A stretch of 64,000 bases of DNA from the NCBI GenBank assembly GCA_031272885.1, contig JAISSX010000057.1:186001-250000 (forward strand). The letters are read 5' to 3'. This stretch comes from Bifidobacteriaceae bacterium (lineage in GTDB: Bacteria > Actinomycetota > Actinomycetes > Actinomycetales > WQXJ01). The position numbers and the translations under genes were made by a program. The notes under the pieces were generated by a model. That model was not told the DNA's origin and ran no database searches. It saw only the letters and a program-made list of their open reading frames with translations. Positions 1 through 64,000 of this stretch are shown here, in pieces. Numbering within the stretch: the stretch's first letter is position 1; every line of letters starts with the position of its first letter.

Positions 1-195
1 GATCACAGGATCGTCCTTCATGTGCTGCCGGTAGCCGTAACGCAGCACCGGGTCGAACTCGAGGTCACCCAGCGCCAGCAGTTCGGTTTCGCAGCCGGCC
101 GGCAGCCCGGCCGCATAGGCATCGCCGATGGCGCGGCAATAGCTTTGGCCGTCCGGATGGCCGATGACGATCAACACCTTGCGCGGTTGGGACAT
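1..195 (-). CDS. NAD(P)H-dependent oxidoreductase / flavodoxin-like fold protein, N-terminal part only (runs off window)
   Basis: Reverse strand from ATG at 195 reads MSQPRKVLIVIGHPDGQSYCRAIGDAYAAGLPAGCETELLALGDLEFDPVLRYGYRQHMKDDPVI, typical NQO/YwrO-like start. Confidence 0.7.
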   Translation of the reverse strand, partial: MSQPRKVLIVIGHPDGQSYCRAIGDAYAAGLPAGCETELLALGDLEFDPVLRYGYRQHMKDDPVI

Positions 196-321
196 GCCGC
201 CAGCCTACGGGAAGACCGCGCGGGCACTGCGAGATTCCGGCTCGGGGGCCGGGAGGCGCTGCGGGGTTACAGGGGACAGTCCCACGTAACATGCCGCACT
301 CCGTCACGGCATGCTACGCGG

Positions 322-657
322 GGCCGACCCCAGTAACCCCGCAACACGGGGCCGACCCCAGTAACCCCGCAACACCGGGCCGACCCCAGTAACCCCGCAA
401 CACCGGGCCGACCCCAGGAACCCCGCGTCACGCGGCCAACCCCCGTAACCCAGCAACCCGCGCCCTACCCCAGGCACAGAGCAACACCCGGCCGACCCCC
501 GCAACCCCGCTACACGCGGCCCACCCCAGTAACCCCGCTACACGGGGCCTCGCCCTGTCACGACGGAACACCGGGCCGACCCCAGTAACCCCGCAACACC
601 GGGCCGACCCCAGTAACCCCGCAACACCGGGCCGACCCCAGCAACCCTTAGGTTCTA
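322..657. repeat. 12-copy tandem array, exact 28-bp period, consensus GGCCGACCCCAGTAACCCCGCAACACCG
   Basis: GGCC anchor (or degenerate equivalent) at 322,350,378,406,434,462,490,518,546,574,602,630; no indels between units. Confidence 0.95.
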
Positions 658-984
658 GCGGGAGTCGGCGATGGCTTCGTGGTGGCGGATGACCTCGGCA
701 ATGATGAAGCCCAGCAGTTTCTCGGCGAACACCGGGTCCAAGCCGGACTCGTCCGCCAGGCGGTGGAGCCGGGCAATCTGCTCGGCCTCGCGCTCCAGGT
801 CCGCCGGCGGCAACCCGGCATCGGCCTTTAGATGCCCCACCTGCTGGGTGAACTTGAACCGTTCCGCCAACAGGAAGACGACGGCGGCGTCAACGTTGTC
901 GATTGAGGCCCGCAACTCGGCCAGGCGGGCCAGGGCCGCCTCCAACTCAGCGCCGCCAACACCGCCAGCGCCATCAGCGCCCAC
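655..984 (-). CDS. chorismate mutase (AroQ type)
   Basis: 109 aa; LAELRASIDNVDAAVVFLLAERFKFTQQVGHLKADAGLP...EAEQIARL pattern of AroQ fold. Confidence 0.88.
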   Translation of the reverse strand: MGADGAGGVGGAELEAALARLAELRASIDNVDAAVVFLLAERFKFTQQVGHLKADAGLPPADLEREAEQIARLHRLADESGLDPVFAEKLLGFIIAEVIRHHEAIADSR

Positions 985-986
985 GG

Positions 987-2486
987 TCAGGCCGTCTTCT
1001 CGCGGCGGTAGTCCACCGCCTCGGCCCGGCGCTGGGCCTCGCGGGCCCGCGGCACGATGGTGGGGTTGACGTTCTGCTCCACCACTTCCTTGGTGATCAC
1101 CACCGTGGCCACGTCATCCCTGGACGGTACGTCGAACATGACCGGCTGCAGGATCTCCTCCATGATGGCCCGCAGCCCGCGAGCGCCCGTACCACGCAGC
1201 ATGGCCTGCTCCGCGATCGCCTCCACGGCCTCGTCGGTAAACTCCAGCGCCACCCCGTCCAGTTCGAACATCTTCTGGTACTGCTTGATCAGGGCGTTGC
1301 GCGGCTGGGTCAAGATGCGCACCAGGTCGTCGTGCTCCAGCGGCGCCACCGTGGCGATAACCGGCATCCTGCCAATGAACTCGGGGATCAAGCCGAACTT
1401 CAGCAGGTCTTCCGGCCGCACGTCCGCCATGTCGTTGCCGGTACCCGCCAGCCGCAAGGGGGCGCCAAAACCAATCCCGTGCCGCCCGGCCCGCTGCGCA
1501 ATGATGTCTTCCAGCCCGGCAAACGCGCCCGCCATGATGAAGAGCACGTTGGTGGTGTCGATCTGGACATAGTCCTGGTTGGGGTGTTTGCGCCCGCCCT
1601 GCTGCGGCACCGACGCCACTGTGCCCTCCAGGATCTTCAACAGCGCCTGCTGCACGCCTTCACCGGATACGTCCCGCGTAATGGAAGGCCCTTCCGCCTT
1701 GCGCGCGATTTTGTCGATCTCGTCGATGTAGACGATGCCGGTTTGGGCCCGCTTGACGTCGCCATCGGCCGCCTGGATCAGCTTCAACAGGATGTTCTCC
1801 ACGTCTTCGCCCACGTAGCCGGCCTCCGTCAGCGCCGTGGCGTCGGCGATGGCGAACGGCACGTTCAACATGCGGGCCAAGGTTTGGGCCACGTAGGTCT
1901 TGCCGCAGCCCGTGGGGCCGATCAGCAGGATGTTGGACTTGGCGATCTCGACCACTTCGCCACCGGCCTCGGCCCCGCCGGCCGCGCCGGCCTCGCCACC
2001 GGCCGCCACACCGCTGCCGGCATACCTGTCATCCCGGGCTCGCTCCGGGACCCCGGCTCCCGCACCGGCCGGGCCGCCCGATGCCGCCCCGGCCCCAGCG
2101 CCCGCAGGCGCAGCGCCTCGCCGCGCCGCCGGCCGCTCACGCTCGCCCACCTTGCCGCCGGCCTTCCCGGCGGCGGGCGCCGCCAGGCCGGTCGAAATCC
2201 GCTTGTAGTGGTTGTAGACCGCCACAGCCAAGGCCCGCTTGGCCTGTTCCTGGCCCACCACGTACTGCTCCAGGAATTCGAAGATCTCCTTCGGCTTGGG
2301 CAGGCCGGGGCGCTCTTCCCCGGCCTTGGGCTGGACCTCTTCGGCGATGATCTCGTTGCACAGGTCGATGCACTCGTCACAGATGTAGACGCTGGGGCCG
2401 GCAATCAGCTTGCGGACTTGCTTCTGCGACTTGCCACAGAAGGAGCACTTGAGCAGATCGGCAACGCCGTCGCTGATTCGAGGCAT
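987..2486 (-). CDS. clpX: ATP-dependent Clp protease ATP-binding subunit ClpX, with unusually long Ala/Gly linker
   Basis: N-terminal Cys4 zinc domain ([30 protein letters not shown]), Walker [22 protein letters not shown]-terminal domain. Confidence 0.97.
2028..2054. repeat. palindromic repeat GTCATCCCGGGCTCGCTCCGGGACCCC inside clpX
   Basis: Near-match to GTCATCCCGGGCTTGACCCGGGATCT at 42859-42884; CCCGGG.../...CCGGGA inverted arms. Confidence 0.8.
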
Positions 2487-2628
2487 GGGAAGAACGGACC
2501 TTTCGTGACATGTGCGGTCTGGTCAATGCTACTGCCCAGGGCCCTGAAACGGGCGGATTTGGCAACCACCAGCGCAAAGAGCGTAGGTCGCGTTGGAGTT
2601 TTGCCGCCCGCCGGGTGACAATGGCGGG

Positions 2629-3576
2629 GTGCCAGAGGCTTCCCCGAACTCCCCCTACCTCACCTTCGACCGCGACACCTGGAGCCAGCTTGCCGCCTCC
2701 ACCCCGCTGCCGTTCGGCGAGGCGGACATTGCCCGCATCCGCTCCCTGGGGGACGTCATCTCGCTGGACGAGGTCCAGCAGATCTACCGTCCCCTGTCCG
2801 GCCTGCTCAACCTGCACGCGCACGCCTCGGCCTACCTACATGACGTGCGCGGCATGTTCTTGGGTGACGCCACGGCCCGCACCCCGTATGTGATCGGCAT
2901 TGCCGGGTCGGTGGCGGTGGGCAAGTCCACCGTGGCCCGCCTGCTGGTGGAACTGCTGGCCCGCTGGCCGGATACGCCGCGCGTGGAGTTGCTGACCACG
3001 GACGGCTTCCTGTGGCCTAATGCGGAACTGGAGCGCCGCGGCTTGATGGACCGCAAGGGTTTCCCCGAGTCCTATGACCGCGTCTCCCTGCTGCGCTGCC
3101 TGGCCCAGGTCAAATCGGGTGAGCCCCTGGTGGAGGCGCCCCGCTACTCGCACCTGCGCTACGACATCGTGCCTGGTGAGAAGACAATTATTCGCCAGCC
3201 GGACATTCTGGTAGTGGAGGGTCTGAACGTGCTGCAGGCGGCCCGCACGGCCGGCGGCGAGGCGACCGAACTGGTGGTGAGCGACTTCTTTGACTTCTCG
3301 ATCTACCTGGACGCAGCCGAACCGGATGTGCGTCAGTGGTACCTGGACCGTTTCCGCACGCTGCGCGCCACCGCCTTCCAGCGCCCGGAGAGCTACTTCC
3401 ACCGCTACGCCTCGATGCCGGAGGCAGACGCCCTAGCCTATGCCGACCAGGTTTGGCAGACCATCAACCGGCCCAACCTGGAGCAGAACATCGAGCCCAC
3501 CTCCCTGCGCGCCAGCCTGGTGCTGACCAAGGGCGCCGACCACCGGGTGACCCAGGTCCGGCTGCGCCGGGTCTAA
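2629..3576 (+). CDS. coaA: type I pantothenate kinase
   Basis: GIAGSVAVGKSTVARLL, VELLTTDGFLWPNAEL, RKGFPESYD motifs; GTG start proposed. Confidence 0.95.
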   Translation: MPEASPNSPYLTFDRDTWSQLAASTPLPFGEADIARIRSLGDVISLDEVQQIYRPLSGLLNLHAHASAYLHDVRGMFLGDATARTPYVIGIAGSVAVGKSTVARLLVELLARWPDTPRVELLTTDGFLWPNAELERRGLMDRKGFPESYDRVSLLRCLAQVKSGEPLVEAPRYSHLRYDIVPGEKTIIRQPDILVVEGLNVLQAARTAGGEATELVVSDFFDFSIYLDAAEPDVRQWYLDRFRTLRATAFQRPESYFHRYASMPEADALAYADQVWQTINRPNLEQNIEPTSLRASLVLTKGADHRVTQVRLRRV

Positions 3577-3616
3577 CAGCTACAGATGCCCGATGCCGCC
3601 CGGTTGCCCCGGCGGG

Positions 3617-4774
3617 TCAGGGCACCGTCACCCAGGCGCGCGCCTGGGCCGAATCAAGCACCGCCTGCACCAGCGCCACCGAGCGGGCGCCGTCGTCAAA
3701 GGTGGGCAACCCTTCGGGTGCGGACCCTCGCACCGCGGCGTAAGTATCGGCCACGAAGGCCTCCAGGCAGGCACCCCAACCTTGCACGTGGCCACCCGGC
3801 GTGGTGGTCAGGCGGCGGGTTTCGGCGGCACCGACGCCGGGCTCGCGCACCAGCAGGCGGCACTCAGCCAGGCCGCCCAGCCAGACCGTTTCGGGGTTTT
3901 CCTGGTCGAACACGGCCGACCCATCAGCGCCATCCAGTTCGAACCAGAGCCGGTTCTTGCGCCCGGCCGAAACCTGCGACACGGTCAGCGCCCCGGGCAC
4001 GCCGCCGGCCGTGCGGAACAGCATGGTGGCGGCGTCTTCGGTGGTGACCGGCACGGCATCGGGCACCGGCGAAGCAGCCCCGGTACCCGCAGCCGTAGCC
4101 TCGGCCGTGAACGTCTGCCCACCCCCGCCGGCGCGTTCCGGCAGGGCGATGGCGACATCCGCCACCAGGGAGGCGATCCGCTCGCCCGAAACCCACTCCA
4201 CCAGATCGCACCAGTGCGAGCCGATGTCCGCGAAGGCCCGCGAGGCACCACCTAAGGCCGGGTCCACCCGCCAGTTCGACACCGCCGGGCTCAGCAGCCA
4301 ATCTTGCAGATACGAGCCGTGCAGCAGGTGCCAGGGGCCGAACTGGCCGGCCAGGCGGCGGGCCCGGATCTCACGCACCAACGGGTGGTAGCGGTAGACG
4401 TAGGGCACGGTGGCCACCAACCCGGCCTGGCGGGCCAATTCGGCCAGCCCGGCGGCCTCCGCTGGCGCCACCCCCAGTGGCTTTTCGCAAACCACGTTGG
4501 AACCGGCCTCCAAGGCGGCCCGGGCGTAGCCGGCGTGGCTGGCGTTGGGGGTGCAGACATGGACCACGTCCAGGCCGGCCGCCAGCGCCTGGTCCAAGGT
4601 CTCATAAGCCTGGTCAACGCTCCACTTGGCGGCCAGCGCCCGGGTGGCGCCCGGGTCGCGGCCGAACACCCCCACCACCTGCGCCCCCGCCAGCCGGGCG
4701 GCCCGGCAGTGGAAGGCACCGATCATGCCGCCACCCACGATGGCGACCCGCAACCCAGTACCAGCAGCGCTCAT
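3617..4774 (-). CDS. Gfo/Idh/MocA family oxidoreductase
   Basis: LRVAIVGGGMIGAFHCRAARLAGAQVVGVFGRD; CEKPLG motif. Confidence 0.9.
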   Translation of the reverse strand: MSAAGTGLRVAIVGGGMIGAFHCRAARLAGAQVVGVFGRDPGATRALAAKWSVDQAYETLDQALAAGLDVVHVCTPNASHAGYARAALEAGSNVVCEKPLGVAPAEAAGLAELARQAGLVATVPYVYRYHPLVREIRARRLAGQFGPWHLLHGSYLQDWLLSPAVSNWRVDPALGGASRAFADIGSHWCDLVEWVSGERIASLVADVAIALPERAGGGGQTFTAEATAAGTGAASPVPDAVPVTTEDAATMLFRTAGGVPGALTVSQVSAGRKNRLWFELDGADGSAVFDQENPETVWLGGLAECRLLVREPGVGAAETRRLTTTPGGHVQGWGACLEAFVADTYAAVRGSAPEGLPTFDDGARSVALVQAVLDSAQARAWVTVP

Positions 4775-4784
4775 TGCCCCCTCC

Positions 4785-5849
4785 TCAGAAGACCGGCTCC
4801 AGACCAATCCCCGGCGCCTCACCCAGGTCCAGGCACGGCGGCGTGAACCGCCACGGACCCGTCACTAAGGCCGAATCATCGAAGTCGGCGAACGAGTCCA
4901 GGTCCGCCTGAACAATGTTGGCCTTGGCCGCCACTAGGTGCATCCCGGCGGCGATGGACAGCCGTGATTCCAGCATGCAGCCCACCATGCAGGTTACCCC
5001 GGCGGCCTCAGCCACCGCGTTGATCTGCAGCGCCGGATAGATGCCACCGCACTTCATTAGCTTGATGTTGATCTGGTCCACCGCCTGATGGCGCACCAGG
5101 GCGGCGGCGTCATGCGGCGTGAAGCAGCTTTCGTCCGCCATCACCGGGATGGGCGAACGCGCCCGCAGCCAGGCCAGCCCGTCGCGGTCCCAGTAGGGCA
5201 CGGGCTGCTCGATCGATTCGACCCCAAACTCGGCGTACTCCCGCAGCAGCGCCAGCGCCTGGGCCGGGTTCCAACCCTGGTTGGCGTCCACCTTCAGGTG
5301 GGCCACCGGGGCCGCCTCCCGGATCAACCGGATAGCCGAACGGTCCTGGGCGTCATCGGCCCCGGCCTTGACCTTGATCTGGCGGTAACCGGCGGCCACC
5401 AGCTCGGCCGCCCGCGCCGCCATGGCGGCCGGCGTCATCAGGCCGATCGTCATGTCGGTCTCCACCACGCCGTCGGACCCACCCAGGTAGCGGTACAGCG
5501 GCAACCCGGCGGCCTTCGCCAACAGGTCATAAAGGGCCAGGTCAACCGCCGCTTTGGCCGAACCGTTACCGACTAAGACCCGGTCCATGGCCCGGTGCAG
5601 CCCCTCCACCTGGTGCGGGCTGGCACCGACCAACAAAGGCTTGAACAGATCGATGGCGCCCAGCACCGTCTGGGCCGTCTCGCCGGTGACGAACGGGGTG
5701 GCGGCCCCCTCGCCATAGCCGGTCAGGCCGGCATCGGTCTCCAACCGGACGAAGACCGTATCGGCCGTGTCGATCACCCCCAGGGAAACCTCGAACGGCT
5801 CGGTCAACGGCACGGCCACCCGCCGTGCCGTGACCGCGGTGATCTGCAT
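4785..5849 (-). CDS. dipeptide epimerase (enolase superfamily, L-Ala-D/L-Glu epimerase-like)
   Basis: MQITAVTARRVAVPLTEPFEVS..., KVKAG, KVDANQGW, IEQP, ADES motifs; ATGA overlap with upstream gene. Confidence 0.85.
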   Translation of the reverse strand: MQITAVTARRVAVPLTEPFEVSLGVIDTADTVFVRLETDAGLTGYGEGAATPFVTGETAQTVLGAIDLFKPLLVGASPHQVEGLHRAMDRVLVGNGSAKAAVDLALYDLLAKAAGLPLYRYLGGSDGVVETDMTIGLMTPAAMAARAAELVAAGYRQIKVKAGADDAQDRSAIRLIREAAPVAHLKVDANQGWNPAQALALLREYAEFGVESIEQPVPYWDRDGLAWLRARSPIPVMADESCFTPHDAAALVRHQAVDQINIKLMKCGGIYPALQINAVAEAAGVTCMVGCMLESRLSIAAGMHLVAAKANIVQADLDSFADFDDSALVTGPWRFTPPCLDLGEAPGIGLEPVF

Positions 5850-7249
5850 CAGGCGACCTTGCGGGTGGCCCGGCCGCCGAAGTGGATGTAGCGCTCGCCG
5901 TTGTCCAACTGGTACAGCCAGACGGGCGCGTCCACGCTCATTTCCAACAGGTAGACCGACCACAGGCCCTCCCGCACCGGCTTCATGACGTACTCCATCA
6001 CGGGGTTTTCTTCCAGTTCGGCCAGTTCGCCCTTCTGGGTGGCCTTGAAGTGTGGCCCGTCTTCTTCCTGGATCAGTTCGATGCGGGCGCCGGCCCGCTC
6101 GTAGGTGCCCAGCCACGGCGTGATGTCCAGCGCCGGCCGTTCGTCCTCCGGCGGCACCACCAGCGGATCTTGGATCTCGACGCCGGCCACCTCGCGGAAG
6201 ACCTCGCCGTACAGCTCCTGGTACAGCGCGTGGGCCGAGTTGTCGTTGGTCAACAGGCCCACCACCAGGTTGCCTTCGGGGTAGAAGCGCAGGAAGGCGG
6301 CCTGGCCCAGCGTGTTACCGTCGTGGCCGTAGACGCGGGCGCCATGCCAGTCGTAGCGGATCACGCCCAGGCCCCAAGAGTCACCCAGCAGGTACTTCTC
6401 GGGCACCTCGGCCGAAAATGCGTGCATCAGTTCGGCCGTTTCCTCGGCGATGATCCGGGTGCCGTCCGCCGCCTCGCCGTTCTTCAGGTGCATGCGGCCG
6501 AAGGCCAGGTGGTCCGCCATCGAGGCCACGATCAGCCCGGCCGGGCCGGCGTTGCGCTGCAGCGTCCAGACCGGCGCCACCACCGGCTCGGGCAGGCCCA
6601 CCACATGGCCCACGGCGGTGTCGAACAGCAGGGCCTCCTCCGGCAGCGTCACCGTGTGGGTCAGCCCCAACGGCGCGAACAGCCGCTCCTTCATGGCGGC
6701 GTCCCACACCTGGCCGGTCACCACTTCGATGATCCGCCCCAGCACCGAGAAACCCGAGTTGCAGTAAGACCAGGTGGCCCCCAGCGGGTAGATCTGCTCG
6801 GCCGTCTCCAGCACGCCCATGTACTTCTCTAGGCAGTCATCACCGCGGCCGGTGTCCACGAACACGTCCCCGTCCAGGCCGCTGGTGTGGTTCAACAGGT
6901 GGCGCACGGTCAGCTTGTCGGTCAGTTCTTCGGTGCTCAGCTTGAAGTCCGGCAGGATGTCCTTGACCAGCTGGTCCAGTTCGATCTTGCCTTCTTCGAC
7001 CAGTTGCATGATGACGGTGGCGGTCCAAACCTTGCTGGTGGAGCCGATCTGGAACAGCGAGTCGGCCGTCACTTCCCGGCCGGTGTTGGCGTTCAGCCGG
7101 CCGGTGGTGCAAATCACCACTTCGTCCGGCCCGCCGGCCTCGTCCAAGCGCATGATGCCAAGCACGGCGCCCACCACGCCGCTTTCCTTGGCCAGGGTCT
7201 CAAGCCGTTCTTGCCAGTGGGCGGCGTCGATGGCGGGGCGGTCAGTCAT
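5849..7249 (-). CDS. serine hydrolase (class C beta-lactamase / D-aminopeptidase family)
   Basis: SLFQIGSTSKVWTATVIMQL (SxxK), YCNSGFSVLGRIIE (YxN). Confidence 0.88.
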   Translation of the reverse strand: MTDRPAIDAAHWQERLETLAKESGVVGAVLGIMRLDEAGGPDEVVICTTGRLNANTGREVTADSLFQIGSTSKVWTATVIMQLVEEGKIELDQLVKDILPDFKLSTEELTDKLTVRHLLNHTSGLDGDVFVDTGRGDDCLEKYMGVLETAEQIYPLGATWSYCNSGFSVLGRIIEVVTGQVWDAAMKERLFAPLGLTHTVTLPEEALLFDTAVGHVVGLPEPVVAPVWTLQRNAGPAGLIVASMADHLAFGRMHLKNGEAADGTRIIAEETAELMHAFSAEVPEKYLLGDSWGLGVIRYDWHGARVYGHDGNTLGQAAFLRFYPEGNLVVGLLTNDNSAHALYQELYGEVFREVAGVEIQDPLVVPPEDERPALDITPWLGTYERAGARIELIQEEDGPHFKATQKGELAELEENPVMEYVMKPVREGLWSVYLLEMSVDAPVWLYQLDNGERYIHFGGRATRKVA

Positions 7250-8051
7250 TGGGTTCTCCTTCGGTTAGTTCTGATGGTGTCCGATGTCGTTCGCTGCCTT
7301 GGCCCTGCCGGGTGCCTTCGCCCGGGATGGCCGCCAGCAAACGGCGGGTATAGGGGTGTTCCGGTTGGGCCAGCACCTGCTCGGCCGGACCCTCTTCGAC
7401 GATCTGGCCTTGATACATCACGGCCACCCGGCTGGCGACATAGCGCACCACGGCCAGGTTGTGGCTGATGAACAGCATGGTCAGGTCCAGTTCGGCCTGC
7501 AGTTCGCGCACCAGGTTGAGCACGGCGCCCTGGATCGAAACGTCCAGCGAGGAGGTGATCTCGTCCGCGATCAGCACGCTGGGGCGCCCGGCCAGGGCGC
7601 GGGCCAGCGCCACCCGTTGGCGTTGGCCGCCGGACAGTTGGCCGGGATAGGCGCCGGCCCGGGCCGGGTCCAGGTGGACCAGTTCCAGCAGCCTGGCCAC
7701 ATCCGCCTGGCGTTCGGCCGCCGTCAGGCCGCGCGGGGTGATTTCGCCGATCGCCTCACCCACGGTCATGCGGGGGTCCAGCGACGAGTTGGGATCCTGG
7801 AACACCATCTGCAAGGGCCGCCCGGCGCCCTTGCGCGGCACCGGCCGCCCGTCCAGGGTGATGGCGCCCGCGGCCGCCGGCACCAGGCCCACGGCCACCC
7901 GGGCCAGGGTCGACTTGCCGGAGCCGGACTCGCCCACCAGGCCCACCACGGTGCCATGCGGCACCGTCAAAGAGACGTCGTTGACGGCCGTGATGGCGTG
8001 GCGGCCGGTGCCGAACCGGACGGTGATGTGATCGAAGCGCAGGGTGCTCAC
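7242..8051 (-). CDS. oligopeptide/dipeptide ABC transporter ATP-binding protein (DppF/OppF-like)
   Basis: GESGSGKST, LSGGQRQRVALARAL, C-terminal EHPYTRRLLAAIP. Confidence 0.92.
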   Translation of the reverse strand: MSTLRFDHITVRFGTGRHAITAVNDVSLTVPHGTVVGLVGESGSGKSTLARVAVGLVPAAAGAITLDGRPVPRKGAGRPLQMVFQDPNSSLDPRMTVGEAIGEITPRGLTAAERQADVARLLELVHLDPARAGAYPGQLSGGQRQRVALARALAGRPSVLIADEITSSLDVSIQGAVLNLVRELQAELDLTMLFISHNLAVVRYVASRVAVMYQGQIVEEGPAEQVLAQPEHPYTRRLLAAIPGEGTRQGQGSERHRTPSELTEGEPND

Positions 8052-10228
8052 GGCTGCGCCTCCTCATGTCCGGGTTCTGTCGGCCCCTCTTCTTCGCCCA
8101 GCACCGCCCGGCGGGTTTGGTCGGCCGCGCTGCGCAGCGCGTCACGCACCTGCCCGGCCGCGTCCCGGGCCGCCGCCTTGGCCTGGTCCACCGCGCCGCG
8201 CGCCGCCACCCGGGTGGTCTCCACCGTCTCCTTGACGGCCCGCCTGGCCGTGGGCACCGCGCCCAGGCGCGGCCCTCCCAGGGTTGCCGCCGTGGCCGGC
8301 GTGTCCGCCCCCACCGGCCGCCAGCAGGCCACCTGGCCATCCAGCCAGGGTTCCAACGCCGGCTCCTGTTCGCGGCAACGGGCGTCCGCCAGCGGGCAGC
8401 GGGCGGCGAAGGCGCAGCCCGGCGGCACCTCGGCCGGCTCCACCGGCCGGCCCGGAATGGTGGGCAACGGCTGGTCCAGGTCGGTCGCCATGGTCGGCAC
8501 CGCCGCCACCAACGCCCTGGTGTAGGGATGGGCGGCACCACCGTGAAGCCTGGTCACCGGCAGTGTCTCGACAATCCGCCCGGCGTACATCACCATCACC
8601 CGGTCGCAGATGTCGCCCACCACCGACACGTCGTGGCTGATGAACAGCAGCGCCACGCCGTCCTCCCGGCGAATGGCCTGCAGCAGGTCAAGCACCTGTT
8701 CTTGCACAGTCACGTCTAGGGCCGTGGTCGGCTCGTCTGCGATGATCAGCTTGGGGGTCAGCATGACGCCCAGGCCGATCATGGCCCGCTGGCGCATGCC
8801 GCCCGAATACTCGTGCGGATACTGTTTGGCCCGCCGCTTGGCTTCGGGCAACCGGACCGCCGCCAGCCGGTCCACCGCCCGCGCCTGGGCCTGGCGCCAC
8901 GACAGGTCGCCGTGCTCATGTGCCAGTTCAGCCAACTGATGGCCCACCTTCTGGGTCGGGTTGAGCGAACTCATCGGGTCCTGGAACACCATCGCCAGTG
9001 AGGTACCCAAGAGCCGGCGGTGGGCGCCGGCGCCATCGCGGGACAGGTCCTCGCCCAGGAAACCCAACTCGGTTGCAGCCACCCGCCCGGGTGATTCGAT
9101 CAGGCCGGCCACCGCTAGGGCGGTCAGCGACTTGCCAGAGCCGGACTCGCCCACCAGGCCCACCGCCTCCCCCGGCCCGATGTCGAACGACACCCCCCGT
9201 ACTGGCCTCACCTCTCCCGGCCCGGCCGGGAAGGTGACGGTCAGGTCTCTCACCGTGAGGACGGCATCGGGCACGGTGGCCGATGCCGTGTCAGGCGCCC
9301 GGGCGGCATCGGCCACCGCCGCCAACTGGGCCGCCCGGCGCCGTGCCTTGCCCCGCAAACCCAGGTCACCGAGGGAGGTGAAACTCATGGCGCGGGCAAT
9401 CGACTCGCCCGTCAGGGAGAAGGCCAGGCCGGCCACCACCACGAAATAGCCCGGCGTCAACGAGGCCAGCGGATGGAAGCGGAACTGCTGCTCCAGGCAC
9501 TCCTTGAGCAGGCGGCCCCAGTCGAACTGAGGCATCTGTACACCCAAGCCCAAGAAGGACAGGCTGGCGAAAGCCAATAAGGCATTGCCGGCCCCGATGG
9601 TGGCGTTGACCACCAGTGGTTCGCCGATATTGGGCAGGACGTGGCGCCCGAACAGGCGGAAGCGGCCCACCCCGCCCACCTTGGCGGCAGCCACGTAGTC
9701 CCGGCCCAGCACACCGGCAATCAGGGTTTGGCACAGGCGCGCAAAGGACGGCCCGCCGGCCAGGCCGATCGCCACCGCCGCCTGGTGCGCGCCGGAACCG
9801 AAGACGACGGCGAAGAACAGCGCCAACAACAAGCCTGGGAAGGCCACCGCAATCCCGATAAACCAGTTGACCACACGGCCCACCCGCCGGCCCAGGATGA
9901 TCGGGGCCGAACCCAGGATCAGGCCCACCACCAGGGAAATCGCGGTCGATTCCAGCGCCATCATGATCGACAGGCGGCTGGCCACCAGGACACGGGCCAG
10001 CATGTCGCGGCCCCCTGCGTCGGTGCCCGCCCAGTGTTCGGCCGAAGGCCCGCCGGACAGGTTGGTCAAGTCCCTGGTTTGGCTGGCCTCGCCCCAGATG
10101 AAGGGGCCAAAGGCGGCCAAGAACAACACCAAGGCCAGGCAGATGAGGGCCACCAGGCCCATGGGCGTGGCGAAGGCCCGGCGCAGTTGGGCGCTTGGGC
10201 GGGCCTGGTTGGCGGTCTTGGTTGCCAT
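8048..10228 (-). CDS. fused ABC transporter permease (DppC-like) + ATP-binding protein (DppD-like) with alanine-rich amphipathic C-terminal tail
   Basis: N-terminal multi-TM permease with EAA-like loop, then GESGSGKS, YSGGMRQRAMIG, HPYTRAL; tail VKETVETTRVAARGAVDQAKAAARDAAGQVRDALRSAADQTRRAV. Confidence 0.92.
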   Translation of the reverse strand: MATKTANQARPSAQLRRAFATPMGLVALICLALVLFLAAFGPFIWGEASQTRDLTNLSGGPSAEHWAGTDAGGRDMLARVLVASRLSIMMALESTAISLVVGLILGSAPIILGRRVGRVVNWFIGIAVAFPGLLLALFFAVVFGSGAHQAAVAIGLAGGPSFARLCQTLIAGVLGRDYVAAAKVGGVGRFRLFGRHVLPNIGEPLVVNATIGAGNALLAFASLSFLGLGVQMPQFDWGRLLKECLEQQFRFHPLASLTPGYFVVVAGLAFSLTGESIARAMSFTSLGDLGLRGKARRRAAQLAAVADAARAPDTASATVPDAVLTVRDLTVTFPAGPGEVRPVRGVSFDIGPGEAVGLVGESGSGKSLTALAVAGLIESPGRVAATELGFLGEDLSRDGAGAHRRLLGTSLAMVFQDPMSSLNPTQKVGHQLAELAHEHGDLSWRQAQARAVDRLAAVRLPEAKRRAKQYPHEYSGGMRQRAMIGLGVMLTPKLIIADEPTTALDVTVQEQVLDLLQAIRREDGVALLFISHDVSVVGDICDRVMVMYAGRIVETLPVTRLHGGAAHPYTRALVAAVPTMATDLDQPLPTIPGRPVEPAEVPPGCAFAARCPLADARCREQEPALEPWLDGQVACWRPVGADTPATAATLGGPRLGAVPTARRAVKETVETTRVAARGAVDQAKAAARDAAGQVRDALRSAADQTRRAVLGEEEGPTEPGHEEAQP

Positions 10229-11304
10229 CAGCCCTCGCTCACCGTGGAACGCGGGTCAAGCAGCGCCAACGCGACATCGACCACCGTGTTGATGACCAGC
10301 ACTCCCACGCCGAAGAACAGGATGATGCCCTGCGCCAGCGAATAGTCGTTGCCGGTAATGGCGGTCACCAGCGTTTGGCCCAGGCCGGGCCAGTTGTAGA
10401 CGTTCTCCACCAGCACGGTGCCGATCATCAACCCGGCCAGCAGCATGCCACCCAGCGTCAGGGTGGCGGTGACGGCGTTGGGCAGGGCGTGCAACAGGTA
10501 GACCCGCCAGGCTGGCAACCGCTTGGCCCGGGCCGTGCGGATGTAGTCGGTGTTCATCACACCCAGCACCTCGACCCGGATGATGCGGGTCAACACGGCG
10601 GCCGGGGGCATGGCCAAGGCAAGGACAGGGATGACGTAGGAAGCGCTGTTGCCGGTGTTGGCCACCGGCAACCAGCCCAACCTGGCACCCAGCACGGCCG
10701 CGAACACCGAACAGTAGATGAAATCCGGGATAGCCCCCAGCACCACGGTGATGCCGACAAAGCCCAGCTCGGCCTTTGGCGCCCGGCCCCGCCGGGTGAT
10801 CACCGCCATGGTCAGGCCAACCGGCACGGCGATCAACAAGGCCACCACGAAGGCCGCACCAGCCAGCGACATGGTGGCCGGCGCCCGGGCCGTCAAGGTG
10901 TCCCACACGGTGGTCCGCAGGTAGATCGAATCACCCAGTTCACCAGTGAAAAGACCCTTGATGAAGCCGGTGTACTGGTCCCAGATGGGCCGGTTCAGAC
11001 CCAGGGCCTCGCGCCTGGCTTCGACCGCCGCCGGGGAGGCCGTGATGCCCATGGACGCCCGCACCGGATCACCCGGAATCAGATGAATCATGGAGAAGGC
11101 AGCCGTTACCACCACCCACAGTGACACCACCAGCCGGCCAGCCCGGCGCAGGGCGAAGCGCACCCAGCGGTTATGCCACACCACCAAGGCGCAACGCCCC
11201 AAGGGGCTGCGGCGTACCGCCTGGGCCAAGCGCCGCAAGCGGTTGCGCCACGCCCCCGCGGGGCCGCCCCCGGCCAGGACCGGCGCGGCTGGTTGGGCTG
11301 TCAC
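10228..11304 (-). CDS. ABC transporter permease (DppB-like)
   Basis: HLIPGDPVRASMG, RTARAKRLPAWRVYLLHALPNA. Confidence 0.92.
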   Translation of the reverse strand: MTAQPAAPVLAGGGPAGAWRNRLRRLAQAVRRSPLGRCALVVWHNRWVRFALRRAGRLVVSLWVVVTAAFSMIHLIPGDPVRASMGITASPAAVEARREALGLNRPIWDQYTGFIKGLFTGELGDSIYLRTTVWDTLTARAPATMSLAGAAFVVALLIAVPVGLTMAVITRRGRAPKAELGFVGITVVLGAIPDFIYCSVFAAVLGARLGWLPVANTGNSASYVIPVLALAMPPAAVLTRIIRVEVLGVMNTDYIRTARAKRLPAWRVYLLHALPNAVTATLTLGGMLLAGLMIGTVLVENVYNWPGLGQTLVTAITGNDYSLAQGIILFFGVGVLVINTVVDVALALLDPRSTVSEG

Positions 11305-11322
11305 GGGGCCTGTCTTCTGTGG

Positions 11323-13017
11323 TCAGCCGACGCGCAGGGTGGTCACCTGGGTGTGGCCCACATACTCGTAGGTGGTGCCGCTGTAGTAGATCATGTTGGG
11401 GCGCACCGCCCATGGCACAAAATCGGCCACTTGGTACAGGGCCTGTTCGGCTGCCTGGAACGAGGTGCAGGAATCCGCCCCCGTCTTGGCCAGGGCCTCG
11501 GTCATCGCGGTGGTGTAGGCCTCGTTGGTGATCTCGCTGAAGTTCGCGCCGCCTTCGGCCACGGTCAGGCCCGAGAGGAACCCGACGCCCTGGTCCGGGC
11601 TCATCAGATTGACCGGCTCCCAGGCAATGTCCCAGTCACCGCTGCCGAACAGCACCTCGCTGAGGCGGGTGGTGTCCAATTCGGACGGTTCGATGGTGAA
11701 GCCGGCCGCCTGCCACTGTTCCATGGCCAGTTCGGCCGCCGCCTGACCGGTGGTGCCCAGCAACGAGTCATACAGGAACTTAACCACCACGGCCGCACCG
11801 TCCTTGGTCCACAGACCGTCGCCGTCCTTGGTGTAGCCGGCCGCCTCCATGGTGGCCACCACGCCATCGGGATCATAGGTGGGCAGGTAGCCGGTGGTGG
11901 CGTCGTAGATGCACGGCGTGGGCGGCACCACGGCCATCATGGTGGTGCGCGAACCTTCACCGCCGGTGATGACCGAGGCCAGCGTGTCCAGGTCAACCGC
12001 CTGGGTCAGGGCAATACGGACGGCCTGGTCCGCCGTGGGGTGGCCCTCGGCGTGGTTATACCAGGACTCGCCCAGCAGGGCGTTGACCTCGACACCTGAC
12101 AAGCCGGCCGCAGCCGCCCGGGCGCCATCGGTCCCTACCGTGGTCACCACGTTGACGTCACCGGCCAGCAGCAGGTCGACGGCGGTGGACTCGTTGGCCA
12201 CAATCCGCACCTCAACGGTGTCCGGCTGGCCGGCCTCGGCCGTGGTGGCCCCACCCGGGCCCCAGGTGTAGCCGTCGCGGCGCACGTAGGTGTAGTGGTC
12301 TTCGGGCGCGGCCTCAACCAGCTCATAGGGGCCGGAGCCGACGGTGGCCGAGGTCATCAGGGAACGGTCCGCCAGTGCGGCGTCGCAGACAATGGGGAAG
12401 TTGGACAGCGTCTCCAACAGGAACGGCGCCGGGACGGCCAGTTCGAACGTCACCGTGCCGGCCGCGTTGTCCGCCGTGGCGGTAATGCCGGCGGGCAGGA
12501 ACACGCCCAGGTAGGGCGAGGCGTTCTCAGGGTTCTCCGCCCAGTTAATGTTGTCCGCCACCGTCTGGGCGGTCAGTTCCGAGCCGTCCGAGCAGGTGAT
12601 GCCCTCATTCATGGTGAACACGGCAGTGGAACCCTCGTAGGTCCACTCCTTGGCCAGCTGGGCCTGGACCTCGCCCGAAGCATTGGTGCCCAACAGCGAG
12701 TCATAGGCGTAGAAGGCCAGTTCGAAAGCGGCCCCAACCACCGACATCTGCGGGTCCAGATTGCCCGGATCGGCCGCGCTGACGATCACCACTTTGGAGC
12801 CGGTGGCGGTGCCGCTGTCCGTGCCGGCGTCGTCCCCGTCGGTGGCGGTGTCTGTACCGGTGTCCGTGCCGGCGTCTGTGCTGGTGTCCGTGCTGGTGTC
12901 GCCGCCGGTGGCAGCGTCGCTGCTGGTGTCATCGGTCTTGTTGGCGCCGCAGGCGGCGAGGGTTAGGGCCATGGCGGCCGCCGCGAACAGGGCCGTCCAA
13001 GTCTTGGTGCGGGTCAT
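11323..13017 (-). CDS. extracellular solute-binding protein family 5 lipoprotein
   Basis: MTRTKTWTALFAAAAMALTLAACGANKTDD lipobox; SBP_bac_5-like body; upstream part of ORF track extension judged non-coding. Confidence 0.9.
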   Translation of the reverse strand: MTRTKTWTALFAAAAMALTLAACGANKTDDTSSDAATGGDTSTDTSTDAGTDTGTDTATDGDDAGTDSGTATGSKVVIVSAADPGNLDPQMSVVGAAFELAFYAYDSLLGTNASGEVQAQLAKEWTYEGSTAVFTMNEGITCSDGSELTAQTVADNINWAENPENASPYLGVFLPAGITATADNAAGTVTFELAVPAPFLLETLSNFPIVCDAALADRSLMTSATVGSGPYELVEAAPEDHYTYVRRDGYTWGPGGATTAEAGQPDTVEVRIVANESTAVDLLLAGDVNVVTTVGTDGARAAAAGLSGVEVNALLGESWYNHAEGHPTADQAVRIALTQAVDLDTLASVITGGEGSRTTMMAVVPPTPCIYDATTGYLPTYDPDGVVATMEAAGYTKDGDGLWTKDGAAVVVKFLYDSLLGTTGQAAAELAMEQWQAAGFTIEPSELDTTRLSEVLFGSGDWDIAWEPVNLMSPDQGVGFLSGLTVAEGGANFSEITNEAYTTAMTEALAKTGADSCTSFQAAEQALYQVADFVPWAVRPNMIYYSGTTYEYVGHTQVTTLRVG

Positions 13018-13204
13018 GGTTGCATCCTCCCCGGGTTTGGGGCTTGGGGCCGGCCACAGGCTTGGCCAGGAACCGGCTGGAGGGTGGGCGGCTGGGATCG
13101 TTGCCACCTTGCAAGCGTCATCAGGCCCAGCCCGGGGTTTGGGAATGTAACCCCAGGTGGAGAGCATACTCCCGCAACCTGACAGCCCCCGGTGCCTGCC
13201 CCTT

Positions 13205-13312
13205 CTCGCGAGAGTACGGTTGTGTAGTTGCCTGGCAAACCAGCCAACGCTCTGACCTGCGCAAACGAAATCGGGGCGCTGGCCGGGGCCTACATAACCG
13301 TACTCTCGCGAG
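13205..13312. repeat. 108-bp element bounded by 23-nt near-perfect inverted repeats
   Basis: CTCGCGAGAGTACGGTTGTGTAG (13205-13227) versus CTACATAACCGTACTCTCGCGAG (13290-13312), one mismatch. Confidence 0.9.
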
Positions 13313-13418
13313 GGAGAGGGAGGTGGTGAGCCGGGCGGACGCGTCCTGGTGGAGGACCTGAGGAGGTTGACGGCCGGAAGGCAACCGGGCGCCCTCGGGC
13401 AAGGACACAAGGACAGGG

Positions 13419-13970
13419 TTAGAGCATTTCTTTGAAGAGGCGCGGGTCTGGGGCCGGGATCACTACCGACGCCACCACGGCGCCGCGCTGTTTGGCCTCG
13501 TAGAGCCCGGCATCGACGGCGGCCTTGACGTCCGCCACGTCCCCGGTCAGCGTGAAGAAGCTCTTGCCGCCAATGCCCATGCCCAGGCGCACCTGGATCA
13601 GCTCGGCTCGGGCGGCCTTGGCGGCGGCATCGGCCCCCACGATGGCGCTGGCAATGTCGAAGTACTCCACCACGCCCACGGCGTTGACCTGGCCCACCGA
13701 CACCACGGCGTTGATGGCCGGCAGCACGGAGGGGTGCAGGCGCGGAATGGTCAGGTGGTTGACCACGGCGCTGCCGCCGCAGGCCAGGCCGGCCGCCATC
13801 GACGCCTTGACCGCGCCCACGTCGCCGTAGACCATCACCATGTACTTGCCGGGGCAGACCGTCTTGGAGAAGGACAACTCCACCTGGCCGGCCTTCAGCA
13901 TCACATCGGTCACCTCGATGCCGCGGGCAATCGAACCCAGCTCAATGAGCCCAATGCTGACTACCTTCAT
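13419..13970 (-). CDS. pduT: BMC shell protein, tandem-BMC trimer, PduT-like with Fe-S cysteine motif
   Basis: IGLIELGSIARGIEVTDVMLKAGQVELSFSKTVCPGKYMVMVYGDVGAV; two BMC repeats; SKTVCPGK as in PduT. Confidence 0.9.
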   Translation of the reverse strand: MKVVSIGLIELGSIARGIEVTDVMLKAGQVELSFSKTVCPGKYMVMVYGDVGAVKASMAAGLACGGSAVVNHLTIPRLHPSVLPAINAVVSVGQVNAVGVVEYFDIASAIVGADAAAKAARAELIQVRLGMGIGGKSFFTLTGDVADVKAAVDAGLYEAKQRGAVVASVVIPAPDPRLFKEML

Positions 13971-15310
13971 GATGTCCTCCCCGCTCCGGTGGCCGCCGCC
14001 ACGTCGATCCAACCGTCATCCACGCTCGTCACCACACCGCCAATCGAGGCGTGGACCAAACAGCCGGCCTCGCTGAAGTCGACCCCGGCCACGACATCGC
14101 CCACCGCGACCTTGTCCCCCACGGCCACGCGCGGGGCGGACGGCTTGCCCACACCGTGCCGCAAGGCCAGGCGCACATGGTCCGGCTCGCAGGTCACCAC
14201 CTGGTCCAGGTGGGTGGGGTAGCCGTCCAACTCCCAGCGGTCGATCAACCGCTGCTGCGCGATATGCCGATAGTCGCGTTCCCGCGTCTGCTCCGGGTGC
14301 ACCGTCTTGTCCTGCACACCCACGCCCTGGGAGCGCAGCATGCCCTTGACGTAGATGTTCATCCGCCGCGGGCTGAGCCCCATGGGGCAGGCGTACATCT
14401 CACAAATGCCGCACTCACAGCACAACAGGGCGTCCAGCAGGTCCGGCGCGCCCTGCCCGGTGGCCACCGACCGCATCACCCGGTGTGGCCGCATCTGGTG
14501 CCCGATCAGGTAGCGCGGGCACATGTCCGTGCACAGGCTGCATTGGATGCAGATCGACTTGGCCTGGTTGATGACGTGCTCAATTGGCTTCTGGGAGAAC
14601 TGGATCAGCGGGTGATCGGCCGGCAGCACAATCAGCCCGCCATCGGCCTTGCCGTAGCCCAGCCCGGCCACCTCCGCCTGTCCGTGGCGCCGTCCCATCA
14701 TGGGCCCACCGCGCACGATGGCGTACGGCTCCACTGTGGCCCCGCCGGCCGCCGCGATCAGGTCCGCCGCCGTGGCGCCGATCGGCGCATCGACCAGGCA
14801 GGGCTGGGCCACCTCACCCGTCACGGTGACATAATGCCTGGTCACAGGCTTGCCCTGGGTGGCCCGGTGGATGTTCAGGGCCGTGGTGACGTTGACCACC
14901 ACGATGCCCACCTGCAGTGGGATGCCGCCCGGCGGCACGGTTTGGCCGGTGATCTCGTAGATCAAGACTTGTTCGTCGCCGGCCGGGTAGAAGCTGTCCA
15001 GCAGGAACAGTTCGATGCCACCACCCCGCTGCCCGATGGCGTCCTGTAGCGCTTTGACTTCGGCCGCGTAGTGGCGTTTGGTGCCGATCACCACCCGAGG
15101 GATGCCAAACGTCTCCCGGATCTGGACGACGGCGTCGATGATCTGGTCCGGGAAGGTGCGCATGACGTAGCGGTCCGAGGCCAGCAGCGGCTCGCACTCG
15201 GCCGCGTTGACAATCAGCAGGTCAACCTGGGTCAGCTTCTTGTGCGTGGGGAAGCCGGCGCCGCCGGCGCCCACCACGCCGGCCTCGAATACCTGTTCCA
15301 GCAGTCCCAC
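13967..15310 (-). CDS. pduS: PduS-like (RnfC-related) Fe-S flavoprotein / cobalamin reductase
   Basis: GVVGAGGAGFPTHKKL, NAAECEPLLASDRY, CIQCSLCTDMCPRYLIGH and CCECGICEMYACPMGLSPRRMN. Confidence 0.9.
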   Translation of the reverse strand: MGLLEQVFEAGVVGAGGAGFPTHKKLTQVDLLIVNAAECEPLLASDRYVMRTFPDQIIDAVVQIRETFGIPRVVIGTKRHYAAEVKALQDAIGQRGGGIELFLLDSFYPAGDEQVLIYEITGQTVPPGGIPLQVGIVVVNVTTALNIHRATQGKPVTRHYVTVTGEVAQPCLVDAPIGATAADLIAAAGGATVEPYAIVRGGPMMGRRHGQAEVAGLGYGKADGGLIVLPADHPLIQFSQKPIEHVINQAKSICIQCSLCTDMCPRYLIGHQMRPHRVMRSVATGQGAPDLLDALLCCECGICEMYACPMGLSPRRMNIYVKGMLRSQGVGVQDKTVHPEQTRERDYRHIAQQRLIDRWELDGYPTHLDQVVTCEPDHVRLALRHGVGKPSAPRVAVGDKVAVGDVVAGVDFSEAGCLVHASIGGVVTSVDDGWIDVAAATGAGRTS

Positions 15311-15324
15311 TGCCCCACTCCCGT

Positions 15325-15825
15325 CTATTGGCGAACCAGGTTGATGCCCGTGGCGTTGGCGTAGTCCCGCGCCAGTGCGGTCACAATCGCCTTGGGGCAC
15401 ACCAACACCGCGTCGCCCTGGCCGGCGCCGCTCTGCTTCAACTCGCGTTCCGAGATCAGCTTCTTACCCGTCAGGTCGATGGCGCCGCCGCAGCAACTGG
15501 CGCAGCCGCCCCCACCACAGCTACAGCCGGCGGTGGCCGAGGTCGCGCCCGCCACCGCCGCAGGGACGCCGCCCAAGGCGGCCGGGATGGCGCCACCGTG
15601 GAAGGCCCGGAAGGCCGCCTGCGTCATGACGATGTAGTCCGCCCCGGCCGTGTCGGACGGACTGGTGCCTTGGCGGGTCTTGATGCCGTCACCAACGACG
15701 GCCGCCGGCACATTGCCGAACAGCACGGCGCTGGGCCCGGCGCTGGCCGCAGGCGGCCCACCGGCGCCGTTGAGGCGCTCCATGATGATCCTGGTGACTG
15801 TGTCGACCAGCTTGTCCTTATCCAT
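15325..15825 (-). CDS. BMC-locus protein of unknown function with N-terminal encapsulation-peptide-like helix and Cys-rich insert
   Basis: MDKDKLVDTVTRIIMERLNG; GCSCGGGGCASCCGG; VLVCPKAIVTALARDYA; flanked by pduL and pduS-like genes. Confidence 0.75.
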   Translation of the reverse strand: MDKDKLVDTVTRIIMERLNGAGGPPAASAGPSAVLFGNVPAAVVGDGIKTRQGTSPSDTAGADYIVMTQAAFRAFHGGAIPAALGGVPAAVAGATSATAGCSCGGGGCASCCGGAIDLTGKKLISERELKQSGAGQGDAVLVCPKAIVTALARDYANATGINLVRQ

Positions 15826-15836
15826 TCTTGCCCTCC

Positions 15837-16466
15837 CTAGACGATCAGGCTGCCCAGCATGCCCTTGTGGAAGCCACAGGCGTTGGCTTCGTCGTAGTCG
15901 ATATGCATATAGGTGGCGAACTGCGGCGAGACCCGCAGCACCACGTTGTCGAAGGTGACGGCCCGTTCGCCCCACACCTTGACGGACACCACCTGGCGGT
16001 CCATCAGGCCGTGCTTCTGGGCGAAATCCGGGTGCATGTGGATGTGCCGTTTGGCGATCATGACGCCGTGATCCACGTCCACCGCGCCCTTGGGCCCCAC
16101 CAGGCGGATGCCGGGTGTGCCGGCCAGCGAACCGGACAGCCGTACTGGCGGCTTGACGCCAAGCGCCAGCGCGTCGGTGGCCGAGATTTCCACCTGGGTT
16201 TCGGATCGTTCCGGCCCCAGGATGACTACGGCCGGGAACTCGCCTTTGGGCCCCACCACGCCAATCCGTTCCTTGCAGACGAACTGCCCCGGCTGGCTCA
16301 GGTCCGCCACCGGCGTCAGCGGCACGCCCACGCCGAACAGGGCATCGGCCGCCGCCCGTGAGACGTGCACGTGCCGGCCCGAGGCCTCCAGTTCAACCAT
16401 CGGCCGCGACAGGGTCTGCAGCACCCGCTGCACCACCCGGTCAACCACGTCACCGCCCACGCTCAT
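15837..16466 (-). CDS. pduL: phosphate propanoyl/acyltransferase PduL
   Basis: ASGRHVHVSRA, AKRHIHMHPDFA. Confidence 0.93.
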   Translation of the reverse strand: MSVGGDVVDRVVQRVLQTLSRPMVELEASGRHVHVSRAAADALFGVGVPLTPVADLSQPGQFVCKERIGVVGPKGEFPAVVILGPERSETQVEISATDALALGVKPPVRLSGSLAGTPGIRLVGPKGAVDVDHGVMIAKRHIHMHPDFAQKHGLMDRQVVSVKVWGERAVTFDNVVLRVSPQFATYMHIDYDEANACGFHKGMLGSLIV

Positions 16467-17257
16467 TGGTATTCACCCGCTTTGGCCTTGAACATCATCA
16501 GGTAGAAGGCACTGGACAGGCGGTTCAGCGCCAGGATGATGTCCTCGTGTTCCGGCGTCGTGCCGTCGGCCTGCTTGAAGGCCTCGTAGGCCGCCAATTC
16601 GACCTCGCGGGCGGCGGTGCGCAGCGCGTTCAGCGCTATCACGGCCTCGCCGTCTTCCAGGCTGGCGGCGAAGTGCGGCACGCCGAACACCTCGCGTGGG
16701 TTGTGGGATTGGCGGCGCAGTTCGGCGTCGCTCAGCCCCAGTAGTTCCACCGGCCCCAACGGTTCATCCAGCACTTCGGCCCGCAGGATTTGCTTGACAA
16801 ACAGCAGCACACTGGTCAGATCGGCCACGCCCTTGTGCAGCCCTAGGCGTTGGAACGCCAATTGGGTGCAAAGGATCTTGGCTTCCAGCGAGTCAAGCTG
16901 GCCGCGGAAGCGGATCTGCGGATGGTCCTTGGCAACCAGGACGTGGCCGCGCAACGCCGTCATGTGTTCGGGCTTCTCGGTGTAGGTCTGGCCGGTCAGG
17001 GACTGGTAGCGGTCCGGCTTGGTGAAAGCCGGCAGGGCCGATGGCGCCTGGTCGTCTGCGGTCGCAGACGCACCGTCCGGTTGGGGCAGCTTGATGACAT
17101 GTTTGTCGCCGATCATGAGGTCAACCCTATGGTCGATCAACAGCGCCCGCGCCGAGGGCGTCACGATGGTGCCCGCGGGCACCCGGTAGACGTCCAGGGC
17201 CTCCAACTGGTCTTCCGTGAACTCGGCCCGCAGGGCCGCTTCGGTGACCAGACTCAT
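16463..17257 (-). CDS. eutT: cobalamin adenosyltransferase EutT
   Basis: LTEAALRAEF-like start, ITPSAR..L..., KPEHMTALRGHVLVAKDHPQIRFRGQLDSLEA. Confidence 0.88.
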   Translation of the reverse strand: MSLVTEAALRAEFTEDQLEALDVYRVPAGTIVTPSARALLIDHRVDLMIGDKHVIKLPQPDGASATADDQAPSALPAFTKPDRYQSLTGQTYTEKPEHMTALRGHVLVAKDHPQIRFRGQLDSLEAKILCTQLAFQRLGLHKGVADLTSVLLFVKQILRAEVLDEPLGPVELLGLSDAELRRQSHNPREVFGVPHFAASLEDGEAVIALNALRTAAREVELAAYEAFKQADGTTPEHEDIILALNRLSSAFYLMMFKAKAGEYQ

Positions 17258-17290
17258 GGCTCATCACCTCCCTTGCTAGTGCAGGCAGAA

Positions 17291-17346
17291 GCACACCGGG
17301 GTGGCCCGGGTGGCCAAACGCCACCCAGGGCCAAACCCGCAGTGTG
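17291..17346 (-). terminator. nested stem-loop between eutM and eutT (attenuator / mRNA-processing candidate)
   Basis: GGGTGGC(17308-17314)-CAAAC-GCCACCC(17320-17326) with flanking GCCC/GGGC and CACAC/GTGTG pairing. Confidence 0.55.
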
Positions 17347-17350
17347 TGCC

Positions 17351-17641
17351 CTACTTGAGCGTGGGAAGGATGAACTCCACCTCGGCGTGCGGCCGCGGGA
17401 TGACGTGGACGGACACCAGTTCGCCCACCCGCTCGGCGGCAGCGGCGCCGGCATCGGTGGCCGCCTTGACGGCACCCACGTCGCCACGGATCATGACGGT
17501 GACCAGGCCGCCGCCCACATGAACCTTGCCGATCAGCGTCACGTTGGCCGCCTTGACCATGGCATCGGCCGCCTCGATGGAGGCCACCAGGCCCTTGGTT
17601 TCGATCATTCCAAGGGCGATGTTGTAACCACTCTCAGCCAT
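17351..17641 (-). CDS. eutM: BMC-H shell protein (EutM/PduA-like)
   Basis: [53 protein letters not shown]. Confidence 0.95.
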
Positions 17642-17724
17642 TGTTAGCACTCTCCTGTTGTTGTGTTGTCTTGCGGAATTGAAGTCTTGGTTTGGGGTCT
17701 GGTTCATCCAGCGCTAAGGGTCGG

Positions 17725-19218
17725 TCATGCGGCCTCACCCAGCAATCGTTGCAGGACCAGGCTGACCAGTTGGTCAACCTCGCCGCCGCTGATGGTGCCA
17801 ACCGCCGGGGCGGCGGGCGCACCAGCCGCGGCACCAACCCCGGAGGCCGCCCGGATCTCGTCCAGTTCCCTGGCACCCCGGGCCACCCGCCGGATGTTGA
17901 TCAGGTTCAACGGCCCGATGTTGTCGGACGAACTCGAACCGCCCACGGCACCGCAGCCCAGCGTGAAGGCCGGCAGCAGGTTGGTGGTGGCACCCACCCC
18001 GCCCAGCGCCCCTGGCGTGTTCACCAGCAGCCGGCTGACGGGCTTCTTCAGGGCAAACTCCCTGATCACGGCCTCGTCGCGGGAGTGGATCATCATGGTG
18101 TGGCCGGCACCCTCGTGCAGCAGGATCTTGATCGACAGCTCACAGGCCGCCTCCCAGTCCGGCTCGGTGTAAAAGGCCAGCACCGGGCACAGCTTCTCCT
18201 TGGAGAACGGCACCTTGGGCCCCACCTCGGTTTCGAAACCGATCAGGACACGGGCGTCATCGGGCACTGTGATACCCGCCAGCTTGGCCACGTACTGCGG
18301 CGTGCGCCCCACGATGGCGGGGTTCATGGTGCCACTGGAACGCATCAAGATGGCCTCCACCTTGGCCTTCTCTGCCGGCGACAAGAAGTAGGCGCCCTGC
18401 CGCTTGAACTCGGCAATCACCTGGTCGCGGATCACTTCCTCCGTCACCACCGACTGTTCGGAGGCGCAGATGGTGCCGTTGTCGAAGGTCTTCGAATCCA
18501 GGATGCGCTTGACCGCCAACGGAATATCGGCCGTGCGCTCGATGAAGGCCGGGCCGTTGCCGGGCCCCACGCCGATGGCCGGGTTACCGCTGGAGTAGGC
18601 CGCGTGCACCATGGCGCCGCCGCCCGTGGCCAGGATCAGGGCCGTGTCCTTGTGCGCCATCAGTTCTTGCGTGGCCTGCAGCGTGGGCAGGGTGATGCAG
18701 CCGATGGCGCCCTTGGGCAGGCCAGCCGCCTCGCCCGCCTCGGCCACCACCCGGGCGGCCTCCAGGATGCACTGCCTGGCGCTGGGGTGGGGCGAGAAGA
18801 CGATCGCGTTGCCGGCCTTGACGGCGATGATCGCCTTGTAGAAGACGGTCGAGGTCGGGTTGGTGGAGGGGATGATGCCGGCGATGACGCCCATCGGCAC
18901 CCCGACCTCGGTGATACCGGTCACCGAATCGTCCGAGATGATCCCCACCGTGCGCAGATCCTTGATGGCCTCCCACACACCCATCGACCCGAACTGGTTC
19001 TTGATCGTCTTGTCATCGACCCGGCCGAAGCCGGTCTCCTCTTGGGCCGCCTTGGCCAGGCGCGCGGCATGTTCGGAACCGGCCTTGGCCATGGCCAGGC
19101 AGATGGCGTCCACCTGGTCTTGGGTAAAGGTGGCCAGCCGGGCCTGGGCCTCTTTGGCCGCCCGGATCAGGTTCCTGACCTCCTGGATCGACTGGAGGTC
19201 ACGGTCCACTAGTTCCAT
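17725..19218 (-). CDS. eutE: CoA-acylating aldehyde dehydrogenase (EutE/PduP-like) with C-terminal encapsulation-peptide-like helix
   Basis: [50 protein letters not shown]-term [20 protein letters not shown]. Confidence 0.95.
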
Positions 19219-19230
19219 GTTCCGCTCCGT

Positions 19231-20172
19231 TCACAGTTTCAGATCGACGCCGCTGACCTTTTCGTCCAAGATCCGCTTGATAATGGTGGCCACATGGGCG
19301 CCAGCTTCGGCCGGAGGCGTGCCGCCGGCGTAGATGTTGGACACCACGGTGCGCCATGATTCGGGCTTGTCCTCGCTGGGCCGGTAGGCCATGTAGGCGC
19401 TCATCGACTCGCCGGTGGCCAGGCCAGGGCGCTCGCCGATCAGCAGGCAGACCACGTCGGAACCGACCAGCGGCCCCAGGTCATCCATGGCCCCCACCCG
19501 GCAGTACTTGACGAACGGCACCGGGCCAACCTCGATGCCGGCGTTCTTCAGTCCCTGTTTGATGGCGGGCAGGATCTGCGGGATGTTGACCAGGGCGGAC
19601 GTGCTCAAGCCGTCGCCCACCATGATGGTGACCTTGGCGCCCTTGGTCAGTTCGCGGCCGAACAGCGCCTTCGTCTCGTCACTCAGCTTGCGGCCCAGGT
19701 CCGGCCGGGTCAAGAACTCGTCCTTCGAGCCGCACAGGGTCTGCCCGGCCACGAAGCCCTGTTCGGCCGCATAGCCCGGGTCCACGTCGGTGAAAACGGC
19801 GTCTTGCGCCGTGGCGTGATCGGCCCGGAAGTGCAGCAGCGACCAGGTGTTGTAGCGCGGGCCGGCCCGCCACACGCCCAGCCGGGCCACGGTGGACTGC
19901 TTCATGTCCAGGTAGGCCTGCCGGTTGGCGGGGTTGGGCACATGGAACTCGTCCTTGGTGCTGACGGCCGTAACATCGGGCACCTCGCCGTCTTCCACGG
20001 CCACGGCCGCCACGCGGCCGCCGCCCGAACCGGCCGAACCAACCGCCACCGCAGGCGCCGCGGCAGCTACAGCCGCCGGGGCGGCATCGGGCGCAGGTGT
20101 GCCGACCCCAGCCGAAACCAGGCCGGCCAGCACCTCTTGAACCATCCGCCGAACTTCGTCTTCTTGGTACAT
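19231..20172 (-). CDS. eutC: ethanolamine ammonia-lyase small subunit
   Basis: RLGVWRAGPRYNTWSLLHFRADHATAQDAVF, DGLSTSAL, IGERPGLATGESMSAYMAYRP. Confidence 0.97.
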   Translation of the reverse strand: MYQEDEVRRMVQEVLAGLVSAGVGTPAPDAAPAAVAAAAPAVAVGSAGSGGGRVAAVAVEDGEVPDVTAVSTKDEFHVPNPANRQAYLDMKQSTVARLGVWRAGPRYNTWSLLHFRADHATAQDAVFTDVDPGYAAEQGFVAGQTLCGSKDEFLTRPDLGRKLSDETKALFGRELTKGAKVTIMVGDGLSTSALVNIPQILPAIKQGLKNAGIEVGPVPFVKYCRVGAMDDLGPLVGSDVVCLLIGERPGLATGESMSAYMAYRPSEDKPESWRTVVSNIYAGGTPPAEAGAHVATIIKRILDEKVSGVDLKL

Positions 20173-20199
20173 GGTTGTTCTCCTTGTCCCCTCGATCCC

Positions 20200-21567
20200 C
20201 TACTGCAGGAAGATCGAGGCGTCCCCAAAGCGCCTGGTCAGTTTGCGGTCCGGGGTGATCAGCCCCATCTTGATCATCCAGGCTTCGAACTCCGGGATGG
20301 CCGTCTTGCCGAAGATCTGCCGCAATGATTCGGCATCGTGGTAGCCCGTGCACTGGTACATCAGCATGATGTCGTCGCCGTGCGGAATGCCCATGACGTA
20401 GTTGCAGCCGGCCGCCACCAGCAGCACGGCCAGGTTCTCGATGTCGTTCTGGTCCGCCTTGATGTGGTTGGTGTAGCAGGCGTCGCAGCCCATGGGGATG
20501 CCCGTCAGCTTGCCCATGAAGTGGTCCTCCAGGCCGGCCCGGATGACCTGCTTCGAGTCATACAGGTACTCGGGGCCGATGAACCCCACCACCGTGTTGA
20601 CCAGGAACGGCTGGTAGCGCTTGGCGAAGCCGTAGCAGCGCGCCTCCATCACCACCTGGTCCGCGCCGTGGTGGGCGTCCGAGCTCAGCTCCGAACCCTG
20701 GCCGGTCTCGAAGTACATCACATTGGGGCCGGTCGAGGTGCCGTGGGACAGCATCAGGTCGCGGGCGTCCTGCAGCATCTGCGCGGTCACACCGAAGGCG
20801 TCGTTGCCCAGCTGGGAACCGGCGATGGACTGGAAGATGAGGTCCGATGGCGCCCCCTGCCGGACCGCTTCCATCTGGGTGGTGACGTGGGCCAGGACGC
20901 AGTTCTGGGTGGGCACCTCCCAGCGTTCCGTGAAGTCGTGGAACATGTGCAGGATGCGGCTGACCGAGGCCAGCGAGTCATCGACCGGGTTGAGGCCGAT
21001 GACGGCGTCGCCGTTGCCGTAGGCCAGGCCCTCCATGACCGCGCCCAGGATGCCGTCTGGGTCGTCCGTGGGGTGGTTGGGCTGCAGCCGCACCGAGAAG
21101 GTGCCCGGCAGGCCGATGGTGGTGTTGCAGTGCGCCGTCACCACCGCCTTCTTGGCCGCCAGGACCAGGTCCAGGTTGCTCATCAGCTTGGCCAGGCCGG
21201 CAATCACCTCGCTGGTCATGCCGCGGCTGAGGCGCCGTAGATCGGCCGAGGTGGTGGCGTCATCCAAGATGTATTCGCGCAGTTCCGCCATGGTCCAGTG
21301 TTGGATCTCTTGGTAGACGCGTTCGTTCAAGTCGTCTTGGATGATGCGCGTGACCTCGTCCGTTTCGTAGGGCACGGCCGGGCTGTTGCGGATGTCGCTG
21401 ACCAACAGGTTGGCCAGCACCACCTTGGCGGCCACCCGTTCCTGGGCTGACTCGGCGGCGATGCCGGCCAGTTGGTCACCCGATTTCTCTTCGTTGGCTT
21501 TCGCCAGTACGTCCTTGACGTCCCGGAAGACATAGGTCTTACCGAGCAAGGTGGTCTTGAGCTTCAC
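20200..21567 (-). CDS. eutB: ethanolamine ammonia-lyase large subunit
   Basis: RLQPNHPTDDPDGILGAVMEGLAYGNGDAVIGLNPVDDS; FETGQGSELSSDAHHGADQ. Confidence 0.98.
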   Translation of the reverse strand: MKLKTTLLGKTYVFRDVKDVLAKANEEKSGDQLAGIAAESAQERVAAKVVLANLLVSDIRNSPAVPYETDEVTRIIQDDLNERVYQEIQHWTMAELREYILDDATTSADLRRLSRGMTSEVIAGLAKLMSNLDLVLAAKKAVVTAHCNTTIGLPGTFSVRLQPNHPTDDPDGILGAVMEGLAYGNGDAVIGLNPVDDSLASVSRILHMFHDFTERWEVPTQNCVLAHVTTQMEAVRQGAPSDLIFQSIAGSQLGNDAFGVTAQMLQDARDLMLSHGTSTGPNVMYFETGQGSELSSDAHHGADQVVMEARCYGFAKRYQPFLVNTVVGFIGPEYLYDSKQVIRAGLEDHFMGKLTGIPMGCDACYTNHIKADQNDIENLAVLLVAAGCNYVMGIPHGDDIMLMYQCTGYHDAESLRQIFGKTAIPEFEAWMIKMGLITPDRKLTRRFGDASIFLQ

Positions 21568-21603
21568 CTTGACCCACTCCTTTGCGTTGTGCCACGTTCA
21601 CCT

Positions 21604-23040
21604 TCACTTGAACACCAGCGTCTTGACCACCACGGGGAGAACGCTGCCCCCGCCCGCCGGTGTCCCGATGTCGATGTAATCTCCACCCTCCACGTGCACG
21701 GCATCGATGCTGACAAACCCCCGCTGCCCCGGCATGAGCCCACGGATGGTCTGGCCCAGCACCTTCGCCATGTCTTGTTCGCTGACCACCACCAAGGGGA
21801 AGCCCTTGGCGGTGAGAGGCTGGACTCCTTCCACTATGGCTTGCGCCATGTCCTGCACTTGCCGGAAGGTGGGGCTGATGCAGCCGTGGATGGCCACCGC
21901 CACAGGCCGGGCCTCGCCTTCCGCCTGGTACCACTGCAGCTTGTCCCTGATTGCTTGGCGCATGGCCACGGGAGAAGCCTCGTCCCCTTCGCTCAACTTC
22001 AGGATGGGGAGGTTCTTGAGGGGCAGCAGCGAAGGGTCGTACTCGATAGTGCTGCCCGAAATCTCGGTGATGTGGGTGCCGGCACCCACCACGGTGGCCC
22101 GGATCGTCTCGGCCGCCTGGAAGCGGGTGATGCGGCTGAGCGGCTGCGAGGTCCGGATCGCCTCGCCGAGCAGGGGCCCAATGTCCCCAAAGACGAAAGG
22201 GTCCTGCATCAACTCCTGCCGCACAATGCAGTCCGCCACCCCGCCGCTGAAACACAGATGCTGGGGGGGTTCTTCGAGCATGATGTCGCGGCCCGGCTCG
22301 GTCAGGGCCGTGGGGTAGAAGGCGGACTTGGGTGTGAGGCCAAGCGACATTTCCAGCAGCTCACACATTGCCCTTGCCACTTGCGAGAGGCGCCGCGCGT
22401 CCGCCTTGTCCCCCACCTCAAGGCCGATCCCCTTGGTGGCGGCCAACTGGCCGATCTTGGGGGCCACGTAGGTGATGACGCCGCGCGGCCGGTCCACCCG
22501 CACCAGGCGGCCGCCCACGTCCAGGCAGCCGGCCGCCGCCAGGTGGCCACGCGCAAACATGGCAAAGTTCGAGGTCCCGCCGCCGATGTCGTAGTTGGCC
22601 GCCGTAGTCGAGTGTGCCTTCGAGTAGACGTCCGCCCCGGCGCCGCGCGCCGCGATGACCGATTCGAGGGTGGGCCCGGCCGTGGCCACCACGAAGTCGC
22701 CGGCGAAGTCCGCCAGGTGCTGCAGCACCCGGTCGGCATTCGACTTGCGGGCCGTCTCGCCGGTGATGACCACGGCGCCGGTCTCCACCGCCTTCGGGTC
22801 GATGCCGGCCAGACGGTACTCACTGGCCACGATGTCACGCAGCGCCGCCATGTCGATCTCGGTGGGGCTGAGCAGCGGCGTGAAGTGGATGTCGCTGCGG
22901 TAGATCACCTCTTTGCCCACAATCTCGATGCGGGGCACGGTGAAGCCCTTGGACATGTCTTCGATGGTGATGTGGCTGAACACCACCTGCGATGTGGTGG
23001 TGCCCACGTCAATGCCGACGGAGAGCAGCACTTGCCTCAT
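21604..23040 (-). CDS. eutA: ethanolamine ammonia-lyase reactivating factor EutA
   Basis: [48 protein letters not shown]. Confidence 0.95.
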
Positions 23041-23534
23041 GTGGCCGCCCTCCCCTCAGCGGCGGGGGCGGCATCGGGCACGGCCCAACCCGACTGCCCG
23101 GGCGGGCCAGCCAGGTACTCCGCCAGCGGCTCCAGGCCGGTACCGGCCACGGCCGAAACCTCGAACACCGGGTAGGCCCCGGCCTGCCGCAGCACGCTGC
23201 GCGCAAAGTCCAGTTGGGCTGGGTCTTGCACCAGGTCGGTCTTGGTCACGATGCCGAACACCGGCTTGGCAAAAGTGGTGGCGAAGGCCGGCGGCAGCCA
23301 GGTGCGGTCGGTGCCGCACTCTTGCACCAGGCCAATCACATCGGCATCGGCCGAGGTCACGATCAAGGCCCGGTAGTAGTGCCGGATCTCCAGGTATTCG
23401 CCGGGCGTGTCGATGAAGTCAAGGTGGTGCTCCACCGCCTGGGTCTTGTGGTAACTCAGGGCGTCACGGTGCAGGCGCTGGATGAGCGTGGTCTTGCCAC
23501 ACCCGCTCATCCCCATCAGTATCGCCCGCTGCAT
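23037..23534 (-). CDS. eutP: EutP/PduV family small GTPase
   Basis: [29 protein letters not shown]. Confidence 0.92.
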
Positions 23535-23556
23535 GACTCTGCCCTTGCTTTCCTTC

Positions 23557-23913
23557 CTATGACTTCGTGATCTCGGTGGGCGCGAAGCCCATGGTGCCGC
23601 TCAACAGGTCGAGAACGCCCTCCAACGCCGAACGCACCGCCTGCACGTCGCCCTGAATCACCACCGCGCCGCTGAACCGGTCAACGAAACCGATCTCGAC
23701 CAGGGCCGTCTTTGTCGCCACGTCCGCCGCGATGATGGCCGCCTCCGATGGCGTGATGGTCAAGATGCCGATGGCGTTGGCGCCGGGCAGGTGGTCCGAG
23801 GTCAGGCCCAGTTTCTGCCTCAGGTTGCCCACCGGGTTGGCGATGACGTGGGCCAAGGTGACCTGCTTGCCGGGGACGAACTCTTGGATGATGCGCTGCT
23901 TGGTCTCAGCCAT
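23557..23913 (-). CDS. eutS: BMC shell protein EutS (permuted BMC-H)
   Basis: [21 protein letters not shown]...[40 protein letters not shown]. Confidence 0.95.
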
Positions 23914-23974
23914 TGGGTTCGCCTCCTTAGTCCTTGGTCCGTGCTTGGAAATGGGTGTTTTCGCAGGTCAGTGC

Positions 23975-24421
23975 CTATTGGTCCGCCCAGTTGGCCGGGT
24001 AGCAGACGTACATGAACCTGACCTTGTCCGGGGTGGAGAAGTGGATCTTGGTGTTCTTGGGGATGAAGATGATCTGCCCGGCGGTGGCCCGCACGGTGCG
24101 CCCGTCCACCACGATGTCCAGGGTGCCGCTGATGACGTAGTCGATCTCGTCATAGGTCAGCGTCCACTCGAAGGCGGTGGTCTCCATCTCCATCAGGCCG
24201 CAGCCCAGCCGGGGCGATTCGTCCAGCGACAGCACGTCCACCAACTGCACCCGCTGGGCGTCGATGGGGAACGGGAACGGCTCCAGCGGAATCTTGTCCG
24301 GGTTGATGCCGATCACGCCGCTGGGGTCCAGTTGGCGCGGCGCGGCGGTTGCCTGGGCCGCTAGTTCGGCCTTGACGGCGTCACGGATGATGGCCTCCAG
24401 GGTGGCGCGGTCCAGTTGCAT
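23975..24421 (-). CDS. eutQ: EutQ cupin-family protein
   Basis: LDIVVDGRTVRATAGQIIFIPKNTKIHFSTPDKVRFMYVCYPANW. Confidence 0.9.
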   Translation of the reverse strand: MQLDRATLEAIIRDAVKAELAAQATAAPRQLDPSGVIGINPDKIPLEPFPFPIDAQRVQLVDVLSLDESPRLGCGLMEMETTAFEWTLTYDEIDYVISGTLDIVVDGRTVRATAGQIIFIPKNTKIHFSTPDKVRFMYVCYPANWADQ

Positions 24422-24423
24422 GG

Positions 24424-24735
24424 CTAGCCCTCTCCCCCGCTGCCGCCCAGCGCTGCCGGGCCCTTGCCGGGGCCAAAGTCGACCTTGTCGATGATGCCCA
24501 CAATGACGTGGTCAATGGGCCGCTTGCCGTCCTTGACCGAGATCCGGGCCGAGCTGCCGGACACCACCAGCACCTGTTCGCCAATGCCGCCGCCGATCAT
24601 GTCCACCGCCACGATGGGATAGGCCTTGGGGTGCCCCGGGTATTCCAGCGGCTCCACGATCATGAACTTGCAGCCCTCTAGATCCTCCCGCTTGCGGGTA
24701 GCCCAGACATTCCCGATGATCGTTCCGATCAGCAT
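24424..24735 (-). CDS. eutN: BMC-P vertex protein (EutN/CcmL/PduN)
   Basis: MLIGTIIGNVWATRKREDLEGCKFMIVEPL; MIGGGIGEQVLVVSGSSAR. Confidence 0.96.
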   Translation of the reverse strand: MLIGTIIGNVWATRKREDLEGCKFMIVEPLEYPGHPKAYPIVAVDMIGGGIGEQVLVVSGSSARISVKDGKRPIDHVIVGIIDKVDFGPGKGPAALGGSGGEG

Positions 24736-24744
24736 GTTTGCCCC

Positions 24745-25578
24745 CTAATCCTTCCGTGCCTCGCAACTCATGGCGATCCCCACCGGGGTCACCATCATGG
24801 GGTGCGGCGGCTTGAACGCGGCCAGGCCAAGCTGGTCCGCGAACACATCCTCAATGCCCTTGAGGCCGGCCGCGCCGCCCACCAGCCAAACCTCTTCGAC
24901 GGCCGCCTGCCCGGCCAGGTGGTGCTCCACAATGGTGGCCATCTTCTGGGACACCGGCAGCACCGCCGCCCGGACCTCGTCTGCCTGCGCCGGGTCCAGC
25001 TTCATGGCCTCGGCCTGCTCAAACGTCAACCCGTAACGGCCCATCAGCACCAGCGCCATGTGGGTGCCGCCCGTCGGTTCATCGGCCACGTAGACCACCT
25101 GGCCGTCCTTGAACACGCTGAGGCCCGTGGTACCGCCGCCGATGTCGACCACGGCGCCATCCGTGATGCCGAGCACCAGGTTGGCGGCCGTCGGCTCGTC
25201 CAACACCGCCGTCACCTCCAGCCCGGCCCCCTCCACCACATGGCGGTGGGTGTTGGAGTTGGCGGTGCCCGTGCCCGGCGGCACGGCGATGGCGGCCGCC
25301 GTCAGTTCGCGGCCCGTGCGCCGCTCCAGTTGGCGCTTCAGGCGGCGCGTGATGTCGATGGCACCCATGTAATCCACCACCAGGCCGTCCTTGGCCACTT
25401 GGCAGGGTTCCATGGCGGTGGCCACCACCGCGTCGTCTTGATCCAGCACCACCAGGATGATTGAGGCCGTGCCCAGGTCTACGCCGCATTTGAGGGCGGT
25501 GCCCTTGGGCACCTTCACCTCGCCTTGCAGACCGGCCATGGCCTGGCCTAGTAGGTGCTCCGCCGTTGCAGAAATCAT
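24745..25578 (-). CDS. eutJ: EutJ (Hsp70/actin-fold putative chaperone)
   Basis: [38 protein letters not shown]. Confidence 0.93.
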
Positions 25579-26243
25579 TTGGCCTTCTTGTAGATCCGCT
25601 GCAGGGCCTTGACCAGGTCCTCCTTGCGGGCGAACTTGATGGCCGCCTTGTCCATGCCCGGGTCCTCCTCTGCCCGCAGCAGGCGGCGCAGTTCCGCCAC
25701 CGGCAAATCAGGCAGTTCGGCCAGGCTGGGCTTGCCGGCCTTGGCTGGGGGCGCGGGTGCCTCCGGAGCCTTGGGGGCCCCCGCCGGCTTGGCCGGTTCG
25801 GCCGCCGCAGGGGCCGCTGGGGCCGCTGCTGCCGCGGCCGGCAGCGCTACCACGGGAGCCCCCGTCTCGGGCCGCTTTGGCGCCACTGCCGCCGCCCGGG
25901 ACGTGCCCGGGTTGACCGTGGCCACACCGGGCGCCGGCGCCGGGGAGGTCTGCAGCACGGGAGCGGTCTGAATGGTGCCCTCGCCCAGCATCACCCCCAC
26001 TTCGCCGTCCGGCCTGGGGATAACGTGCACGGAGACCAGTTCGCCCACCCGGGCCGCCGCCGCCGAACCGGCATCGACGGCCGCCTTGACGGCGCCCACC
26101 TCCCCGGTCACGATGACGGTCACCAGGCCGCCGCCCACGTGCTCCTTGGTCATCAACTCGACCTGGGCCGCCTTGAGCATGGCGTCCGCCGCCTCGATCG
26201 AACCGACCAGACCCTTGGTCTCGATCATGCCGATGGCTTGCAT
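25575..26243 (-). CDS. BMC-H shell protein with Ala/Pro-rich linker and C-terminal SAP/Rho-N-like helical extension (EutK-like architecture)
   Basis: [26 protein letters not shown]...; C-term [49 protein letters not shown]. Confidence 0.9.
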
Positions 26244-26253
26244 GGCGCCTCGC

Positions 26254-26907
26254 TCAGTACTCGGTGGGATGGGCGGCCACGAACTTGACGGCCTCCGCGA
26301 AGGCCTGGCAGGCCGCCTTGCAGGCGGACTGCTCGCCCGTCAGCAGGCCACCGCCGAAGTTCGTCTCGCTGGGCGGGCCGTAGAAGGCGCTCAACGTCAC
26401 CTCGGCCGCCTTGAGCGCGGCGTCGAGCCCATAGACGGACTCTTCCGGCGGCGCGATCAGGTAGGCCATGGCCGTGCCTTCGGGCACACCCGCCATCTCG
26501 GACAGGTAGCTGCCGGTGCGGGAGATGCAGAAGGCGTAGTAGCAGATCGTGTCGTCTTCATTGGCGCTGAAGAACCAGGCCTCGTTCTCGATCATGTCGC
26601 AGATCGCGTCCAGGCCGGCCCGCACCTCGGCCGGGTTGGGGCCAGAGATGATGCCGATGATCTCGCCCGCCAGTTTGGTGTTGGCGTTGGCGGCGCCGCC
26701 GTAAAACGACTTGGCGTAGACCACTTTGACATCGGCCTTCTTGGTGGCCTCGTCCAAGGCCGTATATGCCACGTCGTCGCAGTCAGTGGTGAACAGACCA
26801 ATGCTGACGTGGCCTTCCGGAAGCTCAAGCTGTGCTCTTAGCTCCTCGTTGACGTTGGGGATGATCTTCATGCTGAGCACGGCAGACTTCAGGGGATCAT
26901 CAATCAC
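26254..26907 (-). CDS. eutL: BMC-T shell protein EutL
   Basis: [70 protein letters not shown] start by comparison with E. coli EutL, RBS AGGAGGTG. Confidence 0.93.
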
Positions 26908-26965
26908 CGGTGAACACCTCCTATGGAGTTGGGACTGGCCTGGGGCCAGGAACCTCAGATCAGCA

Positions 26966-26989
26966 CCCGCGAGCACGCCATCGTGCGGG
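26966..26989 (-). promoter_or_regulatory. stem-loop in eutL leader
   Basis: CCCGC-GAGCACG-CCAT-CGTGCGGG pairing with a 2-nt bulge. Confidence 0.5.
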
Positions 26990-27108
26990 CGAATACTACG
27001 AGCAGCAGCATACCGCTGCGAGCAGGCCGTGCGCCGGGCCAAGGCCCGTGCTCACGATCACGCTCTTGCCGTGCTCGCGGCCGGCAAGGGGGTACAGGAG
27101 ATGGGTCG

Positions 27109-27140
27109 GGTGGCCGGGGAGGTGCTCCTCCCCGGCCACC
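27109..27140. terminator. perfect 14-bp hairpin between ethanolamine permease and eutL
   Basis: GGTGGCCGGGGAGG-TGCT-CCTCCCCGGCCACC; no U-tract. Confidence 0.75.
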
Positions 27141-27168
27141 GTAGACCCGTGTCCTGTGTGGGCTGAAG

Positions 27169-28671
27169 TTACTTCTCCAGTTCGGCCTCTTGGGCCGCCA
27201 GGAGCTGGAACTCTTCTTCCGGCGCGTTGCCCACCACGTGCTTGTGGGAGTAGAGCAGGAAGTAGGCCATGAGCACCACGAATACGGCCAAAGTGAGCAG
27301 AGCCGCCTTCGGGTCATACACGAACACCGAGACCACTGCCACCACACCCAAGATGGTGGCGATACCGGTGGTGATGGCGCCGCCAGGCGTCAGGTAGTAC
27401 CGCTGCAAGTCCTTGGCCCGGATGCGCAGGATGACGTGGCTCAGGCTCATCATCACATAGGAGATGGTGGCGCCGAACACGGCGATGTCCATCATGCGCG
27501 CGCCCGACTGCTGCCAGGCGCCCAGTACGAAGGCGATGGTGCCGGGCACCAGGTAAGCCAGCGTGGGAACCTTGCGCTTCGAAGTGACGGAGATCCAGCG
27601 GGGCAGGTAGCCGGCGCGGGACAGGGCGAACAACTGGCGCGAGCAGGCGTAGATCAGCGAGAAGAAGCTGGCGATCAGGCCGGCCAGACCAGCGATGTTG
27701 ACGAAGGTCACAATCCACGACTGCGCACCAGCGGCCTTCAGGGCCACAATCAGCGGTGCGCCAGCGCCGGCGATGCAGGCCGAGCCACCAGGAGAGGTTG
27801 ACGCGATGTCGGTGGCGCAGCCATCAACGGTCACGTTGGTGCCACCGGGCGACAGGAACAGCACCAGGGCGCCGAACACCAGCAGGCAGAGCATGCCGAT
27901 GATGATGCCGCGGGGCATGTCGCGCTTGGGGTCTTTGGCCTCTTCGGCCGCCACCGGCACGCCCTCGATGCCGAGGAAGAACCAGATACCGCAGACCAGC
28001 GAAGCCAGGGTGCCCTTGACGCCGAACGGCAAGAACTCGGAGGAGCCGAATGAACCGTCCGGCTCGATGTTGGTCAACTGGCCGGCGTCGAAGTGGGGGG
28101 CGATGGCCACGAAGTAGACAACCAAGGCGACCACGGCAATGGCCGTGATGACGAAGATGGTCTTGAGGGCCTCGCCGGCGCCGATCAACTGGATGCCGAC
28201 GAACACGATCCAGAAGACCGCGTAGATGCCGACGTTGAGCCAGAAGCTGGACTCCCAGCCGAACAACTCACGCACATAGTCGCCGATGAACGTGGCGATG
28301 GCTGCCGGGGCGATGGCGTACTCGATCAGGATGGCGACGCCGGTGGCGTAACCACCGAACCGTCCCATGGCGCGGCGGGCAAACGAGTAGCCCGCGCCGG
28401 CCACCGGCATGGCGGCCGACATTTCGGCGATGCCGAAGCACATGAACAGGTACATGATGCCCATCAGCAGGAAGGCGATGAGCAGGCCGCCGAAGCCACC
28501 CGTGGCCAGGCCGCCGTTCCAGCCCGAGAAATCGCCCGAGATCACGTAGGCGACGCCCAGGCCGGCCAGGATGACCCAGCCGCCGGCGCCCTGCTTGAGG
28601 GATCGTTCAGCGAAATACTCTTGACCCTCGGTTGAACCCGAGGAGGCCGGAGCAGGTTGGTGAGAACTCAT
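27169..28671 (-). CDS. eat: ethanolamine permease (APC superfamily)
   Basis: APC transporter: GGWVILAGLGVAYVISGDFSGWNGGL; adjacency to eut locus. Confidence 0.88.
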   Translation of the reverse strand: MSSHQPAPASSGSTEGQEYFAERSLKQGAGGWVILAGLGVAYVISGDFSGWNGGLATGGFGGLLIAFLLMGIMYLFMCFGIAEMSAAMPVAGAGYSFARRAMGRFGGYATGVAILIEYAIAPAAIATFIGDYVRELFGWESSFWLNVGIYAVFWIVFVGIQLIGAGEALKTIFVITAIAVVALVVYFVAIAPHFDAGQLTNIEPDGSFGSSEFLPFGVKGTLASLVCGIWFFLGIEGVPVAAEEAKDPKRDMPRGIIIGMLCLLVFGALVLFLSPGGTNVTVDGCATDIASTSPGGSACIAGAGAPLIVALKAAGAQSWIVTFVNIAGLAGLIASFFSLIYACSRQLFALSRAGYLPRWISVTSKRKVPTLAYLVPGTIAFVLGAWQQSGARMMDIAVFGATISYVMMSLSHVILRIRAKDLQRYYLTPGGAITTGIATILGVVAVVSVFVYDPKAALLTLAVFVVLMAYFLLYSHKHVVGNAPEEEFQLLAAQEAELEK

Positions 28672-28863
28672 GACGAGTGCTCCTCTCAGAGGGATGTAAG
28701 GACACGACTCACTGTGCCGCGGCACCGTTGCCGCCATGTAAAGGTACTGCGAAGAAGATGTGAACGCCAAGCATAAATTGGGCAATTTTCGCTACCTGTG
28801 AGCACGCTGAGCACGGCCAAGGAGCCCTGTCCGGGCGAAAAGTCGACTTAAGTAGCCATTGAC

Positions 28864-29556
28864 CTACCGGGCGTCATCGGGCACGGCGCCGCCGGCCTCC
28901 CCCGCCGCGGCCAAAGCCGCCGCCTCGGCCGCGTCCTGGCGGGCAAAGCGCCGGTTCAAGAAGTGCTGCACCACCGAACCGACCACCACGGCGAAGACAA
29001 TCCCCACGGCCACGCCCAACAGCGGCTGCTCCACCAGTTTGCCGGCCGCGAAACCGATGCCCGTGGAGTAGGTGCCCCAGAACAGGGCCGCAAACGAGTC
29101 GATCATGACGAAACGCCGGCGCGAGTACTTGATGGCCCCGGCCGTCAAGTTGACGGCCACCCGGCCCACCGGGATGAACCGGGCCACCATCAGCAAGGAT
29201 GCTCCCGTGCGGCGGAAGGTCCGGTCCGCCCAGGCGAAGGCCGCCTGGCCCTTGCCGGAACGGAAGATGCGCCACTCGGTGGCGTTGAAGACGCGGCCGA
29301 AGGTGTAGGCCGTGCAGTCGCCGCACAGGGCGCCGGCCGCCGCCACCAGGGCCAACAGCAGGCCGTGCTCAAACTTGACGCCGGGCGTCCAGTCAGCATT
29401 CTGGGCGAACAGGCTGGCCGCCGCGATCACCAGCGTCTCGGACGGGATGGGTGGGAAGAACCCGTCGATCACGGCCACCGCGAACACGGCCACCAGCGCC
29501 CAGGGGGACTCAGCCAGGGACATGACCCAGGCGTTGAACTGGCTCAGGAATTCCAC
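28864..29556 (-). CDS. DedA family membrane protein
   Basis: FFPPIPSETLVIAA; GRVAVNLTAG; VARFIPVGR. Confidence 0.9.
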   Translation of the reverse strand: MEFLSQFNAWVMSLAESPWALVAVFAVAVIDGFFPPIPSETLVIAAASLFAQNADWTPGVKFEHGLLLALVAAAGALCGDCTAYTFGRVFNATEWRIFRSGKGQAAFAWADRTFRRTGASLLMVARFIPVGRVAVNLTAGAIKYSRRRFVMIDSFAALFWGTYSTGIGFAAGKLVEQPLLGVAVGIVFAVVVGSVVQHFLNRRFARQDAAEAAALAAAGEAGGAVPDDAR

Positions 29557-29579
29557 GGCGCTCCCGGGGCTCGGTTGGG

Positions 29580-30986
29580 CTAGAGGGCGAGTTGCCTAGC
29601 CACCACAGTAGCCAACTTCCCGGCCACCGCATCCGCCTCCGGGCTGGTGGCGGCCTCCACCATGATGCGGACCAGCGGCTCCGTGCCACTGGCCCGCAGG
29701 AGGACCCGGCCGGTGTCACCCAACTCGGCTTCGGCCTCGGCCACCGCTGCCAGCACCGCCGGATCGGTCGCCGCCCGGGCCTTGTCCACGTTGGGCACGT
29801 TGATCAACACCTGCGGGAACTGCGGGAACTGGCCGGCCAGGGCGGCCAGGGATTCGTGCGAGGCCCGCACCTCGCAGGCCAGTTGGACGGCCGTCAAGGT
29901 ACCGTCGCCCGTGGTGGCGAACCGGGCCTGGATGACGTGCCCAGACTGCTCGCCGCCCAGCACGTAGCCGCCGCGCAGCATCTCCTCCAGCACATAGCGG
30001 TCACCGACGCCTGTCTTGACCGTCTCGATGCCGGCCGCCGCTAGGGCCTTGAACAGGCCAAGGTTGCTCATCACGGTCAACACCAGAGTGTTGTGGGCCA
30101 ACTGGCCACGCCGCTGCAGGGCCGTGGCCAGGATGCCCATGATCTTGTCGCCATCCACCAACTCACCGGAGGCATCCACCGCCAGGCAGCGGTCGGCATC
30201 GCCGTCGAAAGCAAACCCGGCATCGGCCTCCAGGCCCACTACGGCCCGCTGCAGCCGCTCCGGGTGGGTCGAACCGACCCCGCTGTTGATGTTGACACCG
30301 CTGGGCTGCACCGCCAGCGAGACCACTTCGGCCCCGAGCCGGCGGAACACCTCGGGCGCCACGTGGTAGGCCGCCCCGTTGGCGCAGTCCAGTACCACCC
30401 GCATGCCTTCCAGGCCCTGACCGGCGGTGGCCACCAGGAAGTCGATGTAGCCCTCCACCAGGCCGTGGTCGATCGTGGTGACGCCCACGGCATCGCCCAC
30501 CGCAGGCTCCCAGTCCTCATCCAGGCGGGTCTCGATCCTGTCCTCCACGGCATCGGGCAGCTTGTAGCCAGAAGACGAAAAGAACTTGATGCCGTTGTCG
30601 TGGTACGGGTTGTGCGAGGCGGAGATCATGACACCCAGGTCAAACCCGGCGTGTTTGGTCAGGTAGGCCAGGCCCGGCGTGGGCAACACGCCCGCCTGCA
30701 CCACGTCCACCCCGGCGCTGGCCAACCCGGCGGCACAGGCCGCCGCCAGCATGTCACCCGACACCCTTGAGTCGACGCCGACGATGGCGCGCAGGCGGGT
30801 TGGTTCATCGGTCGGCTCTGGGCGGTGGTCACGCACCCCGCCCAGATCGGTGGCGTGGCCGTAGCCGAGGCCGCGTTCGGCCTCCAGTTCACGGGCGGCG
30901 GCCGCCGCCAGGCGCAGCGCCAGGGAGGCGGTGATGTCGCGGCCAACCAGGCCGCGCACGCCATCGGTGCCGAATAGGCGAGCCAT
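29580..30986 (-). CDS. glmM: phosphoglucosamine mutase
   Basis: LFGTDGVRG, ISASHNPYHDNGIKFF, DGDADRCL. Confidence 0.97.
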   Translation of the reverse strand: MARLFGTDGVRGLVGRDITASLALRLAAAAARELEAERGLGYGHATDLGGVRDHRPEPTDEPTRLRAIVGVDSRVSGDMLAAACAAGLASAGVDVVQAGVLPTPGLAYLTKHAGFDLGVMISASHNPYHDNGIKFFSSSGYKLPDAVEDRIETRLDEDWEPAVGDAVGVTTIDHGLVEGYIDFLVATAGQGLEGMRVVLDCANGAAYHVAPEVFRRLGAEVVSLAVQPSGVNINSGVGSTHPERLQRAVVGLEADAGFAFDGDADRCLAVDASGELVDGDKIMGILATALQRRGQLAHNTLVLTVMSNLGLFKALAAAGIETVKTGVGDRYVLEEMLRGGYVLGGEQSGHVIQARFATTGDGTLTAVQLACEVRASHESLAALAGQFPQFPQVLINVPNVDKARAATDPAVLAAVAEAEAELGDTGRVLLRASGTEPLVRIMVEAATSPEADAVAGKLATVVARQLAL

Positions 30987-31006
30987 GGGGGTGCCGGCCG
31001 GCCGGA

Positions 31007-31519
31007 TCAGCGCTTCGAATACTGGGGCGCCTTGCGGGCCTTCTTCAGGCCGGCCTTCTTGCGCTCGGTGACACGGGCATCCCGCGTCAGGAAACCGGCC
31101 TTCTTCAAGGTGGGCCGGTTGTGCTCCTCGTCGATGGCGTTCAGGGCCCGGGCAATGCCCAGGCGCAACGCCCCGGCCTGGCCGGAGATGCCGCCGCCGT
31201 CGATGCGGGCCAGCACATCGAACCGGCCCTCGATGTCAAGCACAGTGAAGGGGGAACGCACCAACTGCTGGTGCAGCTTGTTGGGGAAATAGTCTTCCAG
31301 TGTGCGGCCGTTGATGGTCCATTGGCCGGACCCAGGCACCAACCGGACCCGGGCCACCGCCTCCTTGCGGCGGCCAAGCGCCCGCCCTGGGGCAATGATC
31401 GACTGTCCCCTGCCGGATTCAGCGGGTGTCTCAGAGGTGTAGACGGAAGGTACCTCTTCGCCTTCTTCGTCGTCTTCGATCAGCTCTTCTACCAGCTGGT
31501 CCTCAGCAAATTCGGTCAC
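31007..31519 (-). CDS. rpsI: 30S ribosomal protein S9 (with acidic N-terminal extension)
   Basis: [31 protein letters not shown]. Confidence 0.98.
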
Positions 31520-31534
31520 GGTGCTCCTTATTGA

Positions 31535-31978
31535 TTACTGCGCAACCTGCGTCAGTTCAAAGACTTGCGGCTGTTGGGCGGCGTGGGGATGCTCAGCCCC
31601 GGCGTAGATCTTGAGTTTGCCGAGCTGCTGGCGGGCCAGTCGGTTCTTCGGCAACATGCCGCGCACGGCCTTGCGGATGACCTCTTCCGGCCGGGTGGCC
31701 ATCAACTGGGCGTAGCTGACGGCGGTCAGTCCGCCCGGATAACCAGAGTGGCGGTAGGCCTTCTTGGTCTCCAGCTTGTTGCCCGTCAACACCACCTTGT
31801 CCGCGTTGATGACGATCACAAAGTCGCCGGTGTCGACGTGGGGCGCGAAGACCGGCTTGTGCTTGCCCCGCAGCAGGATCGCCACTTGGCTGGCCAGCCG
31901 GCCCAGCACCACATCGGTGGCGTCGATGACGTACCAGGTCCGCTCTACTTGGCCCGGCTTGGGGGTGTACGTGCGCAC
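31535..31978 (-). CDS. rplM: 50S ribosomal protein L13
   Basis: [41 protein letters not shown] start. Confidence 0.98.
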
Positions 31979-32139
31979 AGTCTTTAGCCTTACTCGTTCG
32001 TGAAGTGGTGGCCCCCCGGCCTCGAAAGGCGGGCGTGCGGCATCGACAGCCGTCCGCACGGGAGACGTTTTAGGTTAGCGCAGCCACCCAGGCGGGTCAA
32101 AACTCCGGCCTGTCACAAGCGCGTCTTACACTGGGGCGC

Positions 32140-32619
32140 ATGACTCAGACCACCTGGCTGACCCAGGAAGCCTATGACCGTTTAGCGGCCGAACTGGCCC
32201 ACCTGCAGGGTGAAGGCATGGCCGAAATCGTCAAACGGATCGAGGCGGCCCGGGCCGAAGGCGACCTGAAAGAGAACGGCGGCTACCACGCCGCCCGCGA
32301 GGAACAAGCCAAGATGGCGGGCCGCATTGCCCAGCTCAAGGCCCTGTTGGAGGACGCCCAGGTGGGCGAGGCGCCCACCGACGCCTCCACCGTGCAGCCC
32401 GGCATGGTGGTGGAGGCCACGGTGGCCGGCCGGGCCATGACCTTCCTGCTCGGCTCACGCGAGGTGGCCGCCACCTCGGACCTTGACGTCTACAGCGAGA
32501 AGAGCCCCCTGGGGGCGGCCATCGTGGGTGCCGCCCCCGGCGAAACCCGCAGCTACACCACCCCCGCGGGCAAACAGATCGAAGTCAAGATCAAGGGCGC
32601 CAAGCCCTACGCCGCCTGA
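32140..32619 (+). CDS. greA: transcription elongation factor GreA
   Basis: ARAEGDLKENGGYHAAREEQ; SPLGAAIVGAAPGE. Confidence 0.96.
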   Translation: MTQTTWLTQEAYDRLAAELAHLQGEGMAEIVKRIEAARAEGDLKENGGYHAAREEQAKMAGRIAQLKALLEDAQVGEAPTDASTVQPGMVVEATVAGRAMTFLLGSREVAATSDLDVYSEKSPLGAAIVGAAPGETRSYTTPAGKQIEVKIKGAKPYAA

Positions 32620-32624
32620 CCGCC

Positions 32625-33284
32625 GTGCCCGCACCCGTGCCACTGATCCTGGCCTCGGCCTCGCCGGCCCGGCGGGCCACGCTGCAGGCCGCCGGCATCG
32701 ACCCAACCGTGCTGGTGACCGGAGTTGATGAGGACGCGGTGCTCGAAGCCGGCCTGGCCGCCCGGCCGGACCTACCGCCCGCCGGGCAAGTCTTGGTGTT
32801 GGCCAAGGCCAAGGCCCTGGCCGCCCTGCCCCAGGCCCCGGCCGGCAGCCTGGTGTTGGGCTGTGATTCGATGCTGGAGCTGGATGGCGAGATGCTGGGC
32901 AAACCGGCCGGCCCCGAAGACGCCGCCCGCCGCATCCGCCAACAGTCTGGCCGCGACGCCGTGCTCCACACCGGCCACTGGCTGGCTCGCCGGACCGAGG
33001 GCAACCAGCCACCGGAATCGGTGGGGGCGACATCGTCCACCGTGGTCCATTTTGCCGACCTGACGGAGGCGGAAATCCAGGCCTACGTGGCCACCGGCGA
33101 ACCGCTGCAGGTGGCCGGAGCCTTCACTATCGACGGCCTGGGCGGCCCGTTCATCCGCGGCGTGACCGGCGATCACCACGGGGTAGTGGGCCTGTCGCTG
33201 CCCACCCTGCGCGACCTGCTGGCCCTGCTGGGCCTGACCATCCCGGACCTGTGGCGGCCCGGCACCATCCAGCCGCCTTTGTAG
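32625..33284 (+). CDS. Maf family nucleotide pyrophosphatase
   Basis: LILASASPARRATLQAAGI; VLGCDSMLELDGEMLGKP. Confidence 0.94.
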   Translation: MPAPVPLILASASPARRATLQAAGIDPTVLVTGVDEDAVLEAGLAARPDLPPAGQVLVLAKAKALAALPQAPAGSLVLGCDSMLELDGEMLGKPAGPEDAARRIRQQSGRDAVLHTGHWLARRTEGNQPPESVGATSSTVVHFADLTEAEIQAYVATGEPLQVAGAFTIDGLGGPFIRGVTGDHHGVVGLSLPTLRDLLALLGLTIPDLWRPGTIQPPL

Positions 33285-33299
33285 AACCCCCACAATTCC

Positions 33300-33320
33300 G
33301 GGCCGCGGTACCTGCGGCCC
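33300..33320 (+). terminator. hairpin downstream of maf
   Basis: GGGCCGC-GGTACCT-GCGGCCC. Confidence 0.5.
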
Positions 33321-33363
33321 CGCCCTCTGGGCCCCAGCACCCCTCCGGCCCTACCGTGAAAGG

Positions 33364-35148
33364 GTGCCAGCGCTCGCCAAGGTCTTGATTGCCAACCGGG
33401 GCGAGATTGCCGTGCGCATCGCTCGGGCCTGCCAAGACGCCGGCCTGACGGCGGTGGCGGTATACGCCCCGGAAGACCGCGACGCGATGCACGTGCGGGT
33501 GGCGGACGAGGCCTACGCCCTGCCCGGGGAGACTCTTGCCACCACCTACCTGGATGCGACCGCGATTGTAGGGCTGGCCCAGCGCGCCGGTGCGGACACG
33601 GTCCACCCGGGCTACGGTTTCCTGGCCGAATCGGCCACCTTCGCCCGCCTGGTCAGCCAGGCCGGGCTGACCTGGGTAGGCCCCTCCCCCGCGGTGCTGG
33701 AACGGCTGGGCGACAAGGTGGCGGCCCGCCAGCTGGCGGCCTCCGTGGGCGCGCCCCTGGTGCCCGCCTCGCCCCTGGTGGCGGACGTGGCCGAGGTCGC
33801 GGCGTTCATCGAACAGTACGGCCTGCCGGTAGTGATCAAGGCGGCCCACGGCGGCGGCGGGCGGGGCATGCGGGTGGTGCGCGAGGCCGGCCAGGTGGAG
33901 CAGGCGCTTGAAGCCGCCCAGCGCGAGGCCCTGGCCGCCTTCGGCCGCGACGAGTGCTTTGTGGAACGCTACGTGGAGCGGCCCCGCCACATCGAGACCC
34001 AGTGCCTGGCCGATGCCCAAGGCGGTGTGGCCGTGGTCTCCACCCGCGACTGCTCGGTGCAGCGGCGCCACCAAAAGCTGATCGAGGAAGCCCCGGCGCC
34101 CTTCCTGACGGACGCCCAGGTGGCCGTGGTAACCGACACCTCGCGCGCCATCCTGCGGGCGGTGGGCTACCAGGGCGCCGCCACCTGCGAGTTCCTGTTG
34201 GCGCCCGATGGCGCGGTCTACTTCATGGAGGTCAACCCGCGGTTGCAGGTGGAGCACCCGGTCAGCGAAGAGGTCAGCGGCATCGACCTGGTGCGCGAGC
34301 AGCTTCGCCTGGCGGCCGGCGAGGCCCTGGGCTGCGAGCAGGTGCCGGCCCTGGGGCACGCCATCGAGTTCCGGATCAACGCCGAAGACCCGGGGGCGGG
34401 TTTCCTGCCCAGCCCCGGCCGGGTGGCCGCGCTGCGCCTGCCGGGCGGACCCGGAATCAGGCTGGATTTCGGCCACGAGGTGGGCGACACTTTAACCGGT
34501 ACCTACGATTCGTTGCTGGGCAAGGTCATCGTGTGGGGCGCCACCCGCCACGAAGCCCTGGCCCGGGCCCGCCGGGCCTTGGCCGAGACGAAGGTGACGG
34601 GCCTGGCCACCGTGGTGCCATTCCATCGCGCCGTGCTGGCGGCGGAGGCCTTCACGGCCGCCGGTGCGGCCGGCTTCACAGTTCATACCGGTTGGGTGGA
34701 AGGCGAATTCGCCGCCACCGTGGCCGGTCTCAAGCCCGCCGGTGGGAGCCTAGAGGGAGCTCCCACCGGCGGCCCTACCCCACCGACCGCCCGCATGGTG
34801 GTGGAGGTGGACGGCAAACGCCTGGAGGTGGTGCTGCCGGCCGCCCTGGCCGCGCCCGTCTCGCTGGCCGCCGCCCCACCAACCCCCCGGCGGGTCCGGC
34901 CGCCCGCCGCCCAAGCCACCGTGCCCGCCGCCGGCGCCGCCCCGGTGACCGCTCCCATGCAGGGCACGGTGGTGCGGGTGGCGGTGTCAGAGGGGGACAC
35001 CGTTGAGGCGGGCCAACTGCTGGTGGTGGTCGAGGCCATGAAGATGGAGCAGCCGCTGGCGGCGCCGCGGGCCGGCACGGTGCGGGCGCTGGCGGCGGCC
35101 GTGGGCCAACGGGTGCCCACCGGGCACGTCTTGTGCGTGGTTGACTAG
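33364..35148 (+). CDS. acetyl/propionyl-CoA carboxylase alpha subunit (biotin carboxylase + BCCP)
   Basis: VLIANRGEIAVRIARACQ; EAMKMEQPL biotinylation site. Confidence 0.96.
   Translation: MPALAKVLIANRGEIAVRIARACQDAGLTAVAVYAPEDRDAMHVRVADEAYALPGETLATTYLDATAIVGLAQRAGADTVHPGYGFLAESATFARLVSQAGLTWVGPSPAVLERLGDKVAARQLAASVGAPLVPASPLVADVAEVAAFIEQYGLPVVIKAAHGGGGRGMRVVREAGQVEQALEAAQREALAAFGRDECFVERYVERPRHIETQCLADAQGGVAVVSTRDCSVQRRHQKLIEEAPAPFLTDAQVAVVTDTSRAILRAVGYQGAATCEFLLAPDGAVYFMEVNPRLQVEHPVSEEVSGIDLVREQLRLAAGEALGCEQVPALGHAIEFRINAEDPGAGFLPSPGRVAALRLPGGPGIRLDFGHEVGDTLTGTYDSLLGKVIVWGATRHEALARARRALAETKVTGLATVVPFHRAVLAAEAFTAAGAAGFTVHTGWVEGEFAATVAGLKPAGGSLEGAPTGGPTPPTARMVVEVDGKRLEVVLPAALAAPVSLAAAPPTPRRVRPPAAQATVPAAGAAPVTAPMQGTVVRVAVSEGDTVEAGQLLVVVEAMKMEQPLAAPRAGTVRALAAAVGQRVPTGHVLCVVD
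34736..34772. repeat. perfect 14-bp inverted repeat inside carboxylase linker region
   Basis: CCGCCGGTGGGAGC-CTAGAGGGA-GCTCCCACCGGCGG. Confidence 0.95.
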
Positions 35149-35236
35149 CCTGTCCCAACCAAGGCCCGCCTAACCGAAATTCGTTGTCCGGCCGGCCCAA
35201 GCCATCCCCCGGGCGGCTCGGCTAGGCTCGGACCTC

Positions 35237-36304
35237 GTGCCAACCCAAACCGAAGCCTCGCCGCAACAGGTCCGCCGCTGGAAGCACTACCTGGCGGACG
35301 AGATCCAAGAGGCCGCCACCTACCGTGACCTGGCCCAACGCTGCCAAGACGAGGAACGCGACATTCTGCTTGGCCTGGCCGAGGCCGAAGAACGCCACGC
35401 CGATTATTGGCGCGGCCTGCTGGGCGATCATGCCCCCGCCAAGCCCGGCCGGCGCGCCTCCACTGCCTTCCTGGCCTTCCTGGCCCGGCATTTCGGTTTC
35501 ATCTTCGCCCTGGCCATGGCCGGCCGCTCCGAGGCCCGCAGCCGCTACCAGCGCGACCCGGCCGTGCCCGCCTCGATGCTGGCGGACGAACAGGTCCACT
35601 CCGAGGTGGTGCGCGGCCTGGCCGAACAGGGCCGGTCCCGCATCAGCGGCACCTTCCGGGCGGCCGTGTTCGGCGCCAACGACGGTCTGGTCTCCAACCT
35701 GGCCCTGGTGCTGGGCATCGGCGCCAGCGGCGTCAGTTCCAAGGTGGTGCTGCTGGCCGGTATTGCCGGGCTGCTGGCGGGCGCCTTCTCGATGGCGGCC
35801 GGCGAATACGTCTCGGTCGATTCGCAGCGGGCCCTGCTGGACGCCTCCAACCCGGACCCACGCACGTCACAGGCCCTGCCGGACCTAGACGTGGATGAAA
35901 ACGAGCTGGCCCTGGTCTACCGCGCCCGCGGCCTCGAAGAAGCCGAAGCCAAGGCCCGTGCCGCCCAGGTGCTGGCCCGGCGGGCCGCCTTCCAGCTACC
36001 CGGCAGCCAGACCGACAACGAGGTGGTGGGCAGCGGTCTCAAGGCCGCCATCGCCTCGTTCTGTTTCTTCTCGACGGGCGCCATCGTGCCCGTCCTGCCC
36101 TATATCTTCGGCCTGAGCGGGCTGGCCGCCGTACTGCTGGCCGCCGGCCTGGTGGGGGTGGGCCTGCTGGTGACCGGCGTCTGCACCGGCATTCTGAGCG
36201 GTACCTCGCCGCTGCTGAAGGGCGCCCGCCAGGTGGCCTTGGGCTGGGGCGCCGCCGCCGTCACCTACGGCCTTGGCCTGCTGTTCGGCACCACGGTCGG
36301 TTAG
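35237..36304 (+). CDS. VIT1/CCC1 transporter family protein with N-terminal ferritin-like domain
   Basis: EIQEAATYRDLAQ...EERHADYW; GANDGLVSNLALVLGIGASG; AGEYVSVDSQ. Confidence 0.92.
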   Translation: MPTQTEASPQQVRRWKHYLADEIQEAATYRDLAQRCQDEERDILLGLAEAEERHADYWRGLLGDHAPAKPGRRASTAFLAFLARHFGFIFALAMAGRSEARSRYQRDPAVPASMLADEQVHSEVVRGLAEQGRSRISGTFRAAVFGANDGLVSNLALVLGIGASGVSSKVVLLAGIAGLLAGAFSMAAGEYVSVDSQRALLDASNPDPRTSQALPDLDVDENELALVYRARGLEEAEAKARAAQVLARRAAFQLPGSQTDNEVVGSGLKAAIASFCFFSTGAIVPVLPYIFGLSGLAAVLLAAGLVGVGLLVTGVCTGILSGTSPLLKGARQVALGWGAAAVTYGLGLLFGTTVG

Positions 36305-37608
36305 TTGCAGCAGCACACCAGCGGCCGGTAGGCCGCCAACAGGGCACCGGCGGCCACGTCCCACGAGCGCGAGCGCCCAAGCTCGACACCGCCCCGCGAC
36401 AGGCGTGCCCGCAGCCGGCCGTCGCGCAACACCCGCCCAATGGCGCCCGCCCACACCGCCGGGTCGCGCCCGTCCACCAGCAGGCCTGACACGCCATCGG
36501 CCACCGCCGAACGCAGGCCGGTGGTATTGGCCGCCACCACGGGGGTGCCGCAGGCGGCCGATTCGAGCGCCACCATGCCGAACGTTTCGGAGCGCGACGG
36601 CATCACCGTCAACCGCCCGCCCTGGATCAACGCCACCAGGCGGTCCACCGGCTGGGCGCCCAGGAACACCACATCACCGGCCACACCAAGGTCGGCCGCC
36701 AGGCGCTTCAGGCCCACCGCGTAGTCCAGGTGGCCGGAACTGGGCGCCCCCAACACCACCAGGGCCGGGCGGGTGGCCGGTTTCAGGTGGGCCAGGGCTC
36801 GGATGGCCAGGTCTTGGCCCTTGATCGGCTGGACGCGGCCCAGCATCAGGATGTAGCCCTGGGGGCGGTTCAGGGCCGCTGGCAGGTCTTTCGGCAACCC
36901 CTGCCCCGCCGCCGGGTGGAACACCGCCGGGTCAACCCCGGGGCTGACCACCGCCACCCGTTCGGCCGGCACACCATAGTCACGCACGATGGCGTCCCGT
37001 TCGGCCGGGCTGACCGCCACCACGCGGGCGGCCCCTTGGGCCAGGCGCTGTTCCTCGGCCAAGCGCAGGGCCGGTTCGGCCTGGTCCCCGGGAGCCAGGG
37101 TGGCGTTCTTCAACGAAGCCACCGTGTGTAGCGACTGGACGTGCGGCACGCCCCAGGCCGCCGCCACCTGGGCGCCGGCCAGGCCGGACAGCCAGTAGTG
37201 CGAGTGGACCACCGCGGCCGGCTCGTGCCGGGCCAGGCCGGCGGCAAACTGGTCCGCCACCCCCGGCAGGTCTTCCTTGGCCAGCGGTGCCACCGGGCCG
37301 GCCCGCAGGAAATGGACCGCCACGCCATCGGCCACCGACACCGTGGGGCGAGCCAACTCATCGGCGCTGGCGGCCCGGGTGTACAGGTCAACCGCCACCC
37401 CTTGGCGGGCCATCGCCTTGGCCACGCCCAGGAGGTAGACGTTCATGCCACCGGCGTCGCCCTGGCCGGGCACCGCCAACGGCGAGGTGTGCAGGCTGAC
37501 CAGCGCCACCCGGGCGGGGCCACGGGCGGGCGCGGCCGGGCGTAGTTCGGCCTCCAGGCCGGTGAAGTAGCAATGGCCGGGATAGGGGGCGGCTTCCCGA
37601 ACGGTCAT
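36301..37608 (-). CDS. mshA: D-inositol-3-phosphate glycosyltransferase-like GT4
   Basis: VALVSLHTSPLAVPGQGDAGGMNVYLLGVAKAMARQGVAVDLYTR; PSRSETFGMVALESAACGTPVVA. Confidence 0.88.
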   Translation of the reverse strand: MTVREAAPYPGHCYFTGLEAELRPAAPARGPARVALVSLHTSPLAVPGQGDAGGMNVYLLGVAKAMARQGVAVDLYTRAASADELARPTVSVADGVAVHFLRAGPVAPLAKEDLPGVADQFAAGLARHEPAAVVHSHYWLSGLAGAQVAAAWGVPHVQSLHTVASLKNATLAPGDQAEPALRLAEEQRLAQGAARVVAVSPAERDAIVRDYGVPAERVAVVSPGVDPAVFHPAAGQGLPKDLPAALNRPQGYILMLGRVQPIKGQDLAIRALAHLKPATRPALVVLGAPSSGHLDYAVGLKRLAADLGVAGDVVFLGAQPVDRLVALIQGGRLTVMPSRSETFGMVALESAACGTPVVAANTTGLRSAVADGVSGLLVDGRDPAVWAGAIGRVLRDGRLRARLSRGGVELGRSRSWDVAAGALLAAYRPLVCCCN

Positions 37609-38828
37609 GCAGCCACCGCGCTGGCCGCCATCACTTCCACTCCCACGGGGATGGCCGCCTCGTCGATGTCGAAATCCGCCTGGTGCAGGTCATGCACCGG
37701 GCCACCCGGTTCGTGGACGCCCAGGCGCATCAGGGCGCCCGGGATTTCCCGCACGTACCAGGCGAAGTCCTCGCCGCCCAGCGACTGTTCGGCCGTCAAC
37801 ACCTTGGCGTCGCCAAGGGTGGCCCGCGCGGCCACGTCCATCAGGCCGGCCACCGCCGGGTCGTTCTCCACTGGCGGCACACCGCGCTGGTGGTCAAGCT
37901 CCGTCTCCACGCCGTAGGGGGCGGCGATCTTCGGCACCGCCTCGGCCAGCACGTCCGCCGCCTGGTGCCATGACCTGACGTCGCCCACCCGCAGGGTGCC
38001 CTTCAGCACCGCCTTGCCGGGAATGGCGTTGTGGACCGAACCGGAATGCACCGAACCCCAAGTCAGGTTGACCACCGCCCGCGGGTCCAGGCGCCGGTCC
38101 AGAATGGCCGGCAACTGCACCACGATCTGCCCGGCGGCGTAAACCAGGTCCTGGGTCAGGTGGGGCCGCGAAGTGTGGCCACCGTCGCCCTTCACGGTGA
38201 TGGTCACCAGATCCGCCGCCGAGGTGATGGACCCGGCCCGGATCGCCACCGAGCCGGCGTCATAGCGCGGGTCACAGTGCAGCGCCACAATCCGGTCCAC
38301 GCCCTCCAATACACCCTCCGCGATCAGCTGTTGGGCGCCGGACGGTTGCACCTCTTCCGCCGGCTGGAAGATCAGCCGCACCGGCTTGGGCAGCTTGCCC
38401 TGCTTGTCCAGTTCGGCCAACACCAGGCCCACGCCCAACAGGATGGTGGTGTGGGCGTCGTGGCCGCAGGCGTGCGCCACGCCTTCCACCTGCGACTTCC
38501 AGGCCGTTTGGGTGGCGTCCAGCAGCGGCAGCGCATCCAGGTCCGCCCGCAGGCCGAAGCGCGGCTGGCCCGGTTCTGCCTTACCAATGTCACAAATCAG
38601 GCCGGTGCCCTTGAGCGGTACCGGGCTGAGGCCCACCTGGGCCAGGTGCTTCAACACCACGGACGTGGTACGGATCTCCTTGCGGGCAATCTCGGGGTGA
38701 CGGTGCAGGTCACGGCGCACCGAGATCAGGCGCGGGTTGATCGAGCCGGTTAAGGCCTGGATCAGCCGCACCATGTCGCGGGTCAGGGCGGAATGATCGT
38801 CCGAGATGGCAGGCACGGCGAATACCAT
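37605..38828 (-). CDS. M20 family amidohydrolase
   Basis: RRDLHRHPEIARKE; ACGHDAHTTILLGVG; GGEDFAWY. Confidence 0.93.
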   Translation of the reverse strand: MVFAVPAISDDHSALTRDMVRLIQALTGSINPRLISVRRDLHRHPEIARKEIRTTSVVLKHLAQVGLSPVPLKGTGLICDIGKAEPGQPRFGLRADLDALPLLDATQTAWKSQVEGVAHACGHDAHTTILLGVGLVLAELDKQGKLPKPVRLIFQPAEEVQPSGAQQLIAEGVLEGVDRIVALHCDPRYDAGSVAIRAGSITSAADLVTITVKGDGGHTSRPHLTQDLVYAAGQIVVQLPAILDRRLDPRAVVNLTWGSVHSGSVHNAIPGKAVLKGTLRVGDVRSWHQAADVLAEAVPKIAAPYGVETELDHQRGVPPVENDPAVAGLMDVAARATLGDAKVLTAEQSLGGEDFAWYVREIPGALMRLGVHEPGGPVHDLHQADFDIDEAAIPVGVEVMAASAVAA

Positions 38829-38840
38829 ACCGCGCCCCCT

Positions 38841-39965
38841 TTACAACCAGGCGGCCAGGCCGGCCTGGCGCAGCCGATCCGCCGCCGCCTTGACCTGCTG
38901 GGCGTGGGCCCGGGTGGTGACCAGCACGGCATCGCCCATGTCCACCACCACGGCGTCATCCAACCCCACCACCGCTACCGCCCGGCCGGTGGTGCGCACC
39001 ACCAGCGGGTCGCGGGCGTCGATGGCGAGCACCGGCGCGTCCCGCGGGCCGTCCGGTTCCAGCAACTGGGCCGCGTCAGCGGCCGCCTTGGGTAGTAGGC
39101 CGGCCAGCGAGGCGAAGTCACCCACGTCATCCCAGGTGAACCGGCCCGGCACGGTGGCCACCCCGCCGGCCGCCGCCACCGGTTCGGCGATGGCGTGGTC
39201 GATGGCGATCTTGGTCAGGCCGCCCCACAGGCGCTCGATGGCGTCCGCCGCCCCGGGCGTGTCCCAGGCGGCCGCCACCTCGCGCAGGCCGCGGTGCAGG
39301 TCGGGGTGAAGCTGCTCCAGGTGGCCCAACAGGACCTCGGCCCGGAAGACGAACATGCCGGCGTTCCAGCGGTAGCGCCCGGTGGCCAGGTATTGGGCGG
39401 CGGTGGCGGCATCGGGCTTCTCCACGAAGGCCGCCACCCGGTGGGCGTCCGGGGCGGCTGGGAGGCCCAGGGGATCCCCGGCCTCGATGTAGCCGAAAGC
39501 GGTGGACGGCCCGGCCGGGTCGATGCCGATGGTGGTGATGTAGCCCGCGCGGGCGGCCTCGACGGCTTGGGTGACGGCCTGGTCGAAGTCGGCTTGGCCC
39601 TCAATCACGTGATCGGCCGCGAACGAGCCCACCACCACGTCACCCTCCCGCCGGGCCAGCAGGGCGGCCGCCAGGCCGATGGCGGCCATCGAATCACGCG
39701 GCGCCGGTTCGGCCACCAAGTTGGCGGCCGGCAGGGCGGGCAGTTGGGCGGCCACGGCCGCGGCGTGCGGCCGGCCGGTAACCACCAGCAGACCGTCCTC
39801 GCCGGTCAGGGGGGCAAGGCGGTCCCAGGTCTGCTGTAACAGGGTGCGGCCCTGGCCGGTCAAGTCAAGCAGGAACTTGGGCCGGCCGGCCCGCGACAGC
39901 GGCCACAGCCGGGTGCCGGCCCCACCGGCGGGAATGACGGCCCGGAAGCCGGCCAACGGGCTCAC
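38841..39965 (-). CDS. mannose-1-phosphate guanylyltransferase
   Basis: AVIPAGGAGTRLWPLSRAGRPKFLLDLTG; GTG start overlapping upstream stop. Confidence 0.92.
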   Translation of the reverse strand: MSPLAGFRAVIPAGGAGTRLWPLSRAGRPKFLLDLTGQGRTLLQQTWDRLAPLTGEDGLLVVTGRPHAAAVAAQLPALPAANLVAEPAPRDSMAAIGLAAALLARREGDVVVGSFAADHVIEGQADFDQAVTQAVEAARAGYITTIGIDPAGPSTAFGYIEAGDPLGLPAAPDAHRVAAFVEKPDAATAAQYLATGRYRWNAGMFVFRAEVLLGHLEQLHPDLHRGLREVAAAWDTPGAADAIERLWGGLTKIAIDHAIAEPVAAAGGVATVPGRFTWDDVGDFASLAGLLPKAAADAAQLLEPDGPRDAPVLAIDARDPLVVRTTGRAVAVVGLDDAVVVDMGDAVLVTTRAHAQQVKAAADRLRQAGLAAWL

Positions 39966-40495
39966 AGCGCGTACTCCCCCACCAGACGCCAGCGCCGCGA
40001 GCCATCCAAGGCGCAAAGCCGCAGGTGGGTGGCCTGGAAGGTGGCGTCATAGGTGGCGTAGGCCTTCTGCGCCCGGTCCAGTACCGCGTCATCGACCTCC
40101 GCCGCCACCGTCAGGTGCGGCTTGTACGGGTAGCGCGACGGACGGCTGAGCGGCCCCTGTTTCAGGGCCCGCTCAAGGGCGCTGCACTGGGCCGCGCCAT
40201 CCTCCAGCTTGATGTACACCACGGGCGTGACCGGCCGGAACGTGCCCGAACCACGCAGGTGGATGGCGAACGAACCGCGGGCCGCCGCCACCGCGGAGAC
40301 GTGGGCCGCCACCTTGCGCACATCGGTGGCCGGCACCGCCATGGGCGGCACGATCGTGATATGGGGCCCGATGTCGTTGGCGTCCGGGTCGCCGAAACCG
40401 CGCCGGGCCGCCGCCAGTGGAGCCGACAACGGCTGGGGCACCATGATGGCCACCCCCACGTAGACCTGATCCGGGCCGAGGACGGGCAGTTTCAT
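39962..40495 (-). CDS. 2'-5' RNA ligase family (2H phosphoesterase) protein
   Basis: HITIVPP and PHLTVAAEV HxTx motifs. Confidence 0.85.
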
Positions 40496-41511
40496 CGTGG
40501 CTCCGACACCCCGAACCGCTGGGCGATGCGGGCGTAGACCGGTGCGGCGATCTCCCTGGCCCGCCGGGCGCCATCGTCCAAAACGGCATCCAACTGAGCC
40601 GGGTCCGCCAAGAACTGGGCCGTCTTGTCGCGGAAAGGCCGCAGGGCCTCTACCACCACCTGGGCCAGGTCCACTTTCAGGTGGCCATACAGCTTGCCTT
40701 CATACTGAGCCACCAGTTGCTCGGGGGTTTGGCCGGTCAGGGCCGAATAGATCGACAGCAGGTTGGCGATACCCGGCTTGTTTTCCGGGTCCCAGGTGAT
40801 CTCACTGCCCGAGTCCGTCACGGCGGACTTGATCCGCTTGGTGATCACCTTCGGGTCATCCAACAACTCGATGATGCCGGACTCGTGGCCGGTCTTGGAC
40901 ATCTTGGCCGTGGGGTCCTGCAGGTCGAAAATCTTGGCGGTCGACTTGACGATGTAGGCCTCCGGCACCACCGCCGTGCCCTCCCCGAAGCGCGAGTTGA
41001 GGCGCTCCGCCAGGTTGCGAGACAGCTCCAGGTGCTGGCGCTGGTCCTCACCCACCGGCACCACGTGGGCGTCATACAGCAAAATGTCCGCCGCCATCAG
41101 CACTGGGTAGTCGAACAGGCCAACGGTGACGCCCTTCTCACCCAGTTTGGCGGACTTGTCCTTGAACTGGGTCATGCGGCCGGCCTCGCCGAAGCCGGTG
41201 ATGCAGTTGAGCAGCCAGGTCAACATGGCGTGTTCTGGCACCTGGGACTGGATGAACAGAATGGACCGCGCCGGGTCAACGCCGGCGGCCAGGAACTGGG
41301 CGGCGGTGGCCCGCACCCGCTGGCGCAAGGCTGCCGGATCTGGGGAGACGGTGAGGGCGTGCAGGTCAACCACCGAATAGACGCACTGGAAGGAGCTTTG
41401 CAGTTCAACCCACTGTTTCAGGGCGCCCAGATAGTTGCCTAGGTGGAGGGAGTCGGCAGTGGGCTGGATGCCGGAAAAGGCCCGTCGATTCTGTTCAGAC
41501 ACGCCTGCCAT
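40492..41511 (-). CDS. trpS: tryptophanyl-tRNA synthetase
   Basis: [28 protein letters not shown] (KMSKS-like). Confidence 0.97.
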
Positions 41512-41619
41512 TGTGACAGGTCGACCGGGCTTCGGCCGAATGGGATGGCTCTAGGCTTGGTTCTTGGGCTTGTCGCATGGACTTGTCCCCGCCCCTGACC
41601 ACACACCCAGGAGTTGAAC

Positions 41620-42846
41620 ATGGCCGCTGACCAACTGGAGTTCATCGAAGCCTGGACCCCTGAGACCGGGGCCGCCCGTGTCTTGGCCGGCTACGCCGAC
41701 CGGTTCGGTGGCCGGCCCGCCGGGGTGTGGGCTGCGCCGGGGCGGGTCAACATCATCGGCGAGCACACCGACTACAACGGCGGCCTGGCCTTCCCCATCG
41801 CCCTACCGCACTGCACCTACGTGGCGGTGGCGCCATCGGGCAATGAGGTAATTCGGTTGGCGTCCGCCCAAGCCGACGGTCTATGGCAGGTCGCTATGCC
41901 CGATGTCGCCCCCGGGGCCGCCGCTGTGGCCGGTTGGGGTTCGTACGTCGCTGGCACCGTCTGGGCGTTGCGCCGGCGGGGGCTGGCCGCGCCCGCTGTT
42001 GTAGGGTATGTCGACTCGTGTGTGCCGTTCGGCGCCGGGCTGTCCAGTTCCGCCGCCCTGGAGTGCGCCTTCGCGGCGGCCTGCCGCGACCTAGGCGAAC
42101 CGGGCTGGGCGGACACGCTGCCGGCGCGGCGGGTGATGGTGGAAGCCTGTATCGAGGCCGAGAACCAGATTGCCGGTGCCAACACCGGCGGCATGGACCA
42201 GTCCGCCTCGCTGCTGGCCGTGGCCGCCCACGCGCTGCTACTGGATTGCCGCTCAGGTGAAGCCCGGCCAGTGCCGTTCGACCTGGCGGCGGCCGGGTTG
42301 GAACTGCTGGTGATCGACACCCGGGCACCGCACCAGTTGAACGACGGCCAATACGCCGCCCGCCGCGCCACCTGCGAGGCCGCCGCCCAGGCTTTGGGTG
42401 TCGCGACCTTGCGCGAGGTGCCGCTGTCCGGGTTGTCCGCGGCGCTGGATGCGCTGGCCGGATTGCCCGATGGCCCGGTGGCGGTCAAGCGGGTGCGCCA
42501 CGTGGTGACCGAGATCGACCGGACGGCCAGGTTCGTGGACTTGCTGGAGGCCGGGCGGGTGCTGGAGGTTGGGCCGCTGCTGGACGCCTCGCATGAATCG
42601 CTGCGGGTGGACTACGAGGTGACCGTGCCACAACTGGACGTGGCGGTGGCGGCCGCCCGGGAGGCCGGGGCGCTGGGGGCGCGCATGACCGGCGGAGGTT
42701 TTGGCGGTTCGGCCATTGCCTTGATCCCGGCCGGCGCTGGGCGTCAGGTGGCTTCGGCCGTGGCTGGTGCGTTTGCCGCCGAGGGCTTCGGGGCGCCGGC
42801 CTTCCTGGGCGCGGTGCCGGCCGGCCCCGCCAGGCGCGTCGCCTAG
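41620..42846 (+). CDS. galK: galactokinase
   Basis: APGRVNIIGEHTDYNGGLAFP; GAGLSSSAALECA; GARMTGGGFGGSAIA. Confidence 0.96.
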   Translation: MAADQLEFIEAWTPETGAARVLAGYADRFGGRPAGVWAAPGRVNIIGEHTDYNGGLAFPIALPHCTYVAVAPSGNEVIRLASAQADGLWQVAMPDVAPGAAAVAGWGSYVAGTVWALRRRGLAAPAVVGYVDSCVPFGAGLSSSAALECAFAAACRDLGEPGWADTLPARRVMVEACIEAENQIAGANTGGMDQSASLLAVAAHALLLDCRSGEARPVPFDLAAAGLELLVIDTRAPHQLNDGQYAARRATCEAAAQALGVATLREVPLSGLSAALDALAGLPDGPVAVKRVRHVVTEIDRTARFVDLLEAGRVLEVGPLLDASHESLRVDYEVTVPQLDVAVAAAREAGALGARMTGGGFGGSAIALIPAGAGRQVASAVAGAFAAEGFGAPAFLGAVPAGPARRVA

Positions 42847-42858
42847 ATCCGGCCGCCC

Positions 42859-42884
42859 GTCATCCCGGGCTTGACCCGGGATCT
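42859..42884. repeat. intergenic palindromic repeat GTCATCCCGGGCTTGACCCGGGATCT
   Basis: CCCGGG-CTTGA-CCCGGG; matches the element inside clpX. Confidence 0.85.
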
Positions 42885-43620
42885 ACGGCCGCAACTCGAA
42901 GTTGATCGCCGCCACCCGCCCGGCGTCATCGAACCCCACCCGCATGATGGAGCCGTCCTCGAACGTACCCAGCAGGGCGCCATCGGGCGCCGTCTCTTGG
43001 GCAACGCAGTTGGTGGTGAGGAGCGACTGCGCCAACAAGCGGTGGTTCAGCGGGTAGGTCTGGATCAGGTGGGTCAGGGCATCGGCCACCGGCTTGGGCG
43101 CCACCGGGGCGAACACGAACTCTGGCAGGTCTCCTACCAGCACAAACGCCGCACCGCCGTCATACGGGCAGCGGTAGTAGCACCAGTCGCCGCTGGAACT
43201 GGCGGCCGCGATCGAGGCTATGACATGCCCATTGATCAGTTCATCCAGCGGCAGCATGGATTCGACCAGGTCAGGGATGGTGCCGTGTTGCCGCAGGGCA
43301 CCGTGGAAGGCCCTCACTCCCTGCAGCACCTGGTCCGGGTAGTTGTTGATGTTCTCGGTGCCCCACAGCCAAGTGTTGGACACCTCCGATTCGCTGCCCA
43401 GGAATTGGATGGTGTAGACCTGCTCGCCGAACGAGATGGTGCCCTCACCGAAGTCAGCCCACCAGCGTGGTTCGCTCAGGATCAGGTCACCGAAGGCGCG
43501 TTGGTGCAGCAAAGCGGGCCCCAGGTAGCGCGAAGCCAGGTCGATCAACGCCTGGGAGTGTGCCGGGGGGGCGGCCGGCGGCGCCGTCTTATTCGTCTTG
43601 CCTCGACCGAAGAGGCCCAT
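42883..43620 (-). CDS. DUF6882-like hypothetical protein
   Basis: MGLFGRGK...DLASRYLGPALLHQRAFGDLI...YTIQFLGSESEVSNTWLWGTENIN. Confidence 0.7.
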   Translation of the reverse strand: MGLFGRGKTNKTAPPAAPPAHSQALIDLASRYLGPALLHQRAFGDLILSEPRWWADFGEGTISFGEQVYTIQFLGSESEVSNTWLWGTENINNYPDQVLQGVRAFHGALRQHGTIPDLVESMLPLDELINGHVIASIAAASSSGDWCYYRCPYDGGAAFVLVGDLPEFVFAPVAPKPVADALTHLIQTYPLNHRLLAQSLLTTNCVAQETAPDGALLGTFEDGSIMRVGFDDAGRVAAINFELRP

Positions 43621-43657
43621 GCGGCTAGTTTCCTCGTAAACCGCCCACCAGCGCAAA

Positions 43658-44360
43658 CTAAGAGGGGATGGCCGGACGGACGCGGGCGGGTTTGGACCCC
43701 CAAGAGCCATCCCTCTGACGCAGTTCCCGGGGGAACCAGGCGCGGCCCAAACCCTCAACCGGGGTTGGCTCCGGCGCCAACTCCACCAAACGGCCCGCCT
43801 GGCTGTCACTCACCCGCCAAGCCGCCGGCGCGTTGTCCAACCGCTCCTGCACCAGCGGCAGGTAGCCGCCCCCAAACCACACCCACCAAGTCGGCTTGGG
43901 CGTCAACCCCAATAGACCGACCCGCCCCACGTAGGGCCGTTGCTTCTGCTTGTCCCCGGACCGCCACGCCAGGTGCTGCCCAGCATAGGTCCTGTCCCCC
44001 ACCACTTCGGCCGTGGCATACAGAGCCGGGACCCCATCAGCCACCGCCACAAAGAACCGCCGCAACGCATCCCGCCAAGCCGGATCACGAAACGAATCAC
44101 CTAGGAACCGCAAGCCCAGGTTCCACAACCGAGGTCTCATACGCCACCCAAGTGGCGTCCCCAGCCTCACCGGCCACTTCTTCAGGGACGTCCTCAACCC
44201 CAACTTCGAGGGGGCCGCCGAACAAGCCCAACAGGTCGCCATCGGGCACCGCCCGCTCCAACTGCTCAGGCGTAAGGGCCTTCGACCCAACTACCAGCAG
44301 GTCAATCGACAATCGGACCCACCTCCCATCCATCGACCAGTCCCAGCTTGGCCCGGCCAA
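43658..44360 (-). pseudogene. hypothetical gene apparently split by a frameshift (two overlapping frames)
   Basis: ORF 44097-44360 (RLSIDLLVVGSKALTPEQL...ATWVAYET) and ORF 43658-44290 (RFLGDSFRDPAWRDALRRFFVAVADGVPALYATAEVVGDRTYAG...) look like consecutive halves of one protein. Confidence 0.45.
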
Positions 44361-44451
44361 ACGCCTGGGGTACCGCCGGCTGCGCCGGCGTCAAGGTGTC
44401 TGGGGGCCAAGCCACCACTCCCCGAGCCTACCGGGCGGACAACGGCCCCTT

Positions 44452-44842
44452 GGGTAGAGACTTGTTGCCATCTGGAGGCCCCATCCTGCCCTTGGGTAGA
44501 GACTTGTTGCAGATTTTCGGGCCTGGAAGTGCAACAGCTCTCTACCCGAGGCCCCGATCAGGTGCCGCCGGTGCAACAACTCTCTACCCGGCGATCGTTC
44601 TAGGCCAAGGCGGCGCAGCAACTCTCTACCCCGGTGCCCGATGGCGTCCGCCCCGGCGATCCGGAGAGACTTCCGGTAGTCAACCAGGCCGAAAACGGCG
44701 ATCCGGAGAGACTTTCGGTAGCCCAAGAGCCGCTCATGGCCGATCCGGAGAGAGTTCCGGTAGTTCTGGAGCCTGAAAACTGCAGCAAGTCTCTCCGGAC
44801 CGTTCAAACGGGTCCAGGAACTACCGAAAGTCTCTCCGCATC
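44452..44842. repeat. array of ten ~17-24 nt modular repeat units, mixed orientation, ~42-bp phasing
   Basis: Forward 44452,44494,44658,44700,44742; reverse 44531,44573,44615,44782,44819; see findings. Confidence 0.92.
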
Positions 44843-44959
44843 GAAGTTGGGGTGCGGTTGACCCCAGGGGATCAATCGGCAAGGTCGGTGTCGCCAGGTC
44901 CCATGGCGTGACGACGCTCAGGACATAGGATTTGGTCACTCGATCCCCGGGAGTCACCG

Positions 44960-46471
44960 ATGCGCTATCCCCAGCCGGCTCGCCCTGTTGCCACCTTCAC
45001 CGTTGTAGCCCTCGCAACTGCCCTTGCAGTAGCCGGTTGCAGCAAAGACACCACTGATGACGCTGCCTCTAGCCCAACGGCCAGTTCAGCGTCGGCCTCG
45101 CCCAATCCGTCCACCGCTGCCACTACCGTGGAGCCGCCGGCCAGCCCAACCGGAGCGGCACCATCGGCCACCGACACGGGAACCGCCACCACCGAGCAAG
45201 AGGCGACCTTAACCCAAACCCCTGCCACCACCTTCGAGGACACCTACGAAGTGCTGTGGACCAGCGATGAGACGTTCACTGCCATGAGCCGGTCGGCCTA
45301 CCTCAGTGGTGAGCACATCGTGATCACCGGTCAGGACTTCTCGTTCCGAGTGTTGGACGCGGACACGGGGGAAACCCTGTGGGGTGAGGAAGCCAGTTGC
45401 TACGGCGAACACTGGGGCTACAGAGTCTGCCTGGACGGAGAGCCGTCCGGAAGGCGTGTCCGGCTGTTGGATCCCCAGACCGGCGAGCAAGCAGGCAGCC
45501 TTGACACTGCGGCCTTGGGTCAACTGGTCTGGGTGATAGCCACCAACGACCAGGGCATCCTGGTGGGCGGTGGCAGTGAGAACGCCACGCCCGGCGAACC
45601 CGTCACGGTCGCCTTCTACACTGGGCCTGGCCCTCTGGCCTGGACAGCGACCATGCCGATGTACTCCGGCTACTTGATGCCATACGTGCAGGTGGCCGGC
45701 AAACTGGTGTCCGGCTATGACCAGCACACCACCGTGCTTGACCTGGCCACCGGCCAGGTGGAGGAATACGACGACCCGGCCATGACATGGGCGCCAGCAA
45801 CGGGCGAAGAACGCTACGCCTATGAGGAGCCGGAGGTCTGGGTGCTAGATGACGCAGTTGTGCTGGGCGCCACGGCCGACGCCCAGTTCGGCCCGGTTCA
45901 CTTCCTGCCCACGCCGCATCCCCTGGTCAGCTTCTATGGCTCAAGGCCGGACAACCTGGCGTTGGGCCGTTCGGCCGACGGCATTGTGGCAATCGGGCCC
46001 GATGGCGCCACCGTCTGGACGGCACCGGTACTGGCTGCGGCAGACCCGGCTGGGTCTACGGTTCTGGGAACCTGGGACGAGGCCGGCACGGTGGTAGTGG
46101 TGGACCAAGACACCGGGGAGATGGCGGCATTGAGCCTGGCCGATGGCGCCACCCAGTGGCAGGTCTCTCTCACCGATTTACTCCCGGGCGGCTTCGCCAA
46201 TTCGGTCGAGTACCTTGACGGCCAAACAGTCGCGGTGGATACCGGCAACACCGAGACCACTGGCATGGGGCACTACGCCTACCTGGCCTTTAATGCTGCC
46301 GACGGCTCCCTGCAGTGGGCCCTCACCGATGCCGTCGATGGCGAATGGAGTTGGTCCTTCTTCGGTGAGGCCAGCAGTTGCGACTCCCTAGGCTCGGTGG
46401 CGGATCCGATCATTCTGTGTTGGGACGTGTCTGAACAAGGCAACCCTGCCCGGGTAGTGCCCAGGGCTTGA
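44960..46471 (+). CDS. lipoprotein with PQQ/WD-like beta-propeller repeats
   Basis: LAVAGCSKDTTDD lipobox; repeated VLDADTGETLWGEE / VVVDQDTGEMAALSLADGATQW motifs. Confidence 0.85.
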   Translation: MRYPQPARPVATFTVVALATALAVAGCSKDTTDDAASSPTASSASASPNPSTAATTVEPPASPTGAAPSATDTGTATTEQEATLTQTPATTFEDTYEVLWTSDETFTAMSRSAYLSGEHIVITGQDFSFRVLDADTGETLWGEEASCYGEHWGYRVCLDGEPSGRRVRLLDPQTGEQAGSLDTAALGQLVWVIATNDQGILVGGGSENATPGEPVTVAFYTGPGPLAWTATMPMYSGYLMPYVQVAGKLVSGYDQHTTVLDLATGQVEEYDDPAMTWAPATGEERYAYEEPEVWVLDDAVVLGATADAQFGPVHFLPTPHPLVSFYGSRPDNLALGRSADGIVAIGPDGATVWTAPVLAAADPAGSTVLGTWDEAGTVVVVDQDTGEMAALSLADGATQWQVSLTDLLPGGFANSVEYLDGQTVAVDTGNTETTGMGHYAYLAFNAADGSLQWALTDAVDGEWSWSFFGEASSCDSLGSVADPIILCWDVSEQGNPARVVPRA

Positions 46472-46532
46472 TCGCCCCCGTACCGCCCAAGCCCGTACAG
46501 TAGTAAGCACCCCCACTCCCAGGAGGCCGCCG

Positions 46533-47381
46533 ATGGCGCGCAAGTTGTTTTGCGAGTGGTCCCCGCTGACCTACCGCATCTCGGTGGCCAAGGGCTGCCT
46601 GGTGCGGCGGCTGCGTGATGCCGCCAGCCGAACCGATTTCGCCTCCCAGCGCCAGCCGGACCAGCCCCTGCCCATTTTGGTCTACGAGCACCAGTCGCTG
46701 ATCCGGCGCCAACTGGCCGGTGTCGACATGGACCTCCAAGAGGGCAAGGCCATCAACCTGGCTCTGGCCGCGCCCAAGGTCAACGGCATCATGCTGCGCC
46801 CCGGCCAAACCCTGTCGTTCTGGCGGCTGATCGGCCGGCACGGCGCCAAGGACGGCTACCAGCTTGGCCTGACAATTGGCCCCGGTGGCCCGGACAAGGA
46901 CATCGGCGGCGGCATGTGCCAGTTCACCAATCTGTTGCATTGGCTGGTGCTGCACTCGCCCCTTACCGTGGCCGAATACCACCACCACAATTCGGTTGAC
47001 CTGTTCCCGGACTTCGACCGCCACGTGCCCTTCGGCGTGGGCACCTCAATCGCCTACAACTACGTGGACTACCGCGTCACCAACCCAACCGACGCCACCT
47101 TCCAGTTCCTGGTCCATACCACCGACACCCACCTGGTGGGTGAGTTAAGAACAGAGACCGAACTGCCGCACACCTACCAAGTCGAGGAGCGCGAGGCCCG
47201 CTTCGTCCGCTGTCCCGATGGCGTCCACCGCCGCAACGCGGTCTACCGGGTGACCACCGACCGGGCCAGCGGCACCACCATCAAGGAAGAACTGGTGGCC
47301 CAAGCCGACGCCAAGATCATGTATGACGAAGCCCTGGTCGCCGTCCCCATCATTGAGGCCGATGCCGTCCCATCCAAGTAG
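46533..47381 (+). CDS. VanW family protein
   Basis: LRPGQTLSFWRLIGRHGAKDGYQLGLTI...GGGMCQFTNLLHWLVLHSPLTVAEYHHHNSVDLFPD. Confidence 0.92.
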   Translation: MARKLFCEWSPLTYRISVAKGCLVRRLRDAASRTDFASQRQPDQPLPILVYEHQSLIRRQLAGVDMDLQEGKAINLALAAPKVNGIMLRPGQTLSFWRLIGRHGAKDGYQLGLTIGPGGPDKDIGGGMCQFTNLLHWLVLHSPLTVAEYHHHNSVDLFPDFDRHVPFGVGTSIAYNYVDYRVTNPTDATFQFLVHTTDTHLVGELRTETELPHTYQVEEREARFVRCPDGVHRRNAVYRVTTDRASGTTIKEELVAQADAKIMYDEALVAVPIIEADAVPSK

Positions 47382-47578
47382 GCCCATCACTGCCATTTTG
47401 GGGCCCTGACCAGTCGATTCACTTACAGTGTCAGTGGTCAGGTCTAACGTCAGTTGCGAGAGCCTCCCCATCCACACAGGGGCTTCTGCGCCCCTGTTCA
47501 ACCTCACAGGAGGATGTCATGGCTCCAACTCTTGCCGCCGTCGGTGCTGCACCGAAAGCCCGGTGCTACACTTCAGAC

Positions 47579-47848
47579 ATGCCCACCGCACGGCCCCGCC
47601 ACACCATCACGGAGACGCCGCACATCGCCGCCATCTTGGACCGGGCGGCGGTCAAGTGGCCCGAGTTGGCGGATCGACGTGCCCGGTTGCTGCACAAGCT
47701 GCTTGACCAGGCCGATGCCACTCTCATGGCCGAACAAGAAGCGGAACTGGCTGAGTACCGCGCCCTGGTCCAAAGGCTGGCTGGTTCAATGCCCGGCGTT
47801 TGGCCCGAAGGCGCCATCGAGTCTCTCCATGATGAGTGGCCGGAATGA
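47579..47848 (+). CDS. putative antitoxin of VapBC-like pair
   Basis: 90-aa ORF directly upstream of PIN gene with ATGA overlap; ITETPHIAAILDRAAVKWPE. Confidence 0.6.
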   Translation: MPTARPRHTITETPHIAAILDRAAVKWPELADRRARLLHKLLDQADATLMAEQEAELAEYRALVQRLAGSMPGVWPEGAIESLHDEWPE

Positions 47849-48249
47849 TAGTCTTCGACGCCAAACTCCTGGTCGCGTTCTACACACCCGGCCACTCACA
47901 CCAAGCACGAGCCGTCGCGGCGCTCGCCGCAGTCGCCACCGAACCAAGGGCGATGAGTGCACTGACCCTAGCCGAATTTCTGGTTCATCCCGCTGCCTCC
48001 GGTGCAACCACCAAAGCGGAAGCCAATGTCAAGGCACTGGGGATCGCGATCCGCGACATCCAACCCGAGGACGCCGCCCCGTTGGCTCGCCTCAGGGCCA
48101 GCACCGGTTTGAAGATGCCCGATGCCGTGGTGCTGCACCTAGCCATCAAGGAGGGTGCGTCTCTGCTCACCTTCGATGACCGCCTGGCGGCGGCCGCCCG
48201 GGACTACGGCGTCAAGGTTGTCGGGGCGGCAGACACCCAAACTGGTTAG
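47845..48249 (+). CDS. PIN-domain toxin (VapC-like)
   Basis: MIVFDAKLLVAFY...LAEFLVHP...MPDAVVLHLAIKEGASLLTFDDRLA. Confidence 0.85.
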   Translation: MIVFDAKLLVAFYTPGHSHQARAVAALAAVATEPRAMSALTLAEFLVHPAASGATTKAEANVKALGIAIRDIQPEDAAPLARLRASTGLKMPDAVVLHLAIKEGASLLTFDDRLAAAARDYGVKVVGAADTQTG

Positions 48250-49325
48250 CGCAGGCCGCGGGCCGGGTTGGGGGGCGCGGTCGATTCCCGGATTACCAGG
48301 CTGGGTTTGATCAGTTGGGGGCTGTTCAGGCCGTCCGGCGCGGCCACACCCTCAAGCAGGTCGGTCAGCAGGTCGAAGGCCTGGCGGCCCAGTTCGATGA
48401 AGTCTTGGCGAATGGTGGTGAGCGGCGGCTGGGCGAAGGCGGCCAACGGGTTGTCGTCGTAGCCCACCAGGGAGATGTCGCCCGGCACGGTCAGGCCGGC
48501 CTCGCGGATGGCGCGCATCGCCCCCAGGGCGATCTCATCGTTGGCGCAGACGATGGCGGTGATGGCGTCGCCGTAGGCGGCCAACAGTTCGCGGGCGGCA
48601 GCGTATCCGGAGGCCGGGCTCCAGTCGGCACAACGGAACGTCGGGTAATGCGGCAGGTGGGCGGCATCGAGCGTATCCAGAACACCCTTGGATCGCCGCC
48701 CTTGGGCCTCCACGCTGGGGGAATCCAGGATGAAAATCGACCGGTGGCCGGCCTCGATCAGGTGCTTGGCGGCCGCCACCGTGCCCTCGTATTCGTCGAT
48801 TGAGACACTGGGCAGCCGCGGGTTGTAACCGGGGTGCGGCGCGGTGGCGGCCACGGCCGGCAGGTAGGCGGGCAGGGCTTCGGCCACGGCCCGGCCCAGC
48901 GGGTCGAAATCGATGGCCACCACGCCGGCCAAAGCCTGGGAGGCCAGGGTGGCCACGGTCTTGCGCACGGCCTCTTCGTCTTCGCCCTCGGCCACCACGA
49001 TCAGCACCGCTAGGTCCTTCAACCGGGCGGACTGCTCGGTGCCGGCAATGACCCGGCTGTAGCCGAATTCGACCGTGTTGGAGGCCACCACGCCCACGGC
49101 GCGGGACCGGCCGGACACCAGTTGGGTGGCGGCGGCGTTGCCGAAGTAGCCCAGTTCGTCCATGGCCGCCTGGACCCGTTCCCGGGTCTTGCGCGCCACC
49201 TTGTCCGAACCTTCGACCACCCGCGAAACGGTGACGGTGGAAACACCGGCGTGCGCCGCGACATCGGCCAAGGTGGGCCGTTCCGGGAATCCAGTCACAC
49301 GCGGCATCGTACCCATGGCACCCAC
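48246..49325 (-). CDS. LacI family transcriptional regulator
   Basis: TLADVAAHAGVSTVTVSRVVEGSDKVARKTRERVQAAMDELGY. Confidence 0.96.
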   Translation of the reverse strand: MGAMGTMPRVTGFPERPTLADVAAHAGVSTVTVSRVVEGSDKVARKTRERVQAAMDELGYFGNAAATQLVSGRSRAVGVVASNTVEFGYSRVIAGTEQSARLKDLAVLIVVAEGEDEEAVRKTVATLASQALAGVVAIDFDPLGRAVAEALPAYLPAVAATAPHPGYNPRLPSVSIDEYEGTVAAAKHLIEAGHRSIFILDSPSVEAQGRRSKGVLDTLDAAHLPHYPTFRCADWSPASGYAAARELLAAYGDAITAIVCANDEIALGAMRAIREAGLTVPGDISLVGYDDNPLAAFAQPPLTTIRQDFIELGRQAFDLLTDLLEGVAAPDGLNSPQLIKPSLVIRESTAPPNPARGLR

Positions 49326-49333
49326 CTTCGGCC

Positions 49334-50176
49334 CTATCCCTTCACCGCCCCGGACATCAAGCCGGCCATGAAGTAGCGCTGCAGGAACAGGAAGATCATC
49401 GCGACTGGCAGGACGGCAATGACCGAGGCCGCCATCAGGCCACCCCAGTCAACCGAGTTGGCGCCCTTGAAGAACATGATGGCCGGCGTGATGGTGCGGT
49501 ACTTCTCCTGCGAGATGAAGATGTAGCCGAACATGAACTCGTTCCAGGCCGTGATGAAGGCATACAGGCCCACAGAGACGATGGACGGGATCATGATGGG
49601 CAGGATCACCCGGCGGATGGTGCCCAGCCGCCCGCAGCCATCCAGGACGGCGGCCTCTTCCAGCGACATCGGGATCGAGTCAAAGGCGGATGACAGCATG
49701 AAGGTGCAAAGCGGTATGACGAACGTGGTGTAGGCCAATATCAGGGACAGGTATGACTCCAGGATGCCCAGGTTGCGCATGGTGATGTAGAGCGGCACCA
49801 GCAGCAGCACGCCTGGGATCATCTGTGAGATCAGCATGGCCAGGTTCGAGAATCTGACCATGTGGTGGCGGAAGAAGCGGGAGAAGACGTAGCCGGCCAG
49901 GATTGAGATGACCAGGGACAACAGGCAGGCAGACAGGGCCACGATCATCGAGTTGCGGATGTAGGTGACGAAGCCGTGCTTGCCCAGCACGGAGGTGAAG
50001 TTCTCGAAGGTCAGATCCTTGGGCCACAGGGTGGGGATACGGGCCCTGACCTCGCGCTTCGGTTTGAGGGCGGATACCACCATCCAGAAGAACGGGAAGA
50101 TGCAGTAGATGGACAGCAGGGTCAGCAGGACGTAGGCGCCCAGGTTGCCCAGCCGGCGTTGGGTGCGGGTTTTCAT
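49334..50176 (-). CDS. carbohydrate ABC transporter permease (MalG-like)
   Basis: EEAAVLDGCGRLGTIRRVILPIMIPSIVSVGLYAFITAWNEFMF. Confidence 0.94.
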   Translation of the reverse strand: MKTRTQRRLGNLGAYVLLTLLSIYCIFPFFWMVVSALKPKREVRARIPTLWPKDLTFENFTSVLGKHGFVTYIRNSMIVALSACLLSLVISILAGYVFSRFFRHHMVRFSNLAMLISQMIPGVLLLVPLYITMRNLGILESYLSLILAYTTFVIPLCTFMLSSAFDSIPMSLEEAAVLDGCGRLGTIRRVILPIMIPSIVSVGLYAFITAWNEFMFGYIFISQEKYRTITPAIMFFKGANSVDWGGLMAASVIAVLPVAMIFLFLQRYFMAGLMSGAVKG

Positions 50177-50182
50177 GGCGCC

Positions 50183-51115
50183 TTACCCCACGATCTCTTC
50201 GCTCAGCTTGCGCCGGTAGCGGTAGTAGACAACGAAGATCAGCGAGGTGCCGATAAGCATCATGGTGGACAGCGCGGAGGCTTGGCCGACGTTGAACTCT
50301 TTCATGGAGTAGCGATAGATCAGGATGGGCAGGGTGATGGTGGCGTAGTTGGGGCCGCCTTCGGTCATCACCCAGATGAAGTCGAAGTTGACCGCGGTCC
50401 AGATGATGTGGATGAACACGATGATCAGCGAGACGGACCGCAGGTGGGGCATGGTGACGGAGATGAATCGCCGCCAGGGCGAGGCGCCGTCGATCTGGGC
50501 CGCCTCGTAGAGATCGCCTGGGATGGCTTGCAACGCGGCCAGGAACGAGATGGTGTAGTAGGGGAAGGACCGCCACACGTTGACGAAGATGACGGTGGGC
50601 ATGGCCCAGTGCTTGTTCCCCAGGAAGTTGATCGGCTGGTCGATCACGCCGAACTTGGTCAGCAGGTAGTTGACAATGCCGAAGTCCGGGTTCAGCATCC
50701 AGGCCCAAGTCATGCCGGCCACGATGATCGGCACCAGCCAGGGGATGAACGTCATCACCCGGAAGGCGGCTTGGCCGCGCACCTTGCGGTTGAGCAGCAG
50801 TGCGGCCACCAGCCCGATGGCGTATTCGCCCACCACCGAGCCGGCGGTCCACACCACGGTGTTGCGGACAGCGCCGCCAAAGTGCGGATCGGCTACTACC
50901 TCGCGGAAGTTGTCCAACCCGGCAAACCCGCTGACGGCGGGGTTGATCAGGTTGACGTGGTTGAAGGTATCGATCAGCACCTGCACCAGCGGGTAGCCGA
51001 TCAGTACCGCGAGGAAGATCCAGGCCGGGGCCAGGGCGGCCGCGGCGAAGCGCGAATCCGCCCTGTCCCTGGACACTGGCCTACGGCCGGTCCGCACCTT
51101 GGCTTTGGTTGCCAC
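50183..51115 (-). CDS. carbohydrate ABC transporter permease (MalF-like)
   Basis: YEAAQIDGASPWRRFISVTMPHLRSV. Confidence 0.94.
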   Translation of the reverse strand: MATKAKVRTGRRPVSRDRADSRFAAAALAPAWIFLAVLIGYPLVQVLIDTFNHVNLINPAVSGFAGLDNFREVVADPHFGGAVRNTVVWTAGSVVGEYAIGLVAALLLNRKVRGQAAFRVMTFIPWLVPIIVAGMTWAWMLNPDFGIVNYLLTKFGVIDQPINFLGNKHWAMPTVIFVNVWRSFPYYTISFLAALQAIPGDLYEAAQIDGASPWRRFISVTMPHLRSVSLIIVFIHIIWTAVNFDFIWVMTEGGPNYATITLPILIYRYSMKEFNVGQASALSTMMLIGTSLIFVVYYRYRRKLSEEIVG

Positions 51116-51156
51116 TTGTCAGTGCCTTTCGCTGCCTGAAGCGGTTTCCAGTGGGC

Positions 51157-52533
51157 TTATTGTGCCAGGTCACCGGAGTTGGCGAGGGCGTCGTTGATGG
51201 CGTTGCCCAGCCAAGCGGCGGCCTCTTCAGCGGACTGGCCTTCCTGCAGCACCAGGGCCACGGCGTCGATCTGGGCCTGGGTGATTTCGCCCAGCGCCAC
51301 CGGCGGATAGACCACGCCGTATTCCAGCAGGGCGGCGAAGTCCTTGACCCACTTCGAGTCGGTGCTGACGGTGCTGAGGGCCGAGCGGGTGGGGAAGGCG
51401 GCGGACTGCCAGGCTTCCGAGGCGAAGGCCTGCGACAGCAAGGTGGCGCCTTCCAGCACGTCCGAATCGGCCATCACCATCAGCGGCTTGGCTTCGATGT
51501 AGGTGGCCGTGTGGCCGCCCTCGGGATACGGCACCGGGTGGACCGAGATGTCGGCCATCTCGGGCACGGTCGATTCACGTTCGCTCAGCCAGTTGCCGGT
51601 GACAAAGGTGGCGGTCAGGCCGGTGACGAAGTTCTCGTCCGTCTCTTCCCAGCCGTAAGTGGCCGAGTTCGGGTTGGCGGCGCCCGAGGCCATCACGTCG
51701 ATGTAGAACTGGAAGGCCTTGGTGGCCTTGGCCAGTTCGGCCGGGTCATCGTTCCAGATGTTGCGGTAGCCGCCACCGGGTTGGGCGGTGGCCAGTTCGG
51801 CATCAACCTCGGCCAGGTAGACCAGCAGTTCCTGCGGCTCACGCACGCCGGTGCCGGTGACACCGAAGGCCGAGCTACCGGTGGCGTCTTCCACCTTGGT
51901 GCCGATGGCGATGACGTCTTCCCAGGTCTCGGGCACCGCGACGCCGGCCTCGGCCAGGATGTCGTCATGCACCAGGTAGGCGCGGGCGGTGGCCTCATAC
52001 GGGAAACCGATCACCTTGCCGTCGATGACCATGGCTTCCTTGACGGCATCGGACACCTTGTCCTTGTCTTCCCAGGTGTCCCAGGCGGCGGTCAGGTCAG
52101 CCAGGATGCCCAGCTTGTAGAACTCGCCCACATATTCGGGCAGGCCCCAGATGGCGTCCGGCAGGTTGCCGCCAGCGGCCGAGGCGATGATCTTTTCATG
52201 CAGCATGTCGTAGGTGAAGTTCTGCTGGTTGACGGTGTAGCCGGTGGCCTCTTCGAAGAGCCTGATCTGCTCCAGGCTGGCCGCTTCCGTATCGGCCCCT
52301 TCGGTCCAGCAGGTCCACAGTTCGATGGTGCCCTTGGATTCGGTGGAGCCGCCGTCATCGGTACCGGCGTCCGTGTCGGTACCGGCGTCCGTGTCGGTGC
52401 CTGCGTCCGCCGTGGTGGCGGTGTCGGAGCCGGCAGAGGCGGTTGAGTCGGTGTCCTTGCTGTCGCTGCCGCAACCGGCCAGCAGGAGGGGAACGGCGGC
52501 CAGCGCGGCCACCAGGGTCAGGTGCTTCTTCAT
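51157..52533 (-). CDS. extracellular sugar-binding lipoprotein
   Basis: MKKHLTLVAALAAVPLLLAGCGSDSK lipobox; SBP family 1-like; upstream of MalFG-like permeases. Confidence 0.92.
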   Translation of the reverse strand: MKKHLTLVAALAAVPLLLAGCGSDSKDTDSTASAGSDTATTADAGTDTDAGTDTDAGTDDGGSTESKGTIELWTCWTEGADTEAASLEQIRLFEEATGYTVNQQNFTYDMLHEKIIASAAGGNLPDAIWGLPEYVGEFYKLGILADLTAAWDTWEDKDKVSDAVKEAMVIDGKVIGFPYEATARAYLVHDDILAEAGVAVPETWEDVIAIGTKVEDATGSSAFGVTGTGVREPQELLVYLAEVDAELATAQPGGGYRNIWNDDPAELAKATKAFQFYIDVMASGAANPNSATYGWEETDENFVTGLTATFVTGNWLSERESTVPEMADISVHPVPYPEGGHTATYIEAKPLMVMADSDVLEGATLLSQAFASEAWQSAAFPTRSALSTVSTDSKWVKDFAALLEYGVVYPPVALGEITQAQIDAVALVLQEGQSAEEAAAWLGNAINDALANSGDLAQ

Positions 52534-52651
52534 TGAAAGGCCTTTCTTAGGCGTTATGGGCGGTATGGCGAAGCGGGCGGTGGCCCGTGGCGTCTCAGCG
52601 GTGAAGGCCGCCCGGGTCACCCGGCGTCCGGTGGGTACCGGACAGTCGAGT

Positions 52652-52667
52652 TGACTAACGTTTATCA
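52652..52667. promoter_or_regulatory. candidate LacI-family operator 1
   Basis: TGACTAACGTTTATCA, reverse complement TGATAAACGTTAGTCA. Confidence 0.6.
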
Positions 52668-52773
52668 TTCTGAGACACGGGACGGCTCGCTGTCAACTCC
52701 TGAGTTTTCGCACGTAGCAGAACCGCCAGCCCAGCTACCAGGCCAGTGAGGCTTGACGGGGCCGGGGGCCGTA

Positions 52774-52789
52774 TGATAATCGTTATTCA
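52774..52789. promoter_or_regulatory. candidate LacI-family operator 2
   Basis: TGATAATCGTTATTCA; shares TGATAAnCGTTAnnCA with site 1. Confidence 0.6.
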
Positions 52790-52866
52790 ATCGTGACCTT
52801 CGGGGCCAATGTTGGAACCGGCCAGCCGCGATCCACCGCCCGCCACCACTGCACCGGGAAGACGCC

Positions 52867-54990
52867 ATGAGCCAACTCACGTGGGGACACCACCAGTTCC
52901 CCCTCACCCTCACCTGGGACACCGACGCCCCGGTCGCCCTCAGCCTGGCCCCTGGCGCCGCCCGGCCTGCCACCGCCCCCGGCCCCCACCTGGCCGAGGT
53001 GCTGGTCTTAGGCCAGGGTCGCGGCCTCACCTCCATCCTGTTGGCCCGTAGCGCCGTGGGTGACCGGTTGCGTTACCGCACCCACCAAGAGGTGCCCGAT
53101 GGCGCGTGGCAGACCCTCGTCATTGAGCAGGCCGATCCGCTGACCGGCCTACTGGTGACCAGCCGCCTGACCTACACCGCCGGTTCCACCACCTACCGCG
53201 CCACCACCACCGTCACCAACCAGGGCACGGAGCCACAGGTGCTGCAGGCAATCGGTTCGGTCGTGTTGGGCGGCCTGGGTGGTACCGACGGCCTGATCGG
53301 CCAACGGACCGAGGCCGCCGTCTGGGCCGCCCGCTCCGAGTGGTGCGCCGAATCGCGCTGGTACGCCACGCCCCTGGCCGCGCCGGGCGGCCTGGCGGAC
53401 ATCGACCCGGCCACCCACGGCGGACAGGCCCGCGGCACCTGGGCCCTGACCGGCCGGTCCACCTGGCCCTGCGACGGCCACCTGCCCATGGGCGCCCTGA
53501 CCGGGCCCACCGGCCAGGCGCTGGCCTGGCAGATCGAGATCAACGGGCCGTGGCGCTGGGAACTGGACACCAGCGGCAGCGCGGCTGATCCCTTTGCCCT
53601 GGCGCTGGGCGGCCCCACCGACCTGGACCACGCCTGGGCCGTCAACCTGGAACCCGGCCAGGCCTTCACCACCGTGCCGGTCTCCTTCGCCTACTCGGAC
53701 CAGGGCCTGGACGGCGCTCTGCAGCAGTTGACCCGTCACCGCCGCGCCTCCCACCGGCCCTTTACGGCCGATGCCGCCCGGCCCCTGGTCTTCAACGACT
53801 ACATGAACGCCCTGATGGGTGACCCAACCACGGAGAAACTGCTCCCCCTGATCGAGGCGGCCGCGGCGGTTGGTGCCCAGGTCTTCTGCATCGACGCCGG
53901 CTGGTATGACGACGGTGGCGACTGGTGGCCATCGGTGGGAGCCTGGGAGCCGTCCACAGTGCGCTTCGGTGAACTGGGCCTGACCGGCGTACTGGAACGC
54001 ATCCGCCAGGCTGGCATGGCGCCTGGCCTGTGGGTAGAACCGGAAGTGGTTGGGGTCGAGTCACCGGTGGCGAGCACCCTGCCCGAAGAGGCCTTCATGC
54101 ATCGTCTTGGCCGGCGCATCGTGGAGCAGAAGCGTTACCTCTTGGACCTGCGTTCGCAGGCCGCTCGCGACTACCTTGACTCCGTTTTCGACCGGCTGAT
54201 CAGGCAATACGGCGCCCGTTACTTCAAGTGGGACTACAACGTCACACCGGGCCTGGGGCCGGACGATGCCGGCGTGCTCGCGCCCGGCGCCGGCCTGCTG
54301 GAGCATGCTCGCGCCCACTTGGCGTGGTTGGAGCAGCTTCGTGCTCGCTACCCGGAGGTCATCTTCGAGGCGTGCTCATCCGGTGCTCAGCGCATGGACC
54401 CCGCCACTTTGGCCTACTACGACCTGCAGTCCACCTCGGACCAGCAGGACTACCGCCGCTACGCCACCATTGCCGCCGCCGCGCCGGCCATCATGCCCCC
54501 GGAGCAGGCCGGCAACTGGGCCTACCCGCAGCCCGAATGGGACCTGGAGCAGACGGCCTTCACGCTGGTCACAGGCCTGTCCGGCCGGCTCTACCTGTCC
54601 GGCCACCCCAACCGCCTGTCCGCCGCCCAGCTCGCCCTGGTGCAAGAGGCGGCCGCCCTCTACCCGGCGGTGATCAACCACCACGTGGCGGCGGTGCCGA
54701 CCTGGCCTCTTGGCCTACCGGGTTGGGACGACTCCCTGGTCGCTTTGGCCACGGTGGCCGATGGTGCGGCACTGGTTTTCGTTTGGCACCGCCCCACGGC
54801 CACCTCGCCCAAGGGTCTGGCCGCCCTGCCGCTGGCCGATTGGGCCGGCGCCACGGCCAAGGTCGAAACGGTCTTCCCCACGGAACTGGCCGCCTGGCCC
54901 GCTACCTGGGACGCGACATCGGGCACCCTCAACCTGAACCTGGACGGCATTGGCGAGGCCGCCCGTGTCTTCCGTCTGACCCGCGACTAG
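52867..54990 (+). CDS. alpha-galactosidase (GH36)
   Basis: FCIDAGWYDDGGDWWPSVGAW; PGLWVEPEVVG; KWDYNVTPG; FEACSSGAQRMD. Confidence 0.95.
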   Translation: MSQLTWGHHQFPLTLTWDTDAPVALSLAPGAARPATAPGPHLAEVLVLGQGRGLTSILLARSAVGDRLRYRTHQEVPDGAWQTLVIEQADPLTGLLVTSRLTYTAGSTTYRATTTVTNQGTEPQVLQAIGSVVLGGLGGTDGLIGQRTEAAVWAARSEWCAESRWYATPLAAPGGLADIDPATHGGQARGTWALTGRSTWPCDGHLPMGALTGPTGQALAWQIEINGPWRWELDTSGSAADPFALALGGPTDLDHAWAVNLEPGQAFTTVPVSFAYSDQGLDGALQQLTRHRRASHRPFTADAARPLVFNDYMNALMGDPTTEKLLPLIEAAAAVGAQVFCIDAGWYDDGGDWWPSVGAWEPSTVRFGELGLTGVLERIRQAGMAPGLWVEPEVVGVESPVASTLPEEAFMHRLGRRIVEQKRYLLDLRSQAARDYLDSVFDRLIRQYGARYFKWDYNVTPGLGPDDAGVLAPGAGLLEHARAHLAWLEQLRARYPEVIFEACSSGAQRMDPATLAYYDLQSTSDQQDYRRYATIAAAAPAIMPPEQAGNWAYPQPEWDLEQTAFTLVTGLSGRLYLSGHPNRLSAAQLALVQEAAALYPAVINHHVAAVPTWPLGLPGWDDSLVALATVADGAALVFVWHRPTATSPKGLAALPLADWAGATAKVETVFPTELAAWPATWDATSGTLNLNLDGIGEAARVFRLTRD

Positions 54991-54993
54991 CGG

Positions 54994-55020
54994 CGTTATT
55001 TTGACTTACTCAAAATAACG
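54994..55020. promoter_or_regulatory. perfect inverted repeat, candidate Fur/PerR-type operator
   Basis: CGTTATTTTGA-CTTAC-TCAAAATAACG, immediately upstream of fur-like gene. Confidence 0.75.
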
Positions 55021-55036
55021 GCCTAGGCTCGGGCTC

Positions 55037-55468
55037 GTGACGGGCTTGGAGCAGGTGGTGCGGCGGGCGGGGCTCAAGGCCACGCGCGGCCGCCTGGCCG
55101 TGCTCCAAGCCCTTGAAGGCGCCCCCCACGCCGACGCCGAAGCCATTTACCAGACCGTGCGGCAACAAATCCCCACCACCTCCATCCAGTCCGTCCACAA
55201 CATCTTGGGCGACTTCACGCGGGTGGGCCTGGCCCGGCGCATCGAACCGGCCCACTCCCCCGCCCTCTACGAGCGCCGGGTGGGCGACAACCACCACCAT
55301 CTGGTGTGCCGCGGCTGCGGCATAGTTCACGACGTCGACTGCGTGGTGGGCGCCGCCCCCTGCCTGACGCCATCGGACGACCACGGCTTCCAGCTCGCCG
55401 AAGCGGAAGTCACCTTCTGGGGCCTTTGCCCCACCTGCTCCACCCGCACCGCGGGCGAACCAGGCTAG
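55037..55468 (+). CDS. Fur family regulator (PerR/CatR-like)
   Basis: GLKATRGRLAVLQAL; HHHLVCRGCGIVHDVDC; CPTCS. Confidence 0.9.
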   Translation: MTGLEQVVRRAGLKATRGRLAVLQALEGAPHADAEAIYQTVRQQIPTTSIQSVHNILGDFTRVGLARRIEPAHSPALYERRVGDNHHHLVCRGCGIVHDVDCVVGAAPCLTPSDDHGFQLAEAEVTFWGLCPTCSTRTAGEPG

Positions 55469-55492
55469 ACCAAGCCAGACCAAGGAGACACC

Positions 55493-56941
55493 ATGACCCA
55501 ACCCCCCGCCACCACCACCCAGACCGGCGCCCCCGTCGGCTCGGACGAGCACTCGCTGACCGTTGGCCCCGACGGCCCCACCGTGCTCCATGACCGCTAC
55601 CTGGTGGAAAAGCTGGCCCAGTTCAACCGCGAACGCATCCCGGAGCGGATTGTCCACGCCAAGGGCGGCGGCGCCTTCGGCGAGTTCGTGGTCACCGCGG
55701 ACGTGTCCGCCTACACCCGCGCCGCCGTCTTCCAGCCCGGCACCACCACCGAGATGCTGGCCCGCTTCAGTTCCGTGGCCGGCGAGCAGGGCTCCCCGGA
55801 CACCTGGCGCGACGTGCGCGGCTTCGCCCTGAAGTTCTACACCACCGAAGGCAACCTGGACATTGTGGGCAACAACACGCCCGTCTTCTTCATCCGAGAT
55901 GCCATCAAGTTCCCGGACTTCATCCATTCGCAAAAGCGCCTGCCGGATTCGGGCCTGCGCAACGCAGACATGCAGTGGGACTTCTGGACCCTCTCGCCCG
56001 AATCGGCCCACCAGGTGACCTACCTGATGGGCGACCGCGGCCTGCCCCGTTCGTGGCGGCAGATGAACGGCTACGGCTCGCACACCTACCAGTGGATCAA
56101 CGCCGCCGGCGAGCGCTTCTGGGTCAAGTACCACTTCATCGCCCGCCAAGGCACCGAAGAGTTGGATGAGGCGGCAGCGGAAGCCATCGCCGGCGCCAAT
56201 GCCGACTACTACCGGCAGGACCTGTTCGACGCCATCGCCCACGGTGACTTCCCCGTTTGGGACGTCAAGGTGCAAATCATGCCCTACGCCGAGGCCCTGA
56301 CCTACCGCTTCAACCCGTTCGACCTGACCAAGGTGTGGCCGCACAGCGACTACCCCCTGATCGACGTGGGCCACTTCACGCTGGACCGCAACCCGCTCAA
56401 CTTCTTCGCCGAGATTGAGCAGGCCGCCTTCAGCCCCTCCAACCTGGTGCCGGGCACCGACATTAGCCCGGACAAGATGCTGATGGCGCGCGTTTTCAGT
56501 TACCCAGACGCCCAGCGCTACCGGGTGGGTACCAACTACAACCAGATTCCGGTCAACGCGCCGCACGCCGCCGCCGTTCACAGCTACACCCAGGACGGCG
56601 CCCAGGCTCACTACTACGACTCGCCCACCAAGCCGGTCTACGCGCCCAACTCGTTCGGCGGTCCGGTGGCCGATGCCGCGGCGGCCGGCGAGGGTGGTTG
56701 GGCGGCCGATGGCGAGTTGCAGCGGGCGGCCGCCACCCTCCACGCCGAGGATGACGACTTCGGGCAGGCCGGTTCGCTTTACCGGGACGTCTTCAGCCCC
56801 GAGTCGAAGGCTCGCTTCATCGCCACGCTGACCGGCCAGGGCCGGGCGCTGACGGTGCCGGGCATCAAGGCCCGCTTCATCGACTACTGGACCAAGGTGG
56901 ACGCGGACCTCGGCGCCACCCTGGCCGCCGCCCTGGCCTAG
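55493..56941 (+). CDS. katA: catalase (monofunctional, heme)
   Basis: [58 protein letters not shown]. Confidence 0.97.
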
Positions 56942-56955
56942 ACGAACCCGGTTGC

Positions 56956-56988
56956 CTCCGGCCGCCGGCGCCACGCCGGCCGCCGGAG
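56956..56988. terminator. 15-bp hairpin (one mismatch) downstream of catalase
   Basis: CTCCGGCCGCCGGCG-CCA-CGCCGGCCGCCGGAG. Confidence 0.6.
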
Positions 56989-57012
56989 AAAGGTGGTGGC
57001 CACTCACAACCA

Positions 57013-57043
57013 GTCTGCTCCGCGCGCAACGCGCGGAGCAGAC
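57013..57043. terminator. perfect 14-bp hairpin with CAA triloop between convergent catalase and serpin genes
   Basis: GTCTGCTCCGCGCG-CAA-CGCGCGGAGCAGAC. Confidence 0.75.
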
Positions 57044-57107
57044 GGCCGGACCCATCCACGTTCGCTACGCCGCCGCCTTCCCCCGGCGGCCTACGTAGGT
57101 ATCTCAG

Positions 57108-58433
57108 CTAGGCCGTGGGGTTGCCGACGGCGCCAAGGAACAGCGGCACGCCGGTGTCGGTATCGACGATGGCGTAGGCGAAGGGCCGGTCGAAGCTCAG
57201 CTTGATCGGGTTGTCGTCAACCATGCCGGCGGCCTCCGCCACCACCACGGCGGTGACGGCAGCCGCCTCGGTGCCGTTCTCATCCACCTTGACCACGGCC
57301 TTGTGCGCGGCGTCGGAGACGTACAGGTTGTTGCCGCCATCGGCCGCGCCCAGGCCGGTCAGATCGGCCTTCGCGCTGTCGAACAGGTCGGTCACGCCCA
57401 GTTCTTCCAGCACCGGGATCAGGTTGATGGTGCCGGTGGCCGCCTCCCACTTGGGCAGGCGCAGGTTGACCTGGGTGTAGGCGGCCGCGTCCAGCCAGGT
57501 CTTGAGTTGGTTACCGTCCCAGGTGACGGTGTCCACGCCGCCGGCCGGCAAGGCCAACACCATGGCGAACGGGCCGCCGGCGAAGGGCAACACCACACCC
57601 TGGGTGCCGTCCGCCAGGTCGAAGTAGCTGAGCAACTCGCCGCTCTGGGACATGAAGTCCGCCTGCACCACTTCACCGGAAGCCAGGGTGAAGTCACCCT
57701 TCTGGGTCAAGTAAGTCTCGAACGTCTTGGACCAGGTGCCCTTGAAGTAGAGGGCGTTCAACAGCACCAGGCGGGCAGCCGGGTCCAGATCCACCAGGAT
57801 CGAATCGATCAAGCCCTCGGTCTTGTCGTCGACCCAGCCGTTGATGGCCTCCAGCGCCGCCGCCGTGTCCTGCAGGTCCAGGTTGGCCAGTTCGGCCTGG
57901 TAGTAGGTGGCGGCATCGTTCAGGTAGGCCTGCAGCAACGTCATATTGTCATCGGCCCACAGCGAGTTGGCCACCCGCACCACCGGCGGAATGTCTTGGC
58001 CGGTCTCTTCGGCCGCCTCCGCCGCCTCGGCCGCCACCTCGGCGGTGTAGCCGGCATAAGCCTCGATGATGGCCTGCGCCGCCTGGTTGACCGTCAACGG
58101 ATCGGCCCCCATGAACTGGGCCAGTTGGCTGGCGGTGTTGCCGCGGGCGCCATCGGCCACCATGCCGAACGCCAGGTAGACCGACAACGGCGAGTAGACA
58201 GGGTTCGGGTTGCCGGTGTCCTGGGCGGCCACCAGCGGGAAGGCGCGCTCCCCCAGCCAGGCGATTGGGTCGACGCCGGCCGGCAGGGTCACGTCCACCG
58301 TCACCGGGTCGCGCGGTGGCGGCGAGGCCGTGGCCCCCTTCGGTGACGGCACATCACCCGCCTGGTCACCGCTGCAAGCCGCCAACGAACCGGCCAAACC
58401 GAGGGCCACCAGGGCCGCCACCACGCGTTTCAT
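57108..58433 (-). CDS. serpin family lipoprotein 1
   Basis: LAGSLAACSGDQ lipobox; VVKVDENGTEAAAVTAVVVAE hinge/RCL; FDRPFAYAIVDTDTGVPLFLGAVGNP. Confidence 0.93.
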   Translation of the reverse strand: MKRVVAALVALGLAGSLAACSGDQAGDVPSPKGATASPPPRDPVTVDVTLPAGVDPIAWLGERAFPLVAAQDTGNPNPVYSPLSVYLAFGMVADGARGNTASQLAQFMGADPLTVNQAAQAIIEAYAGYTAEVAAEAAEAAEETGQDIPPVVRVANSLWADDNMTLLQAYLNDAATYYQAELANLDLQDTAAALEAINGWVDDKTEGLIDSILVDLDPAARLVLLNALYFKGTWSKTFETYLTQKGDFTLASGEVVQADFMSQSGELLSYFDLADGTQGVVLPFAGGPFAMVLALPAGGVDTVTWDGNQLKTWLDAAAYTQVNLRLPKWEAATGTINLIPVLEELGVTDLFDSAKADLTGLGAADGGNNLYVSDAAHKAVVKVDENGTEAAAVTAVVVAEAAGMVDDNPIKLSFDRPFAYAIVDTDTGVPLFLGAVGNPTA

Positions 58434-58507
58434 TCGACTCTCCCGTTCTGTTGGGGCGCCGCCAAGGGGCGCCGCTGCCAAGATAATGCCTGCTGCGAGC
58501 GTGATCC

Positions 58508-59839
58508 TTACAGGGTGGCTGTGGGATCGTTCATGACGCCGATGAACAGCGGCGTGTAGGTGTCCGTGTCAACAATGGCGTAGACGAACGGCCGGTCGAA
58601 ATAGACGAAGCTGGGTGGCATGGCGGCGGCGCCTTCCCCACTCCAGACGGTGACGGAGGCGGCCTTGGTGCCACTCTCATCCACCTGAACGGTGGTGGCC
58701 TGCAGCAACTGGCTCAGGACCAGACTCGGCTCATCCGCTTCGGTCGACTGCCCGATGCCGCTCAAGTCCGACAGGTTCTGATCGAACACGTCCGTCACGC
58801 CCAGAGCCTGCAGAGACGTGGTCAGGTCGAACGTGGCCTGGATGTCCCACTTGGGCAGGACGACACTGACCTCACCGGGATAGCCCGACTCCTCGACCCA
58901 GTTCAGGATGGTGTCGCCATCCCACGTCACCGAATCAACACCACCGGCCGGCACCACGGCCACCATGGCGAACCGTTCGCCCTTGTAGGGCAGGATGGCG
59001 CCATAGGAGCCATCATCCAGCGCCAGGGTGGCGATGTCGGTCTCACTCATCGACATCATCTCGGCCTGGATTACCTGACCGGAGGCCAGCGTGAAGTCCC
59101 GCTCCCGGGTGTCCTCCGGGTCGAACAGCCACAACCACTTGCCATCAAAGTAGAGGGCGGTGGCGCCGAAAATGCGGGCCTTGTCCGAAATCTGCGGCAC
59201 CAGGCCGTTGATCAGGCCGTCCGTGTTGTCCGAGATCCAACCGTTGATGTCCCCAGCCGCGTCCGGGCCCTGCAGGTCCAGGTTGACCAAGCCGGCACTG
59301 TAGTAGGTGTCCATCTGGTCGATGAAAGTCTGTTCCAACACAATCTGATCGTCCGCCCATAGGCCCGCCGCCAAGTCAATGGTGGGCCCCCAGTAGCCGC
59401 CATCATAGCCATCTACGGCGGCGATCAGGCCACGGGCCCACTCGTTGACCTGCTCGGCCTCGCCGCCCAGCAGCCCGGTCAGTTGTTCCGCCGTGGTGCC
59501 GCGGGCGCCATCGTGCACCATGGCAAGCGCCAGGTAGGCCGACAAGGGCGACCAGGCCGGGTTGGTGCCGGCCGTTTCATCCGCCAGCACCAGGGGGCTC
59601 AACTGCCCGGCGAACTGGCTCACGGCCGCGGCCTCTTCGGTGGTGAAAGTCGGCACGTGGAGGTCATCCTGCTTGATGGGGTCAGGGCTGGGTACAGGGT
59701 CGGGGCTGGGGCTGGGTGTGTGGGTACGTGTGGGCGTGGGCGTGGGTGTGGGGTCGCTGCCAATCACCTGCCCGCCGGCGCAGGCCGTCAAACCGGCGGC
59801 CAACGCCGCCACCATCGCTACCGCCACAAAGCGTTTCAT
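58508..59839 (-). CDS. serpin family lipoprotein 2
   Basis: AAGLTACAGGQ lipobox; VQVDESGTKAASVTVWSGEG; FDRPFVYAIVDTDTYTPLFIGVMNDP. Confidence 0.92.
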   Translation of the reverse strand: MKRFVAVAMVAALAAGLTACAGGQVIGSDPTPTPTPTRTHTPSPSPDPVPSPDPIKQDDLHVPTFTTEEAAAVSQFAGQLSPLVLADETAGTNPAWSPLSAYLALAMVHDGARGTTAEQLTGLLGGEAEQVNEWARGLIAAVDGYDGGYWGPTIDLAAGLWADDQIVLEQTFIDQMDTYYSAGLVNLDLQGPDAAGDINGWISDNTDGLINGLVPQISDKARIFGATALYFDGKWLWLFDPEDTRERDFTLASGQVIQAEMMSMSETDIATLALDDGSYGAILPYKGERFAMVAVVPAGGVDSVTWDGDTILNWVEESGYPGEVSVVLPKWDIQATFDLTTSLQALGVTDVFDQNLSDLSGIGQSTEADEPSLVLSQLLQATTVQVDESGTKAASVTVWSGEGAAAMPPSFVYFDRPFVYAIVDTDTYTPLFIGVMNDPTATL

Positions 59840-59954
59840 CGGGACCGTCCTAAGGCTGAGTTGGTTTGGTTTGCCCGGCCTGCCTCCGGGCGTTACACCA
59901 GGCTTATGCCCGATGCCGCCCCGATCCTTACGGTCTTGTGTCGCGGTAGTTCTT

Positions 59955-61616
59955 CTACGCCTTGCCGCGGCGGACGTCCCGGCGGGCCTTTTGCACCACC
60001 GGGTCCGGAATCGGCACGGCCTCGATCAGGTCCTTGGTGTACTGCTGCTGGGGGTTGCGCAACACCTCTTCGCGGCTGCCCAACTCGACCAGTTCGCCGG
60101 ACCGCATCACCGCGATGCGGTCCGCCAGCAGGTCCACCACCGCCAGGTCGTGCGTGATAAACAGGCAGGCGAAACCCATCTGGTGCTGCAGGCGCACAAA
60201 CACTTCCAGCACCTTGGCCTGCACCGACACGTCCAACGCGGAAGTCGGCTCGTCCGCCACCAGCAGCTCCGGGTCCATCACCAGGGCGCGGGCCAGCGAG
60301 ACGCGCTGGCGCTGCCCGCCGGACAATTCATGCGGATAGCGGTTGGCATAGTCGGATGGCAACTCCACGGCATCGAGCAACTCCGCCACCCGGGCCTCCC
60401 GCTCGGCCTTGGTGCCCGTGCGGTGCACCCGCATCGGTTCGCTGATGCAATCCGCCACCGACATGCGCGGGTTCAGGGACGAGGCCGGGTCCTGGAAAAC
60501 GAAAGCCAGGCGGCGGCGCAGGGCGCGCAGGGCGGCCGGCCTGATGCCGCGCAGTTCCTGCCCCAGTACCGTCAGTTCGCCGCCGGTGGGCAACTGCAGA
60601 CCAACCGCGCAGCGGCCCAGGGTGGTCTTACCGGAACCCGACTCACCGACCAGGGCCAAGATCTCATGCCGGTGCAACTCCAGCGACACGTCCTTGACGG
60701 CCTTGACCGGCGGCGAGCCGATGCGGCCCGGGAAGAACACGTCCAGGTGGCGCACCGACAAGGCCAGTTCGGCCTCAACCGGCGGGGCCGCCACGGCGTC
60801 CATGGTGGCTGGACGGGCGCCACCCAGCCGGGGCACCGACCCCAGCAGGTGCTTGGTGTAGGGGTGCTGCGGATCGTTGAAGATCTGTTCGGCCGTGCCC
60901 TGCTCCACCAACTCGCCGCGGAACATCACCGCCACCCGGTCAGCCATATCCGCCACCACGCCCATGTTGTGGGTGATCAAGATGATGGCCGTGCCAAGGC
61001 GTTCACGCAGGTCATGCAGCAGATCCAGGATCTGCGCCTGGACGGTTACGTCCAGGGCGGTGGTGGGCTCATCGGCGATGATGACCTCTGGGTCGCAACT
61101 GATCGCCATCGCGATCATGACGCGCTGCTTCTGGCCGCCCGAAAGCTGGTGCGGGTAAGAGTGGACCCTGATCTCTGGGTCCGGGATGCCCACCAGGTCA
61201 AGCAGTTCCACCGCCCTTGCCATGGCCTCCTTGCGGGAGATGTTCTGATGTGACAACAAGGCTTCGCAGATCTGCCAGCCGGCCGTCCGCACCGGGTCAA
61301 GCGCCGTGGACGGCTCCTGGAAGATCATCGCGATACGGTCCCCCCGCACCCGGCGGATGGCTTCACCGTGCAGGCCGATCAGTTCCGTCTGATCGATCCG
61401 GGCTTCGCCTTCGATCCTGGCCGTGCGCGGCAACAGGCCCACCATGGCGCGCGAACTGACCGTCTTGCCAGAGCCGGATTCACCCACGATGGCCAAGATC
61501 TCGCCCTTGCGGACCTCAAACGAAACCCGCTTGACGGCCCGCACCGGCGGCCCATCAGTCTGGAACGACACCGACAGGTTGGTGGCTTCAAGCAACACTG
61601 GGGCTGGGGACGTCAT
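59955..61616 (-). CDS. fused oligopeptide ABC transporter ATP-binding protein (DppD-DppF)
   Basis: Two Walker A GESGSGKT motifs, two LSGGQ(R/K)QRV signatures. Confidence 0.94.
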   Translation of the reverse strand: MTSPAPVLLEATNLSVSFQTDGPPVRAVKRVSFEVRKGEILAIVGESGSGKTVSSRAMVGLLPRTARIEGEARIDQTELIGLHGEAIRRVRGDRIAMIFQEPSTALDPVRTAGWQICEALLSHQNISRKEAMARAVELLDLVGIPDPEIRVHSYPHQLSGGQKQRVMIAMAISCDPEVIIADEPTTALDVTVQAQILDLLHDLRERLGTAIILITHNMGVVADMADRVAVMFRGELVEQGTAEQIFNDPQHPYTKHLLGSVPRLGGARPATMDAVAAPPVEAELALSVRHLDVFFPGRIGSPPVKAVKDVSLELHRHEILALVGESGSGKTTLGRCAVGLQLPTGGELTVLGQELRGIRPAALRALRRRLAFVFQDPASSLNPRMSVADCISEPMRVHRTGTKAEREARVAELLDAVELPSDYANRYPHELSGGQRQRVSLARALVMDPELLVADEPTSALDVSVQAKVLEVFVRLQHQMGFACLFITHDLAVVDLLADRIAVMRSGELVELGSREEVLRNPQQQYTKDLIEAVPIPDPVVQKARRDVRRGKA

Positions 61617-62668
61617 CGGGCACCTCCCTCAGGGGCTTCAGCACCTTCGGTGACGTGACCGGCCACAGCCGCGGGGACGTCATCGGGCATATCCGCCTGA
61701 CTGCCCAGAACCGTCTCTTCCAACTCGCGTTCGTCAGCCGTGGTGGTGCCGCCGCGGGTGCGCAGCAGCGGGTTCAACACGTCGTTGAGGGATTCGCCGA
61801 TCAGGGTCACGCCCGTCACCACCAGCACAATCGCCAGGCCGGGATAGACCGACGTCCACCAGATGCCGTTGGTCAGGTCCGAGGTGGTGGCGGTGGACAG
61901 GTCGCGGCCCCATTCGGAGGCCGAGGTCGGTTCGATGCCGAAACCCAGGAAGCCCAGCGAGGCTAACGTCAAGATCGCCTCCGAAGCGTTCAACGTCAAC
62001 AACACCGGGATCGACTGGGAGACGTTAGGCAGCACATGGCCGAACATGATGCGGCCCGGCCGGGCGCCGCCCACCTTGGCCGCCTCCACGTAGGGCAAAG
62101 ACTTGGCGGACAGGGTGGCGTTGCGCACCACCCGGAAATAGCGCGGCACAAACACCACCGTGATACTGAGCGAGGCCGCCATCATGCCGCCGAAGCCGCT
62201 GGATGAACCGCCGCTGATCACAATCGCCACCACGATAGCCAGCAGCAGCGACGGGAAGGCGTAAACGGCATCCATGATCAGCACCAAGATGCGGTCCAAC
62301 CAACCACCCAGGTAGCCCGAGATGACGCCCAGGGCCACACCGATCACAATCGAGGCGGCCACCGCCATTATCACCACCAGCAAGGCGGTGCGGGCGCCGT
62401 AGATCACCCGGGAGAGCACGTCGTAGCCCTCCACCGTGGTGCCAAGGATGTGGTCCGACGACGGCGGCTGCTGCTTGCCGAAAAACTCGCCTTGATACTT
62501 GCGCTGGGCCAGGGCGTAGGGCGCCAAGGAGTCGGCAAAGATCGCCACCAGCACAAACAGGGCCATGATGCCGCTGCCGATCAGCAGCATCAGGCGTTGC
62601 AGGCCGTGGGTGGTGCCCAGCAGCTTGACGCCGGGAATCTTGCGCAGCGCGCTCTTCAGGGTTGGCAT
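61613..62668 (-). CDS. ABC transporter permease (DppC-like)
   Basis: EAAKVGGARPGRIMFGHVLPNV. Confidence 0.94.
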   Translation of the reverse strand: MPTLKSALRKIPGVKLLGTTHGLQRLMLLIGSGIMALFVLVAIFADSLAPYALAQRKYQGEFFGKQQPPSSDHILGTTVEGYDVLSRVIYGARTALLVVIMAVAASIVIGVALGVISGYLGGWLDRILVLIMDAVYAFPSLLLAIVVAIVISGGSSSGFGGMMAASLSITVVFVPRYFRVVRNATLSAKSLPYVEAAKVGGARPGRIMFGHVLPNVSQSIPVLLTLNASEAILTLASLGFLGFGIEPTSASEWGRDLSTATTSDLTNGIWWTSVYPGLAIVLVVTGVTLIGESLNDVLNPLLRTRGGTTTADERELEETVLGSQADMPDDVPAAVAGHVTEGAEAPEGGAR

Positions 62669-62669
62669 G

Positions 62670-63719
62670 TCAGTACCTCACCCTCGGATCAACCAGCGCG
62701 TTGATGACATCGATCAAGAACGAGATGACCGCCACCAACAGCGCAATCGCGGTCACAATGCCCTGCACCGCCACGAAGTCACGCGCCAACAGATACTGCG
62801 ACAAGGCGTAGCCCAAACCGGGCCACTCGAAGGTGGTCTCCGTCAAGATGGCGCCACACAACATCAGGGCAATCTCCATGCCCATCACGGTCACCACCGG
62901 AATCAGGGCATTGCGGAAGGCGTGCTTTGAGACCACCCGGCGTTCCGCCACACCCCTGGCCCGGGCCGCCACCACGTAATCGGTCCGCAGGGTCTCAAGC
63001 AGGTTGATGCGGATCAAGCGGATGAAGATGCCGGCCTCCATCAAGCCCAACGCCACCGCCGGCAAGATGGCGTGTTTCAGCACGTCGCTGATGTAGACCC
63101 ACTGGCCCGATCTGAGGGCGTCAACGATCATGAAGTGAGAGTCGTAACCCAGGTCAGCCAGGGCTAACTCGGTAGTTCGAGACACACGCATCGAGGTGGG
63201 CAGGATGCCCAGGCCGTGTGCGCCGAAGATCAGCTTCAGCACCAAGCCCAAGAAGAAGACAGGCGCGGCGTAAACCAGCACGGCGAAGAACCGGATCGTC
63301 ACATCCGCCAGCCGGTCGTGGTAGCGGGCCGCCAGCCGGCCCAACGGAATGCCGACCAGGAAGGCGATGATCAGCGACCAACAGACCAACTCGACCGTAG
63401 CCGCCCCGTTGGTCAGAACGACATCGAGAATCTTCCGGTTGTCCTTCGAAGCCGTGCCAAAATCGCCCTGCACCACGTTGCCCAGGTACTCGAAGTATTG
63501 GACAAAGATGGGCCGGTTGTAGCCGGCCGCCTCCCGGCGCCGCTCAAGTTCATCAGGGGTGAGCTGCCCGCCAAGCTTGGCGCTGATCGGATCGCCGATG
63601 ACCCGCATCAGGAAGAACACCAAGGTCACCAGGATCAGCACGGTTGGAACAACCAGTGCCAGCCTGACGCCCAGGTAGCGCAGCAGTGCTGCCGAACTGG
63701 ATCGTTGTTTTGTTGCCAT
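62670..63719 (-). CDS. ABC transporter permease (DppB-like)
   Basis: RVIGDPISAKLGG; VAARARGVAERRVVSKHAFRNALIPVV. Confidence 0.94.
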   Translation of the reverse strand: MATKQRSSSAALLRYLGVRLALVVPTVLILVTLVFFLMRVIGDPISAKLGGQLTPDELERRREAAGYNRPIFVQYFEYLGNVVQGDFGTASKDNRKILDVVLTNGAATVELVCWSLIIAFLVGIPLGRLAARYHDRLADVTIRFFAVLVYAAPVFFLGLVLKLIFGAHGLGILPTSMRVSRTTELALADLGYDSHFMIVDALRSGQWVYISDVLKHAILPAVALGLMEAGIFIRLIRINLLETLRTDYVVAARARGVAERRVVSKHAFRNALIPVVTVMGMEIALMLCGAILTETTFEWPGLGYALSQYLLARDFVAVQGIVTAIALLVAVISFLIDVINALVDPRVRY

Positions 63720-63756
63720 TCGGGTGGCCTAGAGCCTCACGTCTGGTGGTACGGGT

Positions 63757-63813
63757 TGGTGGGAGGCCACCGCCTGCGGGGCGGCGACCTCCCACCTTGG
63801 CTTCAGCGAAGCC
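63757..63813. terminator. two adjacent hairpins between SBP and permease gene
   Basis: GGTGGGAGG...CCTCCCACC (63758-63796) and GGCTTC-AGC-GAAGCC (63799-63813). Confidence 0.6.
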
Positions 63814-63853
63814 AGAAAACTGGCTACAGCCTACTTGGTTGGAGTTGGGACTC

Positions 63854-64000
63854 CTATTGGTTATAGAGGTCGCAGACAGCCGTGTTCGCGCCCGGCAGGC
63901 CTTCCGGCACGTAGGAGCACAACGGCGAATACGTCCCGGCATACACCACTTCGGACAGTTCGTCACGATCGATCGACATGGCGATGGCCTGGCGGATGGC
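63854..64000 (-). CDS. family 5 extracellular solute-binding protein, terminal part only (possibly C-terminally truncated)
   Basis: Reverse strand reads AIRQAIAMSIDRDELSEVVYAGTYSPLCSYVPEGLPGANTAVCDLYNQ then TAG. Confidence 0.65.
   Translation of the reverse strand, partial: AIRQAIAMSIDRDELSEVVYAGTYSPLCSYVPEGLPGANTAVCDLYNQ

Follow-up and report, generated by a model that had tools for sequence, protein, structure and literature searches.

The array at positions 44452–44839 of the window (the whole stretch of 64,000 nucleotides analysed here) belongs to a repeat family which, as the best explanation of its sequences, appears to be a genus-specific, dispersed intergenic mosaic repeat of a kind not previously described. 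Cores of about 20 bp recur on a lattice of about 41.7 bp, or four helical turns, and we give roughly even credence to the reading that this mosaic element consists of putative double-stranded protein-binding blocks. Directly supported are the dispersal of the arrays, their strict geometry, the maintenance of spacing without that of linker sequence, their intergenic location, the copying of whole arrays and the absence of co-variation between arms.

The window array and its relatives

The window array comprises ten units in two inward-facing blocks that are separated by a 47 bp step. The type-1 block has two forward and three reverse units, with the core GGGTAGAGA and CTTGTTGC on either side of the head/tail joint, and the type-2 block has three forward and two reverse units, with the core CCGGAGAGA and CTTCCGGTAG. 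A preliminary description had placed ten units at 44452 and 44494 (forward), 44531, 44573 and 44615 (reverse), 44658, 44700 and 44742 (forward, with a GAT lead-in), and 44782 and 44819 (reverse), and all ten are found there, the last two at about 44780 and about 44819. The figures in its list of spacings mixed unit starts with unit ends; measured from joint to joint, successive steps are 42, 36, 42, 42, 47, 42, 42, 36 and 41 bp. Two spacers noted as reverse-complement-like (44511–44530 and about 44764–44779) are the hinges of two separate inward-facing blocks. The layout is as follows.

44452–44468, forward: type-1 unit 1, GGGTAGAGA joined to CTTGTTGC
44494–44510, forward: type-1 unit 2
44511–44530, no strand: type-1 hinge, 36 bp joint to joint
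44531–44547, reverse: type-1 unit 3
44573–44589, reverse: type-1 unit 4
44615–44631, reverse: type-1 unit 5
44632–44660, no strand: inter-block linker, 47 bp joint to joint, containing TGCCCGATGGCGTCC at 44635–44649
44661–44679, forward: type-2 unit 6, CCGGAGAGA joined to CTTCCGGTAG
44703–44721, forward: type-2 unit 7
44745–44763, forward: type-2 unit 8
44764–44779, no strand: type-2 hinge
44780–44798, reverse: type-2 unit 9, probably hinge-specific, with a GCTGC tail
44821–44839, reverse: type-2 unit 10

The inter-block linker includes one copy of TGCCCGATGGCGYCC, which occurs at 17 sites in the window with at most one mismatch (for example at 15030, 44635, 61608 and 61675), where 0.08 would be expected by chance. 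A 28 bp tandem repeat of about 12 copies (GGGCCGACCCCAGTAACCCCGCAACACC) occupies window positions 321–647.

The genome is an incomplete metagenome-assembled genome (MAG) of 2.95 Mb in 81 contigs, from which array data were taken as targeted stretches around unit matches. The type-2 unit GGAGAGACTTTCGGTAG has 93 matches in it at up to two mismatches, against none for a reversed control pattern, and the type-1 unit GNAGAGACTTGTTGC has 85 against 7, so that the array is far beyond chance. Well over 150 units are spread over about 33 loci, which range from single units to two-block arrays; this count is approximate, as the end of contig C10 and the start of C11 look like overlapping ends of one array. 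Since several arrays sit at contig ends (those of C10, C11, C17, C18, C41, C46, C54 and C67), the family probably breaks the assembly, and its copy number may be underestimated.

The family is known from two MAGs, both incomplete. The second, from the same genus (Bifidobacteriaceae bacterium isolate Md513_bin16, the sister species), carries about 19 arrays built on the same grammar, all of type 2; the type-1 core has no exact match in that genome and no type-1 blocks were seen there. A termite-gut origin may be conjectured, since the style of bin name resembles one used in PMC11707648. Arrays are absent from 16 other family genomes and from the remainder of 396 genomes of the order, where there are only isolated one-mismatch hits. 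Among 394 sampled genomes of the class, a set that does not include the sister genome, two facing cores at a 36 bp hinge occur in this genome alone. A scan for phased repeats in four other family genomes, covering about 350 kb, found no comparable array (one stretch was read as N), and a repeat of 42 bp period in the family genome G004 is a different one and probably coding. BLAST against phage and plasmid collections gave no related match, and neither unit matched viral contigs; four viral-contig matches to the two-site geometry were unrelated sequences without arrays.

Spacing and orientation

Each block follows one grammar: forward units, a 36 bp hinge, then reverse units, with 1–8 units per arm and same-strand steps of 41 or 42 bp. 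The hinge step measures 36 bp in 28 of the 33 blocks of this genome and in 15 of 16 in the sister species, while reverse-to-forward steps are mostly 47 bp. If the centre of the unit is moved 3 bp into the head, 234 of 242 steps become 41–42 bp (mean 41.76, about 4 × 10.4), which fits the constrained whole-turn spacing of a helically phased array; phase coherence at 10.4 bp is 0.91 in arrays of six or more units. The mixed orientation described earlier is not random, nearly every block running from forward to reverse units about the fixed hinge.

The length of the linkers is held far more tightly than their sequence. Between linkers of equal length 42–52% of positions differ, but just 5 of the 184 same-strand steps fall outside 41 or 42 bp; the indel rate seen in other intergenic repeats of the same genome (0.087 indels per mismatch) would place about 17% outside, even with 1 bp indels ignored. 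This test of step length replaced gap counts from whole-array BLAST alignments, which are inflated by shifts between the 41 and 42 bp registers; its nominal P of 8e-10 is only indicative, because related arrays are not independent. Hinge and linker also sum to 83 bp (41 + 42), but this would be expected from a past inversion inside the lattice as well and is no proof of selection, so that linker length against linker sequence is the stronger point. Tandem duplication may account for part of the regular spacing, and the closeness of that spacing to four helical turns may be a coincidence.

A period of 42 bp is a multiple of three, and the reverse-strand reading frame at 44391–44957 accordingly carries YRKSLRI-like repeats. 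That the array encodes a protein with a 14-residue repeat can nevertheless be practically dismissed: a 41 bp step, found in 68 of the 184 same-strand cases, breaks the frame, the blocks invert on one strand, and three overlapping reading frames have no Pfam match. The repeats are a by-product, as had been supposed. No array overlaps a gene called by codon usage (with a home-made script rather than a standard gene finder). Neighbouring genes run in the same direction in 16 cases, diverge in 12 and converge in 3, as around other long intergenic regions, and a promoter or terminator role was rejected on this ground. The RptR repressor (PMC12255303), which shares the figure of 42 bp, is unrelated to the arrays.

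The type-1 unit GGGTAGAGACTTGTTGC has no internal dyad, and the type-2 unit is only partly palindromic, with GGTAG overlapping the dyad. The unit at 44782 (unit 9), with a type-2 head and a GCTGC tail, had been taken for a chimera produced by head/tail recombination. This is probably not so, because the same unit type adjoins the hinge in the sister species, which showed no type-1 blocks: there it makes up 15 of 30 hinge-adjacent units but 5 of 82 elsewhere, and at 13 of 15 hinges a unit with a GGT tail faces one with a GCTGC tail, such asymmetry being the rule. The GCTGC-tail unit looks instead like an old hinge-specific form.

Arms, copying and mobility

Inverted blocks invite an interpretation as transcribed, structured RNA, BOX-like, in which each block folds into a long hairpin acting on neighbouring mRNAs. 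We consider this unlikely. Whichever strand is taken, the window array does fold better than its shuffled versions (z −6.7 and −9.0), but good folding is expected of any inverted repeat, and across 43 hinges the two arms of an array pair no better with each other than with arms taken from other arrays, and less well in the sister species. Of all classes of linker, those in opposite arms of the same array resemble each other least, 35 of 49 blocks have arms of different size (a contig end truncates some of them), the bias towards gene 3' ends is no greater than for long intergenic regions, and Rfam contains no match. The hairpin-RNA idea of the preliminary description thus loses ground, and it and the coding reading are disfavoured together because complementarity of the arms is not array-specific, the arms are mostly unequal and 41 bp steps break the frame.

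Linkers at the same position are more alike across arrays (0.57–0.60) than linkers at different positions (0.48–0.53), and therefore the arrays spread as copies; judged by these linkers, they are copies of an ancestral array in which units were later gained and lost. Some pairs are 90–99% identical over 120–320 bp, some arrays have repeat sequence in common far out into their flanks, and in the sister species dimers of 83 bp (41 + 42) stand in tandem. Array positions mostly differ between the two species: two of about 17 sister arrays adjoin the orthologue of a gene that has an array beside it in this genome, and the site of one sister array is empty here.

Other repeats were noted as well. 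A 31 bp period intergenic tandem family (GGACTCGATGACC...ACCGGATCTGGC), about three helix turns, occurs near several of them (L096 5160–5300, L110 4692–4770, L115 4725–4780 and L086 2958–3060), and the family genomes G004 and G007 contain other, different 31 bp repeats. Palindromes of CCCGGGCTTGACCCGGGATCT are dispersed beside arrays in the flanks of L083, L086, L088 and L106, and a 22 bp tandem repeat, GTTACAGGGGACGGTTCCGGGG, is found in L092 at 2610 and 6205.

The dispersed copies, the unlike positions, the empty site and the near-identical pairs all suit a purely selfish, non-autonomous mobile repeat of MITE or REPIN type, whose cores would serve a trans-acting transposase as recognition sites and whose arrays would have no host role. 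This is a serious but lesser possibility; it overlaps with the protein-binding reading, the difference being the identity of the binder. Against it, a Y1/RAYT transposase (PF01797) is present in 6 of 18 family genomes but was found in neither member of the genus, both being incomplete MAGs, and alignment of the empty site could define no clean termini or target duplication, since the flanks of the two species have diverged too far for that comparison. A lattice of many units, moreover, is not a known requirement of MITEs or REPINs.

Mixed orientation and mosaic units would also suit an integron- or invertase-like platform for site-specific recombination, for which we find no positive evidence and which we regard as very improbable. 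Orientation is non-random, with nearly all blocks forward then reverse about a fixed hinge; the linkers, of about 23 bp, hold no gene cassettes; and no recombinase was identified in the flanks of the window array, whose neighbours are a DUF6882 gene and PQQ/BamB-like genes.

A putative protein-bound lattice among known systems

Among the ideas of the preliminary description, that of multi-site protein binding fits best, spacing being conserved while linkers diverge. We favour it because such an array would be expected to keep its cores and their spacing while linker sequence varies freely, as is seen here. A sequence-specific protein would bind each core in its double-stranded form, and the copies, aligned on one helical face, would form a cooperative nucleoprotein block. 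Such blocks might help to fold the chromosome or to set its topology, a role suggested for BIMEs, or be used by a mobilising enzyme, and the arrays may have spread by block-wise copying, either through recombination or through a transposase acting in trans. More tentatively still, and with fairly low probability, the family may be a new class of chromosomal nucleoprotein element, in which a dedicated protein would structure or partition the chromosome from about 30 intergenic loci with genus-specific, four-turn-phased arrays.

Interspersed repeats are usually recognised by a sequence or a hairpin, whereas the conserved property here is the distance between sites, a hint of a protein–DNA lattice obtained from sequence alone. 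Should there be a dedicated binder, the organisation of the chromosome could be put to the test in an uncultured actinobacterium. A purely selfish family would still be one of mosaic repeats for which no RAYT has been detected, and would bear on how REP-like repeats spread.

The earlier statement that no family with such a structure has been described stands insofar as none of exactly this structure was found in the open-access papers searched (motif comparison being by exact or near-exact matches in the sampled genomes), but the design is close to that of BIME and BOX elements. Phased protein-binding repeats are familiar from iteron and operator arrays, in which sites of about 20 bp lie at a whole number of helix turns. 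The arrays share this layout but differ in being scattered over dozens of intergenic loci and built of inward-facing blocks, and their binding is putative. In integrons, cassettes lie between attC sites, whereas here the linkers are cassette-free, and a look beside the window array identified no integrase. CRISPR repeats run in one direction with unique spacers; here orientation switches at the hinge and linkers are shared between arrays by position.

With REP sequences and BIMEs, which are reported to bind IHF, gyrase and Pol I (PMC2817692, PMC3733652), the arrays have in common the intergenic location, high copy number, mosaic units in both orientations and regular spacing, and type-2 tails end in GGTAG beside the palindromic hinge. 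However, a REP unit is a palindrome of 20–40 bp with an unpaired GTAG or CGTC tag, whereas type-1 units are not palindromic and GTAG is here no unpaired tag on a palindrome; BIME units alternate, while these stand in same-direction blocks with a single switch; and no RAYT was found in the genus (two incomplete MAGs). The hinge with its two flanking units resembles a REPIN in being an inverted doublet able to fold (PMC3116915), but is always embedded in a longer lattice, is heterotypic in most sister-species arrays and again has no RAYT found with it. BOX elements of Streptococcus pneumoniae are likewise modular, intergenic, variable in the number of internal units and confined to one lineage (PMC3049150), but their end modules are distinct and pair as RNA, whereas one kind of core is here inverted about a hinge without co-variation of the arms. 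As the defining tests for REP/BIME (a palindromic tagged unit, alternating orientation and a RAYT) and for BOX (an RNA with paired ends) failed, the best reading is that the arrays are a new variant among bacterial interspersed mosaic repeats in the wide sense, rather than a member of either family.
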